Assembly: GCA_950295325.1 (NCBI GenBank)
Contig: OX485804.1
Coordinates: 12,586,001-12,650,000 of the forward strand
Length of the DNA stretch: 64,000 nt
Reading direction: 5' to 3'
DNA from: Polytrichum commune
Lineage: Eukaryota > Streptophyta > Polytrichopsida > Polytrichales > Polytrichaceae
The stretch's first letter is position 1. Every line of letters begins with the position of its first letter. Positions 1 to 64,000 of the stretch are shown in pieces. A program made the position numbers and the translations under genes. Below the pieces are notes generated by a model. The model was not told the origin of the DNA and did no database searches. It saw only the letters and a list, made by a program, of their open reading frames with translations.

Positions 1-224
1 CCTTGACATTAAGATTTAGGAGAATATGAACTTGTAAGCCTAGGGCACCTATCCCTTGGGGAAACCCGAGAGCTTATACAAATAACATTCTTCCAATCTA
101 AGTACCAATACTAACATGCATATGACCATTTTCAAAAGTTTGAAATTAAGAACAATCTAATTTTGGTAAGAAAAATGTTCATGTAACTAGTTAGCAGCGG
201 GTTACAACGACTAAGGCGGAGAGT

Positions 225-487
225 TTAAGGTGACCTCCAAATTCTTACACCCATTAAAACAATCCGTCCGGCACCTTCTCCAATCTCACAAAATTTTCCA
301 AATCTAAGGTTTCCAATGCATGCAAATTGCCAGAACTCCACGGCTAGTTCTACCAAATTCTCACAACCTTTCAACCAAAGCTTCTTCAAAGTTGCCAACT
401 TGGTGAATGAGTCCGGCACCTTCTCCAATCTCACACAATTCCCCAAATCTAAGGTTTCCAATGCATGCAAATTGCCAAACTCCACGG
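225..487 (-). pseudogene. 3' remnant of the LRR coding region, beyond the LTR insertion
   Basis: Read on the minus strand, the bases directly left of the insertion continue the same LRR unit as the kinase-NBS-LRR gene (GNLHALETLDLGNC, then a PDSFTKLATLKK segment). Joining position 487 to 2021 restores the repeat unit without loss, so this is the original downstream part of that gene. It is damaged: an extra base near 330 (TTCTGG where other units have TTTGG) shifts the frame, and the unit at about 240-300 lacks the segment coding for the LATL part. Positions 1-224 show no LRR similarity and no recognisable gene. Confidence 0.8.
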
Positions 488-2015
488 TGTGAGACCCAAA
501 ACCCCCTCCCTTTGCGTCGTAGTCCAGGTGGAGACTTGTGACTCACATGTTATCACTATTCAACTCAGCCAGTGATTCAACTCATGAGACTCTAGTAATG
601 TGAAGCATAACACACAATTCTTTATTTAAGTAATGTAGGACCAACAGTATTAACAAAATACATTGGATCCCACATTTACTCAATGCAATGACCTCCTAAC
701 ATGTGATGTATATCCCCCACCGTGGATTGCACCACCATCCCCACACTAACTACACCTAGTTAATCTAACCCCTAACCCCAATCTTCCTAATGAACAACCT
801 CCTACGACTAAGTCTTCAACCCCCAGGTGCTAAATCCAATGGTCTTTACACTATACCCACTTAGAAGCCCTCAGTCTCAGTCCTTCTCCACCGAGATCAC
901 GTTGTCCTCCCTCGGGATGAGCCCGTCACTGCCCGTCAAATACCGGCCCAGCCGTAGCGGCCTTGCTGCTTTGTGGCCAACACCCCCTCTCTGGAGCAGC
1001 CAACTGGTACCTCAGTGCGGCATCTTGCTACTCCCTGTCTGCTTTTGGGTAAACCAGGATTGAGCTAGGAATTCCCTTCAACGCTAACTCCTCACTCCCC
1101 GCTCATACTGATCCCTTCGGCACTGGCCCAGAGGAAGGAAGGAAAAAAAAACCACAAACGCCCCACCCAACCGTAACCTGGAAGCGAGTCCAGGACCGCC
1201 GAGGATCCTTCTCAAGAATGCACCCACACGGCATGACAATTCTACCGCGCACTTCTTCACACCAAATTTTTAGCCTGGGCATCGAAGTGTCCCCTCCCCT
1301 ACAGTTACCACCTTTTGCAATGCTCCTCGCAATTCCCAGAGTGCATTGTTCGGCAGCCCCTGCCCTTTCCACCTTCCAGATTCACATTTCTCTCCCGTAG
1401 TTTTTAGAAACATTATTCTTGCCATTTAGTCACCCTTGGTTGTGGGCGCTCCCATTGCCGATTTCTTCCTCGATCAAGTCAGCCGTTCCTGACCGAATCC
1501 CCTTGCAAAATTACTCTGTCTTCCCTCTGCCGGCACACACTCCACTCTCTCTCTATGGGGCAGCCGCTCCTCCCCGTCTCGACCACAGTCACCGCTCCCA
1601 AATTTTGCTAGGGTGGCCAGTGGCCAGCCCCCTAGAATGGACAGCAATGATCCTCAAACCAACTCTCACCTCCGCTCCTAATTTGCAAATTCCAGCCTTG
1701 GTCTAACTAATTCTCAGCTACATAGCTAAACATAAAATCAACCTGACTAACTAACAATTACCCAACCCAACATTATCCTTTTTATATTTTCAATCGACTG
1801 AGGCATTTCCCGTAGTCAAGACTCAATAATTTGAAGAATTGAAACACACATGAGCAAGCACTTGGGCTTGCAATCTTCATCTAAAACTTAATTCAACTCC
1901 AAACTCTGCTTACACTCTGTTTATCTTTTTTGGTTAGCTTGACCCCTTCCCCAAGGTCAAGGCATAAATGAATTTAAAAGTTAACTTCACATGTGAATAC
2001 AACATTGGGCTCACA
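488..2015. mobile_element. Solo-LTR-like insertion (1528 bp) with 5-bp target duplication
   Basis: The insert begins TGTGAG and ends CTCACA, a 6-bp inverted terminus of the TG...CA type usual for long terminal repeats. It is flanked by the direct duplication CACGG at 483-487 and 2016-2020. It lies inside one LRR unit, and removing the insert plus one CACGG restores that unit. No internal coding region and no second LTR copy is present, so a solo LTR left by recombination is the simplest reading; a short non-autonomous (TRIM-like) element is less likely. The interior at 830-1700 is more GC-rich than its surroundings. The superfamily (Copia or Gypsy) cannot be told from one LTR. Confidence 0.8.
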
Positions 2016-2020
2016 CACGG

Positions 2021-5000
2021 GTAGCTCTACCAAATTCTCACAACCTTTCAAGCAAAGCTTCTTCAAAGTTGCCAACTTGGTGAATGAGTCCGGCACCTTC
2101 TCCAATCTCATACAATTCTCCATATCTAAATATTCCAATGCATGCAAATTGCCAAACTCCACGGGTAGCTCTACCAAATTCTTACACCCATTCAAAACCA
2201 ATGTCTCCAAAGTTGTCAACTTGGTGAATGAGTCCGGCACCTTCTCCAATCTCACACAATTCTCCAAATCTAAATATTCCAATGCATGCAAATTGCCAAA
2301 CTCCACAGGTAGCTCTACCAAATTCTCACAACCTTTCAACCATAGCTTCTTTAAAGTTGCCAACTTGGTGAATGAGTCCGGCACCTTCTCCAATCTCACA
2401 CAATTCTCCAAATCTAAGGTCTCCAATGCATGCAAATTGCCAAACTCCACGGGTAGCTCTACCATATTCTTACACCCATTCAAAACCAATGTCTTCAAAG
2501 TTGCTAACTTGATGAATGAGTCCGGCGCCTTCTCCAATCTATCACAATTCTCCAAATCTAAGGTCTCCAATGCATGCAAATTGCCAAACTCCATAGGTAG
2601 CTCTACCAAATTCTTACACCCATTAAAACGCATTGTCTTCAAAGTTGCCAACTTGGTGAATGAGTCCGGCACCTTCTCCAATCTCATACAATTTTCTAAA
2701 TCTAAATATTCCAATGCAGGCAAATTGCCAAACTCCACGGGTAGCTCTACCAAATTCTCACAACCTTCCAAGCAAAGCTTCTTCAAAGTTACCAACTTGG
2801 TCAATGAGTCCGGCACCTTCTCCAATCTCACACAATTCTGCAAATCTAAATATTCCAATGCATGCAAATTGCCAAACTCCACGGGTAGCTCTACCAAATT
2901 CTTACACCCATTAAAACGCATTGTGTTCAAAGTTGCCAACTTGGTGAATGAGTCCGGTACCTTCTCCAATCTCATACAATTCTCCAAATCTAAATATTCC
3001 AATGCATGCAAATTGCCAAACTCCACGGGTAGCTCTACCAAATTCTCACAACCTTTCAACCAAAGCTTCTTTAAAGTTGCCAACTTGGTGAATGAGTCCG
3101 GCACCTTCTCCAATCTCATACAATTCTCCAAATCTAAGGTCTCCAATGCATGCAAATTGCCAAACTCCATAGGTAGCTTTACCAAATTCTTACAACCATT
3201 AAAATGCATTGTGTTCAAAGTTGCCAACTTGGTGAATGAGTCCGGCATCTTCTCCAATCTCACACAATTCTCCAAATCTAAGGTCTCCAATGCATGCAAA
3301 TTGCCAAACTCCATAGGTAGCTCTACCAAATTCTTACACCCATTAAAACGCATTGTCTTCAAAGTTGCCAACTTGGTGAATGAGCCCGGCACCTTCTTCA
3401 ATCTCACACAATTCCCCAAATTTAAATATTCCAATGCATGCAAATTGCCAAACTCCACGGGTAGCTCTACCATATTCTCACAACCTTTCAACCAAAGCTT
3501 CTTCAAAGTTGCCAACTTGGTGAATGAGTCCGGCACCTTCTCCAATCTCATACAATTCTCCAAATTTAAATATTCCAATGCATGCAAATTGCCAAACTCC
3601 ACGGGTAGCTTTACCATATTCTCACAACCTTTCAACCAAAGCTTCTTCAAAGTAGCCAACTTGGTGAATGAGTCCGGCACCTTCTCCAATCTCACACAAT
3701 TCCCCAAATTTAAATATTCCAATGCATGCAAATTGCCAAACTCCACGGGTAGCTCTACCATATTCTCACAACCTTTCAACCAAAGCTTCTTCAAAGTAGC
3801 CAACTTGGTGAATGAGTCCGGCACCTTCTCCAATCTCACACAATTCTGCAAATCTAAATATTCCAATGCATGCAAATTGCCAAACTCCATAGGTAGCTCT
3901 ACCATATTCTCACAACCTTTCAACCAAAGCTTCTTAAAAGTTGCCAACTTGGTGAATGAGTCCGGCACCTTTTCCAATCTCACACAATTCTGCAAATCTA
4001 AATATTCTAATGCATGCAAATTGCTAAACTCCACAGGTAGCTCTACCAAATTCTCACAACCTTTCAACCAAAGCTTCTTCAAAGTTACCAACTTGGTCAA
4101 TGAGTCCGGCACCTTCTCCAATCTCACACAATTCTGCAAATCTAAATATTCCAATGCATGCAAATTGCCAAACTCCACGGGTAGCTCTACCAAATTCTTA
4201 CACCCATTAAAAACCAATGTCTCCAAAGTTGCCAACTTGGTGAATGAGTCTGGCACCTTCTCCAATCCCACACAATTCTCCATATCTAAATATTCCAATG
4301 CATGCAAATTGCCAAATTCCACGGGTAGCTCTACCAAATTCTTACACCCATTAAAACATATTGTCTTCAAAGTTGCCAACTTGGTGAATGAGTCCGGCAC
4401 CTTCTCCAATCTCACACAATTCTCCAAATTTAAATATTCCAATGCATGCAAATTGCCAAACTCCACGGGTAGCTCTACCATATTCTCACAACTTTTCAAC
4501 CAAATCTTCTTTAAAGTTGCCAACTTGGTGAATGAGTCCGGCACCTTCTCCAATCTCATACAATTCTCCAAATCTAAGGTCTCCAATGCATGCAAATTGC
4601 CAAACTCCACGGGTAGCTCTACCATATTCTTACACCCATTAAAAACCAATGTCTTCAAAGTTGCCAACTTGATGAATGAGTCCGGCACCTTCTCCAATCT
4701 TTCACAATTCTCCAAATCTAAGGTCTCCAATGCATGCAAATTGCCAAACTCCATAGGTAGCTCTACCAAATTCTTACACCCATTAAAACGTATTGTCTTC
4801 AAAGTTGCCAACTTGGTGAATGAGTCCGGCACCTTCTCCAATCTCACACAATTCTCCAAATCTAAATATTCCAATGCATGCAAATTGCCAAACTCCACGG
4901 GTAGCTCTACCATATTCTCACAACCTTTCAACCAAAGCTTCTTCAAAGTTGCCAACTTGGTGAATGAGTCGGGCATCTTCTCCAATCTTAGACAATTCTC

Positions 5001-5066
5001 CAAATCTAAATATTCCAATGCATGCAAATTGCCAAACTCCACGGGTAGCTCTATCAAATTCTCACA
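2021..5066 (-). repeat. Tandem LRR-coding array, 144-bp unit, about 21 copies
   Basis: The landmark GGTAGCTCTACC on the plus strand recurs at 2020, 2164, 2308, 2452, 2596 and on at exactly 144-bp steps. Each unit encodes two 24-residue LRRs of the plant type, an LPVEFGNLHALEYLDL half and a VPDSFTKLATLKKL half. The units differ by only a few bases, and variants are shared in a patchwork among non-adjacent units, which suggests recent unequal crossing-over or gene conversion. The plus strand of the same array is also free of stop codons for about 3 kb (1993-5079); this follows from the codon make-up of the repeat and is not a second gene. Confidence 0.9.
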
Positions 5067-8000
5067 TCCACCCAAATGAAGTGTCTTCAAGTTTTTCAGG
5101 TTGGTGAATGAGTTTGGGAGCTCCTTCAAGCACTTACAATTCTTGAATCCTATAAATTCAAGATTGGGCAAATTGCCAAAGTCTTGTGGTAAGTTTTGCA
5201 AATTTTTACAATCTGCAAATTGAACTTTTTGGAGGTTTTGCATGTCATTAAAATGATTGGGTAATGAACACAAATATGGATGATTCTTGATTTCAAGCAC
5301 GCGTATATCTTGGAGATTTCTATTGTTTATGATACACCATAGGTCATTTACATGACAATTGTTGTGATTGATGTGTTGTGCATATTGTGTAAAATCCATT
5401 AGCAACCACTTCAAACTTTTGGAGAGTTTGAGAATCACTAGGATGGTGTGCAAATCTGTAAAATCATAAAAGTGCAAATAACAAATATTCGGTAGCTCAA
5501 TCAAGGGGATGTCAATAATTTTCCTCAAAATATCGTCCGTTTGAAAGCCATTGAAAAAAATGCCCCTCATGTTTTTCAAATCTTTTGTCTACATGCATTG
5601 ACAACAAGAAATGTTTTTAGTCTTAATCAATGAATCTAGCCTTGCATTACATAGAGTCATACAAAGTATTATCACTAACAATACGATGGGATGATGTTCT
5701 AATACCTTTTGCATATAAACATTTATGGCGTTGGAGTTCAAAAATCGAGTTCCACAAAATTCGTCGTCCTTCTCAACAATCATACGCCCCATGTCGCGCA
5801 ATTGGTCATGGATTTGGACCACATCATCAAGGTAATTGGTTTGTAGCAATGACTTTGCTTTCAAAGCTTCAAAGACTTCCTTAGTGAACTGGGAAACATG
5901 AATAACTTCTTGCATTGACATGCCTTTAGGAAAGAAAATGGACTCGCAGAAAAAAAAACATATATCCAAAAACAAGTTTTTCTCGGCAGGGGACTGCAAT
6001 CCATCAAAGCTGATTTTTAACCGGTTCCACAAGTCCTCATTCTTACCATCACCATCCAAAGGTCTTGCCTTTTGTAATCGTTGCAAGGTTTGTTCCCATA
6101 CTCGTAATCTGTCTTGCTCATACAAATATGAACCTGTGACCTTTAAGCTCAAAGGAAATCCTTTACAATAGTCAATAATCTTTTCAGCCACTTGATGCAA
6201 GTGAGGGGAACAAGGATTTTGATTCCTAAAGGCGTGTCTATAGAAAAGCTTTTTTGCATCAACTTTATGTAGACAATCAATGCTATAAATGTCCATTTCG
6301 TTTGTGCAATCTTTCAAGACTGTCCGATCTCGAGTTGTCACAATTATCTTGTTGGTAGTTGTGTTATTCATTGTTGTCAATTTCATCAATGATGAGATTT
6401 GGGATTTATTTTGAACATCGTCCATAATAAAAAGAATTTTCTTCAATTTCAAAGTTTCCTTCACTTTCGCTTGGCCATCTCCTAAATCCATGAAATCATA
6501 TGATTCTTTACATTGTTGAAGCAATTCATTGATGATTCCTTTCATCACCTCATCATCTCTTCCATTTTGCAAGTTACTAATAAAATAAGTTGCGTCAAAC
6601 TTGCAACTCAAATGGTCACGCACAACATATGCCAAAGTAGTCTTGCCTATTCCACCCATTCCAACAATTCCCACAATATTTACTTTCTCAAGTAAATTTG
6701 CTATATCATGTGCTTTATCTTCAATGCCAACCATGTCCAAATTTGAAATACTCTTGGAGTCATAAACCTATATCAAAAAACACTTTTGATAAGTTTATGA
6801 AATATTCAATTTTTAACATATTTTCAAGATAGCACTTGTAGTATAAAGGTTTATTGGAAAAATCTAAGTTATATATCATATACGAAAAAGCATATTACAT
6901 ATTCAAAATGCATATGAATTTTGATTTATTTGCAGGACAATCTTTAAAAAGACTTCAACTATCAAGTTCTATTTTGAACTATACCAACCAAATTGACCTT
7001 TTGTGGATACTTTTAAAACCTAAATAGTCTAGGCATTCAATAATTTCCTACCGTGGATCATTAAAAAAGATAGAATTTTCCATGTAGTTGAATTAATTGC
7101 TAATTGAATGAAAATAATTACCTAAATCATAAACCAAATCATATTGCAAAATACTAACACATCTACAACATAGGCCATGTAACCACCTATATCGCATCAT
7201 AGACTTAGAGAAATAATATGTATTTTAGAGTTAAAATTTGAGAAAATCGCCAATCAATCACCTCTTTGCAAGTCTCTCTTAAGGAGTCATCATCCTGAAC
7301 ACCAATCAAGCTTGGATGGTTCATGGATTCCAATGTGAGAACCTACATCAATATGCAATGGATTAGTTTATAGCGGAGATCTTCAATTTAACAAATTAGA
7401 AATTATTCAAAACTTCAAAGTTCACTTGAAGATTTCATTTGAATTCTATTATATGATTTACAAAAAAAAATATGTCCTTGTATATCTACAACATACGTTA
7501 CATATTTTGATACAAAAATTTACCTATGATATATCATAAATAGGACAATTGCAACGTGTACAAAATCAATAGGTAACAATCACCTCCGTGCCCGTTCTCC
7601 TTGATGATTCTTCATGAGTTTCTTTTGTAATTGGTGGGCAACTCATGAATAAACGAAACCAATTTCCTATTGCCACCATGAGACTCCAAAAGAGAATAAA
7701 AATACTTGATATAAAGTTTGAATTAACATGCAAATGGGATGAAATTTTCATCGGGGCGGCATCAATCATGAAAGACTGTATTAACAACTCCCTTTTCAAA
7801 TGTTGTAGCCTTTTGCATATGGTTGGGAACGTTGGTCTCTTGGAAGCATCAAACAAACAACAATGTTTGATCAAAGATTTTAACTCCTCTGAAGTACCAA
7901 TAGGTAAAATTGGTCTTTCACCTTTCTTGTTTGCTTCATACATCCCACTGTGCCTTCTATAAGGTTCATCAATTGATTTTCCCATTGAAAGAATATCAGA

Positions 8001-9212
8001 GCATAATATACCAAAGCTAAACACATCCGCTTTGAAGGCATACATCGGCATCAAAGGTTCACATTTTCCTTTGAATTGAAACATCTCTGGTGCCATGTAC
8101 TCCTTTGTGCCAATGTTGCCCCCCGTGGGCATCAATGGTTTATCATGTGTTAATTCTGTCTTTGAAATGCCAAAATCAACAAGTTTCACTTTTGCATATC
8201 CTTCACCAATCCAATTTGGAATTACCAAGGGTGTTAATAAGATGTTATTTGGCTTCAAATCACGATGCGCAACCTTCATGTCATGAAGGTAAGACATTCC
8301 CTCCGCAATTTGTAACATCAAGTCAATGGCAACAAGAGGTGTGATCTTTTTGGAATGCTTATCTTTTAAGTACTTGGAAAGGTCCATCTCCATTTTTTCC
8401 ATTCCAAGAAAGCGTTGTTTCGTTCCATCGTTCTCCCATATCCCACAACACATCAACTTCACCACATTGGGATGACTCAATCCTCCCAAGATGCATGCTT
8501 CCTTATCAAAGTTTTTCCTCACTTGTTTATTGGTGATACAATCATCATTTTTTAGAACTTTTATTGCACAATCAACGAACCCGAACCAATTTGCATGGTA
8601 AACAGATCCAAAGCCACCTGATCCTAACAAGTTTGAATGGTCTTTGACTGTAATATCGGAAGTCTCGGGGAAAACAATGGCTTCCAATTCACGTCCTTCT
8701 GCTTCTTGTAAGAATTTCATCTTCTCCAAAAGATATTTTGCAAGTTCACGTATCTCTCTTCTTAGTGTCGAGTTCGATGATATTACCAACAACTTGCCTT
8801 CATTTGATTTTGTATCTTCTAGAACGGTTTCCATGGTAGCTGGATAAAATGTTAGGTTTGTTTTCTTATTCTTAGGCTCATGTATCATATCCCACATTGT
8901 ATGGAAACAACATTCCAACTCGAAGAGTATATCTCTAAAGGCCTCCTTCATGTCCAATTGCATTATTGCACCATGCCACCAATCATCCCTAGAACAATTC
9001 TCCACCAAAGCCTTGGCCTTGATCATGATACGATATAAATCTTGAAGGATGAGATTCCATCTCAGATCGACAAGCTTCTCAAATGCAATGATTGTCGCAT
9101 CACATATTGTGATTAAATGACAACATTGTTTGGTATTAAACACCTCCTTACTCAATATCATTGACTTCATATCTTGTATAGTATCCTTGGACCATTTCAA
9201 AAGGTCCGCCAT
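2021..9212 (-). CDS. Kinase-NBS-LRR (PNL-type) disease resistance-like protein, 3' end disrupted
   Basis: Four exons can be placed, all in compatible phase: 9212-7584, 7342-7262, 6767-5706 and 5588 leftwards. Exon 1 starts at MADLLKW. About 190 helical residues come first, then a protein kinase with Gly-loop GSGGFGSVY (about 197-205), Lys218 in CAIKVL, HRDLKPNN (about 316), DFG (about 346) and YMAPE (about 372). A hydrophobic stretch at about 501-523 may be a membrane segment. The 81-bp exon 2 links to an NB-ARC domain: P-loop GMGGIGKTTLA, kinase-2 LFIMDDV, RNBS-B IIVTTRD, GLPL-like CKGFPLSLKV, RNBS-D FLDICFFF and the MHD-like VQIHDQLRDMG. The last exon holds roughly 45 LRRs. Kinase-NBS-LRR proteins are known from mosses as presumed intracellular immune receptors. 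Without splicing, the LRR frame runs on into the LTR and stops at 1974, so the native C-terminus is lost. Confidence 0.85.
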
Positions 9213-9337
9213 CTTGATAGTTGATAAAAAATAAAAAAATAAAACTATATAGTGATCAATTTCATTTCATGTCACCTTGGTATGCAATTTGCTGCACATA
9301 CAAAAAATAAAAAAAATAAGTTTACATGTCTCTAAAT

Positions 9338-9493
9338 TGGGTAATGTTATGGATAAATAATATCTCAACACTTGAAATCCTCTATATTGGATGAGTATTT
9401 TGAAAGGTTTATAAATTTCATATATATATATATAGGGTATTAATATGGATAAGTAATATCTCCACATTCAAAATCCTCTATATTGGATGTATT
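9338..9493. repeat. Short direct repeat upstream of the kinase-NBS-LRR gene
   Basis: Two copies of about 60 bp, at 9338-9398 and 9434-9493, share a core reading ATCCTCTATATTGGATG and a preceding TATGGATAA-TAATATCTC stretch. A short AT dinucleotide run lies between them at about 9421-9433. They fall in the presumed upstream region of the gene, but no TATA box or start site could be fixed. Confidence 0.55.
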
Positions 9494-11099
9494 TGGAAAA
9501 GAATACAATAATGACAATCCTCAAAAATTTCAAATGATACCAAATAAGAACATGACAATGGATCCAAAACCATTGTTCAATGTTTCACCTCATGTTTTGA
9601 ACCCCCAAACGCTTGGGGAGTTCACTCAAAGAATGTATCATGAACTATAATTTGAACACTTGATTTAAATCTCTTATGAAGTAGAGTTATGGAAAATAAA
9701 AGTTTTAAACTATTACCGTGTGACAAGAATAAACAAATCATTGTTGTTGATTGTCGCCAAATTGTCTTACTAGGATTTCTCTCATTAATTAACCACAATT
9801 ATAATTGGAAGTTGATTTGGTTGGCTACAGAAATATAAGTTGTAGAGCATGGTTAAAGTTGGGAAATATCATCTAGAACCTTAACCATCCTCCATGTATT
9901 GAATCTTATAAAAACAAACATTTATGGGTCATCAAGGGGAATTAACTTAATAAAAATGTAACTTGTAGTCAAACACGTAGTGATATCACAACTCTTCTAG
10001 ACATATCATTTATATATGGAAAAAACATTTAGTAAAATAAAGTCAAAATTTCTTTTAATTCCATTCTTGTATATAGATCCTCATGCCCTTCTCTTTTTAT
10101 CCTAGTATTAAGAGTAACCCATGTTATCTAGACACTCTCTTTATGTATTCAATGATACATAATTATTGAAATGAATTAACCACAAACCTATAAAGGGCAT
10201 TGTTTTTAACATGGATAGATGAAAGGTATGCTCATAATCACCGATCCCTTTTGCCCACTCCGGGTACTACAAAGCTAAAGAATAACTAAACATTGAAATC
10301 AAGGATGAATTTGAGCTTTATGTACAATCAAGTAGGGTACCAGATTGGATGAAATGCATGAGTTTTTTGAGCCTCTTTAACCCCCTCATTGGAACATCTT
10401 GTAAGTTGTAGTAGACCCCATTCCAAAGTAAGGTAAGCAATCTCCTCCTCCACGAATCATGTTGGGGTTATTGTACCATCTTGATAGATTCCATGTCAAG
10501 AACAAATTCAGGGTCTACAATATATGTACATAAATTCCCCAATCTGCACAAAAATCGACATGTAGATGAGACTCAATAAGTTAGACTAGCCATCCCATAC
10601 CACAACGATAGACCCTAAAATCATGTCAAACCATATAACATTCTCATGCTAAGATAGCATATTAAAACAATTTTGAACATTTTATTGGCAACAATGAATT
10701 TGATAAAATGTTGGTAGAAGAACACCAAAAAGATTAGCTTCCATCAGCATTCCTTTGAATAAATCAAACATGTAGATGGTTAGACTTCCAATGATTGTGC
10801 TGATAAATTCTTGAAGACATTGACATCTCAATTATCGTTTATTATCCGCTCCTCTAAAAACTAACACATATCATCTGCCCTTGGGCAACTTTGATGGAAA
10901 TTGTGAAGTACCAAAATTTACAAAGGATGTTTTCTTAGGAAACAATGTTTCTCGTACTCCACTTATATCATGAAGTATTCTTGCCAAATTAACTATAGGT
11001 ACCCAATATTTTAGTGATCCCTTTCTTGAACCCATACATGTTTCTACAAGTTTTTTACTCTTGGTATTGTACTTTTCCTCCCAGTTAAGAGACCTACAT
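9494..11099. other. Gene-free AT-rich stretch
   Basis: Stop codons are frequent in all six frames. I saw no conserved protein segment, structural RNA or clear repeat here. Confidence 0.6.
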
Positions 11100-11303
11100 G
11101 ATGGGCTATTAGCTCAGTGCTAGAGTGTGCCCTTAAACGTCATGTAGGTTTTGAACCTTTGACATTATATAAACCGGAGGAAGGTGAGGACAATGTCAAA
11201 TCTACATGCCCCTTACACTCTAGGCAACGCACGTACTACAGTGGCTTGAACAAAGAATCATGACCTGTGAGGGCAAGCCAACCTCAAAAAAAAGAAAAAA
11301 AGA
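11100..11303 (+). mobile_element. tRNA-derived SINE-like element
   Basis: The start of the element has a good internal RNA polymerase III box A (TAGCTCAGTGCTAGAG, about 11110) and a degenerate box B (GGTTTTGAACC, about 11146), spaced as in a tRNA gene. The head resembles the tRNA-like head of plant Au-type SINEs. A tRNA-unrelated body follows and ends in an A-rich tail at 11284-11303. It is not a working tRNA, because the arms do not fold fully. A (GTAT)n microsatellite at about 11306-11331 lies directly after the tail. I could not identify a target duplication with certainty. Confidence 0.6.
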
Positions 11304-11331
11304 AGTAAGTGTATGTATGTATGTATGTATA

Positions 11332-12270
11332 ACCTAATGAAATATGAGCTAACCCAAGTAGTCTTGCTTGAACATCACAAAAAGCCACTAGTTCAAAATC
11401 ACAATCCATCCCTTTTTCAAATCCAGCTGCAAATGCACATGCTCTTCCAACATGCCATTGTCTATTAATTCATGACGCAATTTAAAAGCCATATTTTGCC
11501 CTCGAACCCCTAAATGCCTAAGAAGCCGAAAGGTGTTTGCGAGCATCTGTCGAATATTAAATCTTCCTCAAGGCAAACTTACTTATTTTTAGTTTTGTTT
11601 CTTTCACTTTGACCTTCAATACAGTGCAACACCATCTAGACCAACATGATCAAAATTATCTATTAACAACATCAAGCTATGTACTTTAAAGTGATTGGAA
11701 CCCTTAACTTGTTCTATGTTACAAAGGTTTCGATTTGAAGAAAGTAACAAGATCAACGATATTCTTCTTCTTTTTTAAATTCCCCCACCAAGTTATGTAA
11801 CTCACACTTCCAATCAAGATTGATTGATTCTGATACTTCTTGAAATTTTAACTATTTTTTGAATGATTATGCTTCTAATATTCTTTGGTGGAGATCAAGG
11901 ATAGTGATTCTTATTGCAACCTTACGGATGTCGTCTAAAAATTGCTCTCTACAACTTTCTTTTGTAAGCCAACTCCAAATAAGGTTGTTATTTCATATTT
12001 TAAAATACATCTTTGATTCAAGCTGAGAAGCTTTTACTAGGGGTTAAAGTGCATCTATCTGCGACAACAAATACTCCAAACAACTGGACTTTGCAGATGC
12101 AAGATAACAGAGTCTTTGGTCTTTCCCAAGGCCACATTATCTAGGACTGATGTAGATGGTATATCTGGTGATCTGGTACATATCTACCATCATTTTAGAT
12201 AATGTAACGGAGGTGATGATTTTGAGACTCCTGTGAAATCTGCTAAACATCCTGACAATTTCTAAAGTGT
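11332..12270. other. Gene-free stretch
   Basis: No open frame with recognisable content and no clear repeat was seen between the SINE-like element and the tandem array. Confidence 0.5.
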
Positions 12271-13600
12271 GACCTTAGCAGTGTCCTTAATTACTTCTGG
12301 AATAAGCGTAACCAACCTCAAGAATTGAGAAAACCCCTACACAAGCATTCCAGCGATGTAACAATACCCAAGCAGAGCAGACATTAGAAACAAGATCAAC
12401 ATACGCTCTGCAGATACGGATCAATATACATACAATCTTTAATATAAACCATGACCAAATTTGACTGGTGTTGTTACTTCTAGGAAAACAATCACTCCAA
12501 GTATCAAGACAACCCTGACATAAGGATCCTAGCAGATCTAACAAAACCATGCAGGTCTATTTATAGACATTAGAAGACGCTCTGAGACGCAAGCAGCAAG
12601 TCGAAAGATCTAGTCTTCCAATCAATATTATACCGACAATGTTCTATGAACCATCATCAAAAGTTAAGTGCTTGTGCTGTTACTTCTGGAAAAAAAAGAC
12701 TAACAACCATAACGTCAAGTGGAACCAAGACAAACCTAAAATGAGAACTCCAAACGACCTAACAAACCAACGCAGAACAAACATCACAATCACTCTGCAG
12801 ATGCATGAGTCCAATCGTTTGAGCTTTTGAAATCTTAATTTTTGAGACAAATGGAATAAGATTGTATTTCGTTGCCATAAAAACAACAAAAACTCCGTAA
12901 GATATGAAACTCTAGCAGATCTAACAAACTCACACAGGTCTACAGTAATTACAACACACTCCGAGGATGCGAAATAAGAGACCTAGTTTCTTGATTAATA
13001 TTATATCGGCAATGTTCTATAAACCATAATCAAAGGTTGAGTACTCGTCTTGTTACATCTGGAGACAAGACTAGTATTTAGAACAACGTCAAGTAGCACA
13101 AAGGCAAACGTGAAATGAAAACTCCAACAGACATGCTAACAAACTCACGCAGGAACGGACATGAGTCCCAACCACTCTACATATGCAAGATCGCTAAGTT
13201 TTGAAAGTCCAAGGCGGCCAATTAGAGATGGTTTGAACACACCGCAGAACAACTGCACGCCAGGAAATCTCCATTTACACCCGCGAGACAGGTCAACATC
13301 CCAAAACCACAAGAATCCAAGGAGACGAAAGCGCTTACAATGATTAGTCCCAGAAAGCAAGAATTATCCAATTAATTGAACAATATACCGAAAATGTTTT
13401 ATACAACATGATAAATCAAGTACTTCTGTGCTTACTTGTGGAGAAAAGTGCAGTAACCTGAACAACCTCAAGTATCAACACAAGCCAAACATAAGAACTT
13501 AAGCACATCTAATATTTCCAAGCAAAACAGACATCACAACACACTCAATATACCAATATGGCACCAAGAAACTTTAGGCGTGAACATCACAGTAAATCCA
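12270..13600. repeat. Degenerate tandem array, monomer about 190 bp (dimer about 380 bp)
   Basis: A motif close to TTACTTCTGGA recurs at about 12290, 12473, 12679, 13052 and 13431, followed each time by related phrases such as AAGTATCAAGACAA and GCAGATCTAACAAA. A second landmark, near CGACAATGTTCTAT, recurs at about 12631, 13005 and 13388. The spacings fit monomers of 183-206 bp, some of them paired into units of 373-383 bp. Short open frames in the array are not conserved between monomers, so I do not call a gene. Confidence 0.65.
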
Positions 13601-14740
13601 TCCATGCTTGAAGCAAATTAATGCAAGATGGAGTTTCACGAGAAAATTCAAGTTACATTCACATGAGCAATTGTCCAAGGGCCATGGAATCACTAAGAAG
13701 ATGGGCATCCATTATAAAGTCTTCAATTGACGCAACCAAAAAACTCACCTGCTATGTTATCAACCAAATTCAAAACACATCCTGCCAGCCATCCCTCGTC
13801 TCGATTCTGTCCTTGTATTGGTGCGCTACAACTGAGCAAGTGCCAAGCGCAGTCGAAAGGCTCCTTTCTGGTTTACAATAGTGATGTACTAAAGTTCACT
13901 AGAGTAAGTAAAGGTAGATAGGTTTTCAATGGTTCCTTTTCCCGACTAGCCCACTTCTCTCCTAGGAAACACCAGACGACAAGAAAGTGGTGATCCCTGC
14001 GTGTTTGCAAGTAGACGAAGGAGACAAGAAGGGTGAAGTCGGGGGAGTGGCTTCCGCCGTCTAGAGCAGATATATCAGAGGGATGACCGCCTTCGGATGG
14101 AGCGGGGCCCCGGCCACCGTGCAGGGAAGAACTTATCTTCTTGTAACTTAACGAGAAGGGTAGATCTTATCACTCATCAAGACTCGGTTCCTGCACTGCA
14201 AAGCCGTGGTTGCCCCAGTGTGCCTTCTCTGCTACTGCAATTTTATCTCCCCAACGGTAACAGCTGCTTGACACTTGGAATTTTTCAGCGTTGCTGCTTC
14301 AATCATCACTACACCTCAAATCCAAATCCAACTCAAACCATCCTCTAACGAAAAAAACACCGCCCAAATCACCCCAGCCTCCGACGAACGAACGAAAGGA
14401 AGAACGAATTCCTCCTGACCAACTTCGCAATTCACCAAACCTCCACCCTCCGAAAAATCCCTCCGAACTACCGCAATACTACAACCGTCGTGAATGCCCA
14501 CCAAGAATGAACGCGCTATCAGACACAACCCCAACAAACCCCCTCCTGCTTCTCAAAATTGGCCGAATACCCAAAACAACCCAAACGAGAGATAGCTCGA
14601 TCGATCGCAAAACCGCAACCGCAATCACTCGAAACTCCTGGAAACATTTACAGATTCCTCGACAATTCAACCAAAAGTGAGCCTGAACCTGCATAGGGAG
14701 GATACTCTCTCGGAGAGAAGAAAGAAGAGAGGGGAGGAAG
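13601..14740. other. Less AT-rich gene-free stretch
   Basis: Base composition is more GC-rich than the neighbours, and several open frames of 60-129 codons exist on both strands, the longest at 14291-14680. None shows a recognisable domain or a convincing splice context, and they overlap each other, so I leave them uncalled. The region could be a decayed promoter or untranslated region. Confidence 0.4.
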
Positions 14741-14749
14741 AATTGCGCG

Positions 14750-15360
14750 AGGTTCTACATGTACACTACATAAATTTCCTAAAATATGTAGAATAAATTT
14801 CCATGTACGTAGGCCTACATAGTGAGTTTCCATGTAGACCGGTCGCCTACCACCATATTCTAGTGTGGATGAGGACAAACCCACCCAAATTTAGAGGAAA
14901 TTTGGTGGGGTAGGGTTTGTATGGGCAACTAGCTACTCCCATCTTCTTAAATCCGGGTCCATTAATGAACCTTCTCTTCTATGCTAACAAGGATGGACTT
15001 CTAGACCAACATTGGTTCTTTTGAGTCTTCAACCGGTTTTCATCTTTCGATGACCAACACTTGTAAGTTAAAGATTCTTTAGTGGGCACATGAAAGTCTA
15101 GCAGTCCATGTTCACAACCCTCCACATTCTACCGGACCGCTAGAATGTTGTTGGATGGCGGTTTGTCCTTAACTACATGTGAACACCTCAACCCATTATT
15201 ATGTAGAATCTAATGGGTGAGCATCCTACATTGAAACTCACCTTTAATTAGGAATAGTTTCCTTGTAGGCAGCTCACCCACCAGATTCTAGTGGAAATGT
15301 AGATGCCACGAAGTAGAATCTACATTTCCACTAGAATTTGGTGGGTGAATGACCTACATG
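14750..15360. repeat. Hairpin-forming repeat with long inverted arms
   Basis: The core at 15277-15355 is an almost perfect inverted repeat. The left arm contains CCACCAGATTCTAGTGGAAA, the right arm carries its complement with two or three mismatches, and a loop of about 14 bases separates them. Related pieces (CTACATGTACACTAC, CATATTCTAGTGTGGATG) occur at 14757-14870, so the whole stretch may be one degraded MITE-like element. No coding content. Confidence 0.55.
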
Positions 15361-15775
15361 AACATTGACCCTTAATGAACTATTTCAAAAGTTGCATCAA
15401 GTGGGTCCATCAAGGTATGAGGTTGGTGTTTGGGTGGGATTGCATATAGCAAGGGATGAACGAGTGAAGGAATGAATGAATGAAAGTAAAGAAGGACATG
15501 CAAGAATGTTGAGTTGAGAGAGAAGAGACAAATGATTTAGTTTGATATTGAGGAAGATGCGACAATGTTGATGTTGTAGGGCAAGAAGATCGCAAGGAAA
15601 ACAATGGCATCACACTTGCCAGCCACAATAATACACTCTAACCTCCCGAACATCAAGCTTGTGGCAACCAAATGGCACATGATGTTAAGGAGGTTTGTAG
15701 TGTTAATTTGGATGTGTGATAATAATAAAATTAGTGTAGCATGTGACATTATGGAATAACACAAAGTCAACATTG

Positions 15776-15806
15776 CAATAATAATAATAATAATAATAAT
15801 AATAAC
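15776..15806. repeat. (AAT)n microsatellite
   Basis: About ten uninterrupted ATA/AAT trinucleotides. Confidence 0.9.
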
Positions 15807-16690
15807 GTGGTGTACGAGCGAGTGGTTTCAATTCTTTAATGTTGAAACCCATGATATGTGAGAAGAGAGTGTAACACCAAGGAGGGAGATTTAAATTGAA
15901 CATATCCATTCCCTAGGGTTTTGGGATATAAGAGAGGCAGTGACATAACAGAAGGTGACATTACGGAGTTTAGGGTGTTAATGGGTGGGTGGTGGCCTCT
16001 CCTCCCCTCCCCTCCCAGCTCCTATGCGAAGGAGACCCTGATCGGATGGTTGATATCAATCAGCATTTTTTGGGGCATGGGCAGCCCGTGAACTCACATA
16101 AGTCCTCCACTTTCCAAGTTTCATTATCTCCCATAAATCAATTAAACTTGCTCCCAATCACAGTGGTTCCCAATTAAATTGACCTCAACACTTAGAATGT
16201 AGGAGCTCGAGGCTCACATTATAACATGTACGTGCATGCCCACAAGGAGATTTGAAATCAGGTTTTTGCACTCACATGGACATTGTCCAAGTTGCTTTGA
16301 CCATGGGCACACTTTCACAAAGAGTCGCAGACTTGCACTAGGGTTTAGGGTGTATGTATACGTCCACCTCACTTACCAAGTTACGTAACTTGTGTCATAC
16401 TTTAAGTACTTCATGCACGCAACTAGAACCACTTTTCTCGAGGTCCCTGAGTCACCCATGTGGAAAGCATTTTGGGGCTAACTTATGCAAAGTTGCAAAT
16501 GGAAGACCCGTGAGTTGGGATTATCAAGAATATGAATGGAAAGCAACTATTTAGTGCATGGTGTTAGATCTGAACACCCATTCTGTAGGAACACACGTTT
16601 CAATGTCCACGAATTAGTCTTTTGTAGAGGACCGAAAAGGAGAGTCTTCCTCAATTTTCAAGGAATTGGAATTGCATGTCCCTCAACTAA
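15807..16690. other. Gene-free stretch
   Basis: Contains a short CT-rich run (about 15995-16015). No recognised gene or repeat family. Confidence 0.5.
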
Positions 16691-17280
16691 ACTACACTAA
16701 ATATTTTATTTAGCACCACTTACTATTTGAAGTTACACAACGCTATATATTTTCACTATTAATTTCATTTTTACTAAATAAAGGTGTTAGTGTTTTCTAA
16801 TGTCCAAATCAATGTTGGACTGGTATCGTCGTCTTCTTTTCTTTTATACAATTTGGGTATTTATAGTAAGTATTTCACACTTTTTGATACAAGTAGGGTA
16901 TGGGTATTTGACAACATTTTTGTTTGCAATACCATTCAAATCTATGTACCATGCAAGAACTTTCATACCTAGGTAAAATCACCCTAGTACCAATGTAGTT
17001 TCGAATGGCATCAACCCAAATAATAACTTGGGTATACAAAGACTCTCTCACCTTGACATACCCACCAAATATCAATATTTTGGTATTATAATATTGATAC
17101 CCACGAGTAGGTTCTTTGATACCATTATTGATGTTGATTATTCAATGTTATTAAAGTCCAACATTGGCCCAAAACAACCAATTTGACCTTTGTTTACAAG
17201 AAATGAGATATACAATAAGTAGTTATAGCATTGTATAATTTCAAATAGTAAGTGATACTAAAACCCATATTTAGTGTAGT
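16691..17280. mobile_element. MITE-like element with terminal inverted repeats (about 590 bp)
   Basis: The left end reads ACTACACTAAATATTTTATT and continues CACTTACTATTTGAAGTTAC. The right end, read on the minus strand, is ACTACACTAAATAT, then TCACTTACTATTTGAAATTA. The two termini match over roughly 55-60 bp with scattered changes. There is no coding sequence, so this is a non-autonomous DNA transposon. The CACTA-like terminus resembles the CACTA superfamily, but I found no clear target duplication. A smaller element at 56940-57256 has the same terminal motif. Confidence 0.7.
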
Positions 17281-19524
17281 GTGTGCAATTAGGTTGCCTT
17301 TGCGAATAGCTTGCCTCTTTACCCATGCCAACTAGCTTGGGTCAAAATCAAGTCACAAAAACTTATAAGTTATGTTTATCACTCCGTATGGCAACCATGT
17401 TAAGAGAAAACCACATATGTACTTTGTTACTATTGTAACAAATTATTAGAATAGTGTGGAAAGTTGATAAATAACGTGGGGCAACCAACATGCACCAATG
17501 TAGGTTTTTGGGACGGAATCCAAATGGGCTAGAGCTTCCCCCACCACCGATTTGTATTCCTAACTACACCATTGGAACCATTAATGTGGGTTGAAACTTA
17601 GTATGGGTAGAAACTATTGTGGTCCAATGTATATTATGTGCATGGGCTGAAAACAAGGGTGCCTTTTAAAATATTAAAATTTGATATGAATTGACAAAAT
17701 GTTAACAAACCGTGGATAATTTGATTTTATACTAATAGGATATTGATATTCTAGTCTCAAACCATGATGGTTCATGTTCGTCGTAAAAACATTGATTCCT
17801 CATTTTTAGTTTTGAACATTTGATACTATGGGCTCAAAAATGACGTGGGTCACGAAAAGTTATATCAACCTATATTATTGTCGTTTGTCACAACGATAAT
17901 GGGCCACAATAATAGGTGTTAAAGGTGTACATTGACGAGGGTTAATATTGCAGGCCACACTATTGAACTCATTTCCACACCATAAAATTAATTTTGTGAT
18001 AATTTGTGGGTGCAAACTATTTATCAGCTCTCGATACTTAATATCAAAGGTCCATCATAATTGACAATATTTTGCTTGGATTAAAGAAATGTGCACTTGA
18101 ATGACTTCTAACCTAGGGCAATCCAATACATATGTAGAGACACAACATGAGGTCATGGCAAGTGTATTAACTAGGATTGCAAAATATTTTCATCCATGAT
18201 AGTGTATACTATGGATCACACTATACATTTTCCTAAATTATTTACCATAATTAGTGTGGCTTCTTTTAATTCTTATGTTCCTACAAGCCTTAAGGTTGCC
18301 TTGCAAAAGTCACATTGACTTGGCCCAAGCTCCATGATTGGAGATAGAAAATGGTGGCCATTGATCATTTCGCGGAGGTAGGTATGTTAACTATACAACC
18401 AAGGTGAAGTTTTGCTTTAAGTTCACCCAACCATTTGTGGCTCAATGAGAGGGATTCAATGAGTGACCCCACCATCCTCCCACATGCCGTAAATATTGAC
18501 TCGATTGCACCGAATTTTTTAGTTTAGTATACCAATGGTTGGAAATTCAACTCATGGGTCTTCGGGACGAACCTCACCCCACCACATTCATAAGAGTCAA
18601 GTTTCATAATTCTTGGAGCCCATGATCATGGCCTTCATGGATCATGCGATCCACAAAATCATGCTCAACTCTTAAGAATGCGTTGGGATGAGGTTCCTCC
18701 CAACGAGCCACCAGTTGAAATTTCAACCATCCGTATAGTAAAGTAAAGAATTTGGTGTACTCAAGCCAATGTCTACATTGATCTCAAGCATGGGGGGCGG
18801 GGAACAGTAGAATTAGTCATTGAATCCCTTGGGGGGAGCAAGTACCTCAACTTGGTCGTATATAATAATATAGCTACCTTCACGAAATTATCAACGACCA
18901 CCATTCACTACCTCCACTCATGGAGTTTAGGCAAGGCCAATGTCGATGTGAGTGCTTTCTACACTCGTTTTCGTGCTCCTGGAAAAGTGCGCATTTTTTT
19001 GGCATGCAAAAGACGTTGCGTTGAAGAAAAAAAAGCAGCGTCAAAGGCGCAATGAGATGGTAAGACTAAAAAAGTGTTAATTTTGACAAGGCAATTGTAG
19101 GGAGGACATAAATGCCCCCTATAAATCACCATATCGCTTAGCAACACTTTTGTCACATTCCAATGATGGATTAAAGGGAACATGGGGATCTCCTAAACTT
19201 CTAATCTCATTCTTTCATCCTAGATAGCAAACATGTCTCTCTCCTCACCCATCGTATGGATCCGTCTTTACTTTCATATTGTGTACGATCCTAAATTATG
19301 TCCTCATATGTATATGTATATGTATATTATGTATATATTCAGCTAAAGATAACTTCCTCAAGCACAAATAATAATTGTTATAGTCCAAGATGTAGAGTTG
19401 AGCCACAGATAAGACAAACACAAAAGTGATGGAATAAAAACGAAGCGAGTTGGACGCCCTTTGTATTTTGATTGACTCAATCTTTAATCACACCAATCTC
19501 AAAAATGCCATTCTCATTGATATC
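17281..19524. other. Gene-free stretch
   Basis: No supported gene. Two TATGTA-type dinucleotide runs lie at about 19309-19330. Some sections, such as 18480-18730, have inverted phrases (ACTCATGGGTCTTCGGGACG against CGTTGGGATGAGGTTCC) but no clean element ends. Confidence 0.5.
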
Positions 19525-22203
19525 AAGGGGATATCATTGATTTTCTTCAAAATATCGTCCGTTAGAAAGCCATTGACAAAAATGCCCCTCATTGTTTTCA
19601 AATCTTTTGTCTATATGCATTGACAACAAGAAATGTATTTAGTCTTAATCAATGAATCTAGCCTTGCAGTACATAGAGTCATACAAAGTATTATCACTAA
19701 CAATATGATGGGATGATGTTCTAATACCTTTTGCATATAAACATTTATGGCATTGGAGTTCAAAAATTGAGTTCCACAAAATTCTCAACAATCATACCCC
19801 CCATGTCGCGCAATTGGTTATGGATTTGCACCACATCGTCAAGGTAATTGGTTTGTAGCAATGATTTTGCTTTCAAAGCTTCAAAGACTTCCTTAATGAA
19901 TAGGGAAACATGAATAGCTTCTTGCATTGACATGCCCTTAGGAAAGAAAATGGACTTGCAAAAAAAGAAACATATATCCAAAAACAAGTTTTTCTCGGCA
20001 GGGGACTGCAATTCATCAAAGCTAATCTTTAACCGGTTCCACCAAGTCCTCATTCTTACCATCACCATCCAAAGGTCTAGACTTGCCTTTTGTAATCGTT
20101 GCAAGGTTTGTTCCCATACTCGTAATCTGTCTTGCTCATACAAATATGAACTTGTCACCTTCAAGCTCAAAGGAAGTCCTTTACAATGGTCAATAATCTT
20201 TTCAGCCACTTGATGCAAGTGAGGGGAACAAGGATTTTGATTTCTATAGAAAAGTTTTGTTGCATCAACTTTATGTAGACAATCAATGCTATAAATTTGC
20301 ATTTTCTTTGTGTAATCTTTCAAGACTGTCCGATCTCGAGTTGTCACAATTATCTTGTTGGTAGTTGTGTTATCCATTGTTGTCAATTTCATCAATGATG
20401 AGATTTGGGATTTTATCTGAACTTTCTTCAATTTCAAAGTTTCCTTCACTTTCGCTTGGCCATCTCCTAAATCCATGAAATCATATGATTCTTTAGATTG
20501 TTGATGCACTTCCTTGATGATTCCTTTCATCACCTCATCATCTCTTCCATTTTGCAAGTTCCTGATAGAATAAGTTGCGTCAAACTTGCAACTTAAATGG
20601 GTCATGCACAACATATGCCAAAGTAGTCTTGCCTATTCCACCCATTCCAACAATTCCCACAATATTTACTTTCTCAAGTAAATTTGATATATCGTGTGCT
20701 TTATCTTCAATGCCAACCATTCCCAAATTTGAAATACTCTTGGAGTCATAAACCTATATCAAAAAAACACTTTTGATAAGTTTGTGAAATATTCAATTTT
20801 TAACATCTTTTCAAGATAGCACTTGTATTATAAAGGCTTATTGAAAAAAATCTAAATTATATATCATATATGAAAAATAATATTACATATTCAAAATGCA
20901 TATAAATTTTGATTTATTTGTGGTACAATCTTTAAAAAGACTTCAACTGTCAAATTCTATTTTGAACAATACCAACCAAATTGACCTTTTGTGGATACTT
21001 TTAAAACCCAAATATTCTAGGCATTTGATTATTTCCTACCTCAAATAAATTCTGTCAAAAGATGGAATTTTCCATGTAGTTGAGTTAATTGCTAATTAAA
21101 TAAAAATAATAATGTAATCATAAACCAAATTATATTGCAAAATACTAACACATCTACAACATAGGCCATGTAACCACCTATATCACATCATAGACGTAGA
21201 GAAATAATACGTATTTTAGAGTTAAAATTTTGAGAAAATTGCCAATCAATCACCTCTTTGCAAGTCTCTCTTAAGGAGTCACCATCCTGAACACCAATCA
21301 AGCTTGGATGGTTCATGGATTCTAATGTGAGAACCTACATCAAATATGCAATGGACTAGCTTATAGTGGAGTTATTCAATTTAACAAATTAGAAATTGTT
21401 CAAAACTTCAAAGTTCACTTGAAGATATCATTTGAATTCTATTATGTGATTTACAAAAACTATAATGCATTGTCCTTGTATATCTACAACATACGTTACA
21501 TATTTTGATACAAAAATTTACCTATGATATATCATAAATAGGACAATTGCAACGTGTAAAAAATCAATAGGTAACAATCACCTCCATGCCCTTTCTCCTT
21601 GATGATTCTTCATGAGTTTCTTTTGTAATTGGTGGGCAACTCATGAATAAACGAAACCAATTTCCTATTGCCACCATGAGACTCCAAAAGAGAATAAAAA
21701 TATTTGATATAAAGTTTGAATTATCATGCAAATGGGATGAAATCTTCATCGGGGCGGCATCAATCATGGAAGACTGTATTAACAACTCCCTTTTCAAATG
21801 TTGTAGCCTTTTGCATATGGTTGGGAACGTTGGTCTCTTGGAAGCATCAAACAAACAACAATGTTCGATCAAAGATTTTAACTCCTCTGAAGTATCAATA
21901 GGTAAAATTGGTCTTTCACCTTTCTTGTTTGCTTCATATCTCACTGCGCCTTATATAAGGTTCATCAATTGGTTTCCCCATTGAAAGAATGTCAGACCAT
22001 AATATACCAAAGCTAAACACACCCGCTTTGAAGGCATACATCGGCATCAAAGGTTCACATTTTCCTTCGAATTGAAACATCTCTGGTGCCATGTACTTCA
22101 TTGTGCCAATGTTGCCCCCCGTGGGCATCAATGGTTTATCATGTGTTAATTCTGTCTTTGAAATGCCAAAATCAACAAGTTTCACTTTTGCATATCCTTC
22201 AGA
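19525..22203 (-). pseudogene. Truncated copy of the kinase-NBS-LRR gene
   Basis: This stretch matches the 5.5-8.2 kb part of the intact gene, including introns and the 81-bp linking exon (about 21253-21334), at roughly 95 percent by eye. Preserved order on the minus strand: C-terminal half of the kinase from KVKLVDFGISK, linker exon, NB-ARC, and the first residues of the LRR exon. Damage: everything upstream of the kinase DFG region and nearly all LRRs are missing. An extra base near 20600 shifts the frame at the P-loop. A 24-bp in-frame loss removes the kinase-2/Walker B motif LFIMDDV, and a further small loss removes HAFR. The similarity ends abruptly at 19525 and 22203. It is non-functional as an NLR. 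Confidence 0.85.
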
Positions 22204-23265
22204 AAGTGTCAAGTTACAAATCCCAGACACATCAAGAAACAGAATGTCATCAGTGTGTGATCTAATCATGGTAGAATTCACCATGTTACCTGAACTAAAA
22301 CTAAAATATCCATCACAGCCAAGTAGGGTATCTTTGACCCAACGTTTACCATCCTATTACTAAAGATCGGTAGGATCATAGTTGGTGCTGGATCCGTTAA
22401 CCAATCTCATCTGCATGCAAACCAAAGCTTGGGTTAGAGGTGGTAATAGTCAAATCCAAATACATCATGTGAAGCTATTTTTCAAGACTAAGTTAAAAGA
22501 AATTATTTGAGAATTATGAAAAGAGAAGTAAATCATTGGATGGGTAGGGCCTGGGCAGTCTTACCTACACAAGGTTCTTGGATCAAAAATATTAGCATCA
22601 GTTGCTCAAAGGCCTATTTCCCATTATTGTCTGCCTTTGGATGTCCACCTGCCAGTGGAGGAGGAAATTTAAGGAGCAGGGTCCAAACATGGCCAGAAAG
22701 AAGAATAGTAATTTTTTTATCAGTCGCTTTAGAAGATCGACCCTTAAACGTCACAAAAGCCCTGACAGGGCTTCGAAGACAATAAAATAATTTTTTATTT
22801 TTATTTTTAAAGTTGTTGATCTATTTTTGGTCATATCTTTTAAAAAGTAACCCTTGTTGAAAGACCTATATCCTTATATGGAGTTCTCTTATTAAAGAGA
22901 TAAATTCGAAATTAAAGTGGAAATATAGTCAAGCACGTGAAGGAATCCATGCTGTCATGCAATACCTACTATTTTTTACCACCATTTCTTCGCATGACTC
23001 TAATTTAATTAATCCTTCAAGCTATCTTTGCCGTTATGAGCCTTGGGGCACAATTTCATCATATAACATCTTGCTATGAATTGTGTTTTCAAGTTGCTCA
23101 AATATTATACGTGGTTTATGCCATGTCAAAATGTTTAGATTTCAACGGTATAGAGATATTCTTCCTGTGATTTGTAACCACAAAAGATTGAGTGTGAAGA
23201 TTTGAGCAACGTTTGAAAGTCGTTCATCTCAAGTCATCTCAATTATCAAGAAACACCCTTTGACA
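22204..23265. other. Unassigned stretch next to the pseudogene breakpoint
   Basis: On the minus strand from about 22340 to 22204 an open segment (GKRWVKDTLLGCDGYFSF..., later HTDDILFLDVSGIC) runs straight into the pseudogene kinase frame, and could be an exon of an unknown gene fused at the breakpoint. I do not recognise it. The rest shows no gene. The presumed target site of the hAT element lies at the end. Confidence 0.3.
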
Positions 23266-23273
23266 CCTCTAAG

Positions 23274-24323
23274 CAGGGCATAAAATTGACACCCTGGGGG
23301 GTGTATTTTGCTGCCTAGAGTGTCCTAGGACACCCAAATCTCAAACAGGGTGTCCCCGAGGACACCCAAAAAAAATTCAGGGTGTCCCCTGTACTTGTAG
23401 GGCCTATCAGCGTATATGTTTGACAAAGTTTTTGCAAGTTTTTCTTTTTTGACACGCAAAAACTTGCACAAAAAAAAAATGCACGTCAATTGACACACAC
23501 ATTCTAGAAATTGACACGTACTGTGACTTGTGAAGAAAAAAATCACACGTCAATTGACACACTAGAAATTGAAATGACATGTATTACTTGAGTACTATAA
23601 AGTGCAGCTCAAGTATCCGGAAAACATAACCCATAACAGTAGGAGAACTTCCTACACTCACTCACATACTTAAGTTCAACTTTGCTCTTGCAATTTCCTT
23701 TGTAACCGGGAGCTAGGACGGTGAATGGAGAGCGAGACTAACTAGGAACATGGCGAGGCAAATGTTTCTATCACCGTGGTGCCTCCACATCCTCCACTCA
23801 ATATGAGTTTTTTCTTGCTTCCAACCAATGTGAGTTTTTCTTGCTTTTCAACCATATGATATCCTCATATGACAAAGTTGTGGCAAGCTGTTCTTGTAAT
23901 TCCTGCTAGTACAGCTTCTTGTGAGAGAGGATTTTCTACTCAAAATCATATTAAATCTACTTTACGGTGTAGTTTGGTATTAGAGACTTTGGAAGCACAA
24001 ATGAGAGTTGCAATGGCAAAAATCCCCATAGAGGCCATTGACTTTGAACAAGTATGGGTAAAGTGGTGTGCTATGAAAGGCCGCCGCTTGTAGGTTTGAT
24101 TTGCATTGCAAGTTATGATATGTAGTGATTTTTTTGATTTTTAATTGAGATTTTGAAATGATATTATATATTTTTCAAAATTGTACCTATTTTGACCAAA
24201 AATTTTTTTTAAGAGAAATTTATGAGGACACCCAAAAATTGGAGCAGGGTGTCCTTGGGACACCCAAAATTTGGGACAGGGTGTCCCCTGGAAATTTGGC
24301 TAGGGTGTCAAATTTATGGCCTG
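23274..24323 (+). mobile_element. hAT DNA transposon, non-autonomous (1050 bp)
   Basis: Terminal inverted repeats: the left end is CAGGGCATAAAATTGACACC and the right end on the minus strand is CAGGCCATAAATTTGACACC. They are flanked by a perfect 8-bp target duplication, CCTCTAAG, at 23266-23273 and 24324-24331. Terminal CAGGG and an 8-bp duplication are the signature of the hAT superfamily. Both subterminal regions are packed with GGGTGTCC/GGACACCC motifs in both orientations (23295-23395 and 24222-24310), the usual arrangement of transposase-binding sites. Only the tail of a transposase gene remains inside. The perfect duplication suggests a relatively recent insertion. Confidence 0.93.
23869..24093 (+). 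pseudogene. hAT transposase C-terminal dimerisation domain fragment
   Basis: A 74-codon open frame contains the conserved hAT dimerisation signature ASTASCERGFSTQNHIKS followed by LETLEAQMRV. Full hAT transposases are about 600-800 residues with BED zinc finger and DDE parts, none of which is present in this 1-kb element. The fragment points in the same direction as the element as drawn. The element is probably an internal deletion derivative mobilised by a full-length relative elsewhere. Confidence 0.85.
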
Positions 24324-24331
24324 CCTCTAAG

Positions 24332-24554
24332 GGTTGAGGTGCTGCATCCGCATCCGATAGGTAGTACAATGAGAGTAGTACCTGTGCTAGACAAAGTCCT
24401 GGGGTCTTTGGCTGGCCGTGTATCAATTGGTACAAAATTTGCTGGTCGTCTATTTGATGTGGTCTTCCGGCCTTTGGTGGGAAAACCAGACAGCTGTTGT
24501 CTGCTTTCACTCAAAGTACCTGCAGCCCACCACACCAATCAAATATTAAGGTAA
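24332..24554 (+). other. Exon-like open segment of unknown gene
   Basis: Directly after the hAT target site an open frame reads VLHPHPIGSTMRVVPVLDKV and then GRVSIGTKFAGRLFDVVFRP. It looks protein-like, but I do not recognise a family. The hAT insertion may split it from its upstream part. Chance openness is possible. Confidence 0.2.
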
Positions 24555-24820
24555 ACGGGTCTTAAATGGGACATATTTCTCATTGCACCCACTTATTGCA
24601 GAATATGAAACAACCAATTAGTGTGAGATGGTTAGCAAATCCAAATTGTGCCCATAGCGACTTTCCTCATAATTTTTGGACCTCATATGAATGTCCTATT
24701 CATTGTCAAAGTGAAGATTCTATGAGTTATTGAATGATCATATAGGTCCCCTCAATTATGTTGACTATTGTGTCTATAATGGTTAACAAACTCTGAGCAT
24801 GTAGACCAATCTCTTTTCAA
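24545..24820. repeat. Dispersed repeat, copy 1, block 1
   Basis: Shares an interrupted match of about 260 bp with 31310-31570, in the same orientation, including TGCACCCACTTAT, GATATGAAACA-like text, CATATAGGTC and CAATTATGTTGACTA. A second block follows in both places (25290-25490 and 31940-32130). The two blocks probably belong to one old element of 0.8-0.95 kb. Confidence 0.6.
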
Positions 24821-25186
24821 AACATGTCTTTTTGGTATCTGTTCTTAAATTCACACCCTACCATTCACCACTCAAATATAGGTGTCTATTCAAGACACTG
24901 AATTGGGCACATCTACCTTAAACTGGAGATAAAAGCTCCTGTGTACAATAAGGCTCCCTCAAATAGGCACATCTCAAAATGAAGATTGGGGAGCACTGCA
25001 ACAGAAAGTGGATAACACCATGTGTGCAAACCTAGTGGTACTCCATGCTCTGCATGCTTGGCTGCCAACAATATATTGTAGGATGGTCGGTGGTGGGTTG
25101 GTACAAACTCCCCAAAATTGTGAAAATCATAAAAGATAGGATATTATTACTTGCACATACGAGAGCCTCAATAGAGCCTTTTAATT

Positions 25187-25490
25187 CAACGGGCCTTTTG
25201 GTCAGGAGTTGATTTTTTGCATACAACACTTTCCATGTTTGAGTACGTTTTCCATAGTTGGAGCCGGTGTGGAGGTTGGATGGTAGAACATTCTATATCA
25301 ATTCATTGAGGGCCAAACTCCTTTTGGCTTGCCAAGAGGTGCTAAAATGAGTTTTGGCCCTCATTGAACTGATATAGAATGTTATTTGCTCAAACCTCCA
25401 CCACCGACTCCAACCATTCACATAAAACTTACCAAACATGCAAAGTATTGTATATAAAACAACCAACTCCCGATCAAAAGGCCTGTTGAC
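25187..25490. mobile_element. Foldback MITE (about 300 bp, arms about 140 bp)
   Basis: The left arm starts TCAACGGGCCTTTTGGTCAG. The right arm, read on the minus strand, starts GTCAACAGGCCTTTTGATCG, and the pairing continues almost to the centre (ATTCAATTCATTGAGGGCCAAA-type text opposite its complement near 25290-25380). No coding capacity. A partial copy of the right arm is at 31940-32130. Confidence 0.7.
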
Positions 25491-25512
25491 TTCATGGCTA
25501 ACCCTAAAATCA

Positions 25513-28500
25513 CTAGCAACAAGACAAAAATAGCATTTGCAAACCAACACTTCTATACGAATCTACAGAGAATTTACAAATGTTTGCACTTATTGCAACG
25601 AACAAGACCTCAAAGAAAACAGGTGCTATCACATTAAGTGCGTTGTCTGGATCATGTAATAGGAGAGTTTTGTAAAGCATCCAGCACCTGCGAAGAAGAA
25701 AAAGGCGCTCTGGAGCAGAAAAGTAGTTCCCAATAACTTGCAGAAGCTTACTCATGTTCATGGTCTGGTTCTTCAACCCCCTCATAGACTCTAAAAATCC
25801 TTCGTATTCCCCAGAACTAAGGCGTCCCTTCACCTGCTCAGCCAAGCATAACATGAAAAAAACTTTACAAGACACAGATCAAGGGATTTTCCAACAGGAA
25901 CAGGTGTACACATGCAAGTTGCTGAGTTGGCAAAATACCAGAATATTTGAGATGTAAGGGTATTATCCTGCTTTGGGATGCAGTAACTTACATCCTTCAA
26001 GAAGTTGGAAGCCCTTTTGTTTTTTTCTTCGGATGGGAGCCCTTCTTTGTGGTCACTGGACAAAATATCCTCTGGGTTGACAGCGGCCTGAGCTTCTACT
26101 TCTGCTTTAGTGCTTGTCAATTTGGGACGTGCACAAGGGCACACTCCAATGTCTTTCAGGTATGATGTCATATCTCCATTTACCTTTGCAGATGATTCCA
26201 ATGAGGACAAATTTGTTTCAGGATCCTGAGAACCTGTGCATGGAAGTGCAAGCATCGATTACACAATTGCGATGATTGCTGTTTGAGCATCAAATTGTTC
26301 CAAAAACAAGTACACTATCAATTGTCTCCAGTGATAGATTGTTCAGTGAACACAAAGAGAAGGTTTCAGTGTCAGCAAGTTAAGAGTAGAGAGGAAGAGG
26401 TTTAGGCACTCACATGAGGGTCGAACTTCATCTATTACTCGACTTTGGCTAGGACCCAGGATTCTTTGAACACCTATTCCCCCTTTCCCAGCTGCAGAGC
26501 TGTTTGGGAAGTGCACAATCCCTGCTGTGCTTCCAACTGCACAATTTGCAGCCGTGATTTCCAAGGTACTTAATAACTGAGTGCTTTTTGATTTTCGGTC
26601 AGCTGCAAGCAGCTCTGACAAAGACTCCGACGGTTACAAAGGTCTTCTTTGCTCAGGATAGCGTTGGTTAAATAGTGTACCCTACAAAGAAAACCCAAAG
26701 GCCACATCACATCCATTTAGACATCCCTGTTTGCACTTCACTCTGAAAGCTAGACTCAGTGAAATCTAGTAAATTACAATTACGTTAATAATATGCTTCA
26801 ATCTCTCACACGTATCATAAACTTAGTGTTCAAGACCTGTTCGGACAGCATGCAGGAACCAACTGTTGAAGTTTCCCATGCACATGCATCAGACAATGAC
26901 CATATCGTGAGATAATTCACTGGCAACCAAGTTCTTTCATTCATGACAATTAAGACCGAAAGCAGTTAGCAGGAATCATTCAAGAGAGATAAACTTACAG
27001 TAGGCATACTATTCTTCATTCCCATGACGCTGCCACTGTTTGCATTGATATCTGCTCCGGTCTTTGAGGTTTGGGAAGCTGGATGTCAAAGAGAAAATGA
27101 TCTAACAATCACAACAAGGTATACAAAGGAGCAGCACAAGAAGTAGATCATCTCAACCACTCAAATATCAAAAGTGAAAGATTTAAGATATGCTGGTTAA
27201 TATACCAAAAGAAGAATTTGACTTTAAGAAACTCAGGGGATTTCCAGCAGCAAAAGCAGCCTGCTTCTGACAGCCGGTGGATGTTATTTGCTGAGTACTT
27301 TTGAAGTCCATACCACCTGTAACACCAAACAAAAGACCACTGGCCTTAGAACCAAGATATCATTGTTTTCATTCCATGTTCCTTGACCATAAAACCTTCT
27401 TCTCAATTTGCACATATCAAACTCACATAAACCTAAATTACAACACACCTGCACTGATAGCCATAGCCCATGGCGGTTTTGAAGTTTCACTAGGTCCCAC
27501 TTTATCTCTGAAGAATCTTGTTAAAGTGAAAGCAGCATCTCCAAATTTGGGATAAGTCTGAAGACAACAAGGTATAGCACCTCAGGTCATCAACAAGTGC
27601 TGAGCATGTTTTCCACATTTTGAATGTATGAAAATAATCAATGTTGAGGGTGGAACATTTAAGAGAAAGTTCACCAAGTTAGTTTACAAAGACCGACCTT
27701 TATATACGGTCTTAGCCTAGTGACATTTGACTCTGCGGACCTGATTGAGCAAACCTGCACAGCAACTCAGAAATGTCAGCTACAGTAGTTCACAGCGAAA
27801 AATCTTGTGTACATCCAAAAAGGTAAGGTTTACAGTTGAAGCTCAACTAATGGGTAACAGATATCAACCTCTCATCACAGAGTATAATAGCACCAAAGTC
27901 ATGGCGATGACGAATCACACGTCCTACTGCCTGGTTCACAGCCCTCGAAGCTTGCTGAACATACCACTCTTCCCCTGTTAAGACCTGTAAATGTGTTAAT
28001 AAACAAAGCTTGTATTGATATATGAAGCTTCTATACACCTATGATGTATATCCAGCTTATATTTCATACACGTCCAGGTAGTATGGCAGGCTATGTCTCA
28101 GTTCCTGCCCACTGGATGATGGTCAAAAACTCACTCTTGAACATGAACCCACACAATGTAGATAGATTTTATTCATCAGAAGAAATGAGACATTGCATGC
28201 CTCAAAGAGGCATCCGCATATAAGGAGTCTTACCTTGTGTTTTGTAAATGGCGCACGGGCCTGCTCATCCAAATATTCTCTTTTTAGTCTGACCTGTCAC
28301 ATCAATCCACCCAACCACAAGCATGCTTCAATGATGTGATTCACCATGCTTGAATTTGCTCAAGGTCATGAGTGATTTGTCCATATTTCACAAAAATAAT
28401 TCAAAGCTAGAATGGTACCTTGGGATCCATCTTCATGGCAAACGGTATTCCAGTCACCACAACAGCCCGTCCAGCTCTATCTGCAAAGTCAAGACCTTCA

Positions 28501-29090
28501 CTTACCTGCAAAAACAACTCAAAGGGTGCTGCTATCATTGAGTAAGAATCAATCCTCTGAAACAATAACTGGAATATTTGTCAGTTTTTAGAAATTTTAG
28601 GGAAGTCAAACAGGATGCCTCTACATCCTCTGATCGAGTGCTGCATTGAGTGTTGATCAACAGGTTGCACAAATATCAAAAACATAGCAAGAGTGATAAG
28701 AACAGAAGGGGAAACCTTGCCCCGACAAACAGCAAAGAAAACTGCTCCTGGAGAAGTTGGATCGTTTATTTTGGCAATGAAGTACATATGGTTTCAATAA
28801 CCATCTCTGGGAGACAAGTGCCGAGTGCTGGCATATGGCTATGTTTAACTTTTACAGTAAGAGAGTTGAAATCAACATGACCATATAAATTCACATTATC
28901 TCAGAGAACGTTACCATACCGATTGAGGCAATTATCATCTCTAACCTTGCAGGTCAAAGGTCAAAACATGCAAAGAATGTAGCAAAATAGTGTTGACCTC
29001 ATTGGCTTGGTTGAAAAGCGCCGACTCCTTGGGTTCCACAACAGGTTGCTTGTTTTTACAAATTCTCTCCCAGACTGTAGTAGCTGATGG
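25513..29090 (-). pseudogene. RTEL1: RTEL1-like helicase, C-terminal half only
   Basis: Exons on the minus strand, in order: about 29090-28998 (TVWERICKNKQPVVEPKESA), about 28785-28716 (DPTSPGAVFFAVCRGK), 28505-28419 ([19 protein letters not shown]), 28293-28234 (VRLKREYLDEQ), 27984-27869 ([20 protein letters not shown]), 27754-27698, and 27557-27449 (TYPKFGDAAFTLTRFFRD). Less conserved exons follow down to 25513, the last with a GEYEGFLESMRGLK/LRRC segment like the RTEL1 C-terminal region. RTEL1 is an Fe-S DNA helicase that dismantles D-loops and telomere loops. The N-terminal Walker A and Fe-S exons are absent; unrelated transporter exons lie there instead. A one-base deletion near 27717 (GG where TGG is expected) shifts the frame, and exon 28785-28716 lacks a usable acceptor. 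It is a gene fragment, probably not functional. Confidence 0.8.
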
Positions 29091-31309
29091 CTTTATGCTT
29101 TACATGGTGATGAGGGGTTTATGATATATTCACTGGGGACGAGGGTTTAAGATGCGGATTCCTTGCTACGGGCACTAAGATAGACACTAAGGTAAGCGAT
29201 CCCTCTTCTTGTCTTACTTGTGCCTGATGATGATGAAAGAGTGTGTTCTCTGCCCCTGGGAAAGCATGATAACCATTCCAATCCTTGATAGAAGAATTTC
29301 CCATTTTTATGCTTTGCAGGGCAATCAATCCGGTGGTTGTGGCTCCTACAGTGACGGCAGTGGGCCTTGCCTTCTTTGCTTATGGATTTCCGGTGGTTGG
29401 CACATGTGTAGAAATTGGCATCCCTCAGTTTCTGGCTGTACATGCTATCTTCATGTCAGAGTATGCAACACTCTAAAATCTTGCAATTTAAGTTATTATG
29501 TGCTCATTTAGTATCTACCTAATCTGCAGGAAGTTGAGGAAAGTGTGAAGGCCCAGACAAAGGGAGAAGCTGAAGCTGCGAAGACACTCTGTCTGCCAAC
29601 TTTTTGGAGTGGAAGGTAAACTTAAAGTTAGAGAGGTACTCCAATTTCAAGAAAGGCATCCAGCTGCAGAGTGTGGAGTTTTTTTTTGTGGAAATTGCGC
29701 CTTGCCTTCCATGATCTCCAAGGTGAGCAGAATTGTGATTGAATGTTGTTTGATGTGGATAGGTAAAGTGTAAGATGTCTGGCGACATACTTGTAAGTAA
29801 AGACTTAGAAACTCCTTTTGTCACCAATTTACTTTTGTCTGATGAGAACCTTCTTCTTCAAAAACTGAGTTACCAGCTTGTCACATTGAGTTTACCCATT
29901 TTCTCGAATGCCTTTCCTCACAATTTTGGGTCATGCAGTCAGGCGCATTCTATTTGTGAATTATGATATGCATTAGGTGTTTTTAAGATTGTGGTCAAGT
30001 TTTTGTAGTTTAGGGGTTTTTTTATCAACAACGACTATGTATGTGAGAAACAATACTCAAGTAAGTTTAAATTTAGTTTGTACACTTCAAGAGCGGTTAG
30101 CATATCACATTTCATGAGTTATCTACAGTGCTGCAAGCATTTTGCAGGCTGGAAGGCAAAACCATGATAAAATAGAGGTGCTGGACGTATGAGTGATCTT
30201 TTCATAATGTACTCGATTTTTTTTTGAAGTTGATGTGCAGAATGAAGGTTTCTGTGGTCAATTCGTTTCGTTGATTTGTGAGGAAGATGGGGTTGACTCC
30301 ATCGTCGCTCATCTCTGGAATATTATTTTGTAGAACAAACTTTGTCGGAAGCTCCTGCTAATTGCTGTTGCGGCTGCACTTGTTCTCATATATTCCAAGA
30401 CGTAGTTTGCTGGTTTTTGGCAATGTCTCTATATTTGAAATAATCATGACTTCAAATCTCAACGCATACAACATACATACATTCAACGCACATTATATTC
30501 CATGTCAACCTCACAATTCCACTTCTGCTTCTCTGGAAATTCAATACAGTATATAAAACTCCCTTGCAACAACAATACAATTAGACCTATTAGTATACAA
30601 GTTAGCCTGTTATGACATCCTCATAAACCAAAAGCACTTCATCTAGAAAACTACTCTTGTGCACTGCCCAGGGACATGTTTTAGCATTATCGGTCATATT
30701 TCATCTGCGTGAATAATCGATTGCAGCGTGTATTGTTGTGCTGCACCTACACGTATCATACAATCTATACACAACCATACATAAGAAGGTGTTATTATGC
30801 ACATCCTATAGCAACAATTACATGAAGTTATACAGCTCAATAAAAATAAAGTTGTACTCATGTAATAAATCTACAACCCTGACTTCCTCACACAAAGAAG
30901 CCTTCAAACAACTTAATATGTTGACTTGAATAGCTTGGTTGAAGTAAGATATAACTAATATGACGAGGTTCAAAAAAGAAGTACATGAACGCATTCGAAT
31001 AAGACGTACGCAACAATTCAACCATGGGATCGATCGTGGTCTCACAGAAGCGATATGCATGATTCTTGGACAAAACATACAACTTCATTTTTCAAACATT
31101 TATATTGTTGTGGAATATATGGCGTGACAAAGATGGGTAATCGTAAACAACAATATCACCACGTTCACAGAAAATGTGCACACAATTGCTGTGACCAAGA
31201 TGGGCAGTCGAAGGGCTGTGGAGTTTGGTGCCTGTGTATTGATTGTCATCTCTGTGGTTGGTGAGTTGTTTGTAACCTTGATCCTCTTGTTTCAATGTAA
31301 AAGTGGAAG

Positions 31310-31570
31310 GGGTTAAGCTAAGTGGGCCTTAAATGGACACTTTTACCTCTGCACCCACTTATCGCAGGATATGAAACACTCAATTAGTGGGAGATGATTG
31401 ACAAAACTCAAATCGTGGCTTTAGCCTTTTTCTCACATGTTTCAGAGCTTGTATGAATTCCTTATATATTATCAAAGTGATGATTATCGAGCTCATTAAA
31501 TTTTCATATAGGTCTCCCCAATTATGTTGACTAATAAGCATAGAACGGCTAACAAATTTTGAGCATGAAA
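31310..31570. repeat. Dispersed repeat, copy 2, block 1
   Basis: Diverged copy of 24545-24820. It lies in the intron between the second and third transporter exons, so it inserted into, or travelled with, the gene fragment. Confidence 0.6.
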
Positions 31571-31939
31571 TCTGGGTTTTATTTTTTGAAAATTCCAGTT
31601 TGCCAATTAGCAATGGATTTTCTCAGAGTGACGTACCTTAATCAACCAGTTTCCAACCAGTTTAGAGTTATCCTTGAACTCAATGGGACTTTTCATTGGG
31701 AATTGGACCCCTCTGGTTTTTCACTAGTTATTGTGCATCCTTAATCAATGATTTCTTTCCACTTGTTATGCGTGCTTGGAGGTCGTGTTTGAAAGAAAAG
31801 AAAAGAAAAGATAACGCCCGTATTATGCATACTGGCGTGAATGTGAACCCGTTAACCCTATATTGATCTCGGGGATCCGAGATGCAATATGGGGTGTTAT
31901 GCACCCTGGTAGTGTTTGAATTTGAATGAAAAGCCACCT

Positions 31940-32130
31940 ACTTCAGTTCATTGAGGGCCAAATTCACTTCAACACCTTTTGGCATGCCAAAATGAGTTTG
32001 ACCCTGAATGAACCGATGTAGACTTTTCTTTGTTCAAACCTCCAAGCATGCCCCAAAAACTTAACGAAACATGGAAGTTGTATGGAAAACAACCAACTCT
32101 TGACCAAAAGTCATGTTGAGCTAGACGATA
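31940..32130. repeat. Dispersed repeat, copy 2, block 2
   Basis: Matches the right half of the foldback element at 25290-25490 (GTTCATTGAGGGCCAAA, then AAAACAACCAACTC). The order of the two blocks is the same as in copy 1. Confidence 0.6.
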
Positions 32131-32470
32131 ACTCTACTGAACGAAGTCAATATACTTCAGGAGATAAGATGTTTCTTGTTTTCTCCTGGCATGTTATGGT
32201 TGTGTGGACCAACACACCTAGGCGATGCTTATGGTAGGAATTTGAGGGTTTAGGGTTATAGAACAATCTTAGATGGAATCATGCTGAATGATTGACCAAT
32301 GAATATGTTTGCAGGTGAATTTTGCTCTTAATACCATATTTTCTTTGAATATGGCGATTGCATTCCTTGTCGCGTTTTTCTTGGACAATACTGTTCCAGG
32401 AAGTCGACAAAAAGGGGCACTTGTGTCTGGAGCAAGTGGAGGACAGCCAGAAATGAACCGGTTGTGGTGA

Positions 32471-33745
32471 AAGAGTTTGGCCTACCCTTTGGATTGAGTA
32501 GATTCTTTACCTGGTGTAGATGGATTGGCCTTTGATATCTGTATTAAAAATTTAAACACCTAGAATTAACTCACTCACGAGACTAGCGCCTAACTGCTAC
32601 AACATGAGATTCATAAAAGTCATAAAAGAATAGACATTCATGATGTGGGCCAAAACCTCAAGGAACAACACTTGTAATTAGGCAATAAAGTGACCACTCG
32701 GTCCTTATCTCTGACATTTTCAAACCCCATGATTTCCGTTTGTACGTTTTGAAGCACAATGAAATCAGTTTATAGTTGGTTCTACCTCAATGAAATGTGT
32801 CCTGGTGGATTTATGTTGCGATGCTGGAAATGATTTTATGATTTCAGGACACCTTGTATATTCTTCCATAATTGTATCAAAAAGAGAAGTAAAAACTAAT
32901 ATTAGCCTATCAGGCCTATATCCAAATTGCTACTCCATATCAGAACTATGTGTTTATTTGAGTTGCATGCCTATCACTGTAGGTTTATACACAAATCGAA
33001 TGTGCAAGAAAATGCACTTAACTGGTTGAGATGACCATGACATCAATCTGTGAAAGAGTTTTCACTAACAATTTTGTTTGTGGATCCATAAAGAAGTTAT
33101 CTCCACCTACAATCTACATTATACCTTCGAAGCGTATCAGACTAAAAAAATGCCACAAATACATTCTATCTACAGACTGTAAGTTCAAAAATAACTTCAC
33201 TTAAGTTACATCTCTATCACTCAACTACGGCCCACAATCCACTGTAGTGGCTGTTTATATAGTCTTTTATGTAAGCACAAACATTCTCAGGCTTCACACA
33301 CAGCAACAACCTTCTGCGCATTATTCTAGAGTTAAAACAATATATTTGCCTTTGTAAATTTTCTTGGTGAGAACTTTCCTCCGTCTTCGTCTTTTGTGAG
33401 AATGTTTTTTATTATAAAAGATGATGCAATTCCAAACTACCAACATAGTTCTCATTTTTCTAATTTTATAAAATTTGTACCTAACTAATCGTCCATATAA
33501 GTTACACAATGCATATGTTTTGAGATAAACATATATATATATCAATTAGTATAATTTATGATTAATGAAGTGATGGTTTAGGGCCACTAAAACAACAACA
33601 CTACATGTCATTGTGTTAGATTAACAAACTGAACCTCTTTAGCATCACATACGGTTTTGTCCTTATACATCCGTAGCAATTTTTGCACCTTCTATGGTTA
33701 AATGCTCCAAACGTTTTGAAATATACATATATTGCACAGTGCTCA
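32471..33745. other. Gene-free stretch
   Basis: No supported gene. Short open frames lack recognisable content. Confidence 0.5.
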
Positions 33746-33747
33746 CA

Positions 33748-34965
33748 ATGGTGGCCTCTAATGCCAACAGCAATTGCCCTGCGATCAAATACTCTCACTT
33801 GCTCACAAAATTGAAGGCGGCGTTACCAGAAACAACTCCAAAAAAACCACGTAGCGTAAAGAAATTCTATCCCACCGAAGTACAGAAGTCGATTCTTAGA
33901 CGTCTGTGGATACAAGAATTTTTTAAACCCTCCAGGTTTCGACACAGTAAGAGAAGTGAATCAATTTGTTACGGAACATACAGAGTACAGAAATGAATTT
34001 GAGAAGATACATGATGGCATGCCATGTCTATGTATGAACTTCATGTCACGCATACATTGATTATTTTCAATACTCATTGCATCATGCATTGTCTAGTTTT
34101 AAAAAAAATTACAAAACTATGTTGTTTCCTTTCATATACATCTCATTACCACTGCAATTTCCTAAATGCACCTCCTCCTCAAATTACTTGAAGGTGTTTC
34201 TGGATGTGTTTCACATCCAATACGCGAACATCGAAGCTACGCTCCCTGCTTGGAGAGCCAAGACATTATTGAAGACCATCGTCCCAGGAGATTTGGCGCC
34301 ATACCAAAATGTTACGCTTCTGCCATGAATTTGGTATAACCGACACCACAACATGGTCGGATCTTTCTTACGGTCGTGCAGAATCCATATTGCGCGCAAT
34401 AAAGGAAGAAAACATCCAGGCGCAGGTTGATCCACTGGCGCCTAATCCCCCAAATTTAAATCCAAATCTTACATCAAAATCCAATGATGCGCCGATTCCA
34501 ATTCCAACAAATACTTCCCTTCCAAAAAACTGAAGCGTGGTTCTTGAGTGTGTACACTATAACTTGCAGGTACACCTCGTTCACCATGTCCATAATTTTG
34601 CATTTGAGTTGCATCGTTACATTGCATATAACTCTTAATATTGACTACATTGCATAATTCATGACAGGGACAATGGACGAGTTTACGTAGGCCAAACGAT
34701 ATCACCACACAGGCGACTACATCAGCACGTCCGGTCCCCACCTCTCAAGATGAGAGGCGACGCTAAACTATATGTACCATTCGCACAACATTTCCATATG
34801 GACGTTGTGTACACAACTACACAAAAGTATCTAGCGGATAAGATGGAGAAACAACTCATATGCAAGTACCAAACCGAGCCTCTAAAAAGCTACAATATTA
34901 TGAGGGGCCCCCCGTCGGCCGACCCTTTGTATTGGATGCTCAAGAGGAAATTCACAAGTAGATAA
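33748..34965 (+). pseudogene. Decayed gene ending in a GIY-YIG nuclease domain
   Basis: The last part, about 34658-34965, encodes a C-terminal GIY-YIG-type domain: degenerate CIIHDRDNG for GIY, then VYVGQT for YIG, the arginine motif PHRRLHQH, the glutamate in KMEKQLICKY and the asparagine in SYNIMRGPP. The upstream segments look coding but do not form one frame. Segment 1 (MVASNANSNC..., VKKFYPTEVQKSILRRLW) shifts at the CCC of 33928-33930 into the frame reading FDTVREVNQFVTEH. Another segment at about 34306-34530 reads RFCHEFGITDTTTWSDLSYG. GIY-YIG domains serve in repair, homing and Penelope-type retroelements. The family of this one is unknown to me, and a mobile-element gene is plausible. 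Typical intron borders are hard to place. Confidence 0.6.
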
Positions 34966-35619
34966 TAAAAACATCGTCTCCTTCCTATCTATTGTTTTTT
35001 GTTTTTTGTTATTGTCGGAAGTACAAATTATGCACGTTACATATATAAATGGAAATTCCTCTTCTTTGTCTTTTTTTTTGCCAAGTTGTTGTATTATAAT
35101 CTCAAGGATCCAATTCCTTGTTGTGTGGTTCATATAAAGATGCAACTCTAGACCCAAAACATTGTCATTGTAAGGTGGGGTGGCATTGTGTGTCAAGTCC
35201 TATGGTTCTGGGTTGGGTGACTCAGTGAGTTCCTCATGATAGTGGAAGCACCAATGGCCAGTCATAGAATCACAAAGTGTATCGTGTACAGGTGTGGTTC
35301 CTTTAGCCAGTCCCATGCAATAAACTTTGGTTGTCAGAGTTCAAGGGGTTTCTCTACCCCCTAAATTTTAGCCATTTCTTTCCATGGTGTTTGTTTTTCA
35401 GACAGTCGCCACATTCTTCAGTCATGTGACGCTGTTGTTGTTAGTCACTCTTTCAGGATTCCAACTTGCAGGCGCATAAGAAGCTCCTGATTCTATCTCA
35501 CCTGCTATGAAAGTGATCCTAAATCATGCCAGACAGATAACTTATTACCCATTGTGCCAACATAATTAAGCTGTTGAAGTCATTGGTAAAGTAAAACTTG
35601 AAATTTATCTCCAAGTCTC

Positions 35620-35943
35620 TTGTTGGAAGGTTTGGCCGGTAATTGTATATCTTGGATATCTATGTTGACCAAACATTTTTGTTGTTGTTGTATGGTTTAA
35701 ACAATTGCGACCTTTTTTAGTCAGGTGATGGTTGTTGTTGGAGCAAACACCACCGGTCCAGGTATGTTAGTTTTTAGGCATCACATTTCTGATTTAAGAG
35801 CATTATGAATGTAGTTGACTAGTACATTCACAATCTTCCTTTGCTTAGTAAAAATCAACCATCTCTGCTAGCTATCTCTCCATTATGTTTTGAAGCAGTT
35901 ACAGCAAAGATCCTTGTGAGATACTTTGATTTGTGTATCGTGA
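35620..35943 (+). repeat. Duplicated U2AF65 exon block, copy 1
   Basis: About 325 bp including the 37-bp exon at 35725-35761 (VMVVVGANTTGPG) and both flanking introns. Nearly identical to 37575-37903. The match ends abruptly at 35943, where CTAAACTAAC repeats begin. Copy 1 departs more from the usual U2AF65 residues than copy 2, so copy 2 is more likely the original. Confidence 0.85.
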
Positions 35944-36111
35944 TGGCCTAAACTAACTAAACTAAACTAAACTAGCCTAAACTAGCCTGCCGCAGCCTGT
36001 GCACCCATGGGGTGGATGAAAAACATGGCAAGGTTCCTTGCACGAAAAGAGCCCTAGAGGCCATAGTAAAGTTAGGGTTTAAGGAGAGACTCTTTTGCAC
36101 GGCTCCAAAGT

Positions 36112-36293
36112 TTGGTAGAAGAGATTGCAAAGATGGGTTACGCTAGAGATTATATTGCTCTTGAAGCTGCACTAGAGGAGGGCAGTGGTGTAACCCGAGC
36201 ATTGCTATCGAACTCCGTTTGGCAGGACTCCATTGCCAACTTCTCAATGAACTCCTGGTGGCAAAGGAGTTGCAATCATGATGGATGCAGAGG
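36112..36293 (+). other. Exon-like segment of unknown gene
   Basis: An open frame (VEEIAKMGYARDYIALEAAL, then SVWQDSIANFSMNSWW) ends at a good splice donor, GAG|GTGAGT. It lies between the two copies of the duplicated U2AF65 exon, so it came in with the intervening 1.6 kb. I do not recognise the family. Confidence 0.35.
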
Positions 36294-36815
36294 TGAGTAC
36301 CCTTTCACATTCACGAACAGTAAGAGCACTCCTTATATTATGGCAGCTTTCTTTTCAATTTGGGTATGCTTTGATTCTAGCTTCAGCATTGGGCTGGCCA
36401 TGTGTGAATTCTTGCAACTTAATTAAAATGTATTCTTTGCCTTGACAATTGCTATGAAGTTGTCACCAGTTAAAGATAAGAATCGCAAAGTGGTTTCTTT
36501 TGTCATCACCATACTGCAAGAATAATAATGCAGCAGTGTTCAAAAGAATCCCTTATGTCAACATAGGAGCGAGTTCCACCAAGTTTAACACAATGTGTAT
36601 TTGGTACAAGGGTACATTTTAAGGTACTGAAATGTGCTCACATGTTGCTTGTGCTTAGAATCTTGCACGCCTTCGTGCAACCCAGAGTCCACTTTTTGGT
36701 GGGGATAATCCAGAATTGCACCCCTCTAATTTCACAGGACTTACACAAAAAAAATAAAAAATCAAACACCCAATCTTATTGCAATTCCTCTCCGTACACC
36801 ATTCGGGACGTGCAA

Positions 36816-37000
36816 GTAGTAGTCTAATACTTGGATGGCTCTAGTAAAAAATTTGAACTCACTGATAAGTGGAATGGGTTTAGTGTAATATGCACATTAT
36901 GATTGAGTTTGCGTTTATTCTGAGTAGGATGTGGAAGTAGTAGTCTAATACTTGGATGGCTCTAGTAATTTTTTGGAACTTACTGATAAGTGGAATGGGT
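36816..37000. repeat. Short direct repeat
   Basis: About 60 bp at 36816-36876 is repeated at 36934-37000 (GTAGTAGTCTAATACTTGGA, then GATAAGTGGAATGGGTT) with few differences. Confidence 0.75.
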
Positions 37001-37574
37001 TCTTTATGTTGCAGTGCCAGGCCTATGGAAGAGGATAAGGTAAATTCTCTGTCTTGCATGTAATTGTTTCTTCTGTCATTATTTCTTACAAAGATGATTC
37101 CCACTTGCTATAAAATTATAAGTGAAAACAAATGTTTAGAACTTAGCATTGTTGTGAGCGGGATCTGGTCTAGGATTTACTAATTTCGTAATCTTGCACA
37201 ATTTTGCGGTGTTTGTATTAAAAAGTTTGTGCTTTTCTTGGCAGAAATTGGTATGACAATGTCTAAAATTACATTTTGGGGGGGGGAAGGAGGATGTTTT
37301 GCTCGAGGTTTGGAAATCTAGAATTGGCTTTGTTAGATTGTTAGTTTGATTCTTTTGTTAGCCATGTGGTAATTTGAATTTCTCAGTCCTCTATGTTACT
37401 CCTTTCCTTACTTTGGTGCACAAGTATGTTGCAAATTTGTTCCAATTCAGAGAAATTTCAAATTGAAGGGTGTGGTTTATAATAGAAAGTCCTCAACTTT
37501 AGCTCTTAACAGAAAGATTCCTGGAAGAGAATCATCTGTGCCATGAGCTATTGACATTTATCTCCGGGTCTCTT

Positions 37575-37903
37575 GTTGCAAGGTTTGGCCGGTAATTGTA
37601 TATCTTGGATATCTATGTTGACCAACCACTTCTATTGCTGTTGTATGGTTTAAACAATTGAGACCTTTTTTAGTCAGGTGATGGGTGCTGTCGGGGCAAA
37701 CACCGCCGGTCCAGGTATGTTAGTTTTTAGGAATCACATTTCTTATTTAAGAGCATTATGAATGTAGTTGACTAGTACATTCACAATCTTCCTTTGCTTA
37801 GTAAAAATCAACCATATTTGCTACCTACCTCTCCATTCTATTTTGAAGCAGTTACAGCAAAGATCCTTGTGAGATACTTTGATCTGTGTATCGTGATGGT
37901 TGT
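37575..37903 (+). repeat. Duplicated U2AF65 exon block, copy 2
   Basis: Second copy of the block at 35620-35943. It continues without a break into the next U2AF65 exon. Confidence 0.85.
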
Positions 37904-38935
37904 GTGGTGTTACTAAGTTTGGGTTCCATTATAGGTGATGATGTTGTGAATGTCTACATCAATCAACAGAAAAAGTTTGCATTTGTGGAGATGAGGACTG
38001 TTGAAGAAGCTAGTAATGCAAGGGCTTTAGATGGCATCATCTTTGAGGTAACATGTTTTCTTCAATGCAACATGTTGCTCATCAGATGTTGTGAGGGTTT
38101 TGATGCTTAATCTTACTGCAGCAGTTGGCATTATAAAAGGTTATATGCCTTATTATATTTGTGTTGTTATTATATAGGTAGTCAGACTCAGTTCAGGTAG
38201 GATGTGTGATGTTTTTCATTAATTGTTGTTATGTTGGTTACTTACAGGGTGTCTCTGTGAGAGTTCGAAGGCCAAGTGATTACAACCCTTCTATGGTCGC
38301 TACCCTAGATCCCAGTCAGCCTAGCCCGCATCTTAACCTGGCTGATGTTGGCCTAACCCCAGGGTAAGCTTTCTACAAAGTAGTGACCATTATTCTATAA
38401 TATGTGTTGAATGAGGAAGGAACCTGCTTGCATAACTCATGTTCTTTCTCCAGCAGCATTTCAAGGTCCTTAAAAGTCACTTTTATCTGTTTTTGTTGTA
38501 CTATCTTGTACCAAGCTAGTCCACTTCTGGTCTAGTCTGCAGTAATTTTCTTAACAGAAATGCCAGAGTTCCAGTAGTTGTAGCTTAAACCAGTTTTTAT
38601 ATAAATGCAGAAGTGTTGTTGGGTGTGCTGATGGTCCGGATTGCATTTTTGTTGGTGGTTTGCCCTATTATCTGACAGAAGTTCAGATCAAGGAGTTACT
38701 TGAATCATTTGGGTGAGGAGAATTGGTCCAATTCATTCACTACAGTTTTGGAATATACATATTATATACCATACACCAATACAATAGAATATTAATGGTA
38801 TTAGGGTATGATTTGTGCATTAATTGCAATGATGTGTGTGCTTGTTCATCAATCTGTTTCGATGTCATGTCTCAACCTCCACCGTTTTCACTGCTAGGCC
38901 TCTGCGAGGTTTTGATCTTGTCAAAGATCGTGATG

Positions 38936-39835
38936 ATCTAGGACCACACACAGATGCACTCCGCATGTTTCAGCAGCTTGTCCCTTCACATGAGTATAAA
39001 TTGCAATAGGTATTTGATATTTGAATATAAATACCATTGCCCATGTCAGTCCTGAAGAAAGGCACACATTGTCTTAAGAAACCCCCACTGATATGGTGGT
39101 TACTTGTTCAATGCATATTCCAAGCTACACCATTCTCCCTCACTATCAAAGTTTCATAATGTTTGCATTTTGCATTACAAGGAAGCATGTAGAGCAGACT
39201 CTATTGAGAACATAAATTTTACCTTGACTAAGTAATTAAAAGTTGCACTTGTACTTCTTTGATTTTTAGGTAGGAAATTTGTAAGCAATTGACATGGTGT
39301 AAAAAATATTTAATCTTGTGATCATGAACAATACCTCACTTCCAAAGGAAGAACTGTGATGGGGTTGACTTCTAACCTTCTGTTCTAGGGTAGTGACCAG
39401 GGGGTTGCATTTGATATGCTTTTTCATGTTTTTTGTGTCTTTCATCATAAATCTGCCTTATTGTAATATTTGTAACACATCAATGTTAGCGAAAGAAACT
39501 CATAATACAAGGAGATATAATACAAGGCATATGTTCAAATTTGTTGTCTCACAGGCATCAGAGATATGTGAGGGCATTTTTTAAATGCTCATACAATTTG
39601 CTATACCTCAAAACCAATCAGTTTTGAGAGTAATGAAACTACTCTTGATGAGTACATTAAGCATACATAATATTGGGGACAAATGTCTTATAGGTAGGCA
39701 TTACTGTTTTGGTTGCTTTGTGTACGGTCAACGATTTCTAACTCGCACTTCATGTTAACGGATTGTAGTGGCATATACGAGATAAAGGATAATATCAACT
39801 TGTTGGTCCAATTGGAAGCAAGACGTCAGAATGTC
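38936..39835. other. Gene-free stretch
   Basis: No supported gene after the end of the U2AF65 similarity. Confidence 0.5.
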
Positions 39836-40050
39836 CTATACATCATTCTGAAATAAAGAAGAAAACCTATCTCTAATATAGTTGTAAAGGGGATAATCTA
39901 ACACAAAGTGTGTCTCATTTTCAACCACATTGTAACAACAATAGTGGCATAATTGGTTACCTCTAGGGATTGGCATAGTTAACCATTGTCCAATTTCAAT
40001 AGAGAATCTATGTTCGAAAGTGTGGTTTACTCGAGCTGCATGAGCGCAAT
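39836..40050 (-). pseudogene. Reverse-transcriptase-associated zinc-finger tail, LINE-like remnant
   Basis: The minus strand encodes RFSIEIGQWLTMPIPRG, then LCHYCCYNVVENETHFVLDY and PLYNYIRDRF, ending at a stop. The pattern C-x2-C, then VE(D/N)E-x-HF-(8 or so)-Y, is the zinc-finger-like tail seen downstream of reverse transcriptases in non-LTR retroelements. No reverse transcriptase core is recognisable upstream, so this is a short 3' remnant. The subfamily cannot be set. Confidence 0.6.
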
Positions 40051-42197
40051 TTGTTGAATAATAGAAGTGTGATCAAAAGGCTACAATAAAATCGAAGTAC
40101 TTGCATGCATTTTGAGTTTGGCAGATTGGAGTTAGCCTTTCATTCAATGGGACTTTTCCCAAGAGTTGGTCCGCAGGTTGAAATTCATCAACTTCCGACT
40201 TTGCCAACGTCGTCCTTCCGGACTTCTTCTCCCACCAGCGGTGGGCCTTTGGCCCCGAGCGGCTCGTCGAGGAGGAGGCCTAGAGCCACCTCCCGAAATG
40301 TTGGCCTCTCCTGCGGCCACGTCACCTAGGCGTTTTAGGGTTAGGGTTAGTTTGCGATTTCGGGCCAATTTTTTCCACTGCTTACGGCAGGTTCCTGTTG
40401 GGATCATGGATTTGCGAGCCCTCTTAATTTTAGTCCAATCAAATTCTGCAGTCATGAAAAAACTCCTCATTCCCGCGGGACGTTCTGCAGTGCCTCAATT
40501 TCTTCTCGAAACACAAAACCCAGATTACACACCATCCACATCTATTCGAGAAGAAATTAAGGAAAAAACAATGATTCGCGAGAACATACAATTGCAATAG
40601 GAGATTCGTCTTTGTTTCAATCCGACCAATTTGTGTAGGAGGAGGTGCTGCAGGTTTTTGCTATAAGAACTTAGGTCATCTGAATCTTAATTCCTTGCTG
40701 ATATGATGATGATCGACGTTAGCCTTGTGGGGTTTTGCCTGGGGTTAGCTAACTACTTGGTATCAGACCTTTCGAGGATGTAAAATTACCTTTGCACTCT
40801 TTCGCCCGCCACAGAATATACGCTGAGCAGGATGCTTCGATGCATCAAGCTTATCGTCTATGTCATTTAAGTAGATTGTTTGACATTGTGATGTTGTTTG
40901 GTCGGAAACTATAAATTAAAAATTAAAAACAGAGGAGGTTGTTCCGAAATGTATGAAACCCAACATGGAGTAGTAAATGGTCACTTCATAGATTCTTTAG
41001 ACTCTGTTCTTCCGAACACAATCTCGTTTCTCAATTGATCAATTTGTTGAATCTTCTTCTTTCTCGAGGAGGTAGTGAACATCTTCTTATCAGTAACTTA
41101 CAACTAGACGTCATCTCAATAACGTTGGTACTCCCTTTGGAATCCATGCACGCATTTAGAGTGCTTCAAACAATTAGTATCAGCGCTTTGGAGGATTCCT
41201 AAGAGGGGGAGCTTGTCAAAGCCCTCTTTGAAAAAAAATGGGGTGTTTCCTCAAATAAACCAAACTTTGGCTTTGTTTGTCTTATCTCTCCTGGTTTCCT
41301 TGTGTCGATGAAGTTGAGGTACCAGTAGGCACACTAATCAACAATCTGCTTGAGTCTTCCTGTTACCTCTGGAGATCGGTAGCAGAAACAATATTTGGCT
41401 ATTGCCGCATGTGTGATTTGTTTTCTATCTCATGCTAATTTCTGTTTGATTCTTTTTTATTGTTGTGTATTGAGTATGGAGCTCTGAAAGATTTGATGAA
41501 CTATCTCTCTTGATTCTTTATTTTATGGTATACTGGTCAAGGTTTGCAAACCTAAAGTACTCATCATCATCCCCTTTCAAAGTGAATACAAAACTTATTC
41601 TCCATTGAGAAACGCACTGAAGGGCATCATTTCTACATAAACAGCATAAACATGTTTTCTGAAGACATGACAACTTCCAAGTAAGATCAATGACCCAAAC
41701 AGATGTGCGTTCATAGCCGACTTGTCATCCAAGAGCAGAAAGGTTATTATTATAACTCATCACAATGATCCATCCATGAAGACATGACATCATGTAGATT
41801 CTTTTGAGTGATATATGACAATGATTGTATATGAGAATGGACTTCAAACATATGTCTCCTGGTAAAACTTGAGTATATGTTCAGTATAGATTTAATGAAC
41901 ACATTTAAGAATGCTTATGTGGTCATTAAAAAATCTTCACATTATCATCTTGATTAGTTTACATCTCTGCTTTTAGTGCGAAATTTGAAAATACAATCCC
42001 TATGATTCACAGCTACTATCCAGATGAGACAATTTCCAAGCCCATCCGAAGACCGGAAATGTTTGGAGTTGAAATTCCCTTTGATATACCTTAAGACGCG
42101 AAGTGTTCACACATGGTATCAGTGATCATCAATACTGTAGTGTGTAGCTAAAGTGTGGAGATTGAAACACTCACTACACAATTCTCAGTGCCCTCAT
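40051..42197. other. Gene-free stretch with a GC-rich island
   Basis: A GC-rich block at about 40180-40490 contains overlapping open frames on both strands (longest 40166-40600) and a GGGTTAGGGTTAG run at about 40336. I see no family signature. The remainder to 42197 is AT-rich without a supported gene. Confidence 0.4.
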
Positions 42198-42935
42198 GGG
42201 GCCATTCACGGTTGGGGTACTACTTTTGGCCGTCTAACGGAAAACATACTTTTTTGGATAACTTCACATGCTTGGTATGCTTAGATTTGTATTATGAAGC
42301 ATATTTTGGATCATACCTACATTTCATACTCCATATCGAGTACACTGACAAAGTTAATTTAGAAGGAATAGGGTCATCTAAGATATCATTTTGATTCCTT
42401 AAAGGACATTCAGGAGTGTTGTCTTAATTGTTCACCTTAGGATCAAGGAATGAAAAGGACAACAAGAATCAATCGAAACGATCCCAAATTTTTTCCTCAC
42501 ACTCATCGTTCAAGTGTGTACCAATAGAACCAAATATGTGTTGAATAGCAATTGCCCAACTTTACATGTGGCACCAAACATGTCCAAATATACATATACT
42601 CACGGCCACACGTAAAAGGAACGTCTAGTATTAGAATTGGACAAAAAAATTTATATGAATGGACACATGACACTTTTACCAAGGTACCAAGATACATAAC
42701 AGGAAATAATTGACCACCAATGCACACCTAAATAACAAAAAAATGCCACTGATGTGGCCTAGGGTTTAGGGTTTAGGGTTTAGGGTGATTATTAAATAAT
42801 AATAAAAATCTTTCTTGATAAAGCTTATGAACTATCTACTTATTTATGTAAAATTTATTGATCAAATAATAATAAATCATGATAAAAACCAAGATCAATG
42901 TGACAAAGTCCTTAAGATGGGGATATTAACTAAAA
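42198..42935 (-). mobile_element. TIR element, copy 1 (one end lost)
   Basis: Its intact terminus reads GGCCATTCACGGTTGGGGTA, continuing CTACTTTTGG. The body matches, in reverse orientation, the element at 54857-55671 over about 700 bp (for instance AAATTTTTTCCTCACA, TTTATTGATCAAATAAT). The far terminus is missing at about 42935. A telomere-like run replaces about 80 bp found in the other copy. Confidence 0.75.
42759..42786. repeat. Telomere-like (TTTAGGG)n run
   Basis: Three to four TTTAGGG units, the plant telomere sequence, embedded in TIR element copy 1. Confidence 0.9.
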
Positions 42936-43125
42936 TGAGACAAATGGTCCGCTCATTTTAATGTGGGGAACGTGATGGGAACGCAATGATTGCTTTTTTC
43001 TATACAAGAGAATACCCGTAGAGGTTTTAGGGACCACAAACCAAGTGTTCCAATGAAACCGGGCAAACAATCAATTGTAATATGGAGGATCCCATCAAGG
43101 AAGACAAAAGGATTGTGCCTACACT

Positions 43126-43356
43126 CCATGGGTGAACACCTGTGGACTATTAAACATTGGAGGACATTGGACGACTCCCACATATTAAACATGTTGGCTA
43201 ATATGACAATGCACATGAAAATTCACAAAAAAAGATGCCTTTAAAAGTGGTAGTTTGAACATCCGTGGGACAAATGTCAATGTCTATGGCTCTCTAATTA
43301 ATGCTCACAAAATTCAAATTGAGCTCCAAACATGCTAGATGGTGTCAACCATCTAG
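43126..43356. repeat. Degenerate palindrome and a hairpin downstream of the transposase-like gene
   Basis: 43126-43145 (CCATGGGTGAACACCTGTGG) is a diverged copy of the palindrome found in the introns of both nearby genes. 43335-43356 forms a separate hairpin with 10-bp arms CTAGATGGTG/CAACCATCTAG. Both lie 3' of the stop codon at 43412, in the likely 3' region of the gene. Confidence 0.55.
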
Positions 43357-43411
43357 CCCACCCATGAGAGTCCACCCGCAGATACCGAGGAATGAGCAAG
43401 GCAACTTTAAT

Positions 43412-46400
43412 CTAGAGGTCTTCTGTTGGTACCCCATCCTCGAAAGTATCTCCATCAGTCATTTTCTCACCTCTAGTGCATCGATCTAAATTATCCTTTG
43501 CGAAAAGAATTTGCCGAGCTGGGATGAGAACATTGTCATCGGACGCATTCCTTTGTCTTGCCCATGATGCCACAACACAATCTAGGGATTGATGTTGTGG
43601 TGCATAGTCCTTGAGCCTCGTCCATCGAAAAGATTTTGCCATGTCCCATTCCTCATAACGTTCGTCTAAGGTCTTCTTGTTCCTTTGGCCAAGGACCAGT
43701 ATATAATAGACAATCTCAATGGAACGAGGATTAGGACCGATATGTGCCAAATTCGGCTCAGAAATCACTCGTCCCATCCACACTGGATTAGGACAATCCT
43801 CACTAGGACGTAGTAACACATAATGGCCAACCCGTATATGTGCGCCGGGACGGAAGGTCTCAACAGGTCGAGAACTAGCTGGCCCCACGTAAGCATAATC
43901 AGTGATGTTTTCCTCAAGTAGATGCACATTATCCACATGGAGGGTTGGTGCAATGGAGAACCGTGTAGCTGGCCAGAATGGCTCGCTAAGTTCAGATGGA
44001 GTTGGGAGTAAAGGTTGATCCATAGCCGCAAGCACATTCTCCCAATATAAAATTGTTGGTGCAATGGACTCCATATATTGACCCGAACTATCTTGATCTG
44101 CCGTATCCTTCCAATACTTAATAAAACCTTGCACCCCAAGCTTTATGTTCACGGAATCTTTCATCTCCCTTTTTGGAACGGGACGGGGGCACCCTACAAA
44201 AACAAACATACAATGAGCTCGGAGCAATACCACGGACTAACTGCCCACGGGTGATCACCCGTGGGCCACATACTTCACACCATGTATTTTCTAGTGCACT
44301 TCCAAAGCAATACAAACAAGGGACCCACTAACCTGTTGGGACCATGGTCTTCTTTGTGATAGGGTCCACCTTCCAAAGAGCAATTCCTCCATCAGGCACC
44401 CAACTTAGATCTGTACAATACACTTTGTACTGCATCAATGGCACTCCTTGAGGATCTACATAAAAACGGAATTGGTGCGCCTTGGAATGCCCAATAAGTC
44501 GATCTTGACCATACTCATTGTAGTATCCCTTCACCCATTCCTTGAAATCTGCAACCTCGTGGATTAAGGACGGGACAATAGTGGGTTCCCCAGCAGCCAT
44601 GAACGATGCCATGAGGTCTGGGAGTGTATGGCAATCCTCAATCTTCAGCCTTTGTCCAAACCTCCCAAACATTGCATCCACATCCTCATGCGTATGTCCA
44701 ACAATAAGGAAAGACACCCTGACTTCCCGAAAAATTCCCTTTGCAGTCAAAGCTAACCAAAACAACATGTTGTATTTTGATTTGTTGTCCTTCGCACAAT
44801 TGTCCATTTGAACAAGGAGGAGGGGTGGCAAACCTGTAGGAGGAATACTTGCGGGCGGTGGCAAGGGAAGTACTCCTGAACACTTCTCTACACCAACCAC
44901 CAATGCGTCGTGTAAAGGATCACCTATGGACGAAATCGGAATGTGTCTACTAGAGCAAACAGGTTCTACCTCAAGTTGACAAAGCAACTTCATCATCGAG
45001 GTGATAGTGAAGTTGGCATCGGATGGGTACATATCAAGGACATAATGCGCATAATTCACATCTGAGTGACCATATGCAATCATCCCCGCAATGGATATGG
45101 GGAATCGCTCGTATTTGTCAACACGTTTGTTTTTGTGCGCGAAAACGGGAAGAGCCGTTTTCCCATAATCCATTTTGTCATGGATTATACAAAGCACCTC
45201 ATTGGGAGCATACTTTGACAAAATCCTATCTTTATAGTAACTGTTTCTATGAGCCTCCTGCAATGTTAGATGACGAAGGCTAGCACTTGAGATGGCCAAG
45301 TGACCAGCTGTGTTCTTTGTGTGTATTCGCAACAAATCCTTGAATGCTGCACAAGTTCCACAACGCGAGAAGTTGTCGCCGGGGCTCTTTATAACATACT
45401 GCTTGAAATGTTGTCGATGTAGGCGGCTGAAGGTGGACGTAGAGATAGGCGTGTACCCTAGGTCTCCGTCCAAGTTGTTCACTTCCTGCAATAGGTTGCA
45501 CCACGTTGTTCCCACAGGGAGCATCTCCGTCCCTATCTTCTCACCACTTGGAAGAGTCCGAGTCATATGGGGCATGGCGTCCGCCCTACCCTCAACCAAT
45601 ACTCCAAGGGTGGCTCGTGCTTGCACTGTATTCGCCCGTGGTTTTCTAGTTCCTGTATTTCCATGATCTCGAGATCTAACCCCCATCAAGCTTTCAGCCT
45701 TGTTCCTATTATATTGTGCCCTTGATATCATATAGATGTTCATCCATGCTCGAGTGCATATTGTTCTCCCTTCCAACTGCACCATTTCGCGTCCGTTGTG
45801 CTCATGTTTCTGGATCGATTGGAACACCGACAGGGCTATGAGCTTCCGAGCATTGAATGGCAATGCGAAGTAGTGTTCCCGAATACTCATCAACAAAGGC
45901 CTTGGGAATACCTGGCAACAATGCTCGGAACAACAATCCACCGCTGATAACATCCGCGCATGCTCCTCAGTGGCTCCCCAAATTTTCTTCCCAGGTGGCC
46001 AAGGTGCACACATCCTCACAGTGTTGTATTGGCGTTTTCCAAGCAAGCGCCGATGACTTTGAACTTCGCAGGTCGCATTATGATGGACCAACAATATTTC
46101 CGCTAATGTATGTCCTTCAAATTTGGTGAGTGAAAGTGGCCATCGGTGCAGCGTATTCTTCCAATCCCGCGAAATAACATTGTCAGTTGGGTTCAAGATA
46201 ATAACTCCAACATCCTCAGCCCCTAGGATGCTATTGTCAACACAATCCAATGGATTTGTGTTGCAAATCAATCCATCACACAAAGCATGGCCCTCATCAT
46301 CAAAGAGCACAACGGCCTTCCCCTTCAAGTCCGTCCTCGACAGTCCAATGTAATGTGGAATCTGAACATCGATATCAAAGTATGTCAACACACATTGACC

Positions 46401-46929
46401 AGAAGCTCACGGGTGTTCACCCGTGGGGGACAACATTGAAATCTCAGCAAAATATTTACATTCATATAGGGGTGAGCTCTACACCTCACTTCACACAACT
46501 CAAGTGAAGTATGTGTTACTTATCATATCCCCATTGGGAGAATGACCCTTATTACCAGTTTCCACAAATAACCACACATATGTAGGGAGAACTAAAATAC
46601 AAATCATGAACTGCCACGGGTGAACACCCGTGGGGGCTTCCATGCTGACATCTACTACTAGAAAGTTTGTCACACACATGAGCATATGGATAACTTCTAT
46701 TCTGACATATGCTAGGATAACCGAAATAAAAACCATAAGCTCCCACGGGTGAACACCCGTGGGGGCCCCAAACCGGGTGCCAGCGTCTCCCACGGGTGAA
46801 CACCCGTGGCAGACTGGCCGTACAGGAGGGGTACGGCCAGAGTGTTGTCACGGGTGCACCCGTGGGAAAGTGGATGCACATTGGGGTTATAAAACCAACC
46901 TCTTCATTCATGTGAGGCACGCTCTCCAT
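43412..46929 (-). CDS. DUF7869-like putative DDE transposase, intron-containing
   Basis: The main exon, about 46406-44334, encodes roughly 690 residues. Rough positions: IIHDKMD (about 402-408), LLLVQMDNCAKDN (about 525-536) and LIVGHTHEDVDAMFGRF (about 562-578). These are the signature blocks of DUF7869 proteins, and their D...D...E spacing fits an RNase H/DDE fold; activity is inferred. Cysteine clusters (CCSEHCC, CGTC) precede them. A 139-bp intron, 44194-44333, with donor ACAG|GTTAGT and acceptor TTTGTAG, leads to exon 44193-43412, where VGHYVLLRPSEDCPNPVWMG suggests a BAH/SH3-like segment. A first exon at 46929-46896 (MESVPHMNEEV, Kozak-like AACCATGG) fits the frame if the weak donor GTTTTA is used; this is tentative. 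The frame is intact throughout. A KDZ-type transposase is an alternative family. Confidence 0.65.
44244..44265. repeat. Intronic 22-bp palindrome
   Basis: Perfect palindrome with arms CCCACGGGTG and centre AT, inside the 139-bp intron of the transposase-like gene. Confidence 0.9.
46408..46866. repeat. Cluster of five palindromes in the presumed leader intron
   Basis: Copies at 46408-46425, 46614-46634, 46742-46763, 46789-46810 and 46849-46866. Each has the arm (CC)CACGGGTG, a centre of AA, TT or none, and the complementary arm. The copy at 46408 directly borders the presumed splice acceptor of the main exon. Spacing is irregular here, unlike in the right-hand gene. Confidence 0.85.
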
Positions 46930-46998
46930 GGTTGCTCCTCAAGGGTGAAGGGGGGTGGACTCAAATGAGGAGAAAGAAATGACCCTCCAAATGGTGGC

Positions 46999-47008
46999 CT
47001 TTATATAG
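46999..47008 (-). promoter_or_regulatory. TATA box of the transposase-like gene
   Basis: On the minus strand the sequence reads CCTATATAAAGG, a canonical plant TATA box, about 70 bp upstream of the proposed ATG at 46929. Transcription would start near 46970, giving a leader of about 40 bases. Confidence 0.55.
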
Positions 47009-47009
47009 G

Positions 47010-48128
47010 TCGTGAGCATGGCCATCAACTTCACATGAGGAAGTACAAGGCATTCCCTCCAAATTCGTAAGTACATAGACGTCATTCCCTCCAATTCCTA
47101 TCGCTATTAGCTAATCACGTTCTAACCTTCCTCATATTGAATAATGATGACCTTCGGTAGTGGGGTTCTACATCGTATGTACATGGAGTGAAAATTTGTT
47201 ACAAGGCGAAGGAGAGTCTTTGCGGTACCAATGATCATTGTGTAACCTTTGCATACACCTCATACCACTACCAAGCATACTCATGCCAAAATTACATAAG
47301 GACATGTGCACACATAACAGGTCCATTGTGTGCGACATTGTGATGGTGACAAATGACAAGCAAGGGAGAAGCAAGTGAATAGAACCTCTAACACAAATAG
47401 GGTCATGGAGTTGCCAACTCTTAAATTTAATGGTGACTATGTAGTTGTTAAAAACAAAGTGTAGCATGTCACTTGCGGTCCCACATTATCACAATCTTGA
47501 GGTTGTATTTTGTAGTCAAGGGGGAGTCAAGGTCATCACATGTAATTCAAGAAGCACTTTATCCCATGCAAAAGGTGGCCCAACATAACTCAAACGGATA
47601 GCACAAACAAATGCCAATACAATGTCTTGGTGCCTACCATACATACTCATCACTTAGGTGACCACCCATAGTGTGGGGAATGTAGGAATTATCCACCACT
47701 TATGATGGGCACCCTTGCAAAATGAATAGTATGAAGGTTAGGTATTGTTTCATCCACAAGAGTTAACAACCACATGGGATTCTCTCACCAGAGTTATAGT
47801 TCTTTTATATTTTATAATTGTGAATAGGATGCCTATTTTGTGGGCAAGGTGCAAGGATAACCCGGTCAAAGCTACTATTAACTTTCATGTTTGCAGTCTA
47901 ATTTGGGAATAAGGGCTCCCAAATTCGAGGTTTGAAGCTCAACACTAGCCTGCTCCTTTTAGAGCAACTAGCATTGTGGCCCATTGTGGCCCATTGTGTT
48001 GCAACTTCGGAAAAGTTTCATATACTTCTCTCGGGGGGGGGGGTAGTCATTGGTTGGAGTAGCAATATACATGCGAACAAATGATAGGGTATTTTAAAAA
48101 CATGGGGGCTAAAAATTATAAATGGAGT
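47010..48128. other. Gene-free stretch
   Basis: No supported gene. A run of 11 G lies at 48033-48043. Confidence 0.5.
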
Positions 48129-49501
48129 TAAGAGTAATATAGGGTATCAACCATGACACTTGACATCTTTAAAGTACTATAGGGTATGGAATAATAGGTA
48201 ATTTGGAATTATAAGTAATGCAAGCCATTTTTCTATTAACCCAAAGTAGAAATTTACATAATGATAGCATCATTGTGAGAAAAATAATAGAATTGAAAGT
48301 AATACCCCCCCTATAAAATAGTGGTTGTTCGCACCTATATCCTTAACTTTTTAACACACTGCCCCGCCCCCCCCCCCCCCAAGATACTTATACTTTCCTA
48401 GCCTTGTCAACTTGCCTCGCTCCACCCCATTGTCCAATGTTGTATTTCATGAGCAAATGTTTTGTTGTATCCCCATGATCATTCTTCTTAACCGACTTGA
48501 CATGTGGCACACCTCAATTTCATGATAGTGGACATTTATGTTTAGCAACTTTGTGAATCTTCCATATCAAGTTCACACTTTATGGTTTTTTTATTTCTCA
48601 AATTCTCGCCGCCTCATTTCGCATTCTTTGCCTTCTCATTGTTTTGTATTTACTTGGAAGCCTCTAGCCTTGATGTCAAATTTTCTTTGGTCTTCATTAC
48701 ACTACCTTGGAGTTAGAAGCAAGCAATGTCATTTTTCCTTTGGTCTTTGATTATTGTACATCAAAGCAAACAACTCATACCCAACATAGTTGGAGTGTGT
48801 AATCTCATGGGTTTGTAGAAAATGAACGTAGTGTAGTTGGGGGTTTGATTATGGGAAGAGTGTTGGTAGCGTGAGCAAAGCGCATAACGTTTTTGGAGTG
48901 TAGTGTATAGTTGTGCGGAATAGGGAGCAATTTGTTTACTAGGATAATCCTATACATGATGTAATGTTCTTTGTGAAATAGAGTTATGCATTTCCTAAAA
49001 TTGATTTTGTGAAGTTTTGAATATGGGTACCAAATCATGAAATTGTTCACAACATGTACTGAAATTGGTTGTTTAAATAATGAACTTGGACCATGAACCA
49101 GGTTCATATTTCCAATGAAATTGGAAGAACTTATCGCTAAATTGCTTTGTTAAATCATGAATTTGAGTTTGCACTTTTGTGGATTCATCTTACCAAAGGA
49201 GTATGTGTCACTTTCCTTTATAAACCTCTTGGTTTTGTTCACGACTTTGAAGCATTAAACATCAAAACCCTAAGGTCACAATCATGTACTTAAGTTATCG
49301 AAGATGACCATTGAGAATTATTACATCAAAACATAAAACCTTGAATTTTCATTTTCATGGCACCTCTTTGATTTGCACAACCCATTTTTCATCTTTTAGC
49401 ATCACTTGTCATTCTTATCAATCATGATGTTGGACATGTAGCAACATACCATAGAGTTCCTTTGCCACAAATATGTGTGTGTGTGTCTATATGTATGTAT
49501 G

Positions 49502-49532
<31 letters not shown>

Positions 49533-49798
49533 GTGGCCAACTCGGGCATCAATGCCCTATTTACACTAGGGAAAATCATCAAATTTATAGCACTACGCTA
49601 GAGATGTTGATCCATTTATAAACCGGTTTAGGGTTTAGGGTTTAGGGTTTAAGGTTATTTATTTCCTTAGCATTTTCAGCACTGGGTTAGTAGGATAGGG
49701 CCTTGCATTACTTATATTTCCAAGTTACCTATTATTTCAAACCCTATAGTACTTTAAAGATGTCCAACGCCATTTTTGACACCCTATATTATTCTAAA
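48129..49798. mobile_element. Foldback element A with telomere-like repeats
   Basis: The left arm, 48129 to about 48330 (TAATATAGGGTATCAA, GACATCTTTAAAGTACTATA), is the reverse complement of the right arm at about 49628-49798, with 10-15 percent differences. The interior, about 1.3 kb, has no gene. It contains a run of 14 C at 48367-48380, a (TA)n run at 49501-49533 and (TTTAGGG)n at 49628-49653. A shorter relative is at 53216-53695. Confidence 0.7.
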
Positions 49799-52700
49799 TC
49801 ATTTTGTTCATTTTACATCCCCATATACCCTCTCAATTTTTCGCACGTATATTTCTGCTCCAATACATCACAACCCCCCCCCGGTATGTGTCCACTACAT
49901 TTCTAGCTGCACTTCCTAGGTTTTACGCTATATACTTATGGGCCCACCACTTATCCCGTTTGGATGACCGTTTTGAGATCCCATGTCGAAATGATGGCTT
50001 AAAGCTAACCGATCGACAAGGCTGTAGAAAAACGTGACTCCAATCATTTGACATGTCCTTGGATAATGCACATGTTTGGGTAGACTTAGTTTGGACACCA
50101 CGTGTGTGATTGGAACTCCCAATGCAGCTAGAGGACATATACTCCTTAACCTAAACCTTATGCCACAACACATACATTGAAACAACAATACAAAACAAAC
50201 ACATACAACCCCTTAATAGATGCAATGAGATACAATGGTTGCAATGTCAACCCCCTCTTCCCAAACTTGGATGCCCCAAATAGATAGTCGCACCCAACAT
50301 AGCCCGGCTTCCAAAAGGAAGGCAATAAGCCCTATAATGAGCCCTTGCCCCCCGCCCCCCACCACCCCCAAACTCATGTACATTATAGAGCAAACATACT
50401 CAATTTTTCCTAAAAAAAATTTCTTCCCCTTTTCAGGATGTGCTCTTCCATATGTGGAGAAAAACCTCACATTCAAGAGTACCTCTCATCGATCCGACAG
50501 AAAATATAAAACTAAACCCCCTTGGTTTAGACTAATTCCGTAACTTTGAAGCTAATTATGGTGTCAAACCAATTGAATTTTTAAATAAAATGTTTTTGGA
50601 TGAATGTTGGGTGTGCTTGTATGTGAGCAGGTTTTCTTGTCTTTGCCCTCGGATTGATAGGCTTTGCCTACGCATGGGGAATTTGTGATAGCATTTACAT
50701 CCTCAAGGGCTTGGGCTTCTAATGTGAGGCCCTATATACATATCAATGTTTTTTTGGCCAACGAAATGGGATTATCGCATACGAGCATATTACTCTCATT
50801 CATCCAACAATGAAACTTTAAACTAGTATGTAGTAAGGAGGTTATTTTTCAAAGTTTATTGGAAACCCTATTTAGTTGAATTGACCCCAAATTAGTCTGG
50901 CCCAAGTTAGGGCACACTTTCATGTACCAATCGTTCTGGTGAAACAAAATAGAGTTCTCTGACGTTGGTGAAGGTTTTGCCGGTATCTTCAAGCATCTTT
51001 TGGACTGAGCACTCCCATGTGGAGTGGCAATGGTGGTTGGGGGGGGGGGGGGTAGTAGATTCGGCTCGTTGCCCAAAACACAAGTTGAAACATGGCCATC
51101 CTTGTACTGACGCACTTTAGTTGTTGATTGACTAGACTGATTGATTTTGCATCATGGGATGCTAGAAAAATGAAAAACAAAATCTCCATAAATTAAGAAA
51201 ACTTTGGGCAAGGTTTGAATAGTAAGAACATGGCATCATGAACTCTCAATGTAAATACAACAAATTATGGTTCACACTAACAATGTATATAAAAACCAAG
51301 GTTTCTCCGCTCAAATGAAAATCAATTTCCATGTGCTAGAATATAGAGCTAGTCAAGTTTCCCTCCTCAAACTACAACTATCAATGAGCCCCACACACCT
51401 TATTAGTTTGGGCATGTGCCATCCTGACCCATTACACTAGTCCGTATGAATCATTTTGGGTTCATATCTTGCATGAACCCAACCACATACACCCATGCAA
51501 ACCATATGCCCATGCCCCTGTAAAACCTTCATGTGCATGTACGCACATAGCCCCACTCATAAGCCCCCGTGACCCGCTTTGGGAAAAAAAATAAAAAATG
51601 AATTTATTATCTTTGTTAACTAATTGTTAACTAATTGCTAAAATAAAAAAATGAATTTATTTAGTTATGTAGCATGTGAGCTCTCAAAACAACAGTCAGT
51701 ACTCAATGCAATAAACTCTAATTGTTGCACCATAGGTAGGTATCATGGGATGATTCAATACAACATCTACTGAGGGGAGGGAGACCAAGGGAGGGGAAGT
51801 CGAAAGCATTGGTAACAATAGGACTAGAGATTTCTATTTAGAGATTATTAAACTACTCTTTAAAATCGGGGTCAAATACCTTTGAGTAACCTTTAAGTAA
51901 CCTTTCCATAATGTCATGCTCCAATCCATGGGTATGACTTGTGGACTTGCCATAAAGTATTTTTGAAATCACCTTTAAGGAGAATATAAAAGCTCAATTT
52001 TGGACCGTGTAGCCATAGATGTTGCATCCATGTGGGATTTGTTGTTGCTCAAATTTAGTACTTTGGTACTTAGGTTGTCAATCCATGTGCACTATCGACC
52101 CTACAATGACAAGCATATTTTGAGAGTGTGCGATTGACTATGTTAGGTTATAATAAGGCTCTATGTGATAGCATGGTTATACTTACATGAGTACCCTTAG
52201 ATGTGCACTTTGGAAAGGACATTCGAGGCCGTAAATATGAAAGTCAACAAATACCTTAACCGTACAAGCCCACTTGAAAGGGCGGGGGATTCGTGGCACT
52301 CAAGTAAAGTCATCCGGTAACAAAAATCGGATGAGTCCATCAAGAAGCTCGGATGGAGCTTACTTTAGTGAAATACCTCCGAGTTGGCATGTAAGACCTA
52401 CTTTCTCCCTCATAGTTATTTTATAAATATTAATTAGTTGGCAAGGGGCAATGATGTGGCCTTGGATGCTCTAAGCCTATTTTCTAACCTCCCATGAGAT
52501 GTTTCCAAGGCCATGATGTGGCTTTGAATTTCACATGGTTATTTTGATAAATATCGTAAGATATCAATGTGTGCAATATATAATTATGAAGTGTTGTCAT
52601 AGACATCTTTTTGTTCATAATTCATTTATTTTGCACATGTGTGATTGTTCAAACATTTGTAATATGGCACAATAATATATATCACCTTATGATAAATTGG

Positions 52701-53215
52701 TGAACTAAAAAACTCAATTCAATATTAGTCTTAGTATTGTTATTGTTAGTATTTGCATAATAGTATTAGTATTAGTATTAGTATCATATAATTATATTTA
52801 TTTTAAAGTAACGGTTATACACTATGTGATTTGAAAGATAATACAATATGTGATGAGGATAAATTATTAAATAATTCAGATAGGCTATAGTCAGAAACTT
52901 ATGATTTTCTGAGTAATATATACCCCATCCATAACGTTGTCCCACGAGTCTAATTCCAAATAACATATCATTTATTTATACCTTATTCTCTTATAAACAC
53001 TTGCACTAATCCATCATTAGAATGACAAATATAAGTTATTTATGGTAAGTCAAGCGGATTTTAGTGCACTCAATATGGGATTTGTAGTCAAGCGGCCTTC
53101 AAGACTACAATTTTTGGTCGGGTTTAGAAATTTTCGCTACAAGATTGCCCCAACCCAGATTAGATACCTCCAAAAGTTCGTGAGGGGGTATTTAACGTCC
53201 GCCCATGTTAAAGCA
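49799..53215. other. Gene-free stretch
   Basis: No recognisable gene on either strand. Contains a run of 14 G at 51039-51052 and (ATTAGT)n-like text near 52755-52785. Other short open frames carry no signature. Confidence 0.5.
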
Positions 53216-53695
53216 AATATAATATGGGGTGTCAAAAATGACACTGGGCATCATTAAAGTACTATAGGGTATGGAACAAATCGATTATTTGGATTTATAA
53301 TTAATGCAAGGCCCTTTTCTACTAACCCAACTAAGAAAACTACATAATCATAGCATGTGAAGAAAAAAATTGAAAGTAATAACCCCATATAAAATAGTGG
53401 TTGTTTGCACATGGATGCGCGATAAAAGAGAATTAGTTGTTACTAGACTCCTAATTGCATATGAGTAGGACACAAATAGATGGCGAGCAACTAAGAAGGT
53501 CCAACACTAAGTGGACTACCACACTAATGGGTTTAGGGTTTAGGGTTTAGGGTTATTTATTTCATTAGCATTTTCAACCTTGGGTTAATAGAAAAAGCCT
53601 TGCATTTCATATAATTCCAAATTACATATTCTTCCATACCCTATAGTACTTTAAAGATGTCCATTGCCATTTTTGATACCTTATATTATTCTAAG
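53216..53695. mobile_element. Foldback element B with telomere-like repeats
   Basis: Arms at 53216 to about 53390 and about 53527-53695 are mutual reverse complements and match the arms of element A. (TTTAGGG)3 lies at the inner end of the right arm (53527-53551), at the same relative position as in element A, so it belongs to the element. Confidence 0.7.
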
Positions 53696-54856
53696 TCCTG
53701 TTGTTCATTTTTAGTGTGGCCCACTGTAATATTATTGTACTTTCCTTGCCTTACATTGGATTTTCATCCAAATATGCAGATGAAAAACCCACAGTAATGG
53801 AAACCCCTATTTTGAAGGGTATGCTATGTTATATTGCAGATTAACAACAACACCGTAAGTGTCGGCACATGACACTGGGTGTTTGAGTGCACTTATTAAA
53901 ATCTTGACATGACATGCCATTAGTATGCTTAAGGATGTATTCCTCTTAAATATTAAAATGAAACACATGACACTTGCCAATAGTGTGCTTAAGTATCTTA
54001 CCCTTGGGAATGTAGTGGGAATAAACAAAACCGTTTAATATGAACATGTATGTTATCACTATATCACAGTAGACAATATAGCAATCATCCATGACAATGT
54101 TGCATCACAAGTTGCTAACATGAGAAGGTCAATGGATGAACTCATCCATCATCATGACATGGCTCTAAGTTATACCTCATGTAGCGTTCACATATGAAGA
54201 GATATAGTGATAGCAAACAACCATCTTGATTTGCCCCCACCAATGGCCAATGACCAATGGGCCCCTCATGTATGACATTCCATAATAATACTAACAAATC
54301 AACTACTCAAAAGTGATGGAGGAATGATCAACTCATGGTTCATGAGATGATAAATGTATCACTTGAATAACAACAATAGATTACTCCATTGTGACACTTT
54401 GAAGCAATCTACATGCTTAAAGGATCAATCCAACGGACAAGAATGGTAGGGGTTTCAATTGTCACTACTTTGGAGTGGTTATACTAAGCCTCGGGATCCC
54501 TCAACATTATTAGAGAGTGAACATGTCTCCATTGTCATGGTCCATGTCAATATTGATACTTTTATGGAAACAAGATGGGTCTCACAAATGTGTTGGAAAC
54601 GCTCACACTATTCTATTGTATATCGAATTGGGGAAGAATATGTCAAGAGCCTCCATGACGATGCTAGATAAGTTTGAGAGTACAACCTGAGCTACACGGC
54701 ATCTAGGTAAATTCATCCAACGTGGATCAATTGGCTCAATCTTCTATTTTTATGAAAGAATAATATTGTCTCAGAGTGAATATGAAATATATGAAGTAAT
54801 TGGAGGTCTTTTTTTTACCTTAAGAGAATTATTAAAGATGGTTTTATATGTTAGGA
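53696..54856. other. Gene-free stretch
   Basis: Short open frames (54459-54671, 54766-54960) show no recognisable family. The second runs into the TIR element. Confidence 0.45.
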
Positions 54857-55671
54857 GGGGCTATTCACGATTGGGGTACTACTTTTGGGACAAAGAAATT
54901 AAGGACTATGTTGCATTGGATCTCGGCGTTTATTACGATTTACTATTATTTGATCAATAAAATTTAAATAGATAAGTAGATAGGTCATAGGACTTGTCAA
55001 GAAAGATATTACTTATTATTAAATAATCACCAATAATAGATAAATCCTTTATGAAATGAGTAGATAGGTCAAAGGACTTGTAAAGAGGTCATATGACTTG
55101 TTTGGGCCACATCAATAACAATTTCATTATTGAAGTGAACATCGGAGGTGAATTATTACCTGTTTTCCATCCTAGTACCTTGGTGTAAGTTTCATGTATC
55201 CATCCATATATATATATATGTTCAATTCTAATACTAAACGTTCCTTTTTCATGTAGCCATGTTGTTGTGTATTGTTGGCCATGTTTGGTGTCATATGTAA
55301 AGCTATACAATTGGTATGCAATACATTTTTAGTTCTATTGGTACACAATCGAATGATAATTGTGAGGAAAAAAATTTGGGATCATTTCAATTAATCTTTG
55401 TTGTCCTTGTCATTCATTGATCCTAAGGTCAACAATTTTGACAACACCCATGGATGTCCATTAAGGAATCAAAATGATATCTTTGATAACCCTATTCCTT
55501 GTAAATTATCTTTGTCGGTGCACTCAATATGGAATATTAAATGTAGGTATGATTCAAAATATGCTCCACAATACAAATCTAAGCACACCAACTATGTAAA
55601 GTTATCTAATTTTAATTAGTCCTTTAACCGTTAGACACCCAAAAGTAGTACCCCAACCGTGAATGCACCTC
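54857..55671 (+). mobile_element. TIR element, copy 2 (both ends present, about 815 bp)
   Basis: The left terminus is GGGGCTATTCACGATTGGGG and the right terminus, on the minus strand, is AGGTGCATTCACGGTTGGGG; both continue TACTACTTTTGGG. No coding region survives, so it is non-autonomous. I could not settle the target duplication or the superfamily. It lies in reverse orientation to copy 1 at 42198. Confidence 0.75.
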
Positions 55672-56939
55672 AAGGTCAAAAAGATCAAAAGTTTTTCCTT
55701 CATACATAAATTATCACTTACATTGACAACTAATGTCATTCTGGCAATCAACGAACATGTCATCTCTAAGATTGTGAACATTTTGATGTAGTTCCTTTGC
55801 AAATAGTGCACATGACACTAATAAACACCATAAAAGGCACGGCAAGTTTGCCTAATTACATCTCTTAAATGATCATTACTATGCGATTCTTGGTGCAATG
55901 GCCACTTATTCTTGTAGAGGTTCCACCGCATTAATTGCCCCAACATTTTTGCCTTGGAAGATGACAAATTGTGCCTCTTTTGCCCATACTAGTGCAGAAA
56001 CCAAAGCAAGATGTGAGCAATGGCCAACCCTTGGTTACATCAACAAGCTTACAAATAAGTCAAGTTAGTGAGAGACCTTGTATGTGGACCACTCGGTGGT
56101 GTGTCGTCGAACTCGTGCCCATTTTGGAGTGTTGCTCAAGTTGAGATTATTGTATAGGACAAAGTCTTCGCAACCTCAACTAACTTATTATTTTGCAATG
56201 GCTTTCACAACCAAAGATTGCATTGGCTTTCCAAAGTGTGAATTAGAATGAAGGAAGGGTTGTGGTGTATATCGGGAGTTCTATCAATTTGTAATATATT
56301 TTAGCTCATCTATTTGCAAAAAAAACAAGAAAACGGTAGAACCGTGAGGCTCTGTCCTTTACTATGAAAGACTACAATTGTAGATGTCCATTTTGCTCGT
56401 GCCAATCCATGGTTACTTACTATACCAAACATTTCTTGAATTTTGTGCACCTCCTTCTCAAATGCAGGTCAAGGATTGAAGCTATTCATTTATCACCCGA
56501 AATTTTCAAAATAAATAATCAACATCTGCCGAAATAACTATACTTAACTAGATTTCTTTCAATGCCTTTTAGGGAGCAATTATAGTTTATATATATATAT
56601 AAACTATAATTAACATCCACATTAAATAAAGTGGGCCAAAAATAACAAGAATAAGTAATGTCCAAATGTGAACGCAAAGTGGTTAGGAAATTTGCTCTTG
56701 AAACGAAGAAGTTGATGCATAGTCTTTGTCCTACAGACAGAGCCAATAAAAAATAGAAAAGAAATTTCATAAAGAAGACAGGTCAGCATGAAGTCTGGCT
56801 TTATTGATACAAGCATTACTACACACTAATTTGCGTCTAGGACCGGGGATCCATGTAGAAACATATATTGCCCCTCCACTTGCTCTAACATTCACACGAT
56901 CAAGGAAGACAACCAGCACCTTGTGTACACTATCATGGC
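55672..56939. other. Gene-free stretch
   Basis: No supported gene. A small AT palindrome (TATAGTTTATATATATATAT-type, about 56580-56610) is present. Confidence 0.5.
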
Positions 56940-57256
56940 ACTACACTAAATAGGATATTTAGGGTTTGATTATATTTAATGTTGATACCACCCTACTTTG
57001 CTCAACACTAATTTTCAATTTTTTGACAATTAGTGTTAGAAGATATGTTGGATTTCTCCTTTTATCATTGTTATTTCCTTTTTTTTCATAGCCTTACTAA
57101 CACTAAATTCAAACTTGTAACTTCCACATATTATCATAGTTGATATTTAGTGTTTTTGTTTATATTTAATGTTATTTATTTTCATAAGGTTACTGATGTT
57201 TAGTGTATGCGTTCATATTCAATGTACTGAACACTAAATATCCTTTTTAGTGTAGT
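56940..57256. mobile_element. Small MITE with ACTACACTAAA termini
   Basis: The left end is ACTACACTAAATAGGATATT and the right end on the minus strand is ACTACACTAAAAAGGATATT; both continue TAG. The interior also repeats TATTTAGTGTT-like phrases. Same terminal motif as the element at 16691-17280. Confidence 0.7.
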
Positions 57257-58384
57257 TATTGTAAACCGAAGATAAACTACAAACAAGGGAGAGGTTTGGA
57301 AACCTTTGTCAAACTGCACCTAATTTAGGGGTTGTTTACACCATGGACCATGAAGTCATTCAAGGCCCTGTAAAGCTTGTGATTGGTTGTTGAACTCGTC
57401 CCGGGACCACTTCGGTTTACAACAAGGAAAAAAAAATGTCAAGGTGATCATGGAGTTCGAGGTCCCCAAAGGACATATTTTAAGGCCTAAATTATCCATT
57501 GACATGGTCCAACGGGTTTTGCGGTGGGAGAGGCAAAAGAGGTGCTCTCCATAGAAAAAGGCAATGGCCCATGGCAAAGAAATGTTGTTATAATAACTTT
57601 TTTAATGGTTTTTTTTGGGGGGGGAGAGAAGATGAAGACAAGAGAAGACAAGAGAATTGTCAATTTTGATTTCTTTTTCTTTTTCTTTTCAAAAGTGCTC
57701 TTTTGGGCATATATTTAGAAAATCAGCACATTCGTTTTTTGGTCCACATTCAATTTACACATAGTGAGGGGCCCAAAGGCTTTGGATATTGTTTTTTTAA
57801 GAAATTGGACCATGGAAAAAAAATGCCATCTTCCATGCTCCGACTTCATGGTCCATGGTGTAAACCGGCCCTAACTTAGCCAAAACCTCTAGTAGATGAT
57901 TGCAATACTTTGCCACACAACATTCGAGCAAACATGAGTTATGGTTATGGAGATGCAATCTTAATATTGCTCGAGATTCATGCGGTGCTTGATGTGGCCC
58001 ACTCGTTGGCCACCTCCTTTGTCATCCTCTCAATATATATGTTATAAGGCGATGATGATAAGGATGATAAGGATGATAAATATATGTTATATTTAAAATT
58101 TTGAATTCTTGGAACTCTAATGGTTCATAGTCCAAGAGAAAACAAGAGAACAATTGAACTTGAGTTCATGGGCTATGGTGAAAGTGGGCCTATTATGGAT
58201 GCTCACGACTTCATCAATAAGGAATTGGAAATCATAGCTATGCTTGATGTCAAGCGCGATTGAGCATCTTACACGCATATTATGAGAATGTGCAATTGAC
58301 TTTGGTATGTTATAATAGGAAGCTATGTTACAGAGTATAATGTTAAAGTATGGAATCTATGTTATAATATGAATCTATTTTAAG
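57257..58384. other. Gene-free stretch
   Basis: No supported gene. A TTTTCTTTTTC tract and a GGGGGGGG run occur near 57617-57700. Confidence 0.5.
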
Positions 58385-58890
58385 AATTATCAATACTATT
58401 ACCATTTATCAATTGAAAGTGATTATTATTATTACTATTAATCACTACTAGTCACCCATTAGTAAGTCATAATTATCAATCACTATTAAACATTATTAAT
58501 GACTATAATGACCTATGAAGCACTAGCATTCACTATTATTCACTACTAGTCACTATTAATTACTATTAATTACTATTACTGGTAATTACTATTAATCACT
58601 ATAAATTATTTTTACTAATATTAAAAATAGAGTGAATATGACAATTTACTAACAATAAAAATAATATCAATCATACTAATATGAGTTATCTTAATAAGTA
58701 CTAATAATGAACTTACTATTATGAGTTATCTTACTAAGTACTGATAATTACTAATAATTACTAATATGAGTTATCTTACTAATAATTGTCTTACTAATAC
58801 TTAGATATCTTACTAAGTACTAATAATTATCTCACTAATACTTAGATATCTTACTAAGTACTAATAATTATCATACCAATAGGGCGAACC
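58385..58890. repeat. AT-rich tandem and short-period repeats
   Basis: Many variants of CACTATTAATTACTATTA (about 58430-58610) pass into repeats of CTTACTAAGTACTAATAATT (about 58720-58880). Very low complexity, no coding content. It lies just upstream of the probable leader of the right-hand gene. Confidence 0.8.
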
Positions 58891-58999
58891 TTACAAAGTA
58901 CCAATAATTTTTAATTGCTACCTCCTAATACCATCATACCGCCCATCCCTCCTCAAAACGTACTTTAGCCGCCAAATCGCATATCTCTTCGCGTCCCGA

Positions 59000-59976
59000 G
59001 ATTTTCTCCATCATGTCCCTTCGTACTAATGAGGCATTATGTGTCATGCGACTTCCACCCGCTCGTCATTATGGCAACATGTCGCACCCTCTCTCTCCCT
59101 CTCTCTCATTCTCATCTCCCAATTCTTTCTCTCTTTCCTTCACCACTCTCCACATTTCTGGAATGTTGTTGCAAAACTCTTCTCCCACAATTCTGAACTT
59201 GCTTTGCTTCTCTTCATTCTCTTCTCTTCATTCAATTATTGTACTCCTTGTCTTGATTCTCTTCTCAAGAAAACCCTGGAATAGATTCAGTGTGCATTTT
59301 CTTGGAATATGTGATAGTTTCTTGGTGAGCATAGTTGTTTCTTGCTCAATCTAGCATGTGGTAGTGGTGAGATGTGGAGAAGAGGAAGGCGACCCTGAAG
59401 CAAGTAGAGGGAAGTTCCAATCATGAAGATTTGAGAACCCACAAGCTTGTAAGTTTCTGAACTCTTTCAATGTTTTGCACTCTCTTTCACTCTTTTGCTT
59501 TCTCTTTCAATTTCATTCTTCCTCTTGCTTGCATTGTAATGCTTGTGGCTATAAGTTGTCTGGCAGTGGTGAATCAGAGCTAAATGATGAATGTCTGGAA
59601 TGTCTTGACACTTGTTGCATAAGATACTAAATTTCTGGTGCATTAGGGTTTGAATTGCTTGAAGAATTTCAAACCCAAAAATACTAGAGATTTGCATGTG
59701 AGTTGTGTGATGCTTGGGTGTGAAGAGTTGATTGAAATGTGAGAAGAATGTTCAAATCAGAATGCAAGATGAATGACAAGAGGTTATGTTCATAAAAATG
59801 TGAGACCAGAATGCAAGAAAAATGTGAGACCAGAATTTACCTGTTGAGATGTTTAAGAGTATGAATGTATTGCACATGTAGGCATAGTTTGAAACAAATG
59901 CTCTTGTGTTTTGTTTTGTGCAGGAAACCACATTCGTGTTGAAAGAATCTTGACATGGTCTGACCAAAGAACCATG
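59000..59976 (+). other. Probable 5' leader exons of the H3-mimic gene
   Basis: A CT-rich stretch (about 59090-59150), as seen in many plant leaders, is followed by a donor at 59449 (AAGCTT|GTAAGT). An exon at 59924-59976 is bordered by TTTTGTGCAG and ATG|GTGAGT. The next acceptor is at about 61193 (CATTCAG) just before the coding ATG at 61232. The assignment rests on splice-site appearance only; no TATA box was found. Confidence 0.4.
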
Positions 59977-60052
59977 GTGAGTGTCCATTACATAAATCCC
60001 AGTTTTTTCTGTTAGTGTGAAAGCGGTTATCTGGAAGTGGATATTTGAAGTG

Positions 60053-60448
60053 CCCACGGGTGAACACCCGTGGGACTCTCCCCTCATATGGTTGAATATG
60101 CCCACGGGTGTTCACCCGTGGGCTTTTGCACTCACCAGGTGGAGAGGCCCACGGGTGTTCACCCGTGGGCCTCTCCCCCATCTGGTTGAATGTGCCCACG
60201 GGTGTTCACCCGTGGGCCTCTCCCCCATCTGGTTGGATGTGCCCACGGGTGTTCACTCGTGGGCCTCCCCCCATCTGGTTGAATGTGCCCACGGGTGTTC
60301 ACCTGTGGGCCTCCCCCCATCTGGTTGAATGTGCCCACGGGTGTTCACCCGTGGGCCTCCCCCCATCTGGTTGAATGTGCCCACTGGTGTTCACCCGTGG
60401 GCATTTGCACTCACCAGGTGGAGAGTCCCACGGGTGAACACCCGTGGG
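60053..60448. repeat. Array of nine 22-bp palindromes, period 46-48 bp
   Basis: Palindromes start at 60053, 60101, 60148, 60195, 60242, 60288, 60334, 60380 and 60427. Each has arm CCCACGGGTG, centre TT or AA, and the complementary arm. Centres are AA in the outermost copies (60053, 60427) and TT in the seven between, so the outer copies are inverted relative to the inner ones. The spacers are also related, mostly CCTCTCCCCCATCTGGTTGA. The array lies in the presumed leader intron of the H3-mimic gene. It is not a CRISPR array, because the spacers are not unique. Confidence 0.9.
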
Positions 60449-60948
60449 CAGTGGTGATTCTTCACAAGGTCCCTAACATGTCCAGGGACATGTTCATAAA
60501 GCAAAAGGTCAGTGGACGTGTTCGTAGAAAATGAACCGGTTTTTGGACGTGCTTGATATCACTGTGGACGGGTTCTAAAAATGAAAATTCTTTTGATACA
60601 TTTTCCTAGAAAGATGGTCTAAATATCTGTTACATTATGTCATATATGACATGTGAATATAAGCATAATGCAATCAACCCAGTAAAACCCAATCAAAATA
60701 TCAATCTTGAAGTGCTTGATTCACCTGCATACATTAATTTTTCAACCACACAATTTAGAATGGGGTGGACTGAAAAGCTGAGAATCGGTAGAAAAAGACA
60801 AAAAACAGATGAACATTAAAGGCATAATTTGTCAAGATCCTATTGTTTCCAAGTGCAACGAGTTTCGGGACGGGTTGAGATTTTTTTTGCCTTTCAATTC
60901 AAGGTTTTTGGACGTGGACGAGCTAAAACTTTGTGAAAAATCAGCTCT

Positions 60949-61052
60949 CCCGTGGGCCTCTCCCCTCATCTGGTTGAAAGTGCCCACGGGTGTTCACCCG
61001 TGGGCCTTTGCACTCACCTGGTTAGGAGTGCCCACAGGTGTTCACCCGTGAG
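60949..61052. repeat. Second palindrome group in the leader intron
   Basis: A half copy at about 60949-60957, a full copy at 60983-61004 and a copy with two changes at 61031-61052, again about 48 bp apart and with the same spacer text. Confidence 0.85.
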
Positions 61053-61231
61053 CCTTTGCACTCACCTGGGTGGGAGATTTTGTTTGATAAATGTCTTTTG
61101 GATTTTTTATGTAGACATATTTGGTGTGTCTTTGTAAACATTTGAAGGTTTTAGACATAAACATGTGATAGACAGTTGGTGTTTCATTCAGGTACATAGA
61201 GGTGTCGAAGTGTTCTCTCATTTGAATTGAG

Positions 61232-62913
61232 ATGGCAAAAACAAAGCAAACAACCCGTAAAGGTATAACCACAATACCTATGTGCACGTCAATGTTATAT
61301 GAGTTATAGAATCCGTGATAATATTGGGCTATGCTAAGTACTAACACGTGCATTGTTTTCTGCAGTATCGGGAGGTGTGGGCAGACGGGTGAATCACGAT
61401 GTTGAAGTTTTTGGCCCAGATTTGCAATGGTTCATGCAGTATAGTGGTTTCGGAGAGATAACAGTGCTCTCGCTTTACACGAGGACTGGGCCCAATTCCA
61501 CATGGAGAAAGTACATGAAGGCAAAACATGTACTGGACATTCAAGCGGATGGGAGCCGGGTATTGATAATGTGCAAGTCGTCTGAACGGAAGAAGGACTT
61601 CAAGGTTGCAGCACTCGTGGAGACTTTCTCATATGCGGATGTGAATGAAGAGCTCAACAATGAGGGAGAGAACATCTGCTTATTGAACGGTGATTTCCTC
61701 ACCTATTGTATAGTATATTGCGAGACCAATGTGCACACGAAGTCCGTGGAGGAGAGATCAGTAATGATCGAGCATGACTACAAGTCTGCTCTAGCACGAG
61801 TGAAGGTTATAGTTGAGGAGGCAAAGGCGGCAAGGTTGGAAGCATCTTTGAAGAAGAAGGAAATCCGCGATGGCAAGAGGAAGGATCATGCTGATGTCCG
61901 TGCCACCTCGTCTAGGAAGAAGACGAGACCCGATAAAGGACAACCAGTGTTTGTCCTTGAAACTCCCGTCCAGGATGTTGTCTCCAAGAGAGGCAAGAAG
62001 AAAACATCTGAGGATAGTCCATTTCTTGACCTCGAGAAGATTCCCAAGCGATCAATGCATGGGCCTCCAGACAAATCGGTTGGAGACAGGTTGATGGATA
62101 TGGAGTTGTTCAAGAATAAGTACCAAAGGGTGTGGATATTCGGTGAAGGCGTGAATGGATATGTCAATATTGATAATATAAAGCGGGGAGATGCAGGGTA
62201 TAATTGCCGACCCATATCCGAGGCGCATTTGAAGGAGATCAAGATATGGTTATTCAACTATGCCTTCATTCTGAAGATTCATCCCAACTTCTTGACAATC
62301 GTTCCTTCGGATAGGCGAACTAAACCATTCAGTTTTGAGGAGGTGAAGGACAAATCGTTCCACGTGGTAAATGGACAGCACACGTTAGCAGCCTGTGTGG
62401 AGTATGTGAATGACCCCAGCAACACAGATGAGGTGAAGAGGTTTTTCTCAAAATGGCCTTGTAATGTGGTCTGGGCCCCTGAAGGTGATGACGACCCTCT
62501 GTTCCACCTCTCTGGCGTTCTGAACCTGGATAGTGAGTACAGGAAGCACTTTCCGTCATTTACGGAGTGCATTGAGCACGCTAGGAAGACTTGGATTAGG
62601 CGAGGAAGACCTGACCGAACTGTACGCGAGAAGGCCAGCAATATGGAAGCTTTTAAGAAGTGGAAGGTATATTTCAAACCTGTGACTTTTGAATTTCTCA
62701 TTTCTGTGACTCCCACGGGTGTTCACCCATGGGAGACTATCATGTTGTTGGTAATTGATAGAAATACATGGAGGTTTTTTTTTATAGAGATTGATACATT
62801 GCCGGTGTTTGATACAAACATTCATTACGTGCGTCATGTGGACGTTCCGCGTGGAGAAGGAGACCAACCTGATCATGAAGCACGTCTTGCATGTATTGAG
62901 TCATGACATATGA
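61232..62913 (+). CDS. Histone H3-tail mimic fused to a ParB/DGQHR-like protein
   Basis: Exon 1 (61232-61262, upstream in-frame TGA) encodes MAKTKQTTRK. The intron (donor AAAG|GTATAA, acceptor TTCTGCAG at 61365) is in phase and exon 2 continues VSGGVGRR. The H3 tail is M-ARTKQTARKSTGGKAPRK, so Lys4, Gln5, Arg8 and Lys9 equivalents are kept. Exon 2 (61366-62666) has an unrecognised N-terminal domain, a charged, possibly coiled-coil and nuclear-signal-like middle (about 140-230), then RPISEAHLKEIK (about 292), RRTKPFSFEE and VVNGQHTLAA (about 344-353), which resembles the NGQH/DGQH motif of ParB- and DGQHR-type folds. A 121-bp intron (62667-62787) leads to exon 3, in phase, which meets TGA at 62911; the protein would have 485 residues. 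The role is unknown. Chromatin targeting by tail mimicry is inferred. Confidence 0.65.
62712..62733. repeat. Intronic 22-bp palindrome with one change
   Basis: Arm CCCACGGGTG, centre TT, then CACCCATGGG. It is inside the 121-bp second intron, mirroring the single copy in the short intron of the left gene. Confidence 0.9.
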
Positions 62914-63225
62914 AGGAAGTGGGAGCGGATATTCAAGGATTACGAGAGTGGTGACTATGTAGATCCGAAGACCGGAATTCTTATGAAAGAGACAAAGGGG
63001 TTTAAGTCGAAGAAGGTGGTCAAGAACGACCTGAAACAATTTCGGGGTTTGACAGAGATGGAGCTCGACATGGCAGCGAATCAAATCCTCACCACCAGAG
63101 ATGGAGAGGAGCACCTTCGACATACCTTGAAGACTCTGCGCGATTGGGCGATGAATAGGAAAAAGAAGAATGAAACTTATATCGCGATGGCACAGTATTG
63201 TAGAGCCCACCCATCGAAGCCCTGA
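62914..63225 (+). other. Open frame continuing after the in-frame TGA
   Basis: The frame of exon 3 stays open for 103 codons beyond TGA 62911-62913 (WERIFKDYESGDYVDPKTG, then TLKTLRDWAMNRKKK) and ends at TGA 63223. The continuation looks protein-coding, so the TGA is either a recent nonsense change, perhaps CGA to TGA, or the C-terminal part belongs to another splice form. Confidence 0.55.
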
Positions 63226-63317
63226 GAGTAACGCACAAGAAGTCACAGAGAGCTGGAGGCAGGGGAAAGAAAGCCACCGGAGAGGAAGCAAACACACGAA
63301 CCCCCGGTGAAACGTGT

Positions 63318-63572
63318 GAGTAGCTAAGGGAACGTTCGGGGAGCCGAGGGAACTGGGAGCAGCTAAGGGAACGTTCGAGAGCCAAGGGAACGCTCGAGGA
63401 GCCGAGGGAAACTAGGAGCAGCTAAGGGAACGTTCGAGAGCCAAGGGAACGCTCGAGGAGCCGAGGGAACCTGGGAGCAGCTAAGGGAACGTCCGAAGGA
63501 CTAAGGGAACGTTCGAGGAGCCAAGGGAACCTGTCAGCGGCTAAGGGAACGTTCGAGGACCAAGGGAATGAC
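63318..63572. repeat. Minisatellite following the gene
   Basis: Tandem variants of CTAAGGGAACGTTCGAGGAG and AGCCGAGGGAACTGGGAGCAG recur about every 20-30 bases, with a higher-order period of about 60 bases. It starts within 100 bases of the last stop codon, in the likely 3' untranslated region. Confidence 0.85.
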
Positions 63573-64000
63573 TGAGGCCAGTAGAAACAGGGTCCAGTTT
63601 GAGAATGGAAGAGGCGGGCCGCCCCTTAAATATAGGGCATGTGGCCACATTTAGGGGATGAATGTAGTTACAAATGAATAGGTAACCAATAGGATACGAA
63701 GGGATATGTAAGTAGGAAATACATATTAGACGGAATAGATTTAGAAAATTTGGATTAAGACTTTCAAATCAGGCTATTTTTAGATACATGGCTAAATATA
63801 GCCGAAGCTAACATTTACAAAAATCCACAAATACCTAGATGTGAAACACTATAAAAGGAGGCCACTTGAGGGCCCTAATACACGTCATTTTGCATATCAA
63901 AATTCTACATGAGTGTCCGAGCTTGCAAAGCTTGTAGATAGAGAATCGGCACCCTCGGTGCATTAAGTCTAGGGATCGGAATTGGCACCCTCGGTGCACG
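63573..64000 (+). promoter_or_regulatory. Promoter-like sequence at the window edge
   Basis: CTATAAAAGGAGGCCAC at about 63850 is a strong TATA box. About 95 bases on, TCGGCACCCTCGGTGCA occurs at about 63946 and, starting TTGG instead of TCGG, again at about 63979. This layout is common in retrotransposon LTRs, but the element continues beyond the window, so a host promoter is also possible. Confidence 0.35.

Follow-up and report, generated by a model that had tools for sequence, protein, structure and literature searches.

Viruses and a small number of host proteins are known to mimic histones, and some plant transposons encode anti-silencing proteins. On the host side, Chen et al. 2021 reportedly described 'H3 N-terminal mimicry' in proteins, VRK1 among them, that are not histones but start with Ala, Arg2 and Lys4 in an H3-like order. 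The transposon protein described here starts in a similar manner but differs from the VRK1-type mimics in that its H3-like N-terminus (hereafter, the tail) matches H3 at 9 of 9 residues in most copies, K9 included, and in that the carrier is a transposon protein. As a large DNA transposon with a potential epigenetic cargo gene, the element also recalls the KDZ transposons, which carry TET/JBP genes, but its transposase family is different, namely DUF7869. Likewise, the VANDAL transposons of Arabidopsis are Mutator-like, whereas the present element has a DUF7869 open reading frame (ORF) and not a Mutator-like transposase.

Among viruses, mimics of the H3 tail are represented by influenza NS1, adenovirus protein VII and SARS-CoV-2 ORF8, and the motifs involved, as outlined in the source, are short (ARKS, ARSK-like and AKKRS) (PMC10208167); for ORF8, the claim of mimicry has been disputed (PMC10833455). 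As in these cases, a protein of a parasite copies a motif of the H3 tail, but compared with the viral mimics as outlined there, the transposon match is N-terminal and spans K4 to K9. For anti-silencing proteins encoded by transposons, the precedent is set by the VANC proteins of the VANDAL transposons, whose targets often form tandem repeats (PMC5735166). The VANC proteins and the protein described here are both accessory proteins of plant DNA transposons, and in both cases the element contains repeated noncoding motifs; unlike the present case, however, the abstract of PMC5735166 makes no mention of a histone tail. Among the matches listed in a search of the titles and abstract openings of the open-access literature, there was no report of a transposon-encoded histone mimic.

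Results

An H3-like start in a two-exon gene

The window (the whole stretch of 64,000 nucleotides of Polytrichum commune DNA analyzed here) contains, on the plus strand, a short coding exon (61232-61262) that encodes MAKTKQTTRK and is separated by intron 1 (61263-61365, with GT at 61263 and AG at 61364-61365) from coding exon 2 (61366-62666), which runs from V-SGG... to ...KKWK and includes the NGQHT motif. The intron lies inside codon 10 (mature numbering), and the spliced reading is MAKTKQTTRK-VSGGVGRRVNHD. The initial annotation had proposed this junction and had noted the likeness of the resulting N-terminus to that of histone H3; as far as can be judged from sequence, the junction holds, with GT and AG at the intron borders not only in the window but in all 40 close copies that we found in the genome. 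Aligned with H3 (ARTKQTARKSTGG), the window start is identical at 9 of 13 positions, or matches at 11 of 13 if R2K and T11S are counted as conservative. Over H3 residues 1-9 it matches at seven positions; the next best value among the 3115 ATG-initiated unspliced frames on both strands is four, reached in two frames, and random peptides of the same composition attained at most six matches in 5 million draws.

The window copy is the poorest match to H3 residues 1-9 among the 39 unshifted close copies, and its H3-like stretch (AKTKQTTRK) reads as degenerate. The later part of the gene is also broken: the remnant of exon 3 (62820-63196) carries an in-frame TGA and is split by an insertion of approximately 2.35 kb, which starts at 63197 and continues to the window end at 64000, the match to the element ending at 63196 and resuming approximately 2.35 kb further. 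The other copies are a better basis for judging the motif.

Upstream of the start codon, a probable 5' untranslated part of exon 1 (61192-61231, plus strand) follows an acceptor-like ATTCAG and contains an in-frame TGA (61223-61225). This TGA, which starts 9 bases upstream of the ATG, is shared by 39 of the 40 close copies (the exception is L062), so that the protein in this frame starts at this ATG or later. The ATTCAG precedes exon 1 in 20 of the 22 copies L009-L030 (L009 has ATTTAG, and L019 differs), which makes an intron in the leader likely. With an upstream exon predicted to end near 59975 in ...ACCATG|GTGAGT, a short additional reading frame could arise that terminates ahead of the start codon in exon 1.

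The tail among genomic copies

A DNA search with window positions 61200-61460 produced 49 candidates, of which 40 places were scored, a lower bound on the number of close copies. N-termini were compared for all 40, that is, the window, 22 copies designated L009-L030 and 17 designated L059-L075. When exon 2 of L028 was used as a protein query, at least 100 matches were obtained, some of which are pieces of a single copy.

The likeness to H3 turned out to be stronger than first claimed. The first ten residues are MARTKQTARK, exact over H3 residues 1-9, in 26 of the 40 close copies, MARTKQTTRK in 11, MARTKQIARK in one and MAKTKQTTRK in the window copy alone; the remaining copy has a frameshift. 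Thus, 37 copies start with MARTKQT(A/T)RK, and the pattern M-A-R-x-K is present, as MARTK, in 38 (all except the window copy, with MAKTK, and the frameshifted one). In a subfamily that is 83% identical in DNA and accounts for six of the 40 copies, all six have the exact MARTKQTARK. Position 10 is V in all 40 copies, and position 14 is V, A, L or M but never K.

The initial annotation held that homologues without likeness to H3 would make the resemblance a coincidence; the relatives within this genome, diverged as well as close, keep the motif. Four diverged copies were sampled: L078 (82% identical in exon 2) and L077 (72%) have MARTKQTARK, L076 (74%) has MARTKQTSRK, and L079 (62%), which is decayed and has lost the acceptor, has MARTKQTTRK. 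All four share the M-A-R-x-K start, and in all four the tail is followed by GG. At least 12 other diverged copies lie outside this sample, as do approximately 25 distant relatives of the NGQHT region at 23-28% identity among the matches listed (for example, G000:C2:50176228-50176857), most of which are without stops, with open frames of up to 706 amino acids.

Selection on the tail and the accessory protein

The variation in the tail is concentrated in silent positions. Across residues A1-G13 in the 40 copies, variation common to at least two copies was found at 1 of 26 first and second codon positions (A7T) and at 6 of 13 third positions; the corresponding figures are 15 of 82 intron positions and 6 of 32 leader positions. 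The excess at third positions (6 of 7) corresponds to a one-sided binomial probability of 0.007, with the sites and the copies not independent of one another. This codon-position pattern argues against a non-coding exon 1. When L077 is compared with L028, five of the ten exon 1 codons differ, all silently; at random, 20 of 81 single changes at these codons would leave the residue as it is. Among the six exon 1 types compared, all codon differences outside position 7, which tolerates T or S, are silent. The tail residues thus seem to be kept by natural selection.

The protein as a whole is subject to purifying selection. For exons 1 and 2 of L030 and L028, dS is 0.52 and dN is 0.082 (omega of 0.16), and the other pairs with L030 show omega values of 0.15-0.18 at dS of about 0.5; L029 compared with two close copies yields 0.24 and 0.28. 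Omega values of 0.4-0.75, such as decay of the copies would produce, were obtained for several close pairs. Within the first 18 codons, there are six silent and two replacement changes between L030 and L028, and three silent and four replacement changes between L029 and L028; all the replacements are at position 7 or past the H3-like stretch. Exon 2 is open in 17 of the 23 copies examined.

A TIR DNA transposon

The attribution of the H3-like start to a protein of a mobile element, likewise made in the initial annotation, is upheld: the gene lies inside an element of approximately 25 kb that we classify as a class II DNA transposon with terminal inverted repeats (TIRs). In the window, the element, in plus orientation, occupies 42917-64000 and extends past the window end; it is interrupted, the match to a complete copy (elem18) running from 42917 to 63196 and resuming downstream in L055. 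Two copies, on C1 and C2, are 99.0% identical over 16.5 kb and 98.3% identical over 8.7 kb, approximately 25 kb in total, and outside this element pair there is no match longer than 400 bases. The TIRs are approximately 23 bp long, ATGGGGATATTAACTAAAATGAG (left repeat, 42917-42939, plus strand) and its inverse, the L028 copy showing variation at a single base. The same ends are found in other copies with 4-bp target duplications, which are perfect in nine of the ten copies with both ends read; the tenth, L018, lacks a duplication (AGCT/GCCT), and the 5' end of an eleventh copy, L017, was not located.

The tail belongs to a plus-strand accessory gene, whereas the main ORF is on the minus strand. 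The latter (44331-46406, 692 amino acids) is open in the window copy, and its equivalent in L035 matches Pfam PF25273 (DUF7869) with an E-value of 2.1e-46; in a Pfam scan at E-values up to 1, DUF7869 was the only family detected, with neither a KDZ nor a Mutator-like transposase. The DUF7869 ORF in combination with the terminal repeats makes this ORF the likely transposase. Apart from the place of the ORF in the element, this assignment draws partly on motifs that we take to be those of a transposase. A second minus-strand ORF (43415-44236, 274 amino acids), without a Pfam match for its L035 equivalent, is perhaps the C-terminal exon of the transposase.

The noncoding sequence of the element contains near-perfect, partly tandem palindromes of 20-22 bp, which in the window are found at 44245, at 46614-46790 and, in the accessory gene's leader, at 60051-61060, where CCACGGGTGWWCACCCGTGG and close variants of it form an array. 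Exact CCACGGGTGWWCACCCGTGG occurs 11 times in the window, in each case at or after 42917 and within the element. Two complete copies contain 16 and 18 exact occurrences, compared to none in 13.6 and 7.5 kb of flanking sequence. In the sequence examined, the palindromes are confined to the element. By analogy with the VANC targets, they are candidate binding sites and may be bound by a protein of the element.

Two observations concern the structure and the surroundings of the element. The 3.9 kb at window positions 54199-58079 have no match longer than 150 bases to the 2.5 kb in the complete copy, and L010 and L011 share at least the last 0.7 kb of this stretch; the sequence common to these copies indicates that structural subfamilies exist. 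One transposon insertion is directly adjoined by apparently LINE-like ORFs with an RNase H domain (L031:2884-5591).

Discussion

The findings presented here are, in our judgment, best accommodated by a model that we consider fairly probable: the accessory protein of a TIR transposon of approximately 25 kb has an N-terminus that passes for the H3 tail and that sequesters or attracts chromatin factors at the element, which thereby stays active. The host readers and writers of H3K4 and H3K9 would be the most likely partners, the tail being an anti-silencing or recruitment device. Removal of the initiator methionine is expected from Ala at position 2 and, as in H3, would leave A1-R2-T3-K4-Q5-T6-A7-R8-K9. 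The readers of H3 grip the free Ala1, Arg2 and Lys4, and the enzymes and readers of K9 grip R8-K9; A1, R2, K4, R8 and K9 are all kept in most copies. Accordingly, the host proteins that recognize the free end of H3, namely readers and erasers of K4 as well as methyltransferases and readers of K9, could bind or modify the tail. Since V stands in place of S10, and V, A, L or M in place of K14, the switches for the release of readers are missing, and the tail would resemble an H3 tail for which phosphorylation of S10 is not available as a means of release. The remainder of the protein would most likely act at the palindrome arrays of the element itself, whereas the tail would either soak up silencing factors or present an activating signal akin to methylated K4, such that the element stays expressed.

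A more specific version of this model, which we put forward tentatively, is a decoy that consists of the complete K4-K9 end of H3 without the S10 and K14 switches and is delivered to the element's own palindrome arrays, so that the element would itself determine its chromatin state without a nucleosome; it would be the first histone-tail mimic of a transposon. Should the tail prove functional, then a transposon escapes silencing, or turns it to its own use, by copying precisely those residues with which the host marks it. A short peptide, ARTKQTARKVSGG, with the natural variants R2K, A7T, A7S and S10V, makes the idea directly testable.

Several other explanations of the tail have to be considered. 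Mobile elements of other kinds are known to select their targets via chromatin readers, and the tail could similarly link the complex that carries out transposition to readers of H3K4 or H3K9, thereby choosing the target chromatin. The transposon context and the 4-bp target duplications fit such steering of insertion, but the tail sits on a separate accessory gene and not on the DUF7869 ORF, and we regard this explanation as unlikely. We are similarly skeptical of the possibility that the tail is a borrowed import signal, recognized by importins and used only for entry into the nucleus. The N-terminus is indeed basic, and the tails of H3 and H4 have been described as import signals, as outlined in a report on Kap123 (PMC5677370). 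However, a simple basic signal does not require that T3, Q5 and T6 are kept through the turnover of silent codon positions, and other basic stretches (SRKKTR and KRGKKK) are present in the same protein.

The tail could also be a functionless fragment of a host H3 gene. Residues 1-9 are indeed the same as in the host H3, and the tail exon differs from host H3 genes at 6-9 of 30 nucleotides, depending on the pair compared. Nevertheless, the turnover at silent positions without loss of the residues speaks for selection following capture, if capture occurred, and an intron at codon 10 is absent from all three host H3 genes that we compared (one is intronless, one has an intron after codon 23 and one after approximately codon 53), so that passive capture appears improbable. 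The same comparison speaks against the direct acquisition of a host H3 exon along with the intron; the tail could have arisen by capture without the intron or by convergence, the nucleotide differences from host H3 being compatible with either. The host histone genes are located elsewhere in the genome. The least plausible explanation, which we reject, is a chance resemblance in a basic N-terminus. The window copy alone, with seven of nine matches, and the 14 of 40 copies that are not exact could be cited in its favor; however, the match is exact in 26 of the 40 close and two of the four diverged copies, the changes outside position 7 among six exon 1 types are only silent, and the composition-based probability of a match at all nine residues is approximately 1.6e-12 per start. 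Thus, both close and diverged relatives keep the motif to an extent that coincidence hardly explains.

Returning to the protein that carries the putative mimic, its remaining exons offer few leads from known families. Exons 2-4 contain no Pfam family above the cut-off, the histone fold (PF00125) included, and exons 2-3 contain no NCBIfam domain above the cut-off; a PHROGs search without a cut-off returned only matches with E-values of 0.09-0.17, and no match to PDB sequences was found at E-values up to 10. Weak matches to DUF4504 (E-value of 0.18) and RBD_SIN1 (E-value of 0.05) were set aside. The fold predictions, with a mean pLDDT of approximately 36, were unusable and were discarded; given these models and the lack of a Pfam family in exons 2-4, DNA binding by the accessory protein is a guess. 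The NGQHT stretch presumably resembles ParB/DGQHR proteins. A viral origin was considered and rejected, with no relative of L028 exon 2 in IMG/VR and none of window exon 2 among phage records.

The later exons can be followed in the other copies. Exon 3 ends in ...HIVAH, followed by a GTAAGT donor; among 20 nine-kb copies searched with one pattern, it is open in eight and has stops or frameshifts in seven, the ends not being found in five. In most copies in which its start was found, exon 4 forms an acidic open frame of approximately 600 residues. A downstream ORF (L031:366-1190) contains an NIF phosphatase-like domain (Pfam PF03031, E-value of 3.8e-11), with DVNGIL in the place where, we presume, the usual catalytic motif would stand. 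Within the acidic exon 4 (for example, L028:6901-8778), there is a second H3-like stretch, TARKKMKAPRRGR (compare H3 TARKSTGGKAPRK), which may be a chance likeness within a basic linker; a text pattern detects it in 15 of the 22 copies searched, two of which, L029 and L030, are too short to reach the site.
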